Origin: Bacteroidaceae bacterium | GTDB lineage: Bacteria; Bacteroidota; Bacteroidia; Bacteroidales; Bacteroidaceae | Assembly: GCA_017617335.1 (NCBI GenBank) | Contig: JAFZWK010000010.1 | Location: 1-44,807, forward strand | DNA length: 44,807 bases | Reading direction: 5' to 3' | Shown: positions 1-44,807 of the stretch, piece by piece | Numbering within the stretch: position 1 is the stretch's first letter | Layout: every line of letters starts with the position of its first letter | Made by a program: the position numbers and the translations under genes | Notes under the pieces: model-generated | Databases searched by the model: none | The model's input: the letters and a program-made list of their open reading frames with translations, nothing else | What the model was told of the DNA's origin: nothing

Positions 1-1765
1 ACTGGAAGCTGACGAACGAAGGGAACTGATTCGTATCCAAAAGGAATTCACAGAACTCCTCCGTCCCAACCTGAAGGAATTGCAGACGGGATTCGAATTC
101 CTGGCCGACATTGAATTCATTCGTGCTAAAGCAAGGTTGGCAGAACAAATCAAAGGAATCTCTCCTGAGATAAGTGACGCTCCTATGTTAGACTGGACGC
201 TGACAAGACATCCTCTGCTGGAAATTAATTTGAAGAAACAGGGAAAGAAAATAGTTCCTTTAGACATCGAGCTACATCGCAAACAACGCATTCTTATCAT
301 CAGTGGTCCCAATGCTGGTGGTAAAAGTGTTTGTCTGAAAACCATAGGGCTACTGCAATACATGCTGCAATGTGGTCTTCCTGTGCCTATGGGAGAAAAT
401 TCCAAAGCTGGAGTATTTCATAACATCTTCATTGACATTGGGGATGAACAAAGCATCGAGGATGACCTCAGTACGTACAGCAGTCATTTGATCAACATGA
501 AAAACATGATGCGTGGATGCGATCCTGCCAGTTTGCTTCTCATTGATGAATTTGGGGGCGGAACGGAGCCTACAATCGGTGGAGCTATTGCAGAAGCTGT
601 GCTAAAACGTTTTGTCCAAAAAGGAACTTTCGGAGTCATAACAACTCATTACCAGAATCTTAAACATTTTGCCGAAAACACAAAAGGAGTTGTAAATGGT
701 GCCATGCTGTATGATCGACACCGTATGGAAGCTCTCTTTCAATTGGAGATTGGCAATCCTGGTAGCAGTTTTGCTATAGAGATTGCCCGAAAAACAGGAC
801 TCCCTGAAGAAGTTATAGAAGATGCAACAGAACTGGTAGGACGAGAATATGTGAATGCTGACAGATACTTGCTCGACATTACACGCGACAAGCGATACTG
901 GGAAAGCAAGCGACAAGCCATTCATTCTCAGGAAAAACAAATGGAGCAGACGATTGACAAATACGAAAAAGAAATCGTCGAATTGCAACAGAGACGGAAG
1001 GAGATCATCCGAGATGCAAAGCAACAAGCCGAGCAAATTATCCGTGAATCTAATGCACAAGTAGAGAATACCATCAAGGAAATACGTGAGGCTCAAGCTG
1101 AAAAGGAACGTACTCGTGAACTGAGACAACAATTGGAGGAATTCCGCAATAGATTGGATGAAGAACTTCAGCAGGAACACGATGACCTGATAGAGAAAAA
1201 GATGCGTCAGATAGAAGAACGCAAGAAACGGAAAGAATTAAAACGTAAGGAAAAGGATAAAAAGACGGGGCAAGCCAGCATGGAGGAAACGGGAATAAAA
1301 ACCAGACAATCCATTGAGGAAGGCTCGTATGTTCGACTGCAAGGACAGAATTCTATAGGAAAAGTGGAAAGCATCTGTGGAGACCAAGCAACCGTTATTT
1401 TTGGTATGATGCGGACTATCGTGAAGAAGAACCGACTCGAACTTTCCTCCGAGCCACCTCATCAGAAAGAAATACCTTTTATCAGCAGACAAACACAAAA
1501 CCAGGTGCGCGAGAAACACTTGCAGTTTCATCAAGACATCGACGTGCGTGGAATGCGGACAGAGGAAGCCATCCAAGCTGTGAGATATTTCATCGATGAT
1601 GCCATCCTGGTGGGAGCAAGCAGAGTACGTATCCTGCATGGAACAGGAGCTGGCATTCTACGGCAAATGATACGTCAATACTTGGCCACCGTCCCTGCCG
1701 TGAAATCAGCTTATGACGAACATGTGCAGTTTGGTGGAGCGGGAATAACCGTTGTGGAACTATAA
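1..1765 (+). CDS. mutS2: Endonuclease MutS2, 3' part (5' end outside window)
   Basis: The frame is open from base 2, so the gene begins upstream of the window; the first in-window TTG at 80 is internal. MutS2 binds and processes recombination intermediates and, in some bacteria, collided ribosomes. Counting from base 80, the protein shows the MutS-family ATPase with Walker A GPNAGGKS (residues 76-83), Walker [14 protein letters not shown] (about 152-164) and a switch histidine in TTHY (about 188-191). A long charged coiled coil follows (about 270-400, rich in E, K, R, Q), then a KOW-like/linker segment and a C-terminal Smr nuclease domain beginning [10 protein letters not shown] with the HGTGAG motif. 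The stop overlaps the stop of the convergent gene by 6 nt. The N-terminal clamp/lever part lies outside the window. Identification is firm. Confidence 0.96.
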
Positions 1766-3922
1766 ATCAACCGTGAAGGAATTCACTGCATCTATAATCC
1801 GATGAATCTGACTATCCGTCAATAAAGGTGAGATGGGCAACGAGAGAATTTCCTGATGAATGCGTTCCGAGATGGGGAATTTCTGATTATTCCATTCCTG
1901 ATAAGCCTTCTGTTTGTGAGGAGGAATAGGATAATGTATCATCGTCTCAATGTCATGCTGATAAAAATAGTCTTTCAACGTGTTGCGATTGGGACAACGT
2001 ACAGGATACACATGAAAGACATTTTCTGCAGGATCTTTGGGGAATTGAGGTTTAATAACCAACGGATTCTGTATTCCTTTATCATACAGTAAAGCTATAT
2101 CACGTCGGCGTTGGTTGTCCTCATCCAAACGTTTCAACTTGACGCAAAGAACCGCAGCCTGCACCTCGTCCATGCGACTGTTTAATCCCTTGTACTCGTT
2201 GACATATTTCACCGAACTCCCATAATTAGCTATCATACGGACTGTGTTTGCCAATTCTTCATCATTAGTTGTGACACATCCTGCATCACCCAATGCTCCC
2301 AGATTTTTGCCTGGATAGAAACTGAATCCTGCAGCATCACCCAATGCTCCAGCAACGATTCCATGATAACGTGCTCCATGAGCCTGGGCAGCATCTTCTA
2401 CAACCCGCAAGTCATGCTTCTTGGCTATCTCGCAAATGGAATCCATATCACAAACGCGACCATAAAGATGGACAGGAAGTATCGCACGGGTACGTTCAGT
2501 AATACAATTTTCAATCAGATCAGGGTCAATGAGATAATCCGATAAACGTGGTTCACAAAGGACTGGAGTCAATCCAGAATTCGTGACAGCCAAAATGGTT
2601 GCAATATAGGTGTTGGAAGGAACAACAACTTCATCTCCATCATGCCAACCACGCAATAGCTTATACGCCATGAGAATCATCGTCAATGCTTCCAACCCAT
2701 TGCCAACAGGAACACAATACTTCGTTCCAACATATTCAGAGAAATGACGGCTGAAACGTTCATTCTCCTTACCCAACAAGTACCATCCTCCCTTTACAAC
2801 ACGTGTCACCTCGTCTGACAATTCAGGTTCAAAAGAATTGTTGATTTGCTTGAGATCAAGATATTTTATCTTCTCGTCTGAGGGAGAGAACTTCTCGTCT
2901 GTCATCTTCATGATGGTGTCGCGATCGAGAAGGACACTATAGGTGTCATAGCAAACGGCACGACCGCCAAATCCTTCTTTCTGGAAGATGAGTCCATGAT
3001 TGAGGACATGACCTCCTTGCTCATTGCTGGTGCCGAAATCCACAAACTCCATGTGTTGATAGCGTTCGTTGATAAGATGACGGAACAAAAGGTCTAATGC
3101 GCCATATTCCCGACCTTCCTCACCAGCTGCTATGTATTGCACATGAGCCACTTGTTTTGTCTCGAAGACAACAACACCTGCAACAATGCGATGGTCCTTG
3201 CGAACCAGATATATCTTGATCTCTCGTGGGAAACGTGACATCAACAATTCCATCTCATCCAGTGAATGAACAGGATGTACATTATGATGAGTCATCAGAA
3301 CATCACTCAGCAATGACCAATACTCCTTCAAGCTCTCCGTATCTCCCTCTGCCATACGGTCGATATAAAATCCATGATCAATCGCCTTCTTGGATTGACG
3401 GACTCGAAGAGTTCGCATGCGAAGTTGATTATGAGTTGAAACTACCGTACTGACCAAGCGACGACTTAATTGAGCCCCAGCACGGAAGAGAGCATAGAGA
3501 TCTTCGCCACATGGATATGGACAATATATATAAGGAATAGGTTTATAAACCAGCTTACGAGCTTGCATATAATCCATATAATAAAGCATTACGTTCTGCA
3601 GGATGTTCATTACCTCCAGTTCCGTCACTTCAGGCATTACCACCAAGCCGCCATACGTTAAACCTTGATGGGAATAGACACAATGTTCCTTCTCAACCCA
3701 ATTGGCAGGAAACACAGCCACCAAATCTTTCGTGGTAAGACTGGATTCCTTGTATTCATCATCAGGCGAGATGCCATCATAAATCATCAATGAACAATCA
3801 AAGAATCGATCTGCATGATAATCCATGAAATTGCGCTGAAAAAGAAAAGTCCCGTTCTTGGACTGAGCAATGAACTGATCCCAAACCTCTTTTCTATTGA
3901 TGGAGTACGGAACTATCGTCAT
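1760..3922 (-). CDS. Fusion of GNAT/FemAB-like acyltransferase and DegT/DnrJ/EryC1 sugar aminotransferase
   Basis: This 720-residue protein has two halves. Residues about 1-340 look like a FemAB/GNAT-fold acyltransferase (segments such as [20 protein letters not shown] and [11 protein letters not shown]). Residues about 352-720 are a complete PLP-dependent DegT/DnrJ/EryC1 aminotransferase: GNGLEAL phosphate-binding loop (408-414), [11 protein letters not shown] with D510 for the pyridine nitrogen, and the Schiff-base lysine K539 in [14 protein letters not shown]. Ordinary DegT enzymes are about 370 residues, so the N-terminal half is an extra domain. The start overlaps the stop of the upstream FdtA-type gene by ATGA (3919-3922), implying translational coupling. 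Inferred role: amination of a dTDP-3-keto-6-deoxyhexose and N-acylation of the product by the fused domain, for a surface polysaccharide. The exact sugar and acyl donor cannot be read from sequence. Confidence 0.88.
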
Positions 3923-4347
3923 TTTCCAATGAATTTAAGAAACTCCTCATAGGAATGGATATAATCATCCGCATCGTAGAAATCAGAAGCCAGACATACG
4001 CAGGAAGCTTGTTGAGAGAAATCGGACTGAATGCTCCAGACTCCTGGAGGAATCAAGACACCTACGTTGGGGCTGTCCATCAGCAATGTAACCTTCAAGT
4101 CACCATCATCAAGCAAAACCTGAAAACTTCCTCCCAAAGGGAACAATACCATCGAACATGTGCGGTGAGCATGATCGCCACGAGATTGACCGTCTGCTAT
4201 GTCGTAAGTCCAGAACACACGCTTGATCTCAAAGGGGATTTCCTTTCCGCATTCGCCATAGGCAAGCATGCCTCTGATATCCACCACATTAGGCAAGGTT
4301 ATCAACTTACAGCCTTTGGGCAAAATCTGCGAATTAACTTTATTCAT
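3919..4347 (-). CDS. fdtA: FdtA/WxcM-type cupin, dTDP-4-keto-6-deoxyhexose 3,4-ketoisomerase
   Basis: A protein of 142 residues, the usual size of a single-domain FdtA. It shows [10 protein letters not shown] near the N-terminus, the cupin signature RGDHAHRTC with the two histidines expected in the active site, and the ending [12 protein letters not shown]...[11 protein letters not shown] typical of the family. The enzyme moves the keto group of dTDP-4-keto-6-deoxyglucose from C4 to C3, which gives the substrate for a DegT aminotransferase; such a gene follows with an ATGA overlap. The start ATG at 4345-4347 was chosen because any extension runs antisense through the tRNA-Ser gene. A TATCTTTG box lies 17 nt upstream. 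Which epimer is made (FdtA or the related QdtA) is not decidable by eye. Confidence 0.9.
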
Positions 4348-4364
4348 TCCTTGTAATTTTGGGG

Positions 4365-4372
4365 CAAAGATA
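4365..4372 (-). promoter_or_regulatory. -7 box of the fdtA operon
   Basis: Minus-strand TATCTTTG matches the Bacteroidetes -7 consensus TAnnTTTG and lies 17 nt before the ATG of the ketoisomerase gene. No good TTTG is seen at the -33 position, so the call rests on the -7 box and location. Confidence 0.55.
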
Positions 4373-4391
4373 AAAAAAAAACATGGATTTG

Positions 4392-4423
4392 TTTGTGGGA
4401 TTAACAAAAAACATCTATCTTTG
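4392..4423 (+). promoter_or_regulatory. Promoter of the tRNA-Ser/tRNA-Glu pair
   Basis: TTTG at 4392-4395, a 20-nt spacer, then TATCTTTG at 4416-4423: a full Bacteroidetes -33/-7 pair about 50 nt upstream of the first tRNA. It is divergent from the fdtA promoter. Confidence 0.75.
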
Positions 4424-4475
4424 CACCGCATTTGAGAGAAATGCCTGCCTGAAGCAGTATCTTTTTGGTACAAAA

Positions 4476-4565
4476 GGAAGTTTGGGTGAGTGGCTGAAAC
4501 CACCAGTTTGCTAAACTGACGTGCGGGTAACCGTACCGGGGGTTCGAATCCCCCAGCTTCCGCCA
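4476..4565 (+). tRNA. tRNA-Ser (anticodon GCT)
   Basis: A class II tRNA of 90 nt. The acceptor arms GGAAGTT and AGCTTCC pair over 7 bp with one G-T pair. The anticodon loop TTGCTAA lies between CAGT and ACTG. A long variable arm follows (about 4520-4538), then the T arm with GGTTCGAATCC, discriminator G and an encoded CCA at 4563-4565. It reads AGC/AGU serine codons. It is co-transcribed with the tRNA-Glu gene 23 nt downstream. Confidence 0.95.
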
Positions 4566-4588
4566 GGAGTTTTCTCACAATGCGTAAC

Positions 4589-4660
4589 GGCGCTTTCGTC
4601 TAGCGGCTAGGACACATGCCTCTCACGCATGGAACACGGGTTCGATTCCCGTAGGCGCTA
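4589..4660 (+). tRNA. tRNA-Glu (anticodon CTC)
   Basis: A 72-nt tRNA. Acceptor GGCGCTT pairs with AGGCGCT, including two G-T pairs. The anticodon stem CATGC/GCATG encloses loop CTCTCAC, giving anticodon CTC, and the T arm CGGGTTCGATTCCCG is intact. The discriminator is A at 4660 and the CCA end is not encoded (CAA follows), unlike the adjacent tRNA-Ser. A terminator follows directly. Confidence 0.94.
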
Positions 4661-4664
4661 CAAG

Positions 4665-4688
4665 GGGAGTCTTTTGACTCCCTTTTTT
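4665..4688 (+). terminator. Terminator of the tRNA operon
   Basis: GGGAGTC (4665-4671), TTTT loop, GACTCCC (4676-4682), then a run of six T. This is a classic intrinsic terminator 5 nt after tRNA-Glu. Confidence 0.88.
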
Positions 4689-4707
4689 ATTGTCTTTTTC
4701 TTATAAC

Positions 4708-5331
4708 CTATCTAATAAATGACATAGGTTGCCATTCCTCACGTTCAGGATATTGAGGAATTCCACTGGCATGGATTTTCTGTAAGAGAAATGTCATGTT
4801 GTTGGCTAAAGTGCGCATGGTCTGCATACCTTCAGTGTCAAGTGCTGCCTGTCCTGGTTCACGACCATAGGCTATATTCCAATATTGAGAAGTTACCACA
4901 GGCATGTTCATCATCTGGAAGGCAATATTCATCGTCTGAAAAGCGGCCGTAGCACCTCCTCTACGGCATACGGCAACAGCTGCTGCTGGTTTGTTGACAA
5001 ACAAATAACCTGCCGAAAAGAACATGCGCTGCATCAATGATAGTGCAGCACCTATGGGCTGACCATAATAGACAGGTGAACCAATGATGAAAGCATCACA
5101 GTTCGCCATTTTTTCTGTGACTCGATTACAGATATCATCATCGAACACACAACGGCCCAACTTCTTAGTTTTGCATTGTGCACAGGCGATGCATGAGCGC
5201 ACAGGTTTCACCCCCACCTGCACAATCTCGGTTTCTATCCCATTCTTCTCCAGCTGCCTTGCCACCTCACTCAAAGCGATGTTGGTATTGCCCTGATTAT
5301 GAGGGCTTGCATTAACTAAAAGTACTCGCAT
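4708..5331 (-). CDS. Flavodoxin-fold NAD(P)H-dependent FMN oxidoreductase family protein
   Basis: A cytosolic protein of 207 residues. The N-terminus MRVLLVNASPHNQGNTN is the FMN-phosphate-binding loop of the NADPH-dependent FMN reductase/flavodoxin_2 group. Residues 46-54 contain CIACAQC, followed by a further cysteine in GRCVFDDD, as in iron-sulfur flavoproteins or their cluster-less relatives. The segment DAFIIGSPVYYGQPIGAALSLMQRM is the conserved second flavin-contact region. Four spaced cysteines might bind a cluster, but the classic compact CX2CX2CX4-7C motif is not obvious, so this is left open. It is likely a redox enzyme acting on quinones or another small electron acceptor. It is followed by a 76-nt spacer to the DUF362 gene on the same strand, so the two may be co-transcribed. 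Confidence 0.85.
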   Translation of the reverse strand: MRVLLVNASPHNQGNTNIALSEVARQLEKNGIETEIVQVGVKPVRSCIACAQCKTKKLGRCVFDDDICNRVTEKMANCDAFIIGSPVYYGQPIGAALSLMQRMFFSAGYLFVNKPAAAVAVCRRGGATAAFQTMNIAFQMMNMPVVTSQYWNIAYGREPGQAALDTEGMQTMRTLANNMTFLLQKIHASGIPQYPEREEWQPMSFIR

Positions 5332-5407
5332 AAATAGTTAGATTCAATTAAATATTGTATGACATCATTTCCTTCTTCTCCATTTGTAAGAGCAATTCTG
5401 CAACGTA

Positions 5408-6421
5408 TTACTCTTTCCGCACAAACGGTTTCAAACCCTTCACGGCATCAGCAGCAGTAATGCGTTTGCCGTCATTATCGAGATCAATGAGAATATAGCG
5501 GTTGTTGCCCATACCCAACTCCTTCATATAAGTAAGTTGACGTAAACCGTGACGTGTCTCGATGCGTTCCACCATATCGTGATGCTCCTCAGCCGTCATC
5601 GCATAAATAATGTCGATGCAAGCCTGATCGATGGCAAGGATGTCTGTCGAGGAGAGGATACCTACGTCAGGAGTCACTACAGGCTCTGCCGCCAAACCCT
5701 CACAGTCGCACGATACTGACATGTTACGCATCACATTAACGTAAGTAACATGTTCGCCAAAATAATCGATAGTGGCTTTGGTAGATTCAGTCATGCGCTC
5801 CATGAACTCCTCTTCCTTGATGTCCCATTGGTCATCCTGATTGGGTGTCGTATGAATCCATGCCTTACCGATGCGTCCATCAGCACAACCTATGCCGATG
5901 TTCTTGTTCGAACCGCCAAAACCGCCGTTCGTATGTCCCTTGAAATGGGTCAACGTCACCATAGCGTCATAATTCGTCAGATGTGAGCCGACTGCCATCT
6001 TCTTGAACCACTTGCCACCAATGACAGGTAATGTAGTGGTACCTTGCTCATCCATTATGTCAACTGGGCAGAACGTCCAGCCATTCACTTCCAGCGTCTT
6101 GCGGTGTTGTTCTGTGGTGTAGCGGTCGCCTTCGTAATACGTATTTGTCTCGATAATGCTGGCTTTCGGCAGGTCTTTCGCCATCAATGCTTTCATCCAT
6201 TCGCGCGGAATGATGTTGGGACCATTCTGTTCACCTGTATGCAACTTCACACCCACATGCCCACATATTTTCTCATTTACCTGCTCATAGGCTTTAATAA
6301 GTCCCTCAGCAGAAAGGTTACGTGTGAAATATACGACAGACTCATTGCCTGTCCTTTCTTCGTAAGGCACAAATTTGTTGCCATCTGTGCTGGGAATTGG
6401 ATTAATGTTCATTTGTACCAT
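5408..6421 (-). CDS. DUF362 family protein
   Basis: A 337-residue protein with the DUF362 layout: VYFTRNLSAEGLIKAYEQV near the N-terminus, GVKLHTGEQNGPNIIPREWM (about 57-76), VTLTHFKGHTNGGFGGSNKNIGIGCADGRIGKAW (about 156-190), and a C-terminal segment with LAIDQACIDIIYAM. DUF362 proteins are putative redox or metal-binding proteins, often with ferredoxin domains. Here no CX2CX2CX3C ferredoxin cluster is present, so this is the ferredoxin-less form. The start may be ATG at 6421 or the ATG three codons later; both lack a clear ribosome site. Its neighbour is the flavodoxin-fold gene, consistent with a redox role, but the function is unknown. Confidence 0.85.
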   Translation of the reverse strand: MVQMNINPIPSTDGNKFVPYEERTGNESVVYFTRNLSAEGLIKAYEQVNEKICGHVGVKLHTGEQNGPNIIPREWMKALMAKDLPKASIIETNTYYEGDRYTTEQHRKTLEVNGWTFCPVDIMDEQGTTTLPVIGGKWFKKMAVGSHLTNYDAMVTLTHFKGHTNGGFGGSNKNIGIGCADGRIGKAWIHTTPNQDDQWDIKEEEFMERMTESTKATIDYFGEHVTYVNVMRNMSVSCDCEGLAAEPVVTPDVGILSSTDILAIDQACIDIIYAMTAEEHHDMVERIETRHGLRQLTYMKELGMGNNRYILIDLDNDGKRITAADAVKGLKPFVRKE

Positions 6422-6485
6422 ATTTTTGTTTGAATTGTTGCCTGAAATGACTGTTTATAAAACTTCCATCATTATTATTAAATAC

Positions 6486-7058
6486 TTAGATAATCTTCCC
6501 TCTTATTTTTTCGAACATCCAGCAGTCTAGCTCATGGCCATTTATTACGCCAACAGCTTGAAGATAAGAGTATATCAGTATGGAGCCAAGAAATCTGAAA
6601 CCTCGTTTCTTCAAATCCTTTGCGATGACATCAGAGAGCTCGTTCCTCGTCAGCAACTCGCCATCCAGATGAAGCTGATAAATATGGGTTTGACCCTCAG
6701 AGAAATGCCACAGATAATTGTCAAAGCTGCCAAACTCTTGCTGAATCCTGATGAATTTACTGGCGTTGATGATAATGGCTTCAATCTTCCTTCGAGACTT
6801 GATCATCCCTGGGTATGCCATAATCCTGTTCACGTCATCTTCGGTAAACAAAGCCACCTTCTCATAGTCGAAGTCGGCAAAGCATGCCCTGAAAATGTCA
6901 CGCTTACGAAGCATCAATATCCAACTTAGACCAGCAGACAAGGATTCCAGCATCAGATACTCATATAACATTCTGTCTGAATGACAAGGAATGCCCCACT
7001 CCGTATCGTGATACTTCTCCAGAAGTCCACCATCCTGACACCATTCGCATTTCTTCAT
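6486..7058 (-). CDS. tag: DNA-3-methyladenine glycosylase I
   Basis: A base-excision repair enzyme that removes 3-methyladenine from alkylated DNA. The 190-residue product starts MKKCEWC, then KYHDTEWG and LSWILMLRKRDIFRACFADFDYEKVA, typical of TagA. The zinc-snap ligands are all visible: Cys4, His17 (KYHDTEW) and the C-terminal H-x3-C in GHELDCW. The ATG at 7058 is preferred over an in-frame TTG four codons upstream because it aligns the N-terminal cysteine with the family and has GAAAGG a few bases before it. The length is normal for the family. The gene stands alone, divergent from the peptide/LRR module to the right. Confidence 0.95.
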   Translation of the reverse strand: MKKCEWCQDGGLLEKYHDTEWGIPCHSDRMLYEYLMLESLSAGLSWILMLRKRDIFRACFADFDYEKVALFTEDDVNRIMAYPGMIKSRRKIEAIIINASKFIRIQQEFGSFDNYLWHFSEGQTHIYQLHLDGELLTRNELSDVIAKDLKKRGFRFLGSILIYSYLQAVGVINGHELDCWMFEKIRGKII

Positions 7059-7228
7059 AGAACCTTTCAACTGATAGCTTCAATAATCATCGAATTCTAT
7101 TTATTCTTTCTCTTCTCTTTTACAGTTTGTTCTGTGTTTGCAAAGATAGTGTTTTTCTTTGAATTGGAGAACTTCGTTTCTTTCCACACCTTATTTTATT
7201 TAATTACCTTATTATTTTTAATCAAAAA

Positions 7229-7260
7229 TTTGGTGCTTTACATGATTATGTCTATTTTTG
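7229..7260 (+). promoter_or_regulatory. Promoter of the first peptide/LRR module
   Basis: TTTG at 7229-7232, a 20-nt spacer, then TATTTTTG at 7253-7260: a full Bacteroidetes promoter. It predicts a leader of about 60 nt before the 48-residue peptide gene. Confidence 0.7.
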
Positions 7261-7325
7261 CAAAATAATTAATGCATTATCATAACAAAAAAAAATTGTT
7301 CAACAAAAATATTTGTCAAAAACAA

Positions 7326-7472
7326 ATGAAAAAGAAAGAACTTTACGTTAAGCCAGTGGCTAAAAAGATGACACTGGAAGTTAGCAGCCTTATCCTGGTA
7401 GGCTCAACCTGGACCAACGACAATTTCTCAAAAAAGGAAAGTTTCGAGGACGAGGACGAGGAGCAATGGTAA
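7326..7472 (+). CDS. 48-residue acidic-tail peptide, copy 1
   Basis: A small protein of 48 residues. It has a basic, proline-containing N-terminus (MKKKELYVKPVAKK), a short hydrophobic centre (SLILVG) and a very acidic C-terminus ending EDEDEEQW. The start at 7326 is preferred over an ATG at 7272 because the second copy (9783-9929) conserves sequence from this ATG onward; the two copies differ at only a few residues. It lies 62 nt upstream of a secreted LRR gene on the same strand and after a good promoter, so the pair is probably one transcript. No signal peptide with a cleavage site is visible. Function is unknown: possible roles are leader peptide, secreted peptide precursor or partner of the LRR protein. 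Conservation of both sequence and spacing in the duplication argues that it is a real gene. Confidence 0.75.
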   Translation: MKKKELYVKPVAKKMTLEVSSLILVGSTWTNDNFSKKESFEDEDEEQW

Positions 7473-7534
7473 CCTTACGGGAACACTATTCGAGTTTTAA
7501 TATCAGAAATTATTAACAAGAAACAAAAAAGAAT

Positions 7535-9481
7535 ATGAAAAAGTATATCTACGCGTTTATTGCAACCATTTGCCTGCCCCTTTGCGCTCAGGCTCAGTTG
7601 TTGGAACTAACATCAGACAACTTCCCTGATGACAAATTCCTCGCCTTTGTTTCCACCTTCGATACAGATGGCGAAGAAGGTCTTTCTGAAGCTGAAATCT
7701 TGGCCGTTACGTCAATGGATTGTTCTAATCTTAAAATAGCAGATCTTACAGGTATTGAGTATTTCTCAAATCTCGAGACCCTCGATTGTTCCAACAATAA
7801 ATTGACCTCCCTTGAAGTGACACCCCTTGAGAAGTTGGTAAAACTAAATTGTCATCATAACAAGAACCTCGCAAGTCTTACTGTGGGCAATTACTTTCTT
7901 GAAGAACTCTATGCCAATAATTGCAATCTAACTTCAGCTGATTTGTCAAATTGCCCAGCATTGAAGAAAATCCGTCTCTATCGCAATCCAAATCTTGCTT
8001 CTGCCTACTTTGGTGAGATTTCAGAGGTTGTGACACTGGAAATCTTTGAGTGTAGCCTTACCTCACTTGACATCACCAAAATGGAGAAACTGGATTGGGT
8101 CTCAGCAGGAACTAATCAACTTAAAGAATTGGATCTCTCTGGCAACCCTGTGCTGACAAATGTTACTTGCGAAGAGAACCAAATCTCAGAGCTTGATTTC
8201 TCCAAAAACCCCGATCTTGAGACCGTGAGATTTGAGAATAACACAATCTCCGAGATTGACGTTACTATACTTCCCAATCTTGAGTTGCTATGGTGTGGCG
8301 ACAATCTATTGAAGGAACTTGATCTTTCTAAAAATACAAAACTATATTCGCTGCGTTGTGAGAATAATGAGATTTCAAAGCTCGATGTAACCAACAGTCC
8401 CGACTTGCTTTATATCCAGTGCGAAAACAATCATCTCACAACTCTCGATTTGTCAAAGAACACCAAACTTGCTTTTGTTCACTCTCCTGGCCACAGTAAA
8501 TTTTATGATATCAGCCCTCAGACAGCCGTTATCGATGCTATCGTTGTTGGCGACAATAGAGAGAAGGTGGCTCTGCCTCTTATTCCCTCTTCAGAGTCGT
8601 CAGAGGTTAAGGCTTCCCAGTTCTCAAATCTGAAAGTTGACAAAAAGAGTCTTGATGCAAGTCTTGTAGAAGCCAACCTTGTTGTGGCCGATGACCCGAA
8701 GGCTGACGTCGATCTCTACGGCAAGACAGCCAGCTATGACTATCTGGTTCCTTGCGGCACAGAAGGTGCTACCGCTGACCAAACTAAAATGAATGTCACC
8801 ATCACTACATATCCTTATGTGATGTATGTGAATCCTAACAGTAAGGATGATAAAGACCCATTCTATTCTGGTACTCTGATTGTCGACTACGATGCTGAGG
8901 TTCCCGAAGGTGCCGAGGCTTACATCGCCACTGATATCCAAGTCACTCTCGAAGAGATGTACTATGATGGTATGAAAAGGACCTTCGACCAGCTTCAAAT
9001 GACCAAGGTGGGTGATGCTGGTGATGTCATCCCCGCCAACACTCCGATCTACGTGAAGGCTGCCACTGAGAATGGTCTCTTTGCTTTCGGCCGCAACATT
9101 GAAGAGAAAGAAGTGGTGACCATTCCCGAGGGCAACATTCTGCAGGGTACTCTCACCGATCTGGATGTAGATTACCAGTCAGTGCTCACCCTTGGTCGCG
9201 AGCAAGGAAAGGGCACAGGTATGGTTGGCTTCTGGCGCTATCGTGGCCAGCAGGTTGCCGCACACCGCGCATACATCCCCGCCTCCGTACTTACCAGTAC
9301 TGAGAGCAGTGGTGACGTGAAGGGACTCGTACTCAACTTCAACAACGATGCTACAGGCATCCGTCAGATTGAGAGCAACGAGGAGAGCGGTGCATGGTAC
9401 AACCTGCAGGGTATGCAGATGGCAGCACCCGTACAGAAGGGAATCTACATCCAGAATGGAAAGAAGTTTATCGTCAGATAA
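7535..9481 (+). CDS. Secreted leucine-rich repeat protein, copy 1
   Basis: A 648-residue secreted protein. The signal peptide MKKYIYAFIATICLPLCAQA is followed by an EF-hand/dockerin-like loop (FDTDGEEGLSEAE, about residues 43-55, with aspartates and a terminal glutamate spaced for calcium). About ten LRRs of roughly 21 residues follow (units like LETLDCSNNKLTSLEV and LELLWCGDNLLKELDLSKN, about 70-300). A beta-rich region (about 310-600) then leads to a conserved tail NLQGMQ...KGIYIQNGKKFIVR. The tail resembles the end of type IX-type or Prevotella surface sorting signals and is shared with other secreted proteins here. LRR proteins of this kind usually mediate adhesion or protein binding at the cell surface; the ligand is unknown. 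It is a paralogue of the next LRR gene, with very similar 3' ends. Confidence 0.88.
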   Translation: MKKYIYAFIATICLPLCAQAQLLELTSDNFPDDKFLAFVSTFDTDGEEGLSEAEILAVTSMDCSNLKIADLTGIEYFSNLETLDCSNNKLTSLEVTPLEKLVKLNCHHNKNLASLTVGNYFLEELYANNCNLTSADLSNCPALKKIRLYRNPNLASAYFGEISEVVTLEIFECSLTSLDITKMEKLDWVSAGTNQLKELDLSGNPVLTNVTCEENQISELDFSKNPDLETVRFENNTISEIDVTILPNLELLWCGDNLLKELDLSKNTKLYSLRCENNEISKLDVTNSPDLLYIQCENNHLTTLDLSKNTKLAFVHSPGHSKFYDISPQTAVIDAIVVGDNREKVALPLIPSSESSEVKASQFSNLKVDKKSLDASLVEANLVVADDPKADVDLYGKTASYDYLVPCGTEGATADQTKMNVTITTYPYVMYVNPNSKDDKDPFYSGTLIVDYDAEVPEGAEAYIATDIQVTLEEMYYDGMKRTFDQLQMTKVGDAGDVIPANTPIYVKAATENGLFAFGRNIEEKEVVTIPEGNILQGTLTDLDVDYQSVLTLGREQGKGTGMVGFWRYRGQQVAAHRAYIPASVLTSTESSGDVKGLVLNFNNDATGIRQIESNEESGAWYNLQGMQMAAPVQKGIYIQNGKKFIVR

Positions 9482-9522
9482 CACTCTAAGTCTTTCTCAT
9501 TAGAACATTTGTTAAAGTTAGG

Positions 9523-9552
9523 GGATGTGTCAAGGCACATCCTCCTTTTTTT
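9523..9552 (+). terminator. Terminator after LRR copy 1
   Basis: GGATGTG (9523-9529), a 6-nt loop, CACATCC (9536-9542), followed by TCC and seven T. It separates the two tandem modules. The rest of the spacer to 9782 is AT-rich; it holds a -7-like TAAATTTG at 9712-9719 with no well-spaced TTTG upstream, the likely weak promoter of module 2. Confidence 0.8.
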
Positions 9553-9782
9553 GCATCCAAACCGCGCAATCCCCGTCTTAGCTTGTCAATCAAGACCATA
9601 AAAACCCTTTTTTAACAACAAATTCAAGCGCCCAAGCGCACTTTTATGATTTTTTAACAGTAAATCAAGCCTTTTTTTGAATGTAAAGAAACACATTTGG
9701 CAAAATCTGCGTAAATTTGTGCCCAGATAATGAGTTTTACACAGAAAGAAAAAACGTTAAATATAAATTTATTTAAAAACAA

Positions 9783-9929
9783 ATGAAAAAGAAAGAACTT
9801 TACATCAAGCCAGTGGCTAAAAAGATGACACTGGAAGTTAGCAGCCTTATCCTGGTAGGCTCAACCTGGACCAACGACAACTTCTCAAAGAAGGAAACTT
9901 TCGAGGACGAGGACGAGGAGCAATGGTAA
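9783..9929 (+). CDS. 48-residue acidic-tail peptide, copy 2
   Basis: The second copy of the small peptide at 7326-7472, with the same 48-residue length and nearly identical sequence (ELYIKP instead of ELYVKP, KKETFEDE instead of KKESFEDE). The DNA around it is also conserved, including the 62-nt gap to the following LRR gene: both peptide ATGs lie exactly 209 nt (7326 to 7535) and 209 nt (9783 to 9992) before the LRR ATG. The region is too short for most automatic callers. The product has a basic N-terminus, a hydrophobic centre and an acidic EDEDEEQW end. Its function is unknown. Confidence 0.75.
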   Translation: MKKKELYIKPVAKKMTLEVSSLILVGSTWTNDNFSKKETFEDEDEEQW

Positions 9930-9991
9930 CCTTATGGGAACAACTATTCGAGTTTAAAATCAGAAATTATTAACAAGAAACAGAAAAGAAT

Positions 9992-12040
9992 ATGAAAAAA
10001 TATATCTACGCTTTTATCGCAACCGTTTGCCTGCCTTTCTCTACACAGGCTCAGGTAGCAATCAATGAAACAAATTTCCCCGATGATAATTTCCGCGCTG
10101 TCGTTGCTGAATATTTTGACAAAGCGGATGAGACTGGAGCTAAAGATGGTGTTTTGTCTGCAGAGGAAATTGCCACAGCTTCCAATGGATATCAATCAGG
10201 GAGGCTAATGCCCAATTGGATAGTTCTAGAAAACAAAGGGATAAGCAACTTGAAAGGAATAGAGTATTTTACTGCTACAACATATCTTCAACTATACAAA
10301 AACAAATTAACCTCCCTTGATGTTTCAGCTCTAACGAACCTTGAACAACTTTGGGTGGGGTCTTCCAGCTCAGAAACAAACAAGATGACCACTCTAGATA
10401 TTTCAAATAATACCAAATTAAAATCTTTTAGATGCGTTGGCTTAGGTCTCACTGAATTGGACGTTTCGAACAACCTTTCATTAGAAACATTACTTTGCAA
10501 CAACAACAAATTGACGACTATTGATGTAGCTGCAAATACAAATCTCTCAGAATTTAATTGTAGCGACAATGACATTAAAACTTTGAATGTTAAAAATAAC
10601 AAGAAACTTAAAAGCTTAAAATGTGATCATTGTGGCCTCTCGGAACTTGATGTAACCGAAAACACGGGTTTGCAAACACTTTATTGTGAGGGTGCAATTA
10701 GCAAGAAGGACATTGACAATTATCTGACTGAACTTAATGTAAGCAATAATACGAATCTTACCTCTCTTAGATGTGGCTATAACGATATTACAGAGATTGA
10801 TGTTTCTATGCTGACAAAACTTAAGGAATTTGTCTGCCGCAGCAATCAACTGACACAACTGAATGTTTCAAACAACACGGCTCTTACGAACCTGAACTGT
10901 AACAGCAACCACCTTACTACTCTCGACCTTTCAAAGTGTACCAAATTGACTACCATAGATGTTGATGGCCAGAAAGTTGAGTGTGATGCCTTCGTCCTTG
11001 ATAAGGAGAAGATTGCTATCGAGGTAACTCCATCATTCAACGAGAATGACTTCACCACCGACATGTTCACAAATCTCAGCAATGGAGAGGAGAACACCTT
11101 CAACTTCACAGATGGTGAGCAAGAGTATATTTATGATGCGGAAACTCAAAAGCACTATCTCGTGATTGCCAAGCCAACCGTAGAAAAAGACATCGACCTC
11201 AGGAATCAAGTTGTTAAGTATGAGTTCGACGTACAGAACCCTAAAGACGAGACTGCCACCATGCGTGTTACCGTTACCATCCCCTATCCTTATATAATGT
11301 ATATCAATCCTCTTACAGAGACTACCATTAAGGAAGTAGGTGACGCCAATGTGGGTGGTATAGCAGAGAGTGAGACCTTCTACTCTGGCACCATTTTCCT
11401 CGACTACACCTCCTTCGTTCCTGAGGATGCTGGATGCTATGCTGCAGAGAGTATAAGAGAAGACAGCCAAGATGACATGTTGCACGAGGGCACCCTCTCC
11501 ACATTCAAGCAGCTCAACATGATTGAAGTCTCTGGACAAATGGATAACCTCCTTCCCGAGAATTGTGCTGCCTACGTAAAGGCAACTGAGTCTGGATACT
11601 ATCCTTTCAGCCGTATTCCAAAAGATTACTACGTTAATGGTAGTGATTTAGAAAACGCTCAAAGAATCTACGACAAGGAAAACAACCTCCTGCAGGGTAC
11701 TCTTGAGGATCTGCCTGTAGAGTACCAGACGGTGCTCACCCTCGGTCGCGAGCAGGGAATTGGAGACGGTGGAACAGGTGTAGTTGGCTTCTGGCGTTAT
11801 CGTGGCGAGACGGTTGCCGCACACCGTGCATACATCGATGCTTCTGTACTTACTGGTACTGAGAGCAGCGGTGACGTGAAGGGACTCGTTCTCAACTTTA
11901 ACAACGATGCTACCGGCATCCGTCAGATCGAGAGCAACGAGAAGAGCGGCGCATGGTACAACCTCCAGGGCATGCAGATAGCTTCACCCGTACAGAAGGG
12001 TATCTACATTCAGAATGGAAAGAAGATTATCGTGAGATAA
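9992..12040 (+). CDS. Secreted leucine-rich repeat protein, copy 2
   Basis: A 682-residue paralogue of the 7535-9481 product, with the same signal peptide type (MKKYIYAFIATVCLPFSTQA). The N-terminal EF-hand-like region is longer (FPDDNFRAVV, then DETGAKDGVLSAEEI, about 30-65). The LRRs are about 21 residues (LETLLCNNNKLTTIDV, LTNLNCNSNHLTTLDLSKC, about 80-340). A beta-rich region and the same tail (NLQGMQ...KGIYIQNGKKIIVR) follow. The N-terminal and LRR parts have diverged strongly from copy 1, while the last 110 residues or so (from LQGTL.DL.V.YQ.VLTLGREQG) are nearly the same, suggesting either selection on the secretion/attachment part or gene conversion. Predicted to be exported and surface-attached; ligand unknown. 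Confidence 0.88.
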   Translation: MKKYIYAFIATVCLPFSTQAQVAINETNFPDDNFRAVVAEYFDKADETGAKDGVLSAEEIATASNGYQSGRLMPNWIVLENKGISNLKGIEYFTATTYLQLYKNKLTSLDVSALTNLEQLWVGSSSSETNKMTTLDISNNTKLKSFRCVGLGLTELDVSNNLSLETLLCNNNKLTTIDVAANTNLSEFNCSDNDIKTLNVKNNKKLKSLKCDHCGLSELDVTENTGLQTLYCEGAISKKDIDNYLTELNVSNNTNLTSLRCGYNDITEIDVSMLTKLKEFVCRSNQLTQLNVSNNTALTNLNCNSNHLTTLDLSKCTKLTTIDVDGQKVECDAFVLDKEKIAIEVTPSFNENDFTTDMFTNLSNGEENTFNFTDGEQEYIYDAETQKHYLVIAKPTVEKDIDLRNQVVKYEFDVQNPKDETATMRVTVTIPYPYIMYINPLTETTIKEVGDANVGGIAESETFYSGTIFLDYTSFVPEDAGCYAAESIREDSQDDMLHEGTLSTFKQLNMIEVSGQMDNLLPENCAAYVKATESGYYPFSRIPKDYYVNGSDLENAQRIYDKENNLLQGTLEDLPVEYQTVLTLGREQGIGDGGTGVVGFWRYRGETVAAHRAYIDASVLTGTESSGDVKGLVLNFNNDATGIRQIESNEKSGAWYNLQGMQIASPVQKGIYIQNGKKIIVR

Positions 12041-12069
12041 GAAGTTTGATATATTTCATGTTAAGTATG

Positions 12070-12107
12070 CGAGTGGGAGATGCGATATCTTCCACTCGTT
12101 TTTTTTT
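12070..12107 (+). terminator. Terminator after LRR copy 2
   Basis: CGAGTGG (12070-12076) pairs with CCACTCG (12092-12098), with further pairing inside (GAGAT/ATATCT), followed by nine T. A strong intrinsic terminator about 30 nt after the LRR stop. Confidence 0.82.
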
Positions 12108-12165
12108 CGGTTTTTCTTGGTTGTGCTGCAAAGCCAAGGGTTATTATAGTTTTGATTGAATACCC
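12106..12165 (-). repeat. Collapsed copy of the multi-hairpin element (E0)
   Basis: Bases 12109-12135 are identical over 27 nt to 16734-16760, the left arm of element E3, including the outer stem CTTGGTTGTGCTGCA. Here the sequence then jumps straight to the right flank (AAGGGTTATTATAGTTTTGATTGAA, 12136-12160), which matches the right flanks of E3 and E4. The interior is missing. The spacer 12041-12430 otherwise holds heptamer-like repeats (about 12189-12220) and the 22-nt repeats. Confidence 0.65.
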
Positions 12166-12235
12166 CCTTTCCACTTACCTGATAAGAAACTCTTGACTCC
12201 AGATCCTTGACCCTCTGAGAGACGGGAAAAAAGAC

Positions 12236-12310
12236 GACGTGTTGTCTTTGCAATTTCGACGTGTCGTGTTTGAGGTTTTGACGTGTCGTGTTTCCCCTTT
12301 CGACACGTCG
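12236..12310 (+). repeat. Four 22-nt-spaced GACGTGTCG sites upstream of the GH20 gene
   Basis: GACGTGTTGTCTTT starts at 12236, GACGTGTCGTGTTT at 12258 and the same 14-mer at 12280. All are 22 nt apart; the reverse-complement core CGACACGTC starts at 12301, in the fourth register. The spacing equals two helical turns, so the sites face one side of the DNA. The array ends 120 nt before the hexosaminidase ATG. It may be an operator array or a structured repeat. A CRISPR is excluded by the 8-nt gaps between repeats. Confidence 0.7.
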
Positions 12311-12430
12311 ATAAAAAACAACACAATTGACATCAAAAAAATAATCATGGGAAGGCGAACCTTTCCAGAAAAAATGCGTATCTTTGCATCAAAGAAGAAA
12401 ACAAAAAAACACGAACAAAAACATGCATCC

Positions 12431-14128
12431 ATGAAACGATTGACTCTTTTCCTTTTGGTACTGACGGCTCTGACAAGCGTCAACTATGCCGCACAACGGG
12501 CAGACTACCGCATCATCCCACTTCCCAAGAGCGTGGAAGCCGATACGACCCACGTGTTCCTTCTGAAAGACAATATGGCTATCAGCTATGATGCCACGAA
12601 ACCTGACATGGCACGCATTGCACAATATCTGGCTGTCTGGACACTGGAGACTACTGGCCTGCGTCTCTCCCTCACCCCAAATAACAAGAATGCTGCCATT
12701 CGCTTGACATTGATAGCTGCGAAAAAGAATGGGAAACCAACAAAAAAGTCTAAGAAGACAACAGCTTCCTCAAACATCGGACAACCGTTGGAAGACTATA
12801 CCCTAACGGTTGGTCAAAGCGGTATCCTTCTGCAAGCCAACGAACCTGTTGGGCTTTTCCGTGCCGCTCAAACCCTTCGCAAGAGTCTGCCCGTACAGGC
12901 CGTCACCCCATCTCAACCGTCCGATCCTGTCGAGCTACCTTATGTGCGGATTACCGACTCCCCACGCTTCAGCTATCGAGGCGTGCTGCTGGATTGCTCC
13001 CGTCATTTCTTCTCTGTAGACTTCATCAAGCAGTACCTCGATGTCATGGCGCTGCATGGCAGCAACCAATTCCATTGGCATATCACCGACGACCAGGGCT
13101 GGCGCTTCGAAGTAAAGGCGTATCCGAAACTGGCTTGGGAAGGCAGCGTGCGTGAGCAAACGGTAATCGGTCCTGGAAACTCAGGTATCTATGACGGTCA
13201 GCCCCACGGAGGCTATTATACTCAAGAGGATTGTCGCGAAATCGTGCGCTATGCAGCCGAGCGATACATCAATGTCATCCCTGAGATCGATCTGCCTGGC
13301 CACATGATGGGAGCCTTGCATGTCTTCCCCAATCTCGGATGCAAGGGCGGCCCCTACCCTGTGATGACCCGTTGGGGCGTTTGTCGCGACGTGCTCTGTG
13401 GCGGCAACCCTGAAACACTCGTATTCCTCAAAAAAGTGTTGGGCGAATTATGCGACGTGTTCCCCTCGAAGTTCATTCACATCGGTGGCGACGAATGTCC
13501 GAAAGACCGCTGGCGTGAGTGCCCGAAGTGTCAGGCAAAGATTCAGGAGTTGGGCCTTAAAGCTACGGAAAAGCATAGTGCAGAGGATCAGTTGCAGACC
13601 TACATCAACCGTGAAGTGGAACATTTCCTCAACGAACGCGGACGTGATCTCATCGGTTGGGACGAGATTCTGGCAGGTGGACTGACAGAGGGTTCCATCG
13701 TGATGAGTTGGCGTGGCACGAAGGGAGGCATAGAGGCTGCCAAGCAACATCATCGTGTCATCATGTCACCCAACGTCTTTGCCTATATCGATCATCCACA
13801 GTTGAAGGATGTGGCCAAACAGCCTCGCACCACAGGAAGCTACATTGTCTCATGCAGCAAGATGTATTCGTTTGAACCTGTGATTCCTGAGGAACTGACG
13901 GATGCGGAACGGGACTATATCCTGGGCGTGCAAACCAACCTTTGGACGGAACACGTCGCCTACCCAGAGCATGCCTTCTACCAGCTGCTGCCCCGTCTAG
14001 GAGCCATGAGTGAGGTACAATGGTGCAGTCCCGCTCAGAAAGATTTCGAGGACTTCCGCACACGTTTGCCGCGCTTGACGAAACTCTATGACCGTATTGG
14101 CGTCAAGTACTGTCACGAGGTAGAGTGA
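12431..14128 (+). CDS. Secreted GH20 beta-N-acetylhexosaminidase
   Basis: Removes terminal beta-linked GlcNAc or GalNAc from glycans. The product has 565 residues: a signal peptide (MKRLTLFLLVLTALTSVNYA), an N-terminal GH20b-type domain (about 25-175), then the GH20 catalytic barrel from FSYRGVLLDCSRHF (about 181) onward. The catalytic pair is D354-E355 in HIGGDECPKDRW. Other family landmarks are FHWHITDDQGWR (about 214-225), PEIDLPGHM (about 284-292) and a conserved IGWDEI. The ATG at 12431 starts the signal peptide; an in-frame ATG-containing extension to 12239 would begin inside the 22-nt repeats and is rejected. The gene is convergent with the GH109-like gene, 6 nt apart. Together with that gene and the M60 peptidases it fits host mucin or glycoprotein degradation. 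Confidence 0.95.
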   Translation: MKRLTLFLLVLTALTSVNYAAQRADYRIIPLPKSVEADTTHVFLLKDNMAISYDATKPDMARIAQYLAVWTLETTGLRLSLTPNNKNAAIRLTLIAAKKNGKPTKKSKKTTASSNIGQPLEDYTLTVGQSGILLQANEPVGLFRAAQTLRKSLPVQAVTPSQPSDPVELPYVRITDSPRFSYRGVLLDCSRHFFSVDFIKQYLDVMALHGSNQFHWHITDDQGWRFEVKAYPKLAWEGSVREQTVIGPGNSGIYDGQPHGGYYTQEDCREIVRYAAERYINVIPEIDLPGHMMGALHVFPNLGCKGGPYPVMTRWGVCRDVLCGGNPETLVFLKKVLGELCDVFPSKFIHIGGDECPKDRWRECPKCQAKIQELGLKATEKHSAEDQLQTYINREVEHFLNERGRDLIGWDEILAGGLTEGSIVMSWRGTKGGIEAAKQHHRVIMSPNVFAYIDHPQLKDVAKQPRTTGSYIVSCSKMYSFEPVIPEELTDAERDYILGVQTNLWTEHVAYPEHAFYQLLPRLGAMSEVQWCSPAQKDFEDFRTRLPRLTKLYDRIGVKYCHEVE

Positions 14129-14134
14129 CGTGAC

Positions 14135-15673
14135 TCATTTCTTTCCGAACTGCTTCAGCAAACGTTTCAGTTCTTTTTCGGCAGCCTTGGGCCCCTCAGC
14201 TTTCAGGGTACGAGTATACTGACGAGAAATGGAATCCACCCGAGCTTCTTCCTCAGGGGATGCATAGGCATAGCGGAAACCAGGCTGTTCATTCCAGTGG
14301 CCACGGGTAAAATCGGGCACGCGAACAGGAGCATTGTCGTTGTCCATCGAAAGAGCGCCCAACTCGGCAAGGCAACACCACTCTGCCAAATCATAAACAT
14401 CAATGTCGAGAGGCAGGCCATGCTGCAGGCAATACACCAATCTCAGTTCCATGATGAAATCCATGCCGCCATGTCCTCCCACTTGACGTGCACGTTCACC
14501 ATACTTTAAGGCAATGGGGGACTGGTATTTCTGCACCAATGCATCAAAGTCCTCCTTTGATAGGAATTCATGTCCTGAAAGCTTATCGGAGGTGATGTTA
14601 TCAACACCCGAAGACTTCAACTGATTGCTGCTGAGTGCATATCCTTCGACAGGATACTTGTTGGCAAAGCCCTTGGTACCCGTGAGCTGGTAGCGACGGT
14701 TGTAAGGCTGAGGATTCATCACATCATGCTGAATCTCGATGACCTTTCCTTGTACGGTGCGGATGAGCGTGGTAGTGTGGTCGCCATTACGATACGGCGC
14801 ATCCAGATTGTCCAGATCTTGAGGATATTCCTTAACAGCCACAGGCCCTGTCGCAGGTTTTGTATCCATCGCCACCAACGTCTTGAAACGGTCGCCCCGA
14901 TGGATGTTGAGCAATTGAGCAACAGGTCCAAGACCATGGGTGGGATAAATGTCCCCACGATGCTCCTTGTTGTAGCGCAGACGCCAATTGTGCCAATAGT
15001 TGGTCCAATTCCATAGGCTGTGCAGGTAGGCTCCTTCCACATGAAGAATCTCACCGAAAACACCGTGCTGTGCCATGTTGAGTGTGTTCATCTCGAAAAA
15101 GTCATAGCAGCAGTTCTCCAGTATCATGCAATGGAGGCGTTTCTGTTCGGCCAAGTCTATCAAATCCCAACAATCCTGTACGGTCAATGCCGCAGGAACC
15201 TCCACAACGGCATGCTTGCCATGCTCCAATGCATATTTCGCTATGGGAACATGATGCTCCCAATCAGTGGCAATATAAACAAGGTTGATGTCCTCGCGCT
15301 CGCAAAGTTCACGATAACCATACTCGCCGGAATAGATGTCGGCCTCAGGCAATCCGGCATTCGTCAGGAATTTCTGACATCTCTCGGCACGATCCCTTTC
15401 ATAATCGCAAAGGGCAACGATACGCACCCCGTTCATGTGAGTCCATCGTTCTACGGCATAGGGACCACGACTGCCCAAGCCCACGAAAGCCACCCTGACG
15501 ATAGGTAATGCAGGAGTTGCCAGATTCAAGGCAGATTCCTGACCAGCAGGACGCTGAGGCGTATCCATAACAATGGTTCCCTTCTCCCAGTTCCATCGAA
15601 GTTGGGCACGGCCAGGCATAGCAATCAGAAGACAGAAAGAAAGAAATGCGGATAAAAATGATATCTTTTTCAT
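14135..15673 (-). CDS. Secreted GH109-like Gfo/Idh/MocA protein (alpha-N-acetylgalactosaminidase type)
   Basis: A 512-residue exported protein with signal peptide MKKISFLSAFLSFCLLIAMPGRAQ. The Rossmann motif VAFVGLGSRGPYAVERW (about 61-77) binds NAD; EVPAALTVQDCWDL matches the EKP-type region of the Gfo/Idh/MocA fold with E-V-P here. The segments NYWHNWRLRYNKEHRGDIYPTHGLGP and GGHGGMDF are the hallmarks of GH109 enzymes, which cleave terminal alpha-GalNAc by an NAD-dependent redox mechanism. Length and export fit GH109. Its neighbours are a GH20 gene (convergent) and mucin-type M60 peptidases. Expression probably starts from the two-block promoter module at 15722-15817. The GalNAc specificity is family knowledge and not proven here. 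Confidence 0.88.
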   Translation of the reverse strand: MKKISFLSAFLSFCLLIAMPGRAQLRWNWEKGTIVMDTPQRPAGQESALNLATPALPIVRVAFVGLGSRGPYAVERWTHMNGVRIVALCDYERDRAERCQKFLTNAGLPEADIYSGEYGYRELCEREDINLVYIATDWEHHVPIAKYALEHGKHAVVEVPAALTVQDCWDLIDLAEQKRLHCMILENCCYDFFEMNTLNMAQHGVFGEILHVEGAYLHSLWNWTNYWHNWRLRYNKEHRGDIYPTHGLGPVAQLLNIHRGDRFKTLVAMDTKPATGPVAVKEYPQDLDNLDAPYRNGDHTTTLIRTVQGKVIEIQHDVMNPQPYNRRYQLTGTKGFANKYPVEGYALSSNQLKSSGVDNITSDKLSGHEFLSKEDFDALVQKYQSPIALKYGERARQVGGHGGMDFIMELRLVYCLQHGLPLDIDVYDLAEWCCLAELGALSMDNDNAPVRVPDFTRGHWNEQPGFRYAYASPEEEARVDSISRQYTRTLKAEGPKAAEKELKRLLKQFGKK

Positions 15674-15721
15674 ATTTTTAAAGATTAAAGTTTACAGGTT
15701 ATAGTTCTTGAATTCTGTGTG

Positions 15722-15817
15722 GCAAAGTTACGAAAAAACGAGTGAAATGCAAAAGGAAAACTGGTTTTTATTTTCAATTCCGAGTGCCAGTAAGTTCGCG
15801 ACTCTGTCGCAAAGTTA
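15722..15817 (-). promoter_or_regulatory. Two-block tandem-promoter module, copy A
   Basis: On the minus strand, block 1 (15817-15780) begins TAACTTTG and continues GCGACAGAGTCGCGAA...CTGGCACTCGG. Block 2 (15744-15722) reads CACTCG, six T, CG, TAACTTTGC. Block 2 has TTTG at 15753-15750 exactly 19 nt before TAACTTTG (15730-15723), a perfect Bacteroidetes promoter for the GH109-like gene with a leader of about 45 nt. The whole arrangement recurs at 35394-35484. Block 1 contains the small palindrome GCGAC...GTCGC. Confidence 0.75.
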
Positions 15818-15890
15818 TGAAAAAAATACATTTTTTCCAAGATGCAGTAACTTAGATTAACTTGCAAAACTCCCGTGTCATGCGTGTTGA

Positions 15891-16052
15891 AGAAAACCAG
15901 CAAAACCCTTTTCTCTGGTTGAGACTCTGTCTCTGAAGGCATGCCTGCATCCTTTGCCTCATGAGCTAGCTCACAGTCAAAGCCTGCATTCACACCCTCA
16001 GTCCCTGTGGGACAACAACCAGAGAAAAGAAAAACCTCGCTTCGCAAAAAAA
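15891..16052 (+). repeat. Multi-hairpin element E1
   Basis: The outer stem CTTTTCTCTGGTTG (15908-15921) pairs perfectly with CAACCAGAGAAAAG (16016-16029). Inside are GAGAC-TCT-GTCTC (15921-15933), the palindrome AGGCATGCCT (15937-15946), TGAGCTAGCTCA (15962-15973) held in a CTTTG/CAAAG stem, and GTCCC-TGT-GGGAC (16001-16013). The left flank is AAAACCAGCAAAACCC and the right flank is AAAAACCTCGCTTCGCAAAA. An ORF through the region (15685-16047, minus) ignores this structure and is not supported. Confidence 0.75.
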
Positions 16053-16056
16053 CGAA

Positions 16057-16125
16057 TCGACGATGACAATGACGTTAACGACGGCTGTGGCCAAGGATCT
16101 GGAGTCAAGGGTCTGAATCGAAGAT
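16057..16125. repeat. Degenerate hexamer then heptamer short repeats
   Basis: 16057-16083 is a run of GACGAT/GACAAT/GACGTT-type hexamers. 16097-16125 reads AAGGATC, TGGAGTC, AAGGGTC, TGAATCG, in 7-nt steps. Both types recur in other spacers of the window. No gene or promoter is seen here. Confidence 0.6.
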
Positions 16126-16162
16126 GTCATTGACGCAGAATCATTATGGACTCAAAAAAAAA

Positions 16163-16294
16163 CTACACTCCACACCGAGCACCCATAACACACTAATTAT
16201 CAATAGGATACATGGGTGTAGAGTCTCTCGATACTCTACACCCATGTATATTACTGACCCTCAATGGATTACATGGAACAGGTGTAGAGTGTAG
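16163..16294. repeat. Nested palindrome with a 17-bp perfect inner stem (E6)
   Basis: The inner arms 16208-16224 and 16233-16249 (ATACATGGGTGTAGAGT and its exact complement) enclose an 8-nt loop. The outer arms CTACACTCCACACC (16163-16176) and GGTGTAGAGTGTAG (16281-16294) match at 13 of 14 positions. It has the same outer-stem/inner-hairpin plan as E1-E5 but no shared flanks. Confidence 0.75.
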
Positions 16295-16330
16295 GGCATT
16301 TTTGAGCCCAAAGTGCGATGGTTTTTCATT

Positions 16331-16475
16331 CATTCTGATTGAACCCCAAAGGGGTGATGATGGGGTTGCAGGCTTTGTCCGGGTGCTTGCACACAGGGGA
16401 AAGCCCGCAAACACATCGTCTCAAGACGCAGTCGTAATCAGAATGAAAGGGTATTCTCGGTTTTGGTTAATTCTT
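16331..16475 (-). repeat. Multi-hairpin element E5
   Basis: Outer stem CATTCTGATT (16331-16340) pairs with AATCAGAATG (16436-16445). Inside are ACCCC-AAA-GGGGT (16343-16355), GGCTTT/AAAGCC (16371-16376 and 16400-16405) with flanking GC pairs, and CGTCT-CA-AGACG (16417-16428). The right flank GGTTTTGGTTAATTC (about 16460-16474) matches the flanks of E3 and E4, giving minus orientation. Confidence 0.7.
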
Positions 16476-16502
16476 CTGCGTCTTCAACTAATTTGAAGAA
16501 GA

Positions 16503-16685
16503 ACCAAGAAAACCAACAAAACCACCTCTTGAAAGTCCTGGCACTCTGGTGCCCTGTTCTGCCATCGTCCTGAATCTGGTTGGAAGCCAGCTTCCTCCAT
16601 CTTCCAGCCAATACCATAACCTATCGCAGGGATATCTGGACTTTCAAGAGAAAAAACCCCGCTTCGCTGAAAAACCGATTCAGCC
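16503..16685 (+). repeat. Multi-hairpin element E2
   Basis: The outer stem CTCTTGAAAGTCC (16527-16539) pairs perfectly with GGACTTTCAAGAG (16639-16651). Inside are GGCAC-TCTG-GTGCC (16541-16554), GGAAGC-CA-GCTTCC (16583-16596) and a weaker TATC/GATA pair (16623-16635). Left flank AAAACCAACAAAACC and right flank AAAAAACCCCGCTTCGCTGAA match E1. Confidence 0.75.
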
Positions 16686-16732
16686 AGTCAAGGGGCAAGA
16701 GTTAAAGGGATGGGAGTCAAACGTTTTTTCTT

Positions 16733-16893
16733 GGTTTTTCTTGGTTGTGCTGCAAAGCCGAAAGGCAGTTCTGAGGTATTGGGTCAAGGGCTGTCAAGCT
16801 TGCTTGGACAGAACTTGAGACGATGACTTGGGACAGATGCTCGTAGAGCATGCAGCACAACCAAGGGTTTTTATGGTTTTGGTTGAAAGGCTA
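16733..16893 (-). repeat. Multi-hairpin element E3
   Basis: The outer stem CTTGGTTGTGCTGCA (16741-16755) pairs perfectly with TGCAGCACAACCAAG (16852-16866). Inside are AGTTCTG/CAGAACT (16768-16774 and 16810-16816) and ATGCTC-GTA-GAGCAT (16838-16852). The right flank GGGTTTTTATGGTTTTGGTTGAAAG is the complement of the left flank type of E1/E2, so this copy is reversed. The remaining spacer to 17075 is AT-rich, with no clear TAnnTTTG for the next gene. Confidence 0.75.
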
Positions 16894-17075
16894 ATATAAA
16901 ATCATAACATTTTTTTCATTATTTTCAATCATTTGCCCGTGCGTTAATGAAGACAGACCAACTTTTCGAGAAAATAATTGCACATATCAAGGGAAATTAA
17001 GAAATTTGCATGTTTTATGTGCAGAAATGTACCAGAGAACACAGTGAATAAGGAAATCTTCAAGACTCTAAGAAC

Positions 17076-20000
17076 ATGCAAAAAAAATACTATACGGGAC
17101 TTTTCAGGATGCTGACAGCAGTCATGGCTTTTTGTAGCCTTACTACTGTCTGGGCTGTGACAGAAGTCCATGTGGAAAAGGCAGGAACGCTCTCTTCGTT
17201 ACTGACGACCACTGACAGCGAACTGAAGCTGACAGGTTCCATCAATGGTACTGATGTCAAATATCTCCGACAATTGATAAACGATGGAACTGTAACAATC
17301 CTTGATATCTCGGGAGTGAAAATCGTGAGCGGCGGCGTAGCATACGTTGAGAGCCTCAAGACGACAGCAGATGTCATCGGTGAGGATATGTTCAGGGACT
17401 GTAAGAAGTTGCGTTCCATTGTATTGCCTACCTCGATCAGTTCCATCGCCCGCAGGGCTTTCATGAATACAGGTCTGCGAAGGGCAGAGATCCCCAACAA
17501 TGTACAGCGACTGGGCTATGGTGCATTTTCCGATTGCACCATGCTGGCTACAGTAGTCATTGGCAAAAAGATGGCACACATAGAACAGGGAACTTTCTAC
17601 AACTCGGCAGTAAAGACGGTTTTGGTGAAACCGTTGTCACCACCAACCTTAGATGCCTATATCTTCACCTCGAAACCTACCATCCGTGTCTATTCCGATG
17701 TGCTTGCTGACTATAAGGAATCAGCATGGGCACAATATGGTACGCTGGTGGGACGACTGGAAGACAACTATCCGATGGAGAGCGATGGAAGCGACGATGT
17801 AAACAATCTACGCGACACCTACTTCGAAGATGCTGCCTGCACAGAGCTGAAGGCTGCCTATCAGGCCATGAGCGATGAGGAGCTAACTGCTGCCATGAAG
17901 GAAGGAGGAATGCCTGACTTCATGATTACCATTGCCTTGAAACTGAAGAACCAACAGTGGGACACCTATGAGAAGGATTTCCGTATCCACAGCTATCATG
18001 CCTACAGCGATGCCAAGTACTGGAACGATCTGCTCAAGAGCAGCGGTGGTTCCTATATGGGCAACCCTACGGGTATTTACACGAAAAGCAACGAGCCGAT
18101 CTACGTGTTTGTGGATGAGGACGTTCCCAACGATGCCACGCTTTACATGGCAGGCTGTACAGGAAACGATATCCTTTCGGATGGCAAGTCTGGCAAGAAG
18201 TTATCGAAAGGCCTCAACATCATGGATGGACAAAAGGATGCACTTTACTATATCCTCTATACAGCCGACACAAGGTCGAAGACGAAGACATTGGATCAGT
18301 GGCCTGCCATCAAGATCCACATCGAGGGTGGTACTGTAAACGGCTACTACGACGTGGCACATCATAGCGACAAGGAATATGCGGCTCTCTTGAAACGTGC
18401 CACCCATGAATGCTTTACCGTCAAGGGGGGCCAGTCACTCTTCAACTTCAAGACTGCCACCTATAAAAAGATATGGCCTTCCAGCATCGACAAAAGCATC
18501 TGTTGGTTCGACAGTCTGACAGTGTGGGAGAAGGAACTCATGGGCTTCTGCGAGTCCGTTGCTACGGGACAACGTGCCGGAGCACCTTTCTGCCTGACAG
18601 GCGGCGAAGCCATCTTCCCTCTCTATTACAACAATCCAAACTTCGCCATTCAAGGCATAGAGGCTGATGCGGGATGGGCCAACTCGTCATGGTACCGCAC
18701 CTCATACAACTCGGAAGGATGCATCTCGTCCGCCTTCAACGTTACACGCGCTGATCTTGACGACTGGTGTGCTGCCCATGAATGTGGACACAACAATCAG
18801 GGAGTCATCAGTTTAGAGGGCGGTACAGAAGTGTCGAACAACCTATTCTCGAATGTCATTCGTTACTTAGATGGACTGGTTACCTCAGATGGAGCATCGC
18901 TCTCTGTCGTGATGCAGGAGTACGCCCGACATGAACCCTTCTTTACACGCAGTTTGGATAGCCAGATGCGCATGTACTACCAACTTTACCTCTATTATCA
19001 TCAGGCACAAAAGAACACCTCGTTCTATCCTGAACTCTTCCGTGAACTGCGTCGCGATCCATTAGGTTCACGATACAACAATTCATACGAGACCAGTCTA
19101 AAGTTCGTCCGCAAGGTATGTGAGGTGGCACAGGAAGACCTGACAGACTTCTTTACCGCATGGGGCTTCTTCGAGCCTTTCAGCAACCTGACGATAAATG
19201 ACTACGGCGCTCACACCATGACAGTACGCCAGTCCGATATTGACCGCACGCTGAAAGAAATCGCCAAATATCCCAAGAAGAACCGCACTATCCTATTTAT
19301 AGAAGACCGCGTGGACTACGTGCCAACCACTGATTTCCTGACCACCGCTGGCAACAAACGGCGCAACTCGGAAAGAGTTGGACAATGCGGCGACCTTGGA
19401 CAGTTCACCTCTTATATGGCAGACGTTATTGAACCCTCGAACTATACCTACCTGCAAGCCGACACGATGTATGCCATGTCTGGTACGGGCGGCGTGGGCT
19501 TCTTGGTGCTTGATGCTGAGGGGAAGATGCTTACCGCCTCTAATGCCTTGTGCTTCAGCATCCCCAGCAGTGTGGGCGACAACTTCTCCATCTACTCGAT
19601 CGATGCCGACGGCACGCTGCACGAAACCACTAAGTCCGGCAGCGGCGCTGAGGTGGTATGGCTCCAGACACCTGGCACGCTGTCAGATTCTCTCTCTGCT
19701 CAGGTCATCAAGGCAAGAGTGGGAGGACGCATCAACGGTACTGACATCAAGTATTTGCGCCAGCTTACCAACGATGGCAACCTACTTGCACTTGACCTGA
19801 CGGAAGCCAGGGTTGCATCAGGCGGTCTTCCCTATTATGAGTCCTACCGCACGACAGCCAACACGCTGTGCCGCTATGCCTTCTATAAGTGTGCCAACCT
19901 TATCAGCATCTATCTGCCCCAGACAATCACTGCGATAGAAGACCATGCCTTTACCCAATCGGGATTGCGCGAGTTGTACATCCCTGAGAGAGTCACTTCG

Positions 20001-20417
20001 ATAGGCGTTGAATCCTTTGGTGACTGCAAGCAACTGACGAAGGTGGTTATCGGTTCAAAGGTCAGGAGCATATCGCAAGGCGTCTTCTACAATTCAGGCG
20101 TACGCGATGTGTATGTCATGCCGAAGACCCCACCTGCCCTTGGTCCCTACATCTTCACCAGCAAGCCTACCATTCATGTTTATGCAAGCTCACTCGAAAG
20201 CTACAAGGCTTCTGAATGGGCAGGTTACGGCACGATAGTGGGCGACCTCGATGATTACGAAGACATAACTCCCGTTGAGTTACCTCACTACGGCCAGCAA
20301 ATGGTAAATGATCAATCGTCAAATGATAAATGCTACGATTTACTGGGACGTGAAGTCTACCGTCTGCAACCTGGACGAATCTATATCAAGAACGGGAAAC
20401 GATTTATTCAACGGTAA
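17076..20417 (+). CDS. Secreted M60-type (enhancin-like) metallopeptidase between LRR_5 domains, copy 1
   Basis: A 1113-residue exported protein. The signal peptide is about residues 1-27 (RMLTAVMAFCSLTTVWA). A BspA-like LRR_5 block (about 55-230, units such as LRSIVLPTSISSIARRAF) is followed by a linker and the M60 region (about 245-840). It holds the zinc site HECGH (568-572) with a candidate third ligand E585 in EGGTE. A second LRR_5 block (about 880-1065) precedes the tail DLLGREVYRLQPGRIYIKNGKRFIQR-like end, shared with other secreted proteins here. M60 enzymes cut mucin-type O-glycoproteins, so the protein probably attacks host mucins, with the LRR blocks binding substrate or partners. 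The start codon is the ATG before the signal peptide. A 53-nt gap separates it from a paralogue of identical length. Confidence 0.9.
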   Translation: MQKKYYTGLFRMLTAVMAFCSLTTVWAVTEVHVEKAGTLSSLLTTTDSELKLTGSINGTDVKYLRQLINDGTVTILDISGVKIVSGGVAYVESLKTTADVIGEDMFRDCKKLRSIVLPTSISSIARRAFMNTGLRRAEIPNNVQRLGYGAFSDCTMLATVVIGKKMAHIEQGTFYNSAVKTVLVKPLSPPTLDAYIFTSKPTIRVYSDVLADYKESAWAQYGTLVGRLEDNYPMESDGSDDVNNLRDTYFEDAACTELKAAYQAMSDEELTAAMKEGGMPDFMITIALKLKNQQWDTYEKDFRIHSYHAYSDAKYWNDLLKSSGGSYMGNPTGIYTKSNEPIYVFVDEDVPNDATLYMAGCTGNDILSDGKSGKKLSKGLNIMDGQKDALYYILYTADTRSKTKTLDQWPAIKIHIEGGTVNGYYDVAHHSDKEYAALLKRATHECFTVKGGQSLFNFKTATYKKIWPSSIDKSICWFDSLTVWEKELMGFCESVATGQRAGAPFCLTGGEAIFPLYYNNPNFAIQGIEADAGWANSSWYRTSYNSEGCISSAFNVTRADLDDWCAAHECGHNNQGVISLEGGTEVSNNLFSNVIRYLDGLVTSDGASLSVVMQEYARHEPFFTRSLDSQMRMYYQLYLYYHQAQKNTSFYPELFRELRRDPLGSRYNNSYETSLKFVRKVCEVAQEDLTDFFTAWGFFEPFSNLTINDYGAHTMTVRQSDIDRTLKEIAKYPKKNRTILFIEDRVDYVPTTDFLTTAGNKRRNSERVGQCGDLGQFTSYMADVIEPSNYTYLQADTMYAMSGTGGVGFLVLDAEGKMLTASNALCFSIPSSVGDNFSIYSIDADGTLHETTKSGSGAEVVWLQTPGTLSDSLSAQVIKARVGGRINGTDIKYLRQLTNDGNLLALDLTEARVASGGLPYYESYRTTANTLCRYAFYKCANLISIYLPQTITAIEDHAFTQSGLRELYIPERVTSIGVESFGDCKQLTKVVIGSKVRSISQGVFYNSGVRDVYVMPKTPPALGPYIFTSKPTIHVYASSLESYKASEWAGYGTIVGDLDDYEDITPVELPHYGQQMVNDQSSNDKCYDLLGREVYRLQPGRIYIKNGKRFIQR

Positions 20418-20470
20418 CCAACGTTGACGATAACGGTAACAATGACAATAAAAAAACATATAAAGATAAA

Positions 20471-23400
20471 ATGAAGAACAATAGCTTTATGAGATTATTC
20501 AGAGTACTGACAGCAGTCATTGCTTTAGGCAGTTTTACTAACGTGTGGGCAGAGACCGTAGTCCATGTCGAGAAGGCAGGAACGCTCTCTTCGTTACTGG
20601 CAACCACAGAAACGGAAGTAAAGGTGACAGGTTCCATCAATGGCACCGATGTAAAATATCTTCGTCAGATGACCAACGAAGGGAAAATGGTTTCGCTGGA
20701 TTTGTCGGAAGTGAAGATTATCAGCGGCGGTGTGGCCTACTACGAGAGCTACAAGACCGAGAATGACGTCATCGGCACCTGTATGTTCACGGAGTGTTCG
20801 AAACTGCGTACCATCGTACTGCCCAATTCCATAAACGCCATCGGCAGCAATGCCTTCTCGCGTTCAGGAATCCGTAAGGTGGACATCCCCAACAGCGTGT
20901 CCAGATTGGGAGGTGATGCCTTTGCCTACTGCGACTATCTGAGTACAGTTGTCATCGGCAGCAGGGTATCCAAACTGGATCAGGGTGTCTTCTACAGTTC
21001 ACCTGTGAAGAATGCCTACGTCAAGCCTATTACCCCCCCTGATACGCCTGCCTATCTTTTTTCATCGAGACCCCTTATCCGTGTCTATACGGATGTCGTG
21101 AGCGACTACAAGCAATCCAGTTGGACACAGTATGGTACCATCATGGGTAACCTGGAGAGCTATTATCCAAAGGAGGACGATGGCAGTATTACGGTGAATA
21201 ATCTGCGCGACACGTACTTCGAGGATGCTGCCTGCACGGAACTGAAGGCTGCCTATCAAGCCATGAGTGACGAAGAACTGACAGCCGCCATGACAGAAGG
21301 CGGAATGCCAGACTTCATGATTGCCATCGCCATAAAGCTGAAGAACGAGGACTGGAAGAAATTCGAGAAGGACTTCCGTATCCATAGCTATAATGCCTAC
21401 AGCGATGCCACCTACTGGAACAACCAGATGAAGAGCACGGGCGGTTCCTATATGGGCAACCCCACAGGTATCTACACGAAGAACTACGACCCGCTCTATG
21501 TCTTTGTGGACACAGACGTGCCCGAGGATGCCACCCTGTATATCGCAGGCTGTGCTGGCAACGACCTCGTGACGAATGCCAAGACAGGCAAGAAACTCTC
21601 AAAGGGTCTGAACATCGTGGATGGTCAGAAGGATGCCCTCTTCTATATCGTCTATACGGCAGACACTAAGTCGAAGACAAAGAAACTCAGCGAATGGCCT
21701 GACATAAAGATTCATATCGAAGGAGGCGTGGTAAACGGTTACTACGATGTGGCACGTCATAGCGATGCCGACTATAAGGCACTGCTCAAGGCTGCTACCC
21801 ACGAGCGGTTCACCGTCAAGGGAGGAGAGGCACTCTTCCATTTCAAGACCACAACATTCAAAAAGGTATGGCCCTCCACCATCGACAAGAGTATCTGCTG
21901 GTTCGACAGCCTGACAGTATGGGAGAAAGAGCTCATGGGGTTCTGCGAGTCAGTCGCCACAGGGCAACGTGCCAAGTCACTCTCTTGTCTGACAGGCGGT
22001 GAAGCCATCTTCCCCATCTACTACAACAACCCCAACTTCGCCATTGAAGGAGAGGAATCAGATGCGGGATACGCCAACTCTACGCCCTACAGAACGTCCT
22101 ACAATTCAGTAGAGTGCATCTCGAACTCCTTCAACGTCAGCCGAGCAGACCTCGACGAGTGGTGCTCAGCACACGAATGCGGGCACAACAATCAGAGCAC
22201 CATCAGCTTAGAGGGTGGAACAGAGGTGTCGAACAATCTCTTCTCAAACTACATTCGCTATCTCACTGGTATCGCCACGTCCGTTGGTTCACCCATTTCT
22301 ACGGCCATGGACGATTATGCCAGACACGTCCCCTACTTCACCAGATCTGTAAATTGCCAGCTGCGCATGTACTACCAGCTATACCTCTACTACCATCTGG
22401 CACAAAACAACACCTCGTTCTATCCAGAACTCTTCAAGGAACTGCGCCGTGACCCGTTAGGCACACGATACAGTAATTCCTACGAGACCAGCCTGAAGTT
22501 CGTCCGCAAGGTATGCGAGGTGGCACAGGAAGACCTGACCGAATTCTTCACCGCATGGGGATTCTTCGAGCCTTTCAACAACCTCAAGATCGAAGACTAC
22601 GGCTCACACACCATGACGGTACGTCAGGCCGATATCAACCGCACCTTGGCAGCGATATCGAAGTATCCCAAGAAGAACCGCACCATTCTCTTTATTGAGG
22701 ACCGCGCAAAGTATGTGCTGACCAACAACCTCTTGACAACAGCTGGAAAGAAGCGGCGCGATTCTGATCTGGTGGGGCAATGCGGCGAGTTGGGACAGTT
22801 TACCGATTACCTCCCTGGAGCATGCGAGCCATCCAACTATACATACCTGCAATCCGACTCCCTCTATGCCCTGTCTGGAACGGGCGGCGTGGGATTCCTT
22901 GTTCTCGACAGCAACGAGAAGCTGCTCTATGCCTCCAATTCTCTGAACTTCTGCATCCCCACCAGTGTGGGAAATGACTTCACCATCTATTCCGTGGATG
23001 TAGATGGAACCCTGCACGAGGTGACCAAGGCAGGAGAAGGCACCGAAAGCGCTACAGTCAGCAAGGCAGGCACGCTCGCCAGCGCCATATCAGCCCAAGT
23101 CATCAAAGCCATTCTTGGCGGCAGCATCAATGGTACGGATATCAAGCTTATGCGTAAGCTCATCAACGAAGGGAACCTGGCATCGATTGATCTCTTCAAT
23201 GCCAGGGTGGTAGCTGGTGGCCAGGCATATTACGAGAGCTACACAAGCACCCTCAACACGATAGGCAAGTTCGCATTCTACAACTGCAAGAAACTCATCT
23301 CCATCATCCTGCCTCAGAAAATCACCAGGATAGACTCGAATGCCTTTGCCAATTCTGGCCTGAAGGAAATCTACATTCCAGAGACGGTGACCTCGATAGG

Positions 23401-23812
23401 TGGCGATGCCTTTGCCTACTGCGAACAGTTGACACGCGTTGTCATCGGCTCCAAGGTCAAGACAATGGAGCAGGGTGTCTTCTACAGCTCACCCGTCAAA
23501 GACGCCTACGTCATGGCTCTCACACCCCCAGCCATCAATCTTTATCTCTTCTCCAGCAAGCCCACCATCCACGTCTACGCCAGCGCTCTCTCCGCTTACA
23601 AGGCATCGGCCTGGGCAGAGTTCGGCACCATAGTGGGCGATCTGGATAAGTACGAGGACATAACGCCCGTGGTACTGCCTGAGGTTGACCAAGAAATGGT
23701 AGATGCTCAATCGGCAAATGATAAGTGGTATGATTTGATGGGACGGGAAGTCACAGCCCTGCAGCCCGGACAGATCTATATCCGGAATGGGAAACGATTT
23801 ATTCAACGGTAA
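20471..23812 (+). CDS. Secreted M60-type metallopeptidase between LRR_5 domains, copy 2
   Basis: A tandem paralogue of the preceding gene, also exactly 1113 residues, with the same order: signal peptide (RVLTAVIALGSFTNVWA), LRR_5 block, M60 region with HECGHNNQ and EGGTEVSNN, second LRR_5 block and a tail ending in NGKRFIQR. The catalytic core is highly alike (DLTEFFTAWGFFEPF, FYPELFKELRRDPLG); the LRR blocks vary more, for example SRSGIRKVDIP against NTGLRRAEIP. It probably shares a transcript with copy 1. Divergent LRR blocks around a conserved protease suggest different binding targets, which is inference. A bidirectional terminator follows at 23832-23866. Confidence 0.9.
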   Translation: MKNNSFMRLFRVLTAVIALGSFTNVWAETVVHVEKAGTLSSLLATTETEVKVTGSINGTDVKYLRQMTNEGKMVSLDLSEVKIISGGVAYYESYKTENDVIGTCMFTECSKLRTIVLPNSINAIGSNAFSRSGIRKVDIPNSVSRLGGDAFAYCDYLSTVVIGSRVSKLDQGVFYSSPVKNAYVKPITPPDTPAYLFSSRPLIRVYTDVVSDYKQSSWTQYGTIMGNLESYYPKEDDGSITVNNLRDTYFEDAACTELKAAYQAMSDEELTAAMTEGGMPDFMIAIAIKLKNEDWKKFEKDFRIHSYNAYSDATYWNNQMKSTGGSYMGNPTGIYTKNYDPLYVFVDTDVPEDATLYIAGCAGNDLVTNAKTGKKLSKGLNIVDGQKDALFYIVYTADTKSKTKKLSEWPDIKIHIEGGVVNGYYDVARHSDADYKALLKAATHERFTVKGGEALFHFKTTTFKKVWPSTIDKSICWFDSLTVWEKELMGFCESVATGQRAKSLSCLTGGEAIFPIYYNNPNFAIEGEESDAGYANSTPYRTSYNSVECISNSFNVSRADLDEWCSAHECGHNNQSTISLEGGTEVSNNLFSNYIRYLTGIATSVGSPISTAMDDYARHVPYFTRSVNCQLRMYYQLYLYYHLAQNNTSFYPELFKELRRDPLGTRYSNSYETSLKFVRKVCEVAQEDLTEFFTAWGFFEPFNNLKIEDYGSHTMTVRQADINRTLAAISKYPKKNRTILFIEDRAKYVLTNNLLTTAGKKRRDSDLVGQCGELGQFTDYLPGACEPSNYTYLQSDSLYALSGTGGVGFLVLDSNEKLLYASNSLNFCIPTSVGNDFTIYSVDVDGTLHEVTKAGEGTESATVSKAGTLASAISAQVIKAILGGSINGTDIKLMRKLINEGNLASIDLFNARVVAGGQAYYESYTSTLNTIGKFAFYNCKKLISIILPQKITRIDSNAFANSGLKEIYIPETVTSIGGDAFAYCEQLTRVVIGSKVKTMEQGVFYSSPVKDAYVMALTPPAINLYLFSSKPTIHVYASALSAYKASAWAEFGTIVGDLDKYEDITPVVLPEVDQEMVDAQSANDKWYDLMGREVTALQPGQIYIRNGKRFIQR

Positions 23813-23831
23813 CCAACTTGACGATAACGAT

Positions 23832-23866
23832 AACTAAGGAACGCTTGATTGGCGTTCCTTAGTTTA
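23832..23866. terminator. Bidirectional terminator between the M60 genes and the DUF3990 operon
   Basis: AACTAAGGAACGC (23832-23844) pairs perfectly over 13 bp with GCGTTCCTTAGTT (23852-23864). T and A runs are short on both sides. It lies between convergent genes, fitting termination from both directions. Confidence 0.75.
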
Positions 23867-23884
23867 CGAATAATTGCCACGGAT

Positions 23885-24172
23885 TTATGTTCTCTGGTCA
23901 ACGTCATCGTTATCGTTATCGACATCGTTAAATGTATTAATTGTCAACGTCTTTTCTTCTATTCTGTTCATCAGTTCATACAAGTAAGCTGGACTTTGCA
24001 CGTACAATTCTCCTTCTTCATCTTGCAGGGCTGGCATAAGCGAAGAATTATAGACACGTTCCATAGCTTGTTCAATGGTACAACTTGTATCTTCAATCAC
24101 ATATCTCACTAATTCACTTAAAGCGTTATCAATCAAATATGTCGCAACTTGATGATATTGGGGCTGGTTCAT
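23885..24172 (-). CDS. Small hypothetical protein, third gene of the DUF3791/DUF3990 set
   Basis: A 95-residue acidic protein, probably mostly helical (LIDNALSELVRYVIEDTSCTIEQAMERVYNSS), with QSPAYLYELMNRI toward the end. It starts inside the stop of the DUF3990 gene (ATGA overlap, 24169-24172), so it is translationally coupled. The last 15 residues (NDVDNDNDDVDQRT) are encoded by the degenerate GACGAT/AACGAT short repeat found across this window, so the true ancestral C-terminus probably ended near residue 78. Small proteins of this kind commonly accompany DUF3990; it could be an antitoxin or immunity partner. No family is assigned with confidence. Confidence 0.7.
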   Translation of the reverse strand: MNQPQYHQVATYLIDNALSELVRYVIEDTSCTIEQAMERVYNSSLMPALQDEEGELYVQSPAYLYELMNRIEEKTLTINTFNDVDNDNDDVDQRT

Positions 24173-24657
24173 ATTGTCTCAACGTTTTCTTTATGAAGAT
24201 AATGTAATGCTTTATCCGTTCCAAAGTAGAATTGCTGGTCAAGATACTTGTCCTGAAGAAGTCTGGCTGCCTCATTAGGGGAATAAATTCCTTGATGATA
24301 GTTTATCAGTTGCAAAACGACGCCATCATCTGCTATTGGACCTATCACAATGTCATAATTATGAATCGGTTGAGGTTTTTTACGGTCACGATTGGCATCT
24401 ACGAACAAGAACCATTCTACACAGGCTTTTTCAGGAAACACTTTAATATTCAAGTCAGATTGCAAGACTGCTTCATTCAAGTGATAAGTTATCAGTGTAG
24501 GCATACCGCCAAAAAGTCGTGCTTTCTTTTTAGCCATGCGAATTGCTGTAGTTCTATCGGGTGTCAGATAGAAGCCCCTGCCGAAGTCCTTATATCGTAA
24601 ACCCTTCGTGAGATCTATCTTCTCAATGTCATTATTGGTGCCGTGATAGAGTGTCAT
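24169..24657 (-). CDS. DUF3990 protein, ADP-ribosyltransferase-like fold
   Basis: A 162-residue protein starting MTLYHGTNNDIEKIDL, with DFGRGFYLTPDRTTAIRMAKKKA (about 23-45) and YDIVIGPIADDGV. The YHGT and GRGFYLT motifs resemble the NAD-contacting strands of ADP-ribosyltransferases, and DUF3990 is a family I place in that fold group from memory. The start at 24657 overlaps the DUF3791 stop by ATGA; an in-frame ATG at 24684 is disfavoured because it lengthens the overlap and lacks family sequence. The context (small coupled genes on both sides) looks like a toxin-antitoxin or effector set. Catalytic activity is inference; a canonical glutamate of the third motif is not clear. Confidence 0.82.
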   Translation of the reverse strand: MTLYHGTNNDIEKIDLTKGLRYKDFGRGFYLTPDRTTAIRMAKKKARLFGGMPTLITYHLNEAVLQSDLNIKVFPEKACVEWFLFVDANRDRKKPQPIHNYDIVIGPIADDGVVLQLINYHQGIYSPNEAARLLQDKYLDQQFYFGTDKALHYLHKENVETI

Positions 24658-24869
24658 GCAAGTGTTCCTCCATTTTGTTGACAAATGACAAGCAGATCGT
24701 CTATAGTTTCATCTATTGACTGAAGATGCTCCACATCGTAGAACTCTATCAAGAATGCCAGCCCCTTATGCTCATTCAGATAGCCAAACGCTGCTTGCCT
24801 TGTTAAAGCAAACCGTTGTCCAAAAGCTCGTATACATGCAGTCAGGAAAGGAATTTCGTACTTGCTCAT
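24654..24869 (-). CDS. DUF3791 family protein
   Basis: A 71-residue protein from the ATG at 24869 (an upstream TTG at 24884 is less likely). The sequence KYEIPFLTACIRAFGQRFALT, then FLIEFYDVEHLQSIDETIDDLL, matches the small DUF3791 family, which is regularly found next to DUF3990. It is the first gene of the three-gene operon; its stop overlaps the DUF3990 start. The promoter at 24952-24982 predicts a leader of about 78 nt. A role as antitoxin or DNA-/protein-binding partner is a guess based only on gene pairing. Confidence 0.8.
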   Translation of the reverse strand: MSKYEIPFLTACIRAFGQRFALTRQAAFGYLNEHKGLAFLIEFYDVEHLQSIDETIDDLLVICQQNGGTLA

Positions 24870-24951
24870 ATTAATTATTGTCAATGTTATTCTATTTTAC
24901 TCTGAAGTCATCCATCGATTTCCAACCGCACTTTATCATCGCCTCATACTG

Positions 24952-24982
24952 CAAAGTTACTCGTTTTCTTCAAACAACCAAA
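24952..24982 (-). promoter_or_regulatory. Promoter of the DUF3791/DUF3990 operon
   Basis: Minus-strand TTTG (24982-24979), a 19-nt spacer and TAACTTTG (24959-24952): a perfect Bacteroidetes promoter. The rest of the 24870-25248 spacer contains heptamer repeats near 25076-25100 and the terminator below. Confidence 0.78.
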
Positions 24983-25100
24983 GAAAAGCGTATGAAAGTA
25001 GTTGCAAAACATGTGATTTCATGGGATCGGCAACAAATTCCATGCCTTTTTATGAAAAAGAAAACGAATCAGAAGCCCCTTAACCTTGACCCTTGACTCC

Positions 25101-25141
25101 AAAAAACACCCGCCCGAAGCCTTGATAAGACCTCGAGCGGG
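25101..25141 (-). terminator. Terminator of the 25.2-26.6 kb operon
   Basis: On the minus strand CCCGCTCGAGG...CTTCGGGCGGG (25141-25109) forms a long, slightly bulged hairpin followed by TG and six T. It is placed after the small peptide gene. Confidence 0.8.
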
Positions 25142-25248
25142 CATCATAAACTATTAAACGTATCGGAATTTACCGTTTCTTATTGACGATTCCTGTCTAC
25201 GTCTTCGATTTCGCTAATACCGTTATCGTCAACGTTATCGTTGGATTC

Positions 25249-25416
25249 TTATTCGTCCCAATCGTCCCAAACATTACCCTTCACATCCAATTCGGTGGGA
25301 TCAACTCGAGCATGACTACTGTTGATAGTAACGTTGGGACCAGTTGTGGCTGCAACCATACTCAATGACATCATCTCTGCTGCCATCATTTCCGGTGTTT
25401 GATATACCTTTTTCAT
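25249..25416 (-). CDS. 55-residue peptide with MKK-Y-P start and tryptophan/acid end
   Basis: A small gene on the minus strand, 51 nt after the stop of the secreted 389-residue protein and before a strong terminator, so it is probably the last gene of that transcript. The product begins MKKVYQTPEMMAAEMMSLSM, has a TTGPNVTINSS centre and ends VWDDWDE. The layout (MKK, aromatic-x-x-P, a hydrophobic stretch after about 20 residues, acidic tryptophan-containing end) resembles the two 48-residue peptides at 7326 and 9783. It is too short for the usual gene callers. Function is unknown; it may belong to a family of small secreted or leader-type peptides of Bacteroidales. Confidence 0.65.
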   Translation of the reverse strand: MKKVYQTPEMMAAEMMSLSMVAATTGPNVTINSSHARVDPTELDVKGNVWDDWDE

Positions 25417-25467
25417 AATCTTATCTTGTTTTTATTAATTCTATATTTGTTATCGTCAACGTCATCG

Positions 25468-26637
25468 TTAACGTTGAATCAGCACCTTTTTACCGTTCAC
25501 GATGTTCACACCCTTCTGAGCCTTCTGCAGGCGCTGGCCAGCCAGGTTGAAAATCTCGGCAGCCTCTTCGACACTAACGGTGCGGACCTCGCGGATACCT
25601 GTCTCATCGTTGAAGACGAGGTTCAGAGATTTCACGCTACCCTTTACTGCATCCGCTGGCAACACAGCCTTACCTGCAGGAAGCGTTCCATTTCCCCTTG
25701 AGACTTCCACGAATTCCTTTCCAACTAGACCATAATAATTACCACCGCCAGTAATTGCTAGAGGTTTATTTTCAGTACTACCTACAAGCAGGTTATCGCT
25801 AAGTGTCTCACCAGAATTAGCTAACGTGATTTTAACATCACTGGATGGATCACCCATTAGCAGCATACCTGTACAACCAGCTACGGCACCCGTAATCTTC
25901 TGGAAGTTAATGGTTTCGCCGCTTACGCCCGTTATCTGCCATGCTGTATAGCCTTCAGAATTTGTAAAGTCTATAGCCATATCGCTGGCATAAGTAGCAT
26001 AGCCAAAACTATTGAGGGAGACAGTCGGCATGCCCGCAGTAATCTCTAAATCGTCAAAATATGCAAATGAATTTCCACTTCCGCCATAGAATTCAAATTT
26101 CAGGTAAAGTGTAGAGGAAAAGGATTCCGCAGGAAGAACATATGTATATTTTATCATTGGCTTTACCGACAGTCCACTATATTCTTTTACTAGTTTATAC
26201 GAATTTTCTTCTCCTGATGTAGAATAAGAGAGCTTTACGTAAGCAGTTGTGAAATCCGTGGCGCCACTTGCACAAGCCCAGTGATTTACCAAGATTTCAG
26301 AATAGTTAGCCACATTGAGAGGGCCTAAGGTGAAACTGCCTGTTTGTGTTTTTAGAGAATAAAGACAGGAGCCAGTTTTCGGATACGATGAACTTGATGA
26401 ACTTTTGTATAATTTGGTGGTTGTTGAAGGTATTTCGTATTCAACATTATCATATACTTCTGCTATTCCACTTTTAACGCTATAGGAATTATTCCATACT
26501 ATAGAAGAAGTGGATTCTCCAAATGTTTCTGCAAACAGAACCTCTTGCGCCTGTACATGTCCACAGATTACGATAGAAAGAAACGCAGTAAGGGATGCAA
26601 CTCGCCACGTATACAAATTAAGTAATTTCTGTTTCAT
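25468..26637 (-). CDS. Secreted beta-rich protein with NGKK sorting-type tail
   Basis: A 389-residue exported protein with a signal peptide ending near ICGHVQAQ (about residue 30). Residues about 35-200 look like a jelly-roll/cleaved-adhesin type domain (ETFGESTSSIVWNNSY, YSEILVNHWACASG, FYGGSGNSFAYFDDLEI). Residues about 205-340 hold a Prevotella-type beta domain (FGYATYASDMAIDF, GMLLMGDPSSDVKI). The C-terminus is NLAGQRLQKAQKGVNIVNGKKVLIQR-like, the same tail type as the LRR and M60 proteins. Probably a surface or cell-wall-associated binding protein of unknown ligand. A perfect promoter lies about 75 nt upstream and a small peptide gene follows on the same strand. Confidence 0.82.
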   Translation of the reverse strand: MKQKLLNLYTWRVASLTAFLSIVICGHVQAQEVLFAETFGESTSSIVWNNSYSVKSGIAEVYDNVEYEIPSTTTKLYKSSSSSSYPKTGSCLYSLKTQTGSFTLGPLNVANYSEILVNHWACASGATDFTTAYVKLSYSTSGEENSYKLVKEYSGLSVKPMIKYTYVLPAESFSSTLYLKFEFYGGSGNSFAYFDDLEITAGMPTVSLNSFGYATYASDMAIDFTNSEGYTAWQITGVSGETINFQKITGAVAGCTGMLLMGDPSSDVKITLANSGETLSDNLLVGSTENKPLAITGGGNYYGLVGKEFVEVSRGNGTLPAGKAVLPADAVKGSVKSLNLVFNDETGIREVRTVSVEEAAEIFNLAGQRLQKAQKGVNIVNGKKVLIQR

Positions 26638-26711
26638 TTTCTTTTTGTTTTAGATTAATACTTATTTAGTTTAAAATTATTAACACATTAATAAAACGCG
26701 CATATCGCAGG

Positions 26712-26742
26712 CAAAAATAGTCAATATCCATGAAATGACAAA
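26712..26742 (-). promoter_or_regulatory. Promoter of the secreted protein gene
   Basis: Minus-strand TTTG (26742-26739), a 19-nt spacer and TATTTTTG (26719-26712), about 75 nt before the ATG at 26637. Confidence 0.78.
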
Positions 26743-26774
26743 GGAAAACGGGATTTATTTTGCATTGAAACAAG

Positions 26775-26871
26775 AAAATGACGATAACGAGCCTCCACGA
26801 ATCGCACGAATCGCAAGTATCGAGACGAGAGACGAGAGTCAAGAGTCTGGAGTCGAGGGTCTGGGGTCCCG
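26775..26871. repeat. Run of 6-, 9- and 7-nt short tandem repeats
   Basis: GACGATAACGAG (26779-26790) is followed by three 9-mers CACGAATCG, CACGAATCG, CAAGTATCG (26796-26822). Seven heptamers then run exactly in step: AGACGAG, AGACGAG, AGTCAAG, AGTCTGG, AGTCGAG, GGTCTGG, GGTCCCG (26823-26871). No gene overlaps. Confidence 0.75.
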
Positions 26872-26964
26872 TTGTCAGAGATTAGACAAAAACGGTTTTT
26901 CGTCAAATTAGTTGAAAGCACAGAAGAATTAACACTTTCATGAAGAAGACGACAAATCATTTCT

Positions 26965-27153
26965 CGGTGAAACTGTTTTTTCAGCGAAAGCGGGTTTTTT
27001 CCTCTGATGATGTTTCTTGTTGCAAGGCAACAAGCGTTGATGGAAGGGCTGGTACTGAGAGTTCGCTCTCAAGCACAAGGCCATGACAGCAGCGCAAGGC
27101 TCGAAGAGCAAAACATTAGAGGGGTTTTAAAGGTTTTGATTGAATAGCTGACA
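26965..27153 (-). repeat. Multi-hairpin element E4
   Basis: The outer stem CCTCTGATGATGTTT (27001-27015) pairs with AAACATTAGAGG (27111-27122) with a 3-nt bulge. Inside are CTTGTTGC-AAG-GCAACAAG (27016-27034), TGAGAG-TTCG-CTCTCA (27056-27071) and GCTC-GAA-GAGC (27099-27109). The left flank (26981-27000) is TCAGCGAAAGCGGGTTTTTT; the right flank is GGGGTTTTAAAGGTTTTGATTGAATAG. Both are the reverse of the E1/E2 flanks. Confidence 0.75.
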
Positions 27154-27170
27154 CGCAGGGAGTTTCTCAA

Positions 27171-27235
27171 GGAAAACCCCGCTTCGCTAAAAACAGAATC
27201 GATGATGACGATAACGGTAACCAACGATAACAGAA
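27171..27235 (+). repeat. Element end fragment plus hexamer repeats
   Basis: GGAAAACCCCGCTTCGCTAAAAACAG (27171-27196) repeats the right flank of E1/E2 without an element body, then GATGATGACGATAACGGTAACC continues with the GACGAT/AACGAT repeat. To the next gene (27430) the DNA is AT-rich with a lone -7-like TAATTTTG at 27371-27378. Confidence 0.6.
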
Positions 27236-27429
27236 TGCAACGATGACTGGGGGAGGAAAAAAGAATGTTGTCAATTAATTTCAGGATTCTTTGGTTTGTT
27301 GAGGTAGATAAAATGTTGCTGTTTTTACCTTTTTTAACTAAGGAGTGGATGACGAAGTAAAATAAATCAGTAATTTTGCAAATTAATATGGATTAATGCG
27401 TGCTTACGCGCGCGATGAAATAAGTTGAT

Positions 27430-30330
27430 TTGAACGATCTGGTACTCTCTGGTTTCCTCAGCCTGTTCGCCTTGTTTGGCAAGGAAGAGCAAGTTGACGA
27501 GACACGGGCAAAAAAGATGCTCGTGAACTACCTGCGTCATCACTATGGCATCCGCAATGTTGACAGCTATCTTGACCTCTACAGCGACATGCGGGGCGTG
27601 TATGAGATGACAGACAACCTGGATGCACCAACTACGGTTGCTTCCGTCTGCGAGAACCTGCAAGGCAAGATCCAAGCCCGCGAGGCCTCGATGCTCCTGC
27701 TGCGTCTGATGGAATTCTGCGGCATCGAGGGCGAAGAGATTCATCCCATCTTCCGCATCATGGCTGACCGCTTTGGGGTAGACGAAGAGACGCTTGGCGA
27801 TTTCACCGACTACGTCAAAGGCAAGAGCACTGAGCACGTACTACTGCATGACCTGGAGGACACCAACGGACAACTGAAAACGCTGCTCGACCCAAAGACC
27901 GGTCTGCTTGTCTTCACCTACACAGGTACCGACAACGTCCTGCTGAACGATGTGCCCGTACTCTCCGGCACCTATCAGGTGTGGCTGCAGAGCAGTGTCC
28001 TGAAGGGCAAGAACGGTCGTCCTGTCTATTACTCCACCATCCTTGATGCCCATCAGCGGCACAATGGGAAAGCGGTGGATGATACGTTGCAAGTGGAGTT
28101 CTGCGGACGCGACATCAACTTCCGCTTCCCAGGCAGCAACATAGGCATGCACGACCTGAGCTTCACGCTCCACAGCGGTGAGCTGCTGGCCATCATGGGT
28201 GGGTCAGGAACAGGGAAGTCAACCCTGCTCTCCATCCTGAACGGTTCCCTCAAGCCCCAGCAAGGAACCATCACCATCAACGGCCACAGCATTGATGAGC
28301 CCAAGGTAAAAGACCTTATCGGTTTCGTCCCCCAAGATGACTTGCTCATCGAGGAGCTTACCGTTTACCAGAATCTCTACTTTACCGCACGCCTCTGCTT
28401 CGAGGGAATGAGCGATGAGGAACTGAATCGTCGCGTCATAAAGACACTCAAAGACCTCGGTCTCGATGCTGCCAAGGACTTGAAGGTGGGCTCTGCCATC
28501 AACAAATACATCTCTGGGGGCCAGCGCAAGCGCCTGAACATCGCCCTTGAGCTTATCCGTGAACCTGCGGTACTGTTCCTCGACGAACCAACGTCAGGCC
28601 TCTCCTCTGCCGACACAGAGAAGGTTATCAACCTGCTGAAGGAGCAAACGCTGAAGGGGAAACTCATCGTGGTGAACATCCACCAACCTTCGAGCGACGT
28701 CTATAAACTCTTTGACCGCCTCTGGCTGCTCGACCGTGGTGGCTATCCAGTCTTCGACGGCAATCCCATCGATGCCATCACTTACTTCAAGACGGCTGCC
28801 GACTATGCGGACGCTGAGACCAGCGCCTGCCCTACCTGTGGAAACGTGAACCCTGAGATCATCCTTAATATCATCGACGAGAAAGCACTCACAGGCAGTG
28901 GCGAGATATCGGATGAGCGCAAAATGAAACCTCAGGAATGGCATGCGCTCTACCTGAAGAACCGCACCACCCTATCCGAACCTGAAGTTGGCGAGGTGCC
29001 ACCTTCGGATCAACGCCGCCCGAACGTACTGAGGCAGTTCCTCATCTTCCTGCAACGTAATTTCAAGACGAAAGTCACCAACGTGCAGTATCTGCTCATC
29101 ACCCTTCTGGAAGCACCTCTGCTGGCCGTGATATGCGCGCTCTTGACCCGCTACGCGCCACCTGAAGGATACAGCGTGATGAACAACAAGAACCTGGTGA
29201 GCTACTTTTTCATGGCTGTCATCGTTGCCACATTCATCGGCATGAGCGGCAGTGCTGAGGAGATCATCAAAGACCGTGCCCTACTGAAGCGCGAAAAGTT
29301 CCTGCGCCTTTCCTACAGCAGCTACATCTGGTCGAAAATCATCTATCTGGCAAGTGTCTCGCTTGTGCAGACCCTTCTCTTTATCCTCATCGGCAACACC
29401 ATCATGGGGTTGCATGGGCTGACTGGCGTATGGTGGCTGATCCTGTTCGTGACGGCCCTGCTGTCCAATCTTATTGGACTACTGCTCTCACAATGTCTCA
29501 GCTCTGTGGTTGCCATCTACATCAGCATTCCGCTTCTGCTCATCCCACAAATCCTGCTGTGCGGACTGGTGGTCAGTTTCTCTGACCTGACACCCAAGAG
29601 CACGACGGGAAATGTGCCCCTCATCGGAGATGTCATCCCATCACGATGGGCATACGAGGCACTGGCTGTAACCTCATTCACCGACAATGCCTACGAGCAA
29701 CCGCTTTTCTCTATCGACAAGGAGAAACACGAGAATCAATGGTATCTGGCAGGTGTTGTGTATGAACTGCAGTCACAACTGGAAACGATGCGTGACGAAC
29801 AGAAACGCGGCCGTGAAGTAAACCCTGAGCACCTGCGTGTCATCCGTACCAACCTGCCCCAGCTGACAGCTTTCTGCGGCATCGATGACTACACGGGTGA
29901 CGAGAGCTATGAGTCGCTCTATGCATACCTGAAAGAAGCCGAAGAGCTGCTTATCAAGCGAGGCAATAAATTCACACTGCAGGGTGACCGTCTGATGACT
30001 GATGCCATAAAGAAATTTGGCAAGGAAAAACTGTTGCAACTGAAACGCGACAACTGTAACCTGAAACTCGAAGATCTTGTCACGGGTGCCGATCAAGGAA
30101 GGGTTCTGGACATCGTGAAAGGACATATCGTACCCCGTGCCGGCCTGGTTTACCTGACACCACGCAACCACATAGGTCGTGCGCCGTTTTACAGCAGCGA
30201 GAAGATACTGGGTTCCTGGCACGTGAAAACTCTATGGTTCAACATAAGTGTACTGCTGCTGATGTGCCTCTTCACTGGCATCCTCCTCTTCAACGACTGT
30301 CCTGGCCGATGGGTCCGCAAAGACTCGTAA
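27430..30330 (+). CDS. ABCG-like exporter: fused ATPase and ABC-2 permease
   Basis: A 966-residue inner-membrane half-transporter. The start must be TTG at 27430, since an in-frame stop lies at 27421 and the product MNDLVLSGFLSLFALFG fits related proteins. Residues 1-240 form an N-terminal region with a TerB-like helical part. The ATPase has Walker A GGSGTGKS (257-264), signature SGGQRKRLNIA (about 365) and Walker B VLFLDEPTSGLSS (about 383). ABC-2 type transmembrane helices follow from about 545 to 725 (QYLLITLLEAPLLAVICALL, LLIPQILLCGLVVSF). A soluble insertion of about 190 residues (about 745-935) precedes the last helix (TLWFNISVLLLMCLFTGILLF). The order ATPase-then-permease is that of ABCG exporters. 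Substrate unknown; a lipoprotein gene follows 79 nt downstream. Confidence 0.88.
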   Translation: MNDLVLSGFLSLFALFGKEEQVDETRAKKMLVNYLRHHYGIRNVDSYLDLYSDMRGVYEMTDNLDAPTTVASVCENLQGKIQAREASMLLLRLMEFCGIEGEEIHPIFRIMADRFGVDEETLGDFTDYVKGKSTEHVLLHDLEDTNGQLKTLLDPKTGLLVFTYTGTDNVLLNDVPVLSGTYQVWLQSSVLKGKNGRPVYYSTILDAHQRHNGKAVDDTLQVEFCGRDINFRFPGSNIGMHDLSFTLHSGELLAIMGGSGTGKSTLLSILNGSLKPQQGTITINGHSIDEPKVKDLIGFVPQDDLLIEELTVYQNLYFTARLCFEGMSDEELNRRVIKTLKDLGLDAAKDLKVGSAINKYISGGQRKRLNIALELIREPAVLFLDEPTSGLSSADTEKVINLLKEQTLKGKLIVVNIHQPSSDVYKLFDRLWLLDRGGYPVFDGNPIDAITYFKTAADYADAETSACPTCGNVNPEIILNIIDEKALTGSGEISDERKMKPQEWHALYLKNRTTLSEPEVGEVPPSDQRRPNVLRQFLIFLQRNFKTKVTNVQYLLITLLEAPLLAVICALLTRYAPPEGYSVMNNKNLVSYFFMAVIVATFIGMSGSAEEIIKDRALLKREKFLRLSYSSYIWSKIIYLASVSLVQTLLFILIGNTIMGLHGLTGVWWLILFVTALLSNLIGLLLSQCLSSVVAIYISIPLLLIPQILLCGLVVSFSDLTPKSTTGNVPLIGDVIPSRWAYEALAVTSFTDNAYEQPLFSIDKEKHENQWYLAGVVYELQSQLETMRDEQKRGREVNPEHLRVIRTNLPQLTAFCGIDDYTGDESYESLYAYLKEAEELLIKRGNKFTLQGDRLMTDAIKKFGKEKLLQLKRDNCNLKLEDLVTGADQGRVLDIVKGHIVPRAGLVYLTPRNHIGRAPFYSSEKILGSWHVKTLWFNISVLLLMCLFTGILLFNDCPGRWVRKDS

Positions 30331-30409
30331 GCCAATCACATGATAAAAGAAATTAAAAAAAGAAAGAACAAATAATTTATTAACAACTAATTTCAAAATT
30401 AAAAAAGAA

Positions 30410-31210
30410 ATGAAGAAATCATCAATTTTCGCAGTAGCTCTCGCTACTATGCTCTTCGCTGCATGCGGAGGCAACAAGAACGCTCAGACTCCTGAAGAGA
30501 ACTTTGACGAAAAGAGTTTCGAGCAAGAACAGATTGAAGCAAGTATCAAGCAGAACTTCGACAGTCTGGCAACTCAAGTGGGAAATCTCAAGCAATTGCC
30601 CATTCGCAAGAAAGACGGAGTCATCACCCTCTCTGAGGAAGAAATGAAGGTAAAACCCGACTATCTGCTCGACCCCAGCATCTCAGAGAAAGCTACCACA
30701 CTTGCAGAAAAGTACCGCGTGCTGAGCGCCATGCAAATCGACAAGGAAATTGCCCAACTCTATGAAATGCCCACCCAAGAGTATGAGAATGAGATCTCCA
30801 AACTGGTTGTTGACATCAACGATCCTTCTTTCAAAGCCATTGAGGGAACCAGCGATGTTTACGAGACCTCACAAGAACTCTACGACGCTATGAGCAAGAA
30901 TGGACGCATCAACTATTTCTGGCAGATTGTTTCCACCGCACTCGTTGAGCAACTCTACGTTGTATCTCAGAACACTGACAAGTTCATGACAGCCTTCGAC
31001 GATGAGACAGCCTCCAATATGTCATATCGCCTGATTCTCATCCAAGATGCCATCAATCGTTTGACAGAATACGATCCTGAGGTAACTCCTGTGGCAGAAG
31101 CTCTCGAGCCTCTCAACGTCATCAACGCCACCAGCGTCGGTGAACTGAAGGAACAACTGGAATCTGCCAAGGAACTGATTGCTAAAGTTCGCAACAGCCT
31201 CGTTGGTTAA
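30410..31210 (+). CDS. Lipoprotein of unknown function
   Basis: A 266-residue predicted lipoprotein: the signal MKKSSIFAVALATMLFAACGG gives a lipobox LFAAC with Cys19, followed by an acidic, glutamine-rich stretch. The mature part is probably helical (EKATTLAEKYRVLSAMQIDKEIAQLYEMP; LEQL-type heptads), with no enzyme motif seen. It follows the ABC transporter gene by 79 nt on the same strand and is closed by the terminator at 31247-31283, so the two are likely co-transcribed; it might be an envelope partner of the exporter. I do not recognise the family. Confidence 0.75.
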   Translation: MKKSSIFAVALATMLFAACGGNKNAQTPEENFDEKSFEQEQIEASIKQNFDSLATQVGNLKQLPIRKKDGVITLSEEEMKVKPDYLLDPSISEKATTLAEKYRVLSAMQIDKEIAQLYEMPTQEYENEISKLVVDINDPSFKAIEGTSDVYETSQELYDAMSKNGRINYFWQIVSTALVEQLYVVSQNTDKFMTAFDDETASNMSYRLILIQDAINRLTEYDPEVTPVAEALEPLNVINATSVGELKEQLESAKELIAKVRNSLVG

Positions 31211-31246
31211 GAAAAGAAAGAAGGAAACTGATTTCTTAAGATAAAC

Positions 31247-31283
31247 AAGGGAGGACGCTTTGATTTGTGAAGTGTCCTCCCTT
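31247..31283. terminator. Bidirectional terminator
   Basis: AAGGGAGGACGCTT (31247-31260) pairs with AAGTGTCCTCCCTT (31270-31283) around a 9-nt loop, with one G-T pair. It lies between the convergent lipoprotein and STAS genes. Confidence 0.82.
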
Positions 31284-31336
31284 ATTAATTATACACTCGA
31301 GGTCAATTCCTTCGAGAGCAAGGCAAAGGTGTCTTC

Positions 31337-31642
31337 CTATTCCTTGAACTCAAACAAATTGATTAACCCTGTCATCGCAAATACGTTGCGCAAGTCTGCA
31401 TTCATACCCGTGATGAACACATGGACACCCTTAGGCTTAGCACTCTTGAGCACACCAAGAAAAAGGCGCAGACCGCTCGATGATATATAATCAAGAGCCG
31501 AGCAGTCAAGCACAATGTCGCGACCCGCACAGTCAATCAGCGGCTTCATGTCCTGTTCACACTGAGGAGCAGCAGCTGTGTCCAAGCGACCTTCAAAGAC
31601 AGCCACCATGCTGCCGTCTTTTTCATAAATTGTTGTTTTCAT
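31337..31642 (-). CDS. STAS-domain anti-sigma factor antagonist
   Basis: A 101-residue single STAS domain (MKTTIYEKDGSMVAVFEGRLDTAAAPQCE, IVLDCSALDYISSSGLRLFLGVLKSAKPKGV). In partner switches the serine in the DYISSSGLR loop is phosphorylated by the HATPase kinase and dephosphorylated by a SpoIIE-type phosphatase. Both partners are encoded just upstream on the same strand, so the whole switch lies in one operon. No sigma factor gene is adjacent; the final target may be elsewhere or may not be a sigma factor. Confidence 0.9.
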   Translation of the reverse strand: MKTTIYEKDGSMVAVFEGRLDTAAAPQCEQDMKPLIDCAGRDIVLDCSALDYISSSGLRLFLGVLKSAKPKGVHVFITGMNADLRNVFAMTGLINLFEFKE

Positions 31643-31679
31643 ATTCTTAACCTTAATTATTTATATATTATATGATATA

Positions 31680-32144
31680 TCATAGTTTCTTACACAACGT
31701 GAGTACATTCTTGCCATCAACACGCTTATAATGGATGGAGTCCATCAGTTCGCGAACGAGGAAGATGCCGAGTCCGCCAATGGGTCGATCTTCAAGTGGA
31801 AGGGTTGTATCGACCTTCTCCCTTGCAGTAGGGTCAAAAGGAATACCGCTGTCAGAAATGATGAATTCCAACTGCTCGTCATTACCTTGCACATCGATAT
31901 TCACATCACCATGAACATCTGCCGGATAGGCATAATTCATCACATTCACCACAGCTTCTTCTATGGCCAGATTCATTTGCATTGTCTGTGCCGGATCTAA
32001 ATCAACAGAATCACATATCTCATCGATAAACTGATTTAGTTGAGGAACAGCCTGGACATCGTTGGGCAAAACAAGAGAACGAAAAAACGATTTCCGTCTG
32101 TCAGAGTGTTGCTTTTGATTTATCTTGCCATCCAATGCCTTCAT
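31680..32144 (-). CDS. HATPase_c anti-sigma-type serine kinase (RsbW/SpoIIAB-like)
   Basis: A 154-residue GHKL ATPase: the N-box MNLAIEEAVVNVMNYAYP (about 84-101), G1 box ISDSGIPFDPT and G2 box DRPIGGLGIFLVRELMD. Such proteins phosphorylate a STAS antagonist on serine. The sequence is closely alike to the last 140 residues of the SpoIIE protein encoded 14 nt upstream, indicating a duplication of the kinase domain. The N-terminal 20 residues are polar and differ from the fused copy. Start at the ATG at 32144; the short gap to both neighbours indicates co-translation or co-transcription. Confidence 0.9.
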   Translation of the reverse strand: MKALDGKINQKQHSDRRKSFFRSLVLPNDVQAVPQLNQFIDEICDSVDLDPAQTMQMNLAIEEAVVNVMNYAYPADVHGDVNIDVQGNDEQLEFIISDSGIPFDPTAREKVDTTLPLEDRPIGGLGIFLVRELMDSIHYKRVDGKNVLTLCKKL

Positions 32145-32158
32145 ATAGAAAGATGTGT

Positions 32159-34579
32159 TTATTGGGGTATAGCAGTTAATTTCTTACGAAGCGTAAGGAC
32201 GTTCTTACCATCAATGCGTTCGTAATTGATAGAATCCATCAGTTCACGCACAAGAAAGATTCCCAAACCACCAATCGGTCGTTCTTCTACAGAAAGTGTT
32301 GTGTCGATTTCTTCCTTTGCAGTAGGGTCGAAAGGTAAACCACTATCAATAATAGTAAACTTCAAACGCACATCATTGGCCTCTGCAACAATATTAACAT
32401 CACCAGCAAGACCTTTAGGATATGCATAAGTCATTACATTCACCACAGCTTCCTCAAGAGCCAAGTTCATCTGCATCGTCAGAGACATGTCGAAACCTAA
32501 AGACTCACATACTTCGTCGACAAACTGCGCCAACTGCGGAACTGTCTGCACATCATTGGGCAAAGTCAACTCTCGCCGCAACCGCACATCACGATGCTCT
32601 TTAGTATATTGAATGGCAAGCATAGTCAAATCATCACTTTGTTCAGCATCACCCACAAAGGCTTTTACAGCATTGTCCATACCCTCCAGCAATGAGTTTG
32701 GAGTCTTGTCATTTTCGGTCAACATCCTCAAAGCAACCTCTTTCATTCGTTGTTCGCCAAACTGTCCATGTTCCAAATCCTCAGCCTCTGTCAAGCCATC
32801 TGTATAAAGGAAAATGATAGTCTGTGGAGAAACAAAAGTTTCTTGCGAAGTGAATCGCCAGTCACTCATTACACCAAGGGGAATATTCGAGTCGATGGTC
32901 ATTGATGAAACCTCCTCACTGACAATCAAAGGAACATTATGCCCAGCATTGCATATACGCATGCGACCTGTAGGCAGGTCAAGTACACCCACCAACATCG
33001 TAACAAACATATTCGATTCATTCTGATCTGCCAACGCTTCATTCATTTGTGTCATCACACGCTCTGGTGCTGCCTCACGAGCAGAAATAGTCCTGAACAA
33101 TGACCTTGTGACAGCCATTACCAATGCTGCAGGGATGCCTTTCCCACTCACGTCTCCAATGCAGAAAAAGAGTTTCTCGTCACGAATATGGAAATCATAG
33201 ATATCTCCTCCCACGGCCTTTGCTGGAGTCAATTGCCCTATAATCTCGATATCATCACGTTCCGGATATGGAGGGAAAGTCTTAGGAAGCATCGACATCT
33301 GAATATCACTCGCCACTTTCAACTCACTCTCCATCGATGCTTTCATGGCTGTAGTTGTCTTTAATTCATGGACATAGCGAGAAAGCGATACCTGCATTTC
33401 CTCAAAAGAATCGCGTAGGTGACGCACCTCGTCACGTGTTGTGATGACAGGCAATGGAACATAAAAATTACCTTTTGCTATCTCACGGGTTGAGTCTGCC
33501 AACAACTTCAAAGGGCGCAAATGCAGATGAATGACGAAAAAGAGAAGCAATGCTACCAAAACGAGCATCAAAACAAGAAAGTAGATCATACTACGTTGCA
33601 GTTGATCAGGAGTTTTCAATATCTCTCGCTCAGGAATGGAGAAACTTACTGACCACATAACCCGCTCGACAGGAGCAAAGTAGACAATTTGATTGCCTGT
33701 AACTTCATCTTTAGGCATGTCATCGTTGTCTGTCAGGACGTGTGGAGGTGCAAGCATCGTATCACTACCTTTTTCCCATCGCAACATGCGTTGCATGAGC
33801 TCTACCGACTTTCTGTTACCTTTCTCACGGGCAAGCTGCAGAGCGTTCACGCTGAGGATACACGATGAATCTGGATGACAGATGAATTGTTCATCACGAC
33901 TGATAACACTTACACGTGAATAAGGATAGGGCTTAGCTTCATCGATAATGGTTTTGACCCACATCAGATCAACATCAGCGCAAAGCACGGCATAAATTGA
34001 GCCATCGGCTTCCTTCAGCGGAACTGAATAGGTGACCATAGGGCGTTTTGTAGACATAGAGTCCAGATATGGCAAGCACCAGTAACCGGATTCCTTTACA
34101 TTGGTATATATCCAATTGCTATCAGTTTCCAAATAACAAAAATCATGCTCAGGACCACCTATTTCGTCATGCTGAAGAACTTTCGTAGCTGGATCGTCAT
34201 AGACAGTCGGAGCATAGTAGCGGCCATGAGAAGGGAAATAGTTCTCGCGATAGAGAAGGGTAACAGCAGCGATGTCTTCATTGTGAGTAATCAATCGTTC
34301 CAAAAGGTGATAGCAGTCCTTGTCATCAAAAGCGAACAAATCGGCATAGGCAGCCGCCGTATGAACAGCCGTCTCCACGTCCGAGATGCGGTCGTCAATC
34401 ACCTTGATCGTACCATCCATCGAACGATTGGCTTGACGATGAACCTCATCAACCATAACCTTGCGGACTTGATGAACCTGCCAGAGGCCGAAGACCGACA
34501 GAATCAGCCCGACGACAAACACCACAAAAATGGTTGTCCTGAAGGCCACAGAGTCATTCATCCTGTTACGTATACCCAT
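32159..34579 (-). CDS. Membrane sensor SpoIIE/PP2C phosphatase with fused HATPase domain
   Basis: An 806-residue sensor-effector. TM1 (about 13-33, FRTTIFVVFVVGLILSVFGLW) and TM2 (about 330-350, FLVLMLVLVALLLFFVI) bracket an extracytoplasmic dCache-like sensor. HAMP follows (about 352-405, LRPLKLLADSTREIAKGNF), then a short coiled coil. The SpoIIE phosphatase (about 425-650) has acidic metal sites in VGGDIYDF, GDVSGKGIPAAL and DDLTMLAI. The C-terminus (about 665-806) is a GHKL ATPase with MNLALEEAVVNVMTYAYP and RPIGGLGIFLVRELMD. It therefore has both opposing activities, phosphatase and kinase, in one chain and likely controls the adjacent STAS protein in response to an envelope signal. A TATCTTTG box lies about 30 nt upstream (34608-34615). 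Confidence 0.9.
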   Translation of the reverse strand: MGIRNRMNDSVAFRTTIFVVFVVGLILSVFGLWQVHQVRKVMVDEVHRQANRSMDGTIKVIDDRISDVETAVHTAAAYADLFAFDDKDCYHLLERLITHNEDIAAVTLLYRENYFPSHGRYYAPTVYDDPATKVLQHDEIGGPEHDFCYLETDSNWIYTNVKESGYWCLPYLDSMSTKRPMVTYSVPLKEADGSIYAVLCADVDLMWVKTIIDEAKPYPYSRVSVISRDEQFICHPDSSCILSVNALQLAREKGNRKSVELMQRMLRWEKGSDTMLAPPHVLTDNDDMPKDEVTGNQIVYFAPVERVMWSVSFSIPEREILKTPDQLQRSMIYFLVLMLVLVALLLFFVIHLHLRPLKLLADSTREIAKGNFYVPLPVITTRDEVRHLRDSFEEMQVSLSRYVHELKTTTAMKASMESELKVASDIQMSMLPKTFPPYPERDDIEIIGQLTPAKAVGGDIYDFHIRDEKLFFCIGDVSGKGIPAALVMAVTRSLFRTISAREAAPERVMTQMNEALADQNESNMFVTMLVGVLDLPTGRMRICNAGHNVPLIVSEEVSSMTIDSNIPLGVMSDWRFTSQETFVSPQTIIFLYTDGLTEAEDLEHGQFGEQRMKEVALRMLTENDKTPNSLLEGMDNAVKAFVGDAEQSDDLTMLAIQYTKEHRDVRLRRELTLPNDVQTVPQLAQFVDEVCESLGFDMSLTMQMNLALEEAVVNVMTYAYPKGLAGDVNIVAEANDVRLKFTIIDSGLPFDPTAKEEIDTTLSVEERPIGGLGIFLVRELMDSINYERIDGKNVLTLRKKLTAIPQ

Positions 34580-34625
34580 AACTAAACCTTTCTTCCAATT
34601 TCAGGTACAAAGATACAAAAATATA

Positions 34626-35333
34626 TCATTGAAAAGCATTTAATGTCAGGCCAAACACGAAATAAGCATGTCGCGAATCAGGGTTGACAGATATCTGAGC
34701 AAACAGCGGAAGAGCAAAACTATCGGTAAACCGGATTGCCTTCGTGGCCCGCAAACTCACATCGACCGCTGCAAAGTTGCTTACCTCATAATAGTCCGTT
34801 GCATACGGAACCACACCCAACGAGGCTCTCCAATCACAGGTCGCCAAACTGAAAGGTGCCGCCAATTCAAAATACGACGAGTATGCCCTGTGACCACTCT
34901 TGTTCAAACCATCATTACCTGCGAAAATCGTCTGCCATGAAAAGTTTACAGGGCCGAAATCATATCCCACGAAACCTTCAAAAACGTGACTGGTCTGGTG
35001 AGCTTTGTAGCGGAAATACTGCTTCACAGGGTCATTTATCCAATAGTCGATCACACCGACGGACAACCCACCAATAGTGTAACTGCCAATGAGATCAATC
35101 TCACGAGGATCTGATGTGTCAACGAAACCAATACTTCCAAAGGCAGACAAGCTCAAACCCTTCCATGCAACGCCAAACGTGGGCTGCACGCTGGCACTTC
35201 CCAATTCCAAACCACGCCAAACGTACTGACTTACCAAATCAGCACTTAAGGTCACTTCGGTCTTCTCCTGTGCTGACATGTGACCACACATCATCATAGC
35301 GATGATAACGAGCCATTGATGTTTTCTTTTCAT
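34626..35333 (-). CDS. Outer-membrane beta-barrel protein of unknown function
   Basis: A 235-residue exported protein with signal peptide MKRKHQWLVIIAMMMCGHMSAQ. Alternating hydrophobic/aromatic strands follow (SADLVSQYVWRGLELGSASVQPTFG, GPVNFSWQTIFAGND, HAYFVFGLTLNAF) and the chain ends in an aromatic residue near the C-terminus, as in outer-membrane barrels of about 10-12 strands. The SQYVWRGLEL segment recurs in many Bacteroidales barrel proteins that I cannot assign to a function. It lies 46 nt upstream of the SpoIIE gene on the same strand but has its own AT-rich upstream region. Confidence 0.75.
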   Translation of the reverse strand: MKRKHQWLVIIAMMMCGHMSAQEKTEVTLSADLVSQYVWRGLELGSASVQPTFGVAWKGLSLSAFGSIGFVDTSDPREIDLIGSYTIGGLSVGVIDYWINDPVKQYFRYKAHQTSHVFEGFVGYDFGPVNFSWQTIFAGNDGLNKSGHRAYSSYFELAAPFSLATCDWRASLGVVPYATDYYEVSNFAAVDVSLRATKAIRFTDSFALPLFAQISVNPDSRHAYFVFGLTLNAFQ

Positions 35334-35393
35334 ATTGGCAACAAAAATACAAAAAAAACAAATATAAGCCGTTTTTTCAGCAAAGATTTTTTG

Positions 35394-35484
35394 TATCTTT
35401 GCGACAAAGTCGCGAACTTACTGGCACTCGGCAAAAAAAGAAAAGAGCTTCTTTTGTCCTGCACTCGTTTTTTCGTAACTTTGC
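35394..35484 (+). promoter_or_regulatory. Two-block tandem-promoter module, copy B
   Basis: Block 1 starts TATCTTTG (35394-35401) and continues CGACAAAGTCGCGAACTTAC...GGCACTCGG (to about 35431). Block 2 (35462-35484) is CACTCG, six T, CG, TAACTTTGC. Its TAACTTTG (35476-35483) has TTTG at 35453-35456, 19 nt upstream. Both blocks match copy A at 15722-15817, with block spacing 30 nt here against 35 nt there. It drives the DUF456 gene. Confidence 0.75.
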
Positions 35485-35509
35485 ACAGGAATGCAAGAAA
35501 GAGATTAGA

Positions 35510-36016
35510 ATGACTATTGTCATTACCATATTAATTCTGATTGCCATCATCGTGGCATTGTTGGGTATCATTGGAGCGGTTGTTCCCAATATGCCAGGCC
35601 CTCCCCTATGCTTTGCATCATTGTTGACAGCTTATTTCACCTGCCCAGGCATGATATCAATCAAACTGTTGCTATGGATGTTGGCTCTCACGATTCTCGT
35701 TACCATACTAGACTTTGTTGCCCCCATCGTTATGACTCGATTGGGTGGCGGCTCCAAGTATGCTATGTGGGGTTCCACGTTAGGTATCATAGCAGGTATG
35801 TTCTTCATGCCTTGGGGAATCATTCTGGGTCCCCTTGTGGGTGCATTCATGGGGGAAATACTTCACAATAGCAATTTCACGCATGCCACGAAAGTAGCCA
35901 CCATGTCCTTCATCTCCTTTCTTTTGGGTACTGGACTCAAACTGATTGCAAGTCTGCTGATGACCTTCTATACATTCGCTGCGATATGGAACTTTGGCAG
36001 GCATGTTCTCTTTTGA
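35510..36016 (+). CDS. DUF456 membrane protein
   Basis: A 168-residue integral membrane protein with about five helices: TIVITILILIAIIVALLGIIGAVVP, a second around FASLLTAYF, then LLWMLALTILVTILDFVAPIV, YAMWGSTLGIIAGMFFMPWG and SFISFLLGTGLKLIASLLMTFY. The GIIGAVVPNMPGPPL motif and the glycine-rich IILGPLVGAFMGEIL are typical of DUF456. The start ATG at 35510 opens the first helix; the longer open frame back to 35399 runs through the promoter and is rejected. Function of the family is unknown. It stands alone, convergent with the BRCT-like gene. Confidence 0.88.
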   Translation: MTIVITILILIAIIVALLGIIGAVVPNMPGPPLCFASLLTAYFTCPGMISIKLLLWMLALTILVTILDFVAPIVMTRLGGGSKYAMWGSTLGIIAGMFFMPWGIILGPLVGAFMGEILHNSNFTHATKVATMSFISFLLGTGLKLIASLLMTFYTFAAIWNFGRHVLF

Positions 36017-36057
36017 TTCATCCCACCATTCACGTCAAAAAAGATTGTAAGATAACG

Positions 36058-36732
36058 TTATGACTCGAGCCACTCAACGAGTTGTCCTTCTGATATGATC
36101 GTGTAGTGATAGCTTTGGCTACGTGTGGCATTGTATTTGCCCTCAATATAACGAATCACATCATCCGTTTCACCCATCTTAAGACGTTCCAAGGAGGCAT
36201 CTGAGATAACGATAGCATCCGTAGTGTCGTCGATATAAAGATTGGCATAAATTCCGCGGTCTCCCAAGCGTTGATAGAATTCCTCTGTGGGAATCTTCGT
36301 GTCAGGTGCCACATACAATTCTCTGGTATAGAGAAGATTTTGCCGCGAATAAAGATCCAAACGGAATTGCTGATAGTGTTGGTAAGTTAGATGTAAATCC
36401 TTCCGTATCCGCTTGTCCACTCGATAAGGAGCATAATGACCTTGGAAGATATCGTCCAACTCCTGTTGATGAAGCACGCGAGGGACAAATCCATGAAAAG
36501 CCAGCGTCTGAAGATAATCCAATTGATCTTGGGGAGCATTCGTTCCCACCAAGACAAAGTGGACGTTCCTGCTTACCCTGAGTCCTGGCTTGCATTCCGC
36601 TCCCATCTCCCTCAATCGCAAGAACAACTGCTTCTGAGGCATGGAGAATGTGCCCAGAACACATACAACGCGCTCCGTGAATGGAGTATCCACGGTAAAT
36701 GAATCATCAGAAAAGAGGTCCAGTTGCGACAT
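36058..36732 (-). CDS. BRCT-like protein with N-terminal beta-clamp-binding motif
   Basis: A 224-residue cytosolic protein. Residues 3-7 are QLDLF, a perfect match to the bacterial sliding-clamp-binding pentapeptide QL(S/D)LF. Residues about 20-95 resemble a BRCT domain of the kind at the C-terminus of DnaQ-like exonucleases (RVVCVLGTFSM, VSRNVHFVLVGTNAPQDQLDYLQTLAFHG). The remaining 125 residues (RKDLHLTYQHYQQFRLDLYSRQNLLYT...) are not recognised. No exonuclease motif is present. It starts 1 nt after the stop of the upstream lipoprotein gene, so the two are translationally linked, although their compartments differ. It may act in DNA replication or repair at the clamp. BRCT assignment is by eye. 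Confidence 0.7.
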   Translation of the reverse strand: MSQLDLFSDDSFTVDTPFTERVVCVLGTFSMPQKQLFLRLREMGAECKPGLRVSRNVHFVLVGTNAPQDQLDYLQTLAFHGFVPRVLHQQELDDIFQGHYAPYRVDKRIRKDLHLTYQHYQQFRLDLYSRQNLLYTRELYVAPDTKIPTEEFYQRLGDRGIYANLYIDDTTDAIVISDASLERLKMGETDDVIRYIEGKYNATRSQSYHYTIISEGQLVEWLES

Positions 36733-36733
36733 G

Positions 36734-37477
36734 CTATTCCTCCTCTTCCTCTGTCGGCTTCTTCTTTGCGAACTGAGTAATGCTGATATCTGTATTCACT
36801 CCGCTGGAGGAGAGACGAACGGTAGTCTTGCGGTCCTCATAAAAAGGATTCGGCTCCAGAGCCACAGCAATATTATTGTGACCAGCATGACCTGAAGTCT
36901 TCTCCAATTGGAACCAAGAAGGCAACTCTGATCCATCAGGCGTGCTCAGAGTCCACGACTTCTCTACGGTAAAGCAAATGCTGTCCTGCGTTACAAAGGC
37001 ACTATCCGCCATGTAGAAATCCACATCCAAAGGGATGCTTACCGATACTCCATAAGATGAAGTAACGTAATCCTTTACCTTATAATTCAGGTTCGTCACA
37101 CACAAGTAGCCTAATTGGGTATAAAGGCCGCTAGCCGAGTAATCGTAGGAATTGACGGTCACAGTTCCCATTCGAGTCTTGCCCGTAGTATTGGGTTGCA
37201 ACGCTAAACGGACAGTACACAAGTACAGCTTATTGTAGTCGTAGGTCAGATTGTATTTATCATCACCATCCACCTTTATCCAAGTACAGTTTGGATGCAC
37301 TTCCCATGAATCGAACGTATAAAACATCAAAGAGTCCACAGTAGCATCAGCAAACAAAAGAGTGTTGTTGGGATACACCACATTCAACTGATGTTGATCA
37401 GGATCTGATAGACAAGAAGGAAGGAACATTGTCATCAGGAAAACAAGCACCAAAGTAAACGATTTTCTCATCTGCAT
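36734..37477 (-). CDS. Lipoprotein of the NigD-like/BACON-type architecture
   Basis: A 247-residue lipoprotein: MQMRKSFTLVLVFLMTMFLPSCLSD carries a lipobox LPSC with Cys22 (start at the first ATG, or at the third codon ATG). The mature part has two beta domains; the second (about 160-240, WTLSTPDGSELPSWFQLEKTSG, then TTVRLSSSGVNTDISITQF) resembles a BACON/Ig-like fold. The end KKPTEEEEE is acidic. It is probably anchored to the outer membrane; function unknown. A perfect promoter is directly upstream (37505-37535) and the BRCT-like gene follows after one base. Confidence 0.72.
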   Translation of the reverse strand: MQMRKSFTLVLVFLMTMFLPSCLSDPDQHQLNVVYPNNTLLFADATVDSLMFYTFDSWEVHPNCTWIKVDGDDKYNLTYDYNKLYLCTVRLALQPNTTGKTRMGTVTVNSYDYSASGLYTQLGYLCVTNLNYKVKDYVTSSYGVSVSIPLDVDFYMADSAFVTQDSICFTVEKSWTLSTPDGSELPSWFQLEKTSGHAGHNNIAVALEPNPFYEDRKTTVRLSSSGVNTDISITQFAKKKPTEEEEE

Positions 37478-37504
37478 AAAAGGTTTGAATTGTATTTCGC
37501 ATCA

Positions 37505-37535
37505 CAAAGTTACATTTTTTTGATGAGAACACAAA
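37505..37535 (-). promoter_or_regulatory. Promoter of the lipoprotein/BRCT-like operon
   Basis: Minus-strand TTTG (37535-37532), a 19-nt spacer, TAACTTTG (37512-37505); the ATG lies about 28 nt downstream at 37477. Confidence 0.8.
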
Positions 37536-37588
37536 ATCTTTCTTGACAAATAATGGTCAATATCAAAAATTTTATATAATTTTGAGGC

Positions 37589-37939
37589 ATGAAAAATATC
37601 TATCACAGAGACATCATGGAAATATTGTTGCCTCAAGGTAACGATGGGATGCGATTATACAAGATAGCGCGTCGAATATATAACATGCATGCCGACCTGT
37701 TTGATCGCCATCTCAACTATGAAGATCTCCGCAAGATGATATCCAACTATATGTGGAAGCAATCACGCCGTTATGATTCTCCTTTTGTGAGAAACAATTA
37801 TGGAGTCTATGCTATCCGTCCAGACTTGGCGGTACAACTGGATCTTTTCTGGGATCTGAGACCTGTTGAGCAAGAAGAAGAGGAGGACAACCGTCGAAAA
37901 CACGAACCTGTCAAACATCACCAGCTGGAATTATTCTAA
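37589..37939 (+). CDS. Small winged-helix-like protein ending in a beta-clamp-binding motif
   Basis: A 116-residue basic protein. Residues about 1-75 (IYHRDIMEILLPQGNDGMRLYKIARRIYNMHADLFD, then YEDLRKMISNYMWKQSRRYDSPFVR) look like a winged-helix of the HARE-HTH type, a domain linked to DNA-modification and chromatin proteins. The acidic linker EQEEEEDNRRK leads to the very C-terminal QLELF (112-116), which fits the clamp-binding consensus. Just upstream, TAATTTTG (37577-37584) stands only 4 nt before the ATG, implying a leaderless or nearly leaderless mRNA if it is the -7 box. It is divergent from the lipoprotein/BRCT operon. Confidence 0.68.
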   Translation: MKNIYHRDIMEILLPQGNDGMRLYKIARRIYNMHADLFDRHLNYEDLRKMISNYMWKQSRRYDSPFVRNNYGVYAIRPDLAVQLDLFWDLRPVEQEEEEDNRRKHEPVKHHQLELF

Positions 37940-37975
37940 TCGCCTACCCTTTTGAGAAATGGTTAAAGCAGTTCC

Positions 37976-40810
37976 TTAATACCAATCGATATTGGAGCTG
38001 TAGGAACTCTGTTTCTTCCATTTAAGAGCATCTGTAAGGGTGCTGGCATTGGCGGCAAAGGTAAAGTTGTAGCTGGTGTAAGGACGAACAACGACACTAC
38101 AACTCATCGAGAAGCAATGAAGATCTCGACTCAAGGAGGCGGTAGTCATGGAGAGTTTGTGATAATTCATGTCGTAACCTGACGAGAAATTGATGTTCCA
38201 ACCCTCTGAGATACGGAGGTTACCAGAGAAATTCAGGGTATGAGTCAAACGATAAGGATAACGCATTCGCTTCTCATTAATCTTCCCACTTGTATTCTCA
38301 CGCATTGAAACACCATAACTGACAGTAAAGCTCCAAGGGAGAGAAAACTTCATGTACCCATCCTCATCAATCCCTCCAGAATTCTCACTTGCTTGATTGC
38401 GAGAACGTTTGCGGTCAGGATCCACATTCTGCATACTGGAATCTGTCTCGTCCTCATCCTCGTCTTCATCCTCATCCTCATCTTTGTTGTTATAAGCATC
38501 ATTACCTTTGTCTTTGTCACGATTAAACAGTTTCTTGAACGTATCATTATTGAACGTGTAGGAGAGATTCTGTGACATACCTTGGAAACGTCCAAAGCGA
38601 CCTTTCGACCACTCTGTATGATCGGAAACGAAGACCTTGCCATTATCGTCAAATTCGTAAGCATACGTGGCGAAGACGGCATTCAAGGAGAAGGTATAAC
38701 TCTTGGTCAACTTCAATCGTACACGCATGCTCAAGTCACTCCAAGGCTTACTCTTGGCTGCCATGTTGTAAGAAAGTGATCCGCCTAACTCATCAATCAA
38801 GGATATCTTCTTGTAACCTGTGGAATCCTTTTCTGTTCGAATCTTCATCTCCACATTATTGGTCACATCAAGTGTCACACTACCCGTCTTCCCTGTAGAT
38901 ACCGTACCATACGCCTGACCGCTGAATGGAGAGTAACTCACCGTAGAGACATTCCCATTGGCATCCGTGCGCACATAAGTGTCATAGAATCCGTATCTGG
39001 GTTTGCTGAAATCAGGGGCATAGCTGAAACCTATCGTGGGCGTGAAGACGTGACGGATAGCCTGAATCTTTTTCCCGCCAAACCAAGGCAAAGGTTTATA
39101 CATACCATAGAGTTTGGTGTTGGCAGAAATGTTCATGCTGTAGTTGTAGACGTTGTAAAAACCATACAACGTGTCTCGTTGGATAGCTTGTGCATCCATA
39201 TTCCACGACTGCATGATTTTATTCGAATACGTACGGTCGGTAAAAGAGAAGTTGGGAGTTACGTTGATGTAATCCAAAATTGTAAAAGAGGCTGATACGG
39301 GTACCTGATGGCGCATACCATTCTTCCAATCCTTGATTAGATTGCTGTGGAATAACAGGTTCTCTTTGGTATTGATGCTGTTTGTGAGGGTTCCCGTATA
39401 CGAAGTGGATATTTTCTCGTACCAGCGTTCCCTGCCGGCAGCCTTCTTGCGCTTAAAGGGATAAAGACGATTCAGCGAGATGTTCAGAGTAGGCAGAGTC
39501 ACGGCTATGCTGGAATCGCGCATGTTTTGCGAAAGATTGAAAGTTCCAGAGAGAGTAAGACCGATGTCCGAGAACGTCTTGCTGTAACTGATAGATGACG
39601 TACGGGTACTCTGCGTGTAACTCTCAGGGTTATACATAGAGGTCAGGTTGTTGCGCTCATAACTGCTGGTGGCGAAATTCACGCTGGCAGAGAAAGTCTG
39701 GGTGGGATTGGCTTTAGAATCCTGACGATGGCTCCAGGTTATCTTGAAAGACTTGCCTACGCTATAGTCAGGCATGTTCTTCTCGCCCTCCTTCGTCAAC
39801 TGATAGCTGCCGTAGAAATTGCCGCTGAAACGATAACGCTTCTTGTAGTTGCTTTGAGCTGAAAGTCCCCAAGATCCCTTGGTATAAATCTCTCCCAGCA
39901 TCTTCAGGTCGATTTTGTCGTTGATGGCAAAATAGTAACCTCCGTCACGCAAATAGAAGCCACGAGTCGTCTCGTCGCCGTAGGTCGGCATGATGAAACC
40001 GCTGCTATAGGAACTGCTGAAGGGGAAGAATCCGTATGGAATAGCCAACGGAAGGGGAACATCCTCGACCACAAGGTAAGCGGGACCAAAGATGACGTCC
40101 TTGCCTGGATGAAGCTTCACGCGAGTCAACGAGAGGTAGAAGTGCGGATGACGAGAGTCACAGGTGGTGTATTTCGCACTCTGCAGGTACATCGTACCCA
40201 TGCTGTCCCGCTTACCATCCTGAGACATCATGAAGCCTTCTCCTTGCTCCGTATAAACGTTCTGAATGAAAGCCTTGCGCGTCTTGAAATTGTAGTCAAT
40301 CTTATCTGGTTCATACTCATCCTCGCCTTGCTTGAAAGTGGGTTTCCCTATCATGACCCCTGTGGAATCGACAATTCCTGTGGCATGAACCAACGAACTG
40401 TCCATGCTCATCGAAATGATTTCGGCCGTGAGTTCCAGATTCTGATAGTTGACCTTACCGTCACCATAAAGGTTCGCACGCGAGTTGACATAATCAAAGG
40501 TGATGGAATCGCGGGCCGTGTATTCCACAGGCTCGTCCAATGCCGACTTACTTCGGGGCATGGTATCCACCTCAACCGTATCCTTCTGCGTCGTATCAGG
40601 CAGGATGGTATAACCTTTCAAAGGCAAGACGACGCTGTCTTTCGAGAGGGAGTCTTTCGTCGTGCTGTCAGCAGGAAGAGGAGGAAGGGAATCCACACTA
40701 AGGGTATCATCATCCTCAGGTGACAGATGAAGGTAGGCTCCCGTTGGTCGGGAAGCCCAGGAAATGACCGTGAAAAAGGCCATCAGGATGATGACGAGTT
40801 TAGCCTTCAA
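37976..40810 (-). CDS. lptD: LPS-assembly outer-membrane protein LptD
   Basis: A 944-residue Bacteroidetes LptD, which inserts lipopolysaccharide into the outer leaflet. The protein has a signal sequence, a low-complexity stretch rich in D, S and T (about 25-90), the OstA/jelly-roll region (about 100-230, ITFDYVNSRANLYGDGKVNYQNLELTAE and FKTRKAFIQNVYTEQGEG) and a long beta-barrel with YGFFPFSSSYSSGFIMPTYG. Near residue 770 lies an acidic run (NKDEDEDEDEDEDETDSS) encoded by an imperfect GATGAG repeat. The only start that leaves a basic n-region before LVIILMAFF is TTG at 40808-40810; the first ATG (40783) would cut into the signal. A TACCTTTG box (40837-40844) stands upstream. Confidence 0.92.
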   Translation of the reverse strand: MKAKLVIILMAFFTVISWASRPTGAYLHLSPEDDDTLSVDSLPPLPADSTTKDSLSKDSVVLPLKGYTILPDTTQKDTVEVDTMPRSKSALDEPVEYTARDSITFDYVNSRANLYGDGKVNYQNLELTAEIISMSMDSSLVHATGIVDSTGVMIGKPTFKQGEDEYEPDKIDYNFKTRKAFIQNVYTEQGEGFMMSQDGKRDSMGTMYLQSAKYTTCDSRHPHFYLSLTRVKLHPGKDVIFGPAYLVVEDVPLPLAIPYGFFPFSSSYSSGFIMPTYGDETTRGFYLRDGGYYFAINDKIDLKMLGEIYTKGSWGLSAQSNYKKRYRFSGNFYGSYQLTKEGEKNMPDYSVGKSFKITWSHRQDSKANPTQTFSASVNFATSSYERNNLTSMYNPESYTQSTRTSSISYSKTFSDIGLTLSGTFNLSQNMRDSSIAVTLPTLNISLNRLYPFKRKKAAGRERWYEKISTSYTGTLTNSINTKENLLFHSNLIKDWKNGMRHQVPVSASFTILDYINVTPNFSFTDRTYSNKIMQSWNMDAQAIQRDTLYGFYNVYNYSMNISANTKLYGMYKPLPWFGGKKIQAIRHVFTPTIGFSYAPDFSKPRYGFYDTYVRTDANGNVSTVSYSPFSGQAYGTVSTGKTGSVTLDVTNNVEMKIRTEKDSTGYKKISLIDELGGSLSYNMAAKSKPWSDLSMRVRLKLTKSYTFSLNAVFATYAYEFDDNGKVFVSDHTEWSKGRFGRFQGMSQNLSYTFNNDTFKKLFNRDKDKGNDAYNNKDEDEDEDEDEDETDSSMQNVDPDRKRSRNQASENSGGIDEDGYMKFSLPWSFTVSYGVSMRENTSGKINEKRMRYPYRLTHTLNFSGNLRISEGWNINFSSGYDMNYHKLSMTTASLSRDLHCFSMSCSVVVRPYTSYNFTFAANASTLTDALKWKKQSSYSSNIDWY

Positions 40811-40893
40811 GAGTATGTATACTTTCTACCAATTTGCAAAGGTACGAAAATATGACGAGAGTACATAGAGCAAAAAGATTTATTATGTTTTTT

Positions 40894-41430
40894 TCACTCG
40901 AATTCGCTCATCCAAGTCCTGAAAGTATCAACACATGTCAAGCCAAATTTCTGCAGGCTTCGGATTACCTGTTCAGGTGTCTTCTCCATTTCCAGATGTG
41001 ATTTGGAGTAAAATTTATCCGCATAGCAGATAATCTTTTCCTCGAGTGTCTCAGGAACAAGATCACGAGGCGGGAGTGGCAAAGATTGGCGGAGGATCTC
41101 CTCTTGCGTGAGTCCTGTTCCTGTATGTCGCTCAGCCACTCGGGCATGGGCAGGAAGTCCTTCGCGCCGAAGCAGTTCCGCACCTAACAGCCCATGACAG
41201 ATATAGGGTTCTGTGCCATAACAAGAGATACTGGGAGCATCCACGTAGAGAATACCTATATCATGAAGCATGGCTGCTTCGTAGAGGAAGCGACGGTCAA
41301 CAACGAATTCGGGATGCGCATCTGTAATCTTCAGCGCCCTTCGAGCCACATCCTCGCTATGCTTGAGCAGAATTTGCTCCAGCTCAGGATTGTCAGCATA
41401 ATACTTATGGATCAACTCATGCGGATTCAT
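40894..41430 (-). CDS. HD-domain phosphohydrolase
   Basis: A 178-residue cytosolic protein of the HDIG/YfbR-like HD family. Metal ligands are visible in HSEDVARRAL (His24), MLHDIGIL (H-D pair about 55-56), ICHGLLGAELL and ERHTGTGLT, with a final aspartate in CYADKFYSKS. Such proteins are often called uncharacterised phosphohydrolases that cut nucleotides or phosphate esters; the natural substrate is unknown. It is the last gene before the lptD start, separated by 83 nt. A -7-type TAATTTTG (41442-41435) lies 4 nt before the ATG with TTTG 20 nt further up, indicating a leaderless or nearly leaderless transcript. Confidence 0.9.
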   Translation of the reverse strand: MNPHELIHKYYADNPELEQILLKHSEDVARRALKITDAHPEFVVDRRFLYEAAMLHDIGILYVDAPSISCYGTEPYICHGLLGAELLRREGLPAHARVAERHTGTGLTQEEILRQSLPLPPRDLVPETLEEKIICYADKFYSKSHLEMEKTPEQVIRSLQKFGLTCVDTFRTWMSEFE

Positions 41431-41434
41431 ACTG

Positions 41435-41466
41435 CAAAATTACAAGTAAGTAAGCAGAATTCCAAA
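41435..41466 (-). promoter_or_regulatory. Promoter of the HD gene, very close to the ATG
   Basis: Minus-strand TTTG (41466-41463), a 20-nt spacer, TAATTTTG (41442-41435), then 4 nt to the ATG at 41430. The start of transcription should lie at or within the start codon. Confidence 0.62.
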
Positions 41467-41504
41467 TTTATCTGGGATTTCCTCGCCGTATATGATTCAA
41501 TCTC

Positions 41505-41528
41505 TACCTTATTCATATATATAAGGTA
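41505..41528 (-). terminator. Weak hairpin after the beta-helix gene
   Basis: TACCTTAT (41505-41512) pairs with ATAAGGTA (41521-41528). No T-run follows on the minus strand, so termination is doubtful; it is the only stem seen in this 149-nt spacer. Confidence 0.35.
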
Positions 41529-41579
41529 AGAGGAAGGAAAACGTCAGGATGTTCTCTATAACGTTTCCGCAGTCGCCTT

Positions 41580-44417
41580 TCATTTCGCGGTAAAGGTGGT
41601 GACTTGTGTTGTACCGGAAGCTGTACTGCCGAGATAGAGACCGTGCCATTCAATAGTAGCGTCTGTAGGCTTTTCAACGCTGTACTTGACGTTGTATCGG
41701 CCATTCTTTATCATCCCGTTGGCAGTAAAGAGAGATAGACTACTGCTGAAGGAAGCTTCAAAGGCGTATGTCACAAGGTTGTTGCCGTCGGCATCAGCCA
41801 ACGTGTAGTAACGGCCTGTGCTGTAACTGATAGAAGAGGTACTGAGGTTATAGCCTTGTGCGGCATTACTTATGCTACTGGAGGAACTTCCTCCACCCCA
41901 GCCTCCTCCGCCCTGACTTCCGCCTGCACTTATAGCGATGCCATTGCCTGAGATTTGTATGTAGGAGTTATTGTCACAATCAAGACCTTCCTCAGGACTG
42001 CCTTTTGATGTGTAAGCAAGTACCGCACCATTACCTATAGTTATTGCGCCTGCTGAGCCGTAATTGCTGTCAACAGCATCGTTTCCGTTGCTGAAGCAGA
42101 CAACAGTACCACCCTCAAACTTGATGCAACCTGCCGTGTTGATGCAGTCATCATAACATTTGAAATAGTGCTTGCCGCCATTGAAAAGAATCGAGGCATT
42201 CGACTTGAGTTTACTCTCCATGCCTTCTGCTCCACTTGTCTGCGTTGTGATAACACTCTCGCCACCGTTCACCGTAATGGCGCCGACTGCCTTTATTGCC
42301 TTAGCCGATGAAGAATTGGCGTATTTCGCTCCCGTTGTACTAACGTTGAGAATGGGTCCTTCGCCGCCATCCTTGCCGATGATGATGGTGCCGTCGCTCT
42401 TGATACCCTTACCTCCTGCACCTGTCATACTGATGGAAACGGTGCCGCCTTGCAGATCGATGCTGTTGTCACAGGTCATTCCCTTTGCTGTCGTGTAGCT
42501 GCTGCCTGAGCCAATACCAGTACCGCTATTGGTGATGCTGACGGTACCGCCTATCGTGGTAAGCATATTGTCACAACTGATACCTTTGGCCGCTGCGCCA
42601 GTATTGGTAATTGAAACCGTTCCTCCGCCAAGGGTGATGTCCTTATCGCCCTTGATGCCTACGGCCGTCACAAAGCTACCACCTGAGGGTGTCACACTCC
42701 CGCTGTCTATGATGGTGCCGTTCGCGTAACGAGAGGTGTAGTCGGTAGCAGAGAAGGTGAATACGGAGCCACTTGTCGAGTAACTTGACGTATTGATGTA
42801 GTAATAGACACCAGGCGTCTCCTCCGTCGGACCGCTGACAGTTCTCGTACGGATGCTGTAGGTTCTTCCTCCTCCGCCAGGACCAGGCCAACCGCCATTT
42901 GACCGGATGTAGTCGTCGCTGGCAAAGTAAAATTGTCCGGATTGAGGCTCGTCGAAATCATAATAGAAGAAAGTACGTGTGGCTTGACTTGTTGTCTGTA
43001 TGGTGATGGTACCCGTCATTTGGGCAATCTTCGTGCCATCGCTACGGAAAAGATAAACGACATCCTGCCAATAGCTGCTTGTAGTGGAGCTGAGAGCAGC
43101 ACAGATGCGATAGACGCTTTCTGGCTCGCCTGGATTTTCTCCGCTACCGTCGCCACTCGTGCCGTCATCGGAAACGATGTTGCGAGACAGGTCGAGAGCA
43201 CCGCCCGAACCCAGAGCGTTGATGTTCAGGGTAAGGGATGCATCGTCTTCGTTCACGACGATGTTACCGTCAGCACTAAGTCCCTTGCCAGCCTCGCCGT
43301 TGTTGTTTATCTCGATGTTGCCGCCGCTGATGGTCATCGTTCCGTCCGCTTTGATGCCCGTCACATAGCCAGGATTATTGTCTACCACGATGTATTTGCC
43401 GCTTTGGGTGAAAGAAAGCTCTCCTCCACTTATACGGAGATCGGCTTTGCTCTTGAGGCCCTTGTCGCCTTCACCAGTCGTGGTGATGGTAATGCTGCCG
43501 CCTGCGATGCTCATCAGGCTGTCGCTCTTGATGGCGGCCACATCTCTTTCTGTAACAGAGACGTTTAGAGTTCCTCCCTGAATAATGACCTGTCCGTCGA
43601 AATCATCACCTTCGCCAGTCGCTTCCGCCTGTATGCCGTCACCTTTCGTACCGCTGACAGAAACGCGGCCTCCGTTCATCTTGAAGTACTGGCCAGCATG
43701 AATGCCGTCGTTCCCTGCGCCGATGACACTAATGCTGCCTGTCGAGTTCTTCACAAGCATGTATTCCTTCGTGCTGATAGCGTGCCTCACATTACCCTTC
43801 ACCGTGAGGGAACCGCCCTTGCTCACCTCGAGATGTCCCTTGCAATAAAGGGCAGCTTTCTGACCAAGACTATCCGCAGCATCTTCCAGATAATTGTCCG
43901 TCCCGTCGAGCAATTCGAGAGCTATGCGCTTGCCACACTTGATATGGATGGCAGGACCCTCGGCACTCTCCAAATGGACTCCTGCAAGGCAGATACACGC
44001 CTTGTAGTTGCCGTCATAGACAAAGCTTCCCTCTGTGCTCTCACCACTCAGGACAAAGGTCATCTCACGGTCCGTATTGGCATTCGTGATGCTGACAGCT
44101 GCGCCATTCACTTCAGCAGAGATGCCGCTCACATTCTGCGGATTGACGGTCGCTGTGGCTCCATCGTAGCTGATATACAGCGTATCCTTTCCAACAATCG
44201 GTTCTTTAGGCTGCACGAAAGTGATGCTGTCTATGTCGCTCAGGCTGATAGTGGTATCGCCCAAACTGATTCTGTTGTCTTCGAAACATATATCAACCAC
44301 ATCGATTCTTGTAAAAGAGCCGTTCTTCCACAGATAAAGACCGTCGATTTCAGCTGCCGAGAGTGTAAGCAACCCAATAGCCATGCAAGCCGTAAAGATG
44401 ATTTTTATTGATTTCAT
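41580..44417 (-). CDS. Secreted Cthe_2159-type carbohydrate-binding beta-helix protein
   Basis: A 945-residue exported protein. The signal peptide (MKSIKIIFTACMAIGLLTLSA) is followed by a short N-terminal region with a D-I-C-F-E / S-L-S-D-I-D-S-I-T-F motif common in Bacteroidales surface proteins. From about 130 to 850 run parallel-beta-helix repeats with the recurring GG(T/S)(V/L)x(I/V) and KGI(K/S)(S/C)D units, for example GAGNDGIHAG and KGMTCDNSIDLQGG. This matches the Cthe_2159 (carbohydrate-binding, formerly DUF4353) family, a calcium-dependent pectin/cellulose-binding group. A serine/glycine-rich linker (GGGWGGGSSSSS, about 845) and a final beta domain ending TTQVTTFTAK complete it. Probably a surface adhesin for plant or host glycans. 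The long antisense open frames over this gene reflect its repeat composition. Confidence 0.87.
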   Translation of the reverse strand: MKSIKIIFTACMAIGLLTLSAAEIDGLYLWKNGSFTRIDVVDICFEDNRISLGDTTISLSDIDSITFVQPKEPIVGKDTLYISYDGATATVNPQNVSGISAEVNGAAVSITNANTDREMTFVLSGESTEGSFVYDGNYKACICLAGVHLESAEGPAIHIKCGKRIALELLDGTDNYLEDAADSLGQKAALYCKGHLEVSKGGSLTVKGNVRHAISTKEYMLVKNSTGSISVIGAGNDGIHAGQYFKMNGGRVSVSGTKGDGIQAEATGEGDDFDGQVIIQGGTLNVSVTERDVAAIKSDSLMSIAGGSITITTTGEGDKGLKSKADLRISGGELSFTQSGKYIVVDNNPGYVTGIKADGTMTISGGNIEINNNGEAGKGLSADGNIVVNEDDASLTLNINALGSGGALDLSRNIVSDDGTSGDGSGENPGEPESVYRICAALSSTTSSYWQDVVYLFRSDGTKIAQMTGTITIQTTSQATRTFFYYDFDEPQSGQFYFASDDYIRSNGGWPGPGGGGRTYSIRTRTVSGPTEETPGVYYYINTSSYSTSGSVFTFSATDYTSRYANGTIIDSGSVTPSGGSFVTAVGIKGDKDITLGGGTVSITNTGAAAKGISCDNMLTTIGGTVSITNSGTGIGSGSSYTTAKGMTCDNSIDLQGGTVSISMTGAGGKGIKSDGTIIIGKDGGEGPILNVSTTGAKYANSSSAKAIKAVGAITVNGGESVITTQTSGAEGMESKLKSNASILFNGGKHYFKCYDDCINTAGCIKFEGGTVVCFSNGNDAVDSNYGSAGAITIGNGAVLAYTSKGSPEEGLDCDNNSYIQISGNGIAISAGGSQGGGGWGGGSSSSSISNAAQGYNLSTSSISYSTGRYYTLADADGNNLVTYAFEASFSSSLSLFTANGMIKNGRYNVKYSVEKPTDATIEWHGLYLGSTASGTTQVTTFTAK

Positions 44418-44547
44418 GCAATTATAGACCCATTATCTGGTAGTTAGACGAGACAAAAGAATCAAGGGTTTAATGGTGTGTCCGTTAAATTTACTTAAGC
44501 GACAAGATGAAGGAATCGATGTGCCGCGATGGCAAATCCATGAAAAT

Positions 44548-44577
44548 CCCCACATCCTTAGGAACCGGAATGTGGGG
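44548..44577 (-). terminator. Terminator after the last (partial) gene
   Basis: CCCCACATCC (44548-44557) pairs with GGAATGTGGGG (44567-44577). On the minus strand it is followed by ATTTTC. It lies about 40 nt after the stop at 44619. Confidence 0.7.
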
Positions 44578-44618
44578 ACTGACGTTTTATTCGAATTGTA
44601 TCATCTGTTAGAGTTTCC

Positions 44619-44807
44619 TTACAAGTACAGGGGCTGGCCAGAATTCTTCATGCTGTCAATGTACTGTGGATATACAGGACTGATGCTGATGAGGAACTTG
44701 CATACAGATACCAAGCGGTTTTTTACTACTTTCTTGAAGTTCTTTACTGATTCGTTGCTTACCAATACATAGCTGTCGGAGAGAACTACTGTCATTGGGT
44801 TTAATTC
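44619..44807 (-). CDS. 3' end of an unidentified gene
   Basis: A 62-residue C-terminal fragment open to the window edge on the minus strand (ending SMKNSGQPLYL, with SVKNFKKVVKNRL in the middle). It ends with TAA, after which a terminator-like hairpin follows. It is too short for a family call; the frame is preferred because of the terminator position and continuous reading to the edge. Confidence 0.5.
   Translation of the reverse strand, partial: ELNPMTVVLSDSYVLVSNESVKNFKKVVKNRLVSVCKFLISISPVYPQYIDSMKNSGQPLYL

Follow-up and report, generated by a model that had tools for sequence, protein, structure and literature searches.

In the window, by which we mean the whole analysed stretch of 44,807 nt, a cluster of structured repeats occupies the spacer that separates a gene of GH109/GFO_IDH_MocA type (14135-15673, -) from one for an M60 peptidase (17076-20417, +). 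We interpret this cluster as a mobile element present twice in tandem, as E1..E4 and E2..E3, both copies being without a gene, with ends that are defined by shape and would be recognised and cut by a GxxExxY protein, and we give this reading a probability of roughly 0.6. The structure of the elements and their mobility are well supported by sequence comparison, mobility being deduced from presence and absence between species. As two inverted, shape-conserved ends with tips surround one nuclease-like gene in the full-length relatives, the arrangement has the anatomy of a transposable element.

Structure of the repeats in the spacer

Four related structures lie between these two divergent genes, in the order and orientation E1 (-), E4 (+), E2 (-) and E3 (+), and they pair as E1..E4, with a different repeat (E5) inside, and as E2..E3 (Table 1). 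The perfect outer arms of 14, 13 and 15 bp claimed by an earlier note for E1, E2 and E3 were found at those lengths. Its E5 with 10-bp arms may correspond to the 10-bp pair at 16233-16242/16281-16290, but this pair belongs to the different repeat. The common flanks it described are present as an AAAACC-NNN-AAAACC side and a side with AAAAACC and a GC mini-hairpin, but the inner side of E3 has no clear GC mini-hairpin. That picture was also incomplete, as E3 and E4 lie on the strand opposite to E1 and E2, a long middle arm forms a fourth helix, and the elements are paired ends.

Table 1. Features of the cluster and related repeats in the window; R1 and R2 are the covariance models described in the text.
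Feature	Position	Strand	Details
Insert stretch holding both units	15648..16956		1309 nt, versus 138 nt in sister species G070 with the same two genes
E1, left cloverleaf end of unit 1	15890..16054	-	R2 114.7 bits at 15898-16045; tip 15890-15907; outer stem 15908-15921/16016-16029 (14 bp, perfect); inner GC mini-hairpin 16037-16045
E5, different repeat, ACTCTACACTCTACACC type, inside unit 1	16147..16310		blastn copies in own genome and genus
E4, right cloverleaf end of unit 1	16296..16470	+	R2 113.3 bits at 16312-16458; outer stem 16329-16340/16436-16447 (12 bp, perfect); tip GGGTATTCTCGGTTTTGGTT
E2, left cloverleaf end of unit 2	16506..16677	-	R2 51.8 bits at 16516-16666; outer stem 16526-16538/16638-16650 (13 bp, perfect)
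E3, right cloverleaf end of unit 2	16724..16884	+	R2 73.7 bits at 16725-16874; outer stem 16740-16754/16851-16865 (15 bp, perfect); tip GGTTTTTATGGTTTTGGTT
E6, fifth, single cloverleaf copy, upstream of an ABC transporter gene	26986..27131	+	R1 49.8 bits; R2 77 bits

On the strand bearing the GGTTTTT flanks, here called the G-strand, the fold is a cloverleaf with an outer stem, a 5' mini-hairpin, a long arm broken up by internal loops that are small and often of 2 nt, and a 3' mini-hairpin. The long arm is often capped by CTNG (CTTG 52, CTCG 12 and CTGG 3 of 131 scorable caps among 176 elements). All four structures beat dinucleotide shuffles, in keeping with the earlier expectation of stems stronger than in shuffled sequence; the RNA fold z-values of E1, E2, E3 and E4 are -4.6, -4.6, -6.0 and -5.5 on the AAAACC-flanked strand, and -6.9, -4.5, -8.1 and -5.3 on the other strand. 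The RNA energies of the G-strand versus the other strand are -61.7 versus -46.9 kcal/mol for E1, -50.9 versus -44.6 for E2, -66.7 versus -46.9 for E3 and -53.5 versus -48.3 for E4.

Two covariance models were used. R1, built from six E1-type copies of which E1 is one row, finds copies of all four subfamilies and has matches in 17 of 61 genus genomes; the window's own E2 is absent from its matches at E up to 1. R2 was built from 57 rows, one wrong-strand row being kept, and includes rows near E2, E3 and E4 as well as rows contributed by three gene loci (L100, L107 and L122). Among the R2 rows 90.8% of the cells are paired versus 53.5% in shuffles, 936 cells are changed on both sides versus 268, and the score is 0.856 versus 0.209; none of 500 shuffles reaches the observed value in any of the three, and it should be noted that the R2 alignment was fitted to the structure. 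Double changes in 46 of its 46 pairs are unremarkable alone, as 57 of the 500 shuffles match that. A plain MAFFT alignment of 22 copies, made from sequence only, gave the same kind of fold with compensatory change in 35 of 44 pairs. Pairing is maintained by compensatory change while the sequence changes, and the selection on structure that had been proposed for the cluster is upheld both by the double-change cells and by the sequence-only alignment.

The strand can also be fixed. With the wrong-strand row dropped, the 56 remaining R2 rows have 123 G.U versus 24 A.C and 121 G.A versus 5 T.C. The G-strand gives the better fold in 53 of the 56 rows, and in 95 (DNA parameters) or 89 (RNA) of the 98 ends of 49 gene-bearing units, a preference that is partly circular because the strand was assigned by the covariance model. 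These tests fix the strand, and both RNA and DNA are compatible with them. Left and right ends of the same unit share a mean identity of 65%, compared with 59% between units and 57% after shuffling, and the fold is common to both. In Xylanibacter brevis ATCC 19188 the two ends fold into almost perfect cloverleafs of about -100 kcal/mol, and their long arms differ in sequence and still pair.

Copies, tips and empty sites

A blastn search with the whole cluster gave 30 matches in its own genome, a 62% complete assembly, some of them to E5. Full or partial copies of E4 with 94-96% identity were found at C37, C14, C20 and C69, and copies of E2 at C59, C14, C20, C34 and C73. Among 40 relatives, 24 of the same genus, five matched by blastn; two of these (G001 and G010) have E1-type copies and the others matched in the E5 part. 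Further copies with kept pairing, on which the earlier note had made its claim depend, do occur in relatives, as R2 has matches in 25 of the 61 genus genomes, own included. In the rest of the order R2 matched 2 of 294 genomes, with nine and five matches, ten candidates per genome being scored. One of these two genomes has a GxxExxY gene beside a '- +' pair rather than between two ends (L223).

Of 138 R2 matches, 18 on the opposite strand and 3 that repeated a single place were removed, which left 117 in 70 loci. They form 36 neighbour pairs within 400 bp, of which 31 are '-+', 4 '+-' and 1 '--'; some of these pairs are copies of each other and hence not all are independent. Within the own genome, the partner of an E1-type end is of E4-type in the window and of E2-type at C14, and that of an E2-type end is of E3-type in the window and again at C59. 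As these pairings vary, ends of unlike sequence are evidently combined. As controls, 22 loci gave no R2 match below E 0.3, and a second set of 34 loci, which includes 30 GxxExxY genes from outside the order, gave none below E 0.4; four Y1 loci are common to both sets. Cloverleaf ends around GxxExxY genes outside the order were thereby rejected (0 of 30 loci).

A phage or plasmid origin was considered and dropped. The cluster gave no blastn match in phages or plasmids, a scan of viral contigs with the GxxExxY profile A5 found no relative, and tblastn in plasmids gave distant GxxExxY genes only, in 6 records, all below 60% identity.

The element ends carry tips of the form ACAAAAACC-NNN-AAAACCC and variants. 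Across the 49 gene-bearing units the G-strand tip consensus is GGGTTTTNNNGGTTTTTGTY, the tips are mostly inverted, and both tips match a loose pattern in 40 of the 49; of 176 ends, 142 agree with the GGTTTTTGTT tip in at least 8 of its 10 bases. In one locus (L107) the terminal inverted repeat is 20 bp and perfect. Similarity between copies stops near the tips within G006, G017, G061 and parts of G000, and it runs past the tips in G050 and G067.

We detected no target duplication. Where both tips could be placed (40 units), direct repeats did not rise above mismatched pairs (best z 1.8 over 176 settings), and for 48 units with long enough flanks none exceeded the 99th percentile. Inverted flanks above the 99th percentile were found in only 4 of these 48, and insertion into palindromes as a rule was rejected. 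So was homing to a conserved cut target, as by eye none is shared beyond the tips, bar a motif in some units. This outer motif, resembling TCACC.GCA.A.CCTGTG, was seen by eye a few bases past the tips in L253, L266, L277, L283 and L298.

Empty sites in relatives, which the earlier note had proposed to look for, were found at two places. The sister species G070 lacks the insert at the window locus (Table 1); in its genome, which has a completeness of 97%, the search of the genus genomes gave no R2 match at E up to 0.001, and weak matches (E 0.001 and 0.011) lie beside its own GxxExxY gene (L148). A direct repeat of 24 nt and 75% identity flanks the insert (15816-15839/16895-16918), which may be chance. 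The second place is another unit (L199) that lies 6 nt after a gene we take, from its translation, to be RNase Y-like. Four relatives match both sides of this site and have 97 (G057), 104 (G019), 121 (G075) and 197 nt (G059) versus 801-831 nt in L199; G010 also matches both sides and yet has 925 nt.

The GxxExxY gene between the ends

Comparison of open reading frames in loci around the copies revealed one family between the ends, GxxExxY (TIGR04256/PF13366, PDDEXK_3), which belongs to the PD-(D/E)XK nuclease superfamily. All 4 linked proteins score above the curated cut-offs (TIGR04256 95.9-115.3 bits versus 35; PF13366 96.2-116.1 versus 22). By pattern, the GxxExxY and ExK motifs are present in 70 of 71 proteins kept from 80 loci, and G57, E62, Y65, D102, E112 and K114 are invariant across 57 rows. 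No homologue with a solved structure was found. Full-length gene-bearing relatives measure about 0.75-1.2 kb, with one gene between the ends.

In the genus, GxxExxY has 71 matches in 39 of 61 genomes, and R2 at E up to 0.001 finds cloverleafs in 13 of the 70 loci covering them, L148 being just at 0.001. On a tree of 68 of 72 ORFs the 13 cloverleaf-labelled rows need 5 changes versus 12.2 in shuffles, and one clade of nine rows has R2 matches in 9 of 9 (SH-aLRT 98); this is a quick tree, for which the program warned of long branches meeting, with two of the nine clade rows among them. Any GxxExxY occurs in 20 of 25 R2-positive versus 19 of 36 R2-negative genomes (Fisher, p 0.03). Members of the nine-row clade occur in 8 of 25 versus 0 of 36 (p 0.0004), which is partly circular as the ends are part of the units.

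Searching named genomes with a protein query from the bracketed genes gave 217 relatives, and the 80 best were retained; these loci hence share descent with the bracketed genes, and at least 6 of them were already in the genus set. All but one of the 80, a Lachnospiraceae, are titled Prevotellaceae, Bacteroidaceae, Bacteroidales or related, many come from ruminants, and isolates among them are Xylanibacter brevis ATCC 19188, Hallella mizrahii and Prevotella sp. P3-122. With R2 at E up to 0.01, overlapping hits removed and a limit of 500 nt, a cloverleaf lies near the gene in 75 of the 80 loci, on both sides in 60, and in the layout '- gene +' in 49. Other layouts are '+ gene +' (7), '+ gene -' (2) and '- gene -' (2), and the remaining loci have a cloverleaf on the right only (10), on the left only (5) or none (5).

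The window's own genome has no GxxExxY match in its 62% complete assembly, and 17 of the 25 element-bearing genus genomes are without a member of the nine-row clade, so mobilisation in trans or assembly gaps must be assumed. Loss or the incomplete assembly may account for the own genome. An HMM search of ORFs of 25 aa or more found no GxxExxY remnants in the gene-less pairs, hence these are not plainly decayed full units. In L107 a C-terminal fragment of the gene may be left, as one comparison of copies suggests.

GxxExxY is widespread, with 165 of 395 phylum genomes matching the A5 profile. Inverted arrays of 9-10 nt repeats, e.g. CACGAATTACACGAATT and CACAGATTACACAGATT, often flank those genes that have no cloverleaf (L325-L354 and genus loci L140-L206), and such array-flanked loci are possibly the same mobile system in a simpler form. 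In an inverted-flank test of genus GxxExxY loci 27 of 53 were above the 95th percentile for inverted and 10 for direct repeats; outside the order 0 of 30 were, a set spoilt by its background. A second GxxExxY group (L143, L144, L147 and L148) has cloverleaf-like matches, and two of its loci, L144 and L147, have the array tips CACAGATC and CGCAGATC instead of ACAAAAACC.

Mechanism, rival explanations and known systems

The two ends of a unit are cloverleafs in inverted orientation, about 120 nt long and each with a tip that closes it. We propose that the GxxExxY protein reads the ends by their shape and makes its cuts at the tips, presumably acting in cis on full-length units and in trans on gene-less ones. 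As shape is kept without sequence, recognition of folded single strands is suggested, and since at each end the better-folding strand is the one that leads to the 3' tip, the substrate may be single-stranded DNA, e.g. the lagging-strand template, which we consider less certain than the recognition of the ends. PD-(D/E)XK nucleases are not known to join DNA alone, hence a partner for ligation or replication would be needed, and host repair or replication might complete the transfer.

The strongest competitor of this mechanism, to which we would give perhaps a quarter of the weight, agrees that the elements are mobile and makes GxxExxY a passenger or helper, for instance a defence or processing nuclease, while another enzyme acts on the ends in trans. 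The lack of GxxExxY in the own genome and of clade members in 17 of the 25 R2-positive genomes fits this, as do the 36 close pairs (gaps of 266 bp or less) with no GxxExxY gene between them. It is harder to reconcile with the finding that 49 of 80 loci have one family, from one clade, at a constant position between the ends, and with all 8 genus genomes with clade members being R2-positive, the partly circular association given above. Moreover, the other enzyme is not a Y1 transposase, as Y1_Tnp is found in 2 of 25 R2-positive versus 6 of 36 R2-negative genomes (p 0.45) and not at all in the own genome. The same counts speak against the elements being REPINs moved by a RAYT/TnpAREP HUH transposase, which inverted palindrome doublets, gene-flanking copies and the lack of detectable target duplication would otherwise recommend. 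By inspection the foot in E1-E4 is GGTTTTT(T) and not GT[AG]G, and the ends measure about 120 nt versus 21-65 nt for REPs (PMC6006769); we regard this explanation as already contradicted and very improbable.

The cloverleaf might instead be transcribed, outwards from each unit, and work as RNA, e.g. as an antitoxin or structured partner of the nuclease. Frequent G.U pairs and strong RNA folding energies would suit such a role, but the strand preference is equally strong with DNA parameters, inverted copies with tips at both ends of a gene fit DNA ends better than an RNA gene, and the only matches to Rfam 15 in the window at gathering thresholds are two tRNAs. The structured RNA that the earlier note had listed among possible roles thus accounts for the inverted pairing less well than a mobile element, and we think it unlikely. 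Maintenance for the host, as protein-binding sites of the chromosome or as transcription terminators, seems the least probable of all; the window copies are intergenic, as such sites could be, but they lie between divergent genes where terminators are not expected, and the elements are patchy across species (25 of 61) and missing from the orthologous G070 spacer. The protein-bound chromosomal element suggested before belongs here. The non-autonomous mobile element, also among the original suggestions, is the role we favour, on the evidence of the multiple copies, their pairing in inverted orientation, the tips, the empty sites and the relatives that bear a gene.

Several known systems resemble the mobile element proposed here. 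MITEs are likewise short, gene-less and multi-copy with inverted ends, whereas the ends here are alike in shape more than in sequence and have no detectable target duplication. The attC sites of integrons are shape-recognised, sequence-variable single strands; the paired inverted ends around one gene set our elements apart from them. IS200/IS605 elements make no target duplication, and none was detectable here, but our elements have no Y1 transposase between their ends (the gene being PF13366), their tips are inverted, and a cloverleaf takes the place of a single hairpin. Subterminal ends defined by structure are a further likeness to IS200/IS605 (PMC6006769). Nearest in working are REPINs and REPtrons, which also comprise intergenic inverted palindromic doublets (31 of 36 pairs here), many gene-less and gene-flanking copies, and compensatory change (PMC3116915, PMC6006769). 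They differ in that REPs, as described, are hairpins of 21-65 nt with a GT[AG]G foot and the HUH (Y1) transposase TnpAREP (PMC6006769), whereas we find a PD-(D/E)XK GxxExxY protein, cloverleaf ends of about 120 nt and no GT[AG]G guide. The intervening sequences of 23S rRNA, with their S23 four-helix protein, are selfish as well and have a terminal inverted stem, one small ORF and tandem short repeats near it (PMC4990558); here GxxExxY replaces S23, the units lie outside rRNA genes (there is no rRNA match in the window), and two inverted cloverleafs stand against one outer stem.

We found no description of such an element family in the open-access literature. In the excerpts of that literature that mention GxxExxY, it appears as the neighbour of a CRISPR-type reverse transcriptase and among the listed genes of an algal virus; we found there no function for GxxExxY/PF13366 and no mobile-element description. 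We consider it an even call that these units constitute a new minimal class of mobile element, in which GxxExxY alone would move DNA, the ends would be addressed by cloverleaf shape plus a short tip rather than by sequence and so be interchangeable even when their sequences differ, and the GxxExxY genes found across the phylum, many of them with inverted tandem 9-mers at their flanks, would be a simpler ancestral form. If GxxExxY does mobilise the surrounding DNA, an unexplained and widespread protein family gains a function, and there would be a transposition system whose only gene does not encode an HUH, DDE, serine or tyrosine enzyme. A four-way-junction shape that stays constant while the sequence of the ends changes would offer a clean model for shape-based DNA recognition, and the cultured hosts Xylanibacter brevis ATCC 19188 and Hallella mizrahii make the system testable.

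Further repeats accompany the units. E5 was rejected as a member of the cloverleaf family, R2 having no match there at E up to 0.1; the repeat has inverted ACTCTACACTCTACACC-type ends and an inner hairpin, with further copies in the own genome and genus genomes, and its end motif was not matched in any locus with a number above L081. Tandem repeats with degenerate units of 6-10 nt (GACGATGACAATGACG, GGTTAGCGGTTAG, ATAACCAATAACC) occur in and around units (window 16050-16120 and 26770-26880; gaps in L084, L103 and L132). A small TTCAACTAAATTGAAGAAGAACC-type hairpin adjoins the tips of several copies in G000 and G067, and is seen at 16470-16505 in the window and in L085-L095. Beside the spacer, tandem M60 peptidase genes (17076-20417 and 20471-23812) carry BspA-type leucine-rich repeats and are adjoined by GH20 and GH109-like genes, a neighbourhood which we presume to be a mucin-degradation locus.
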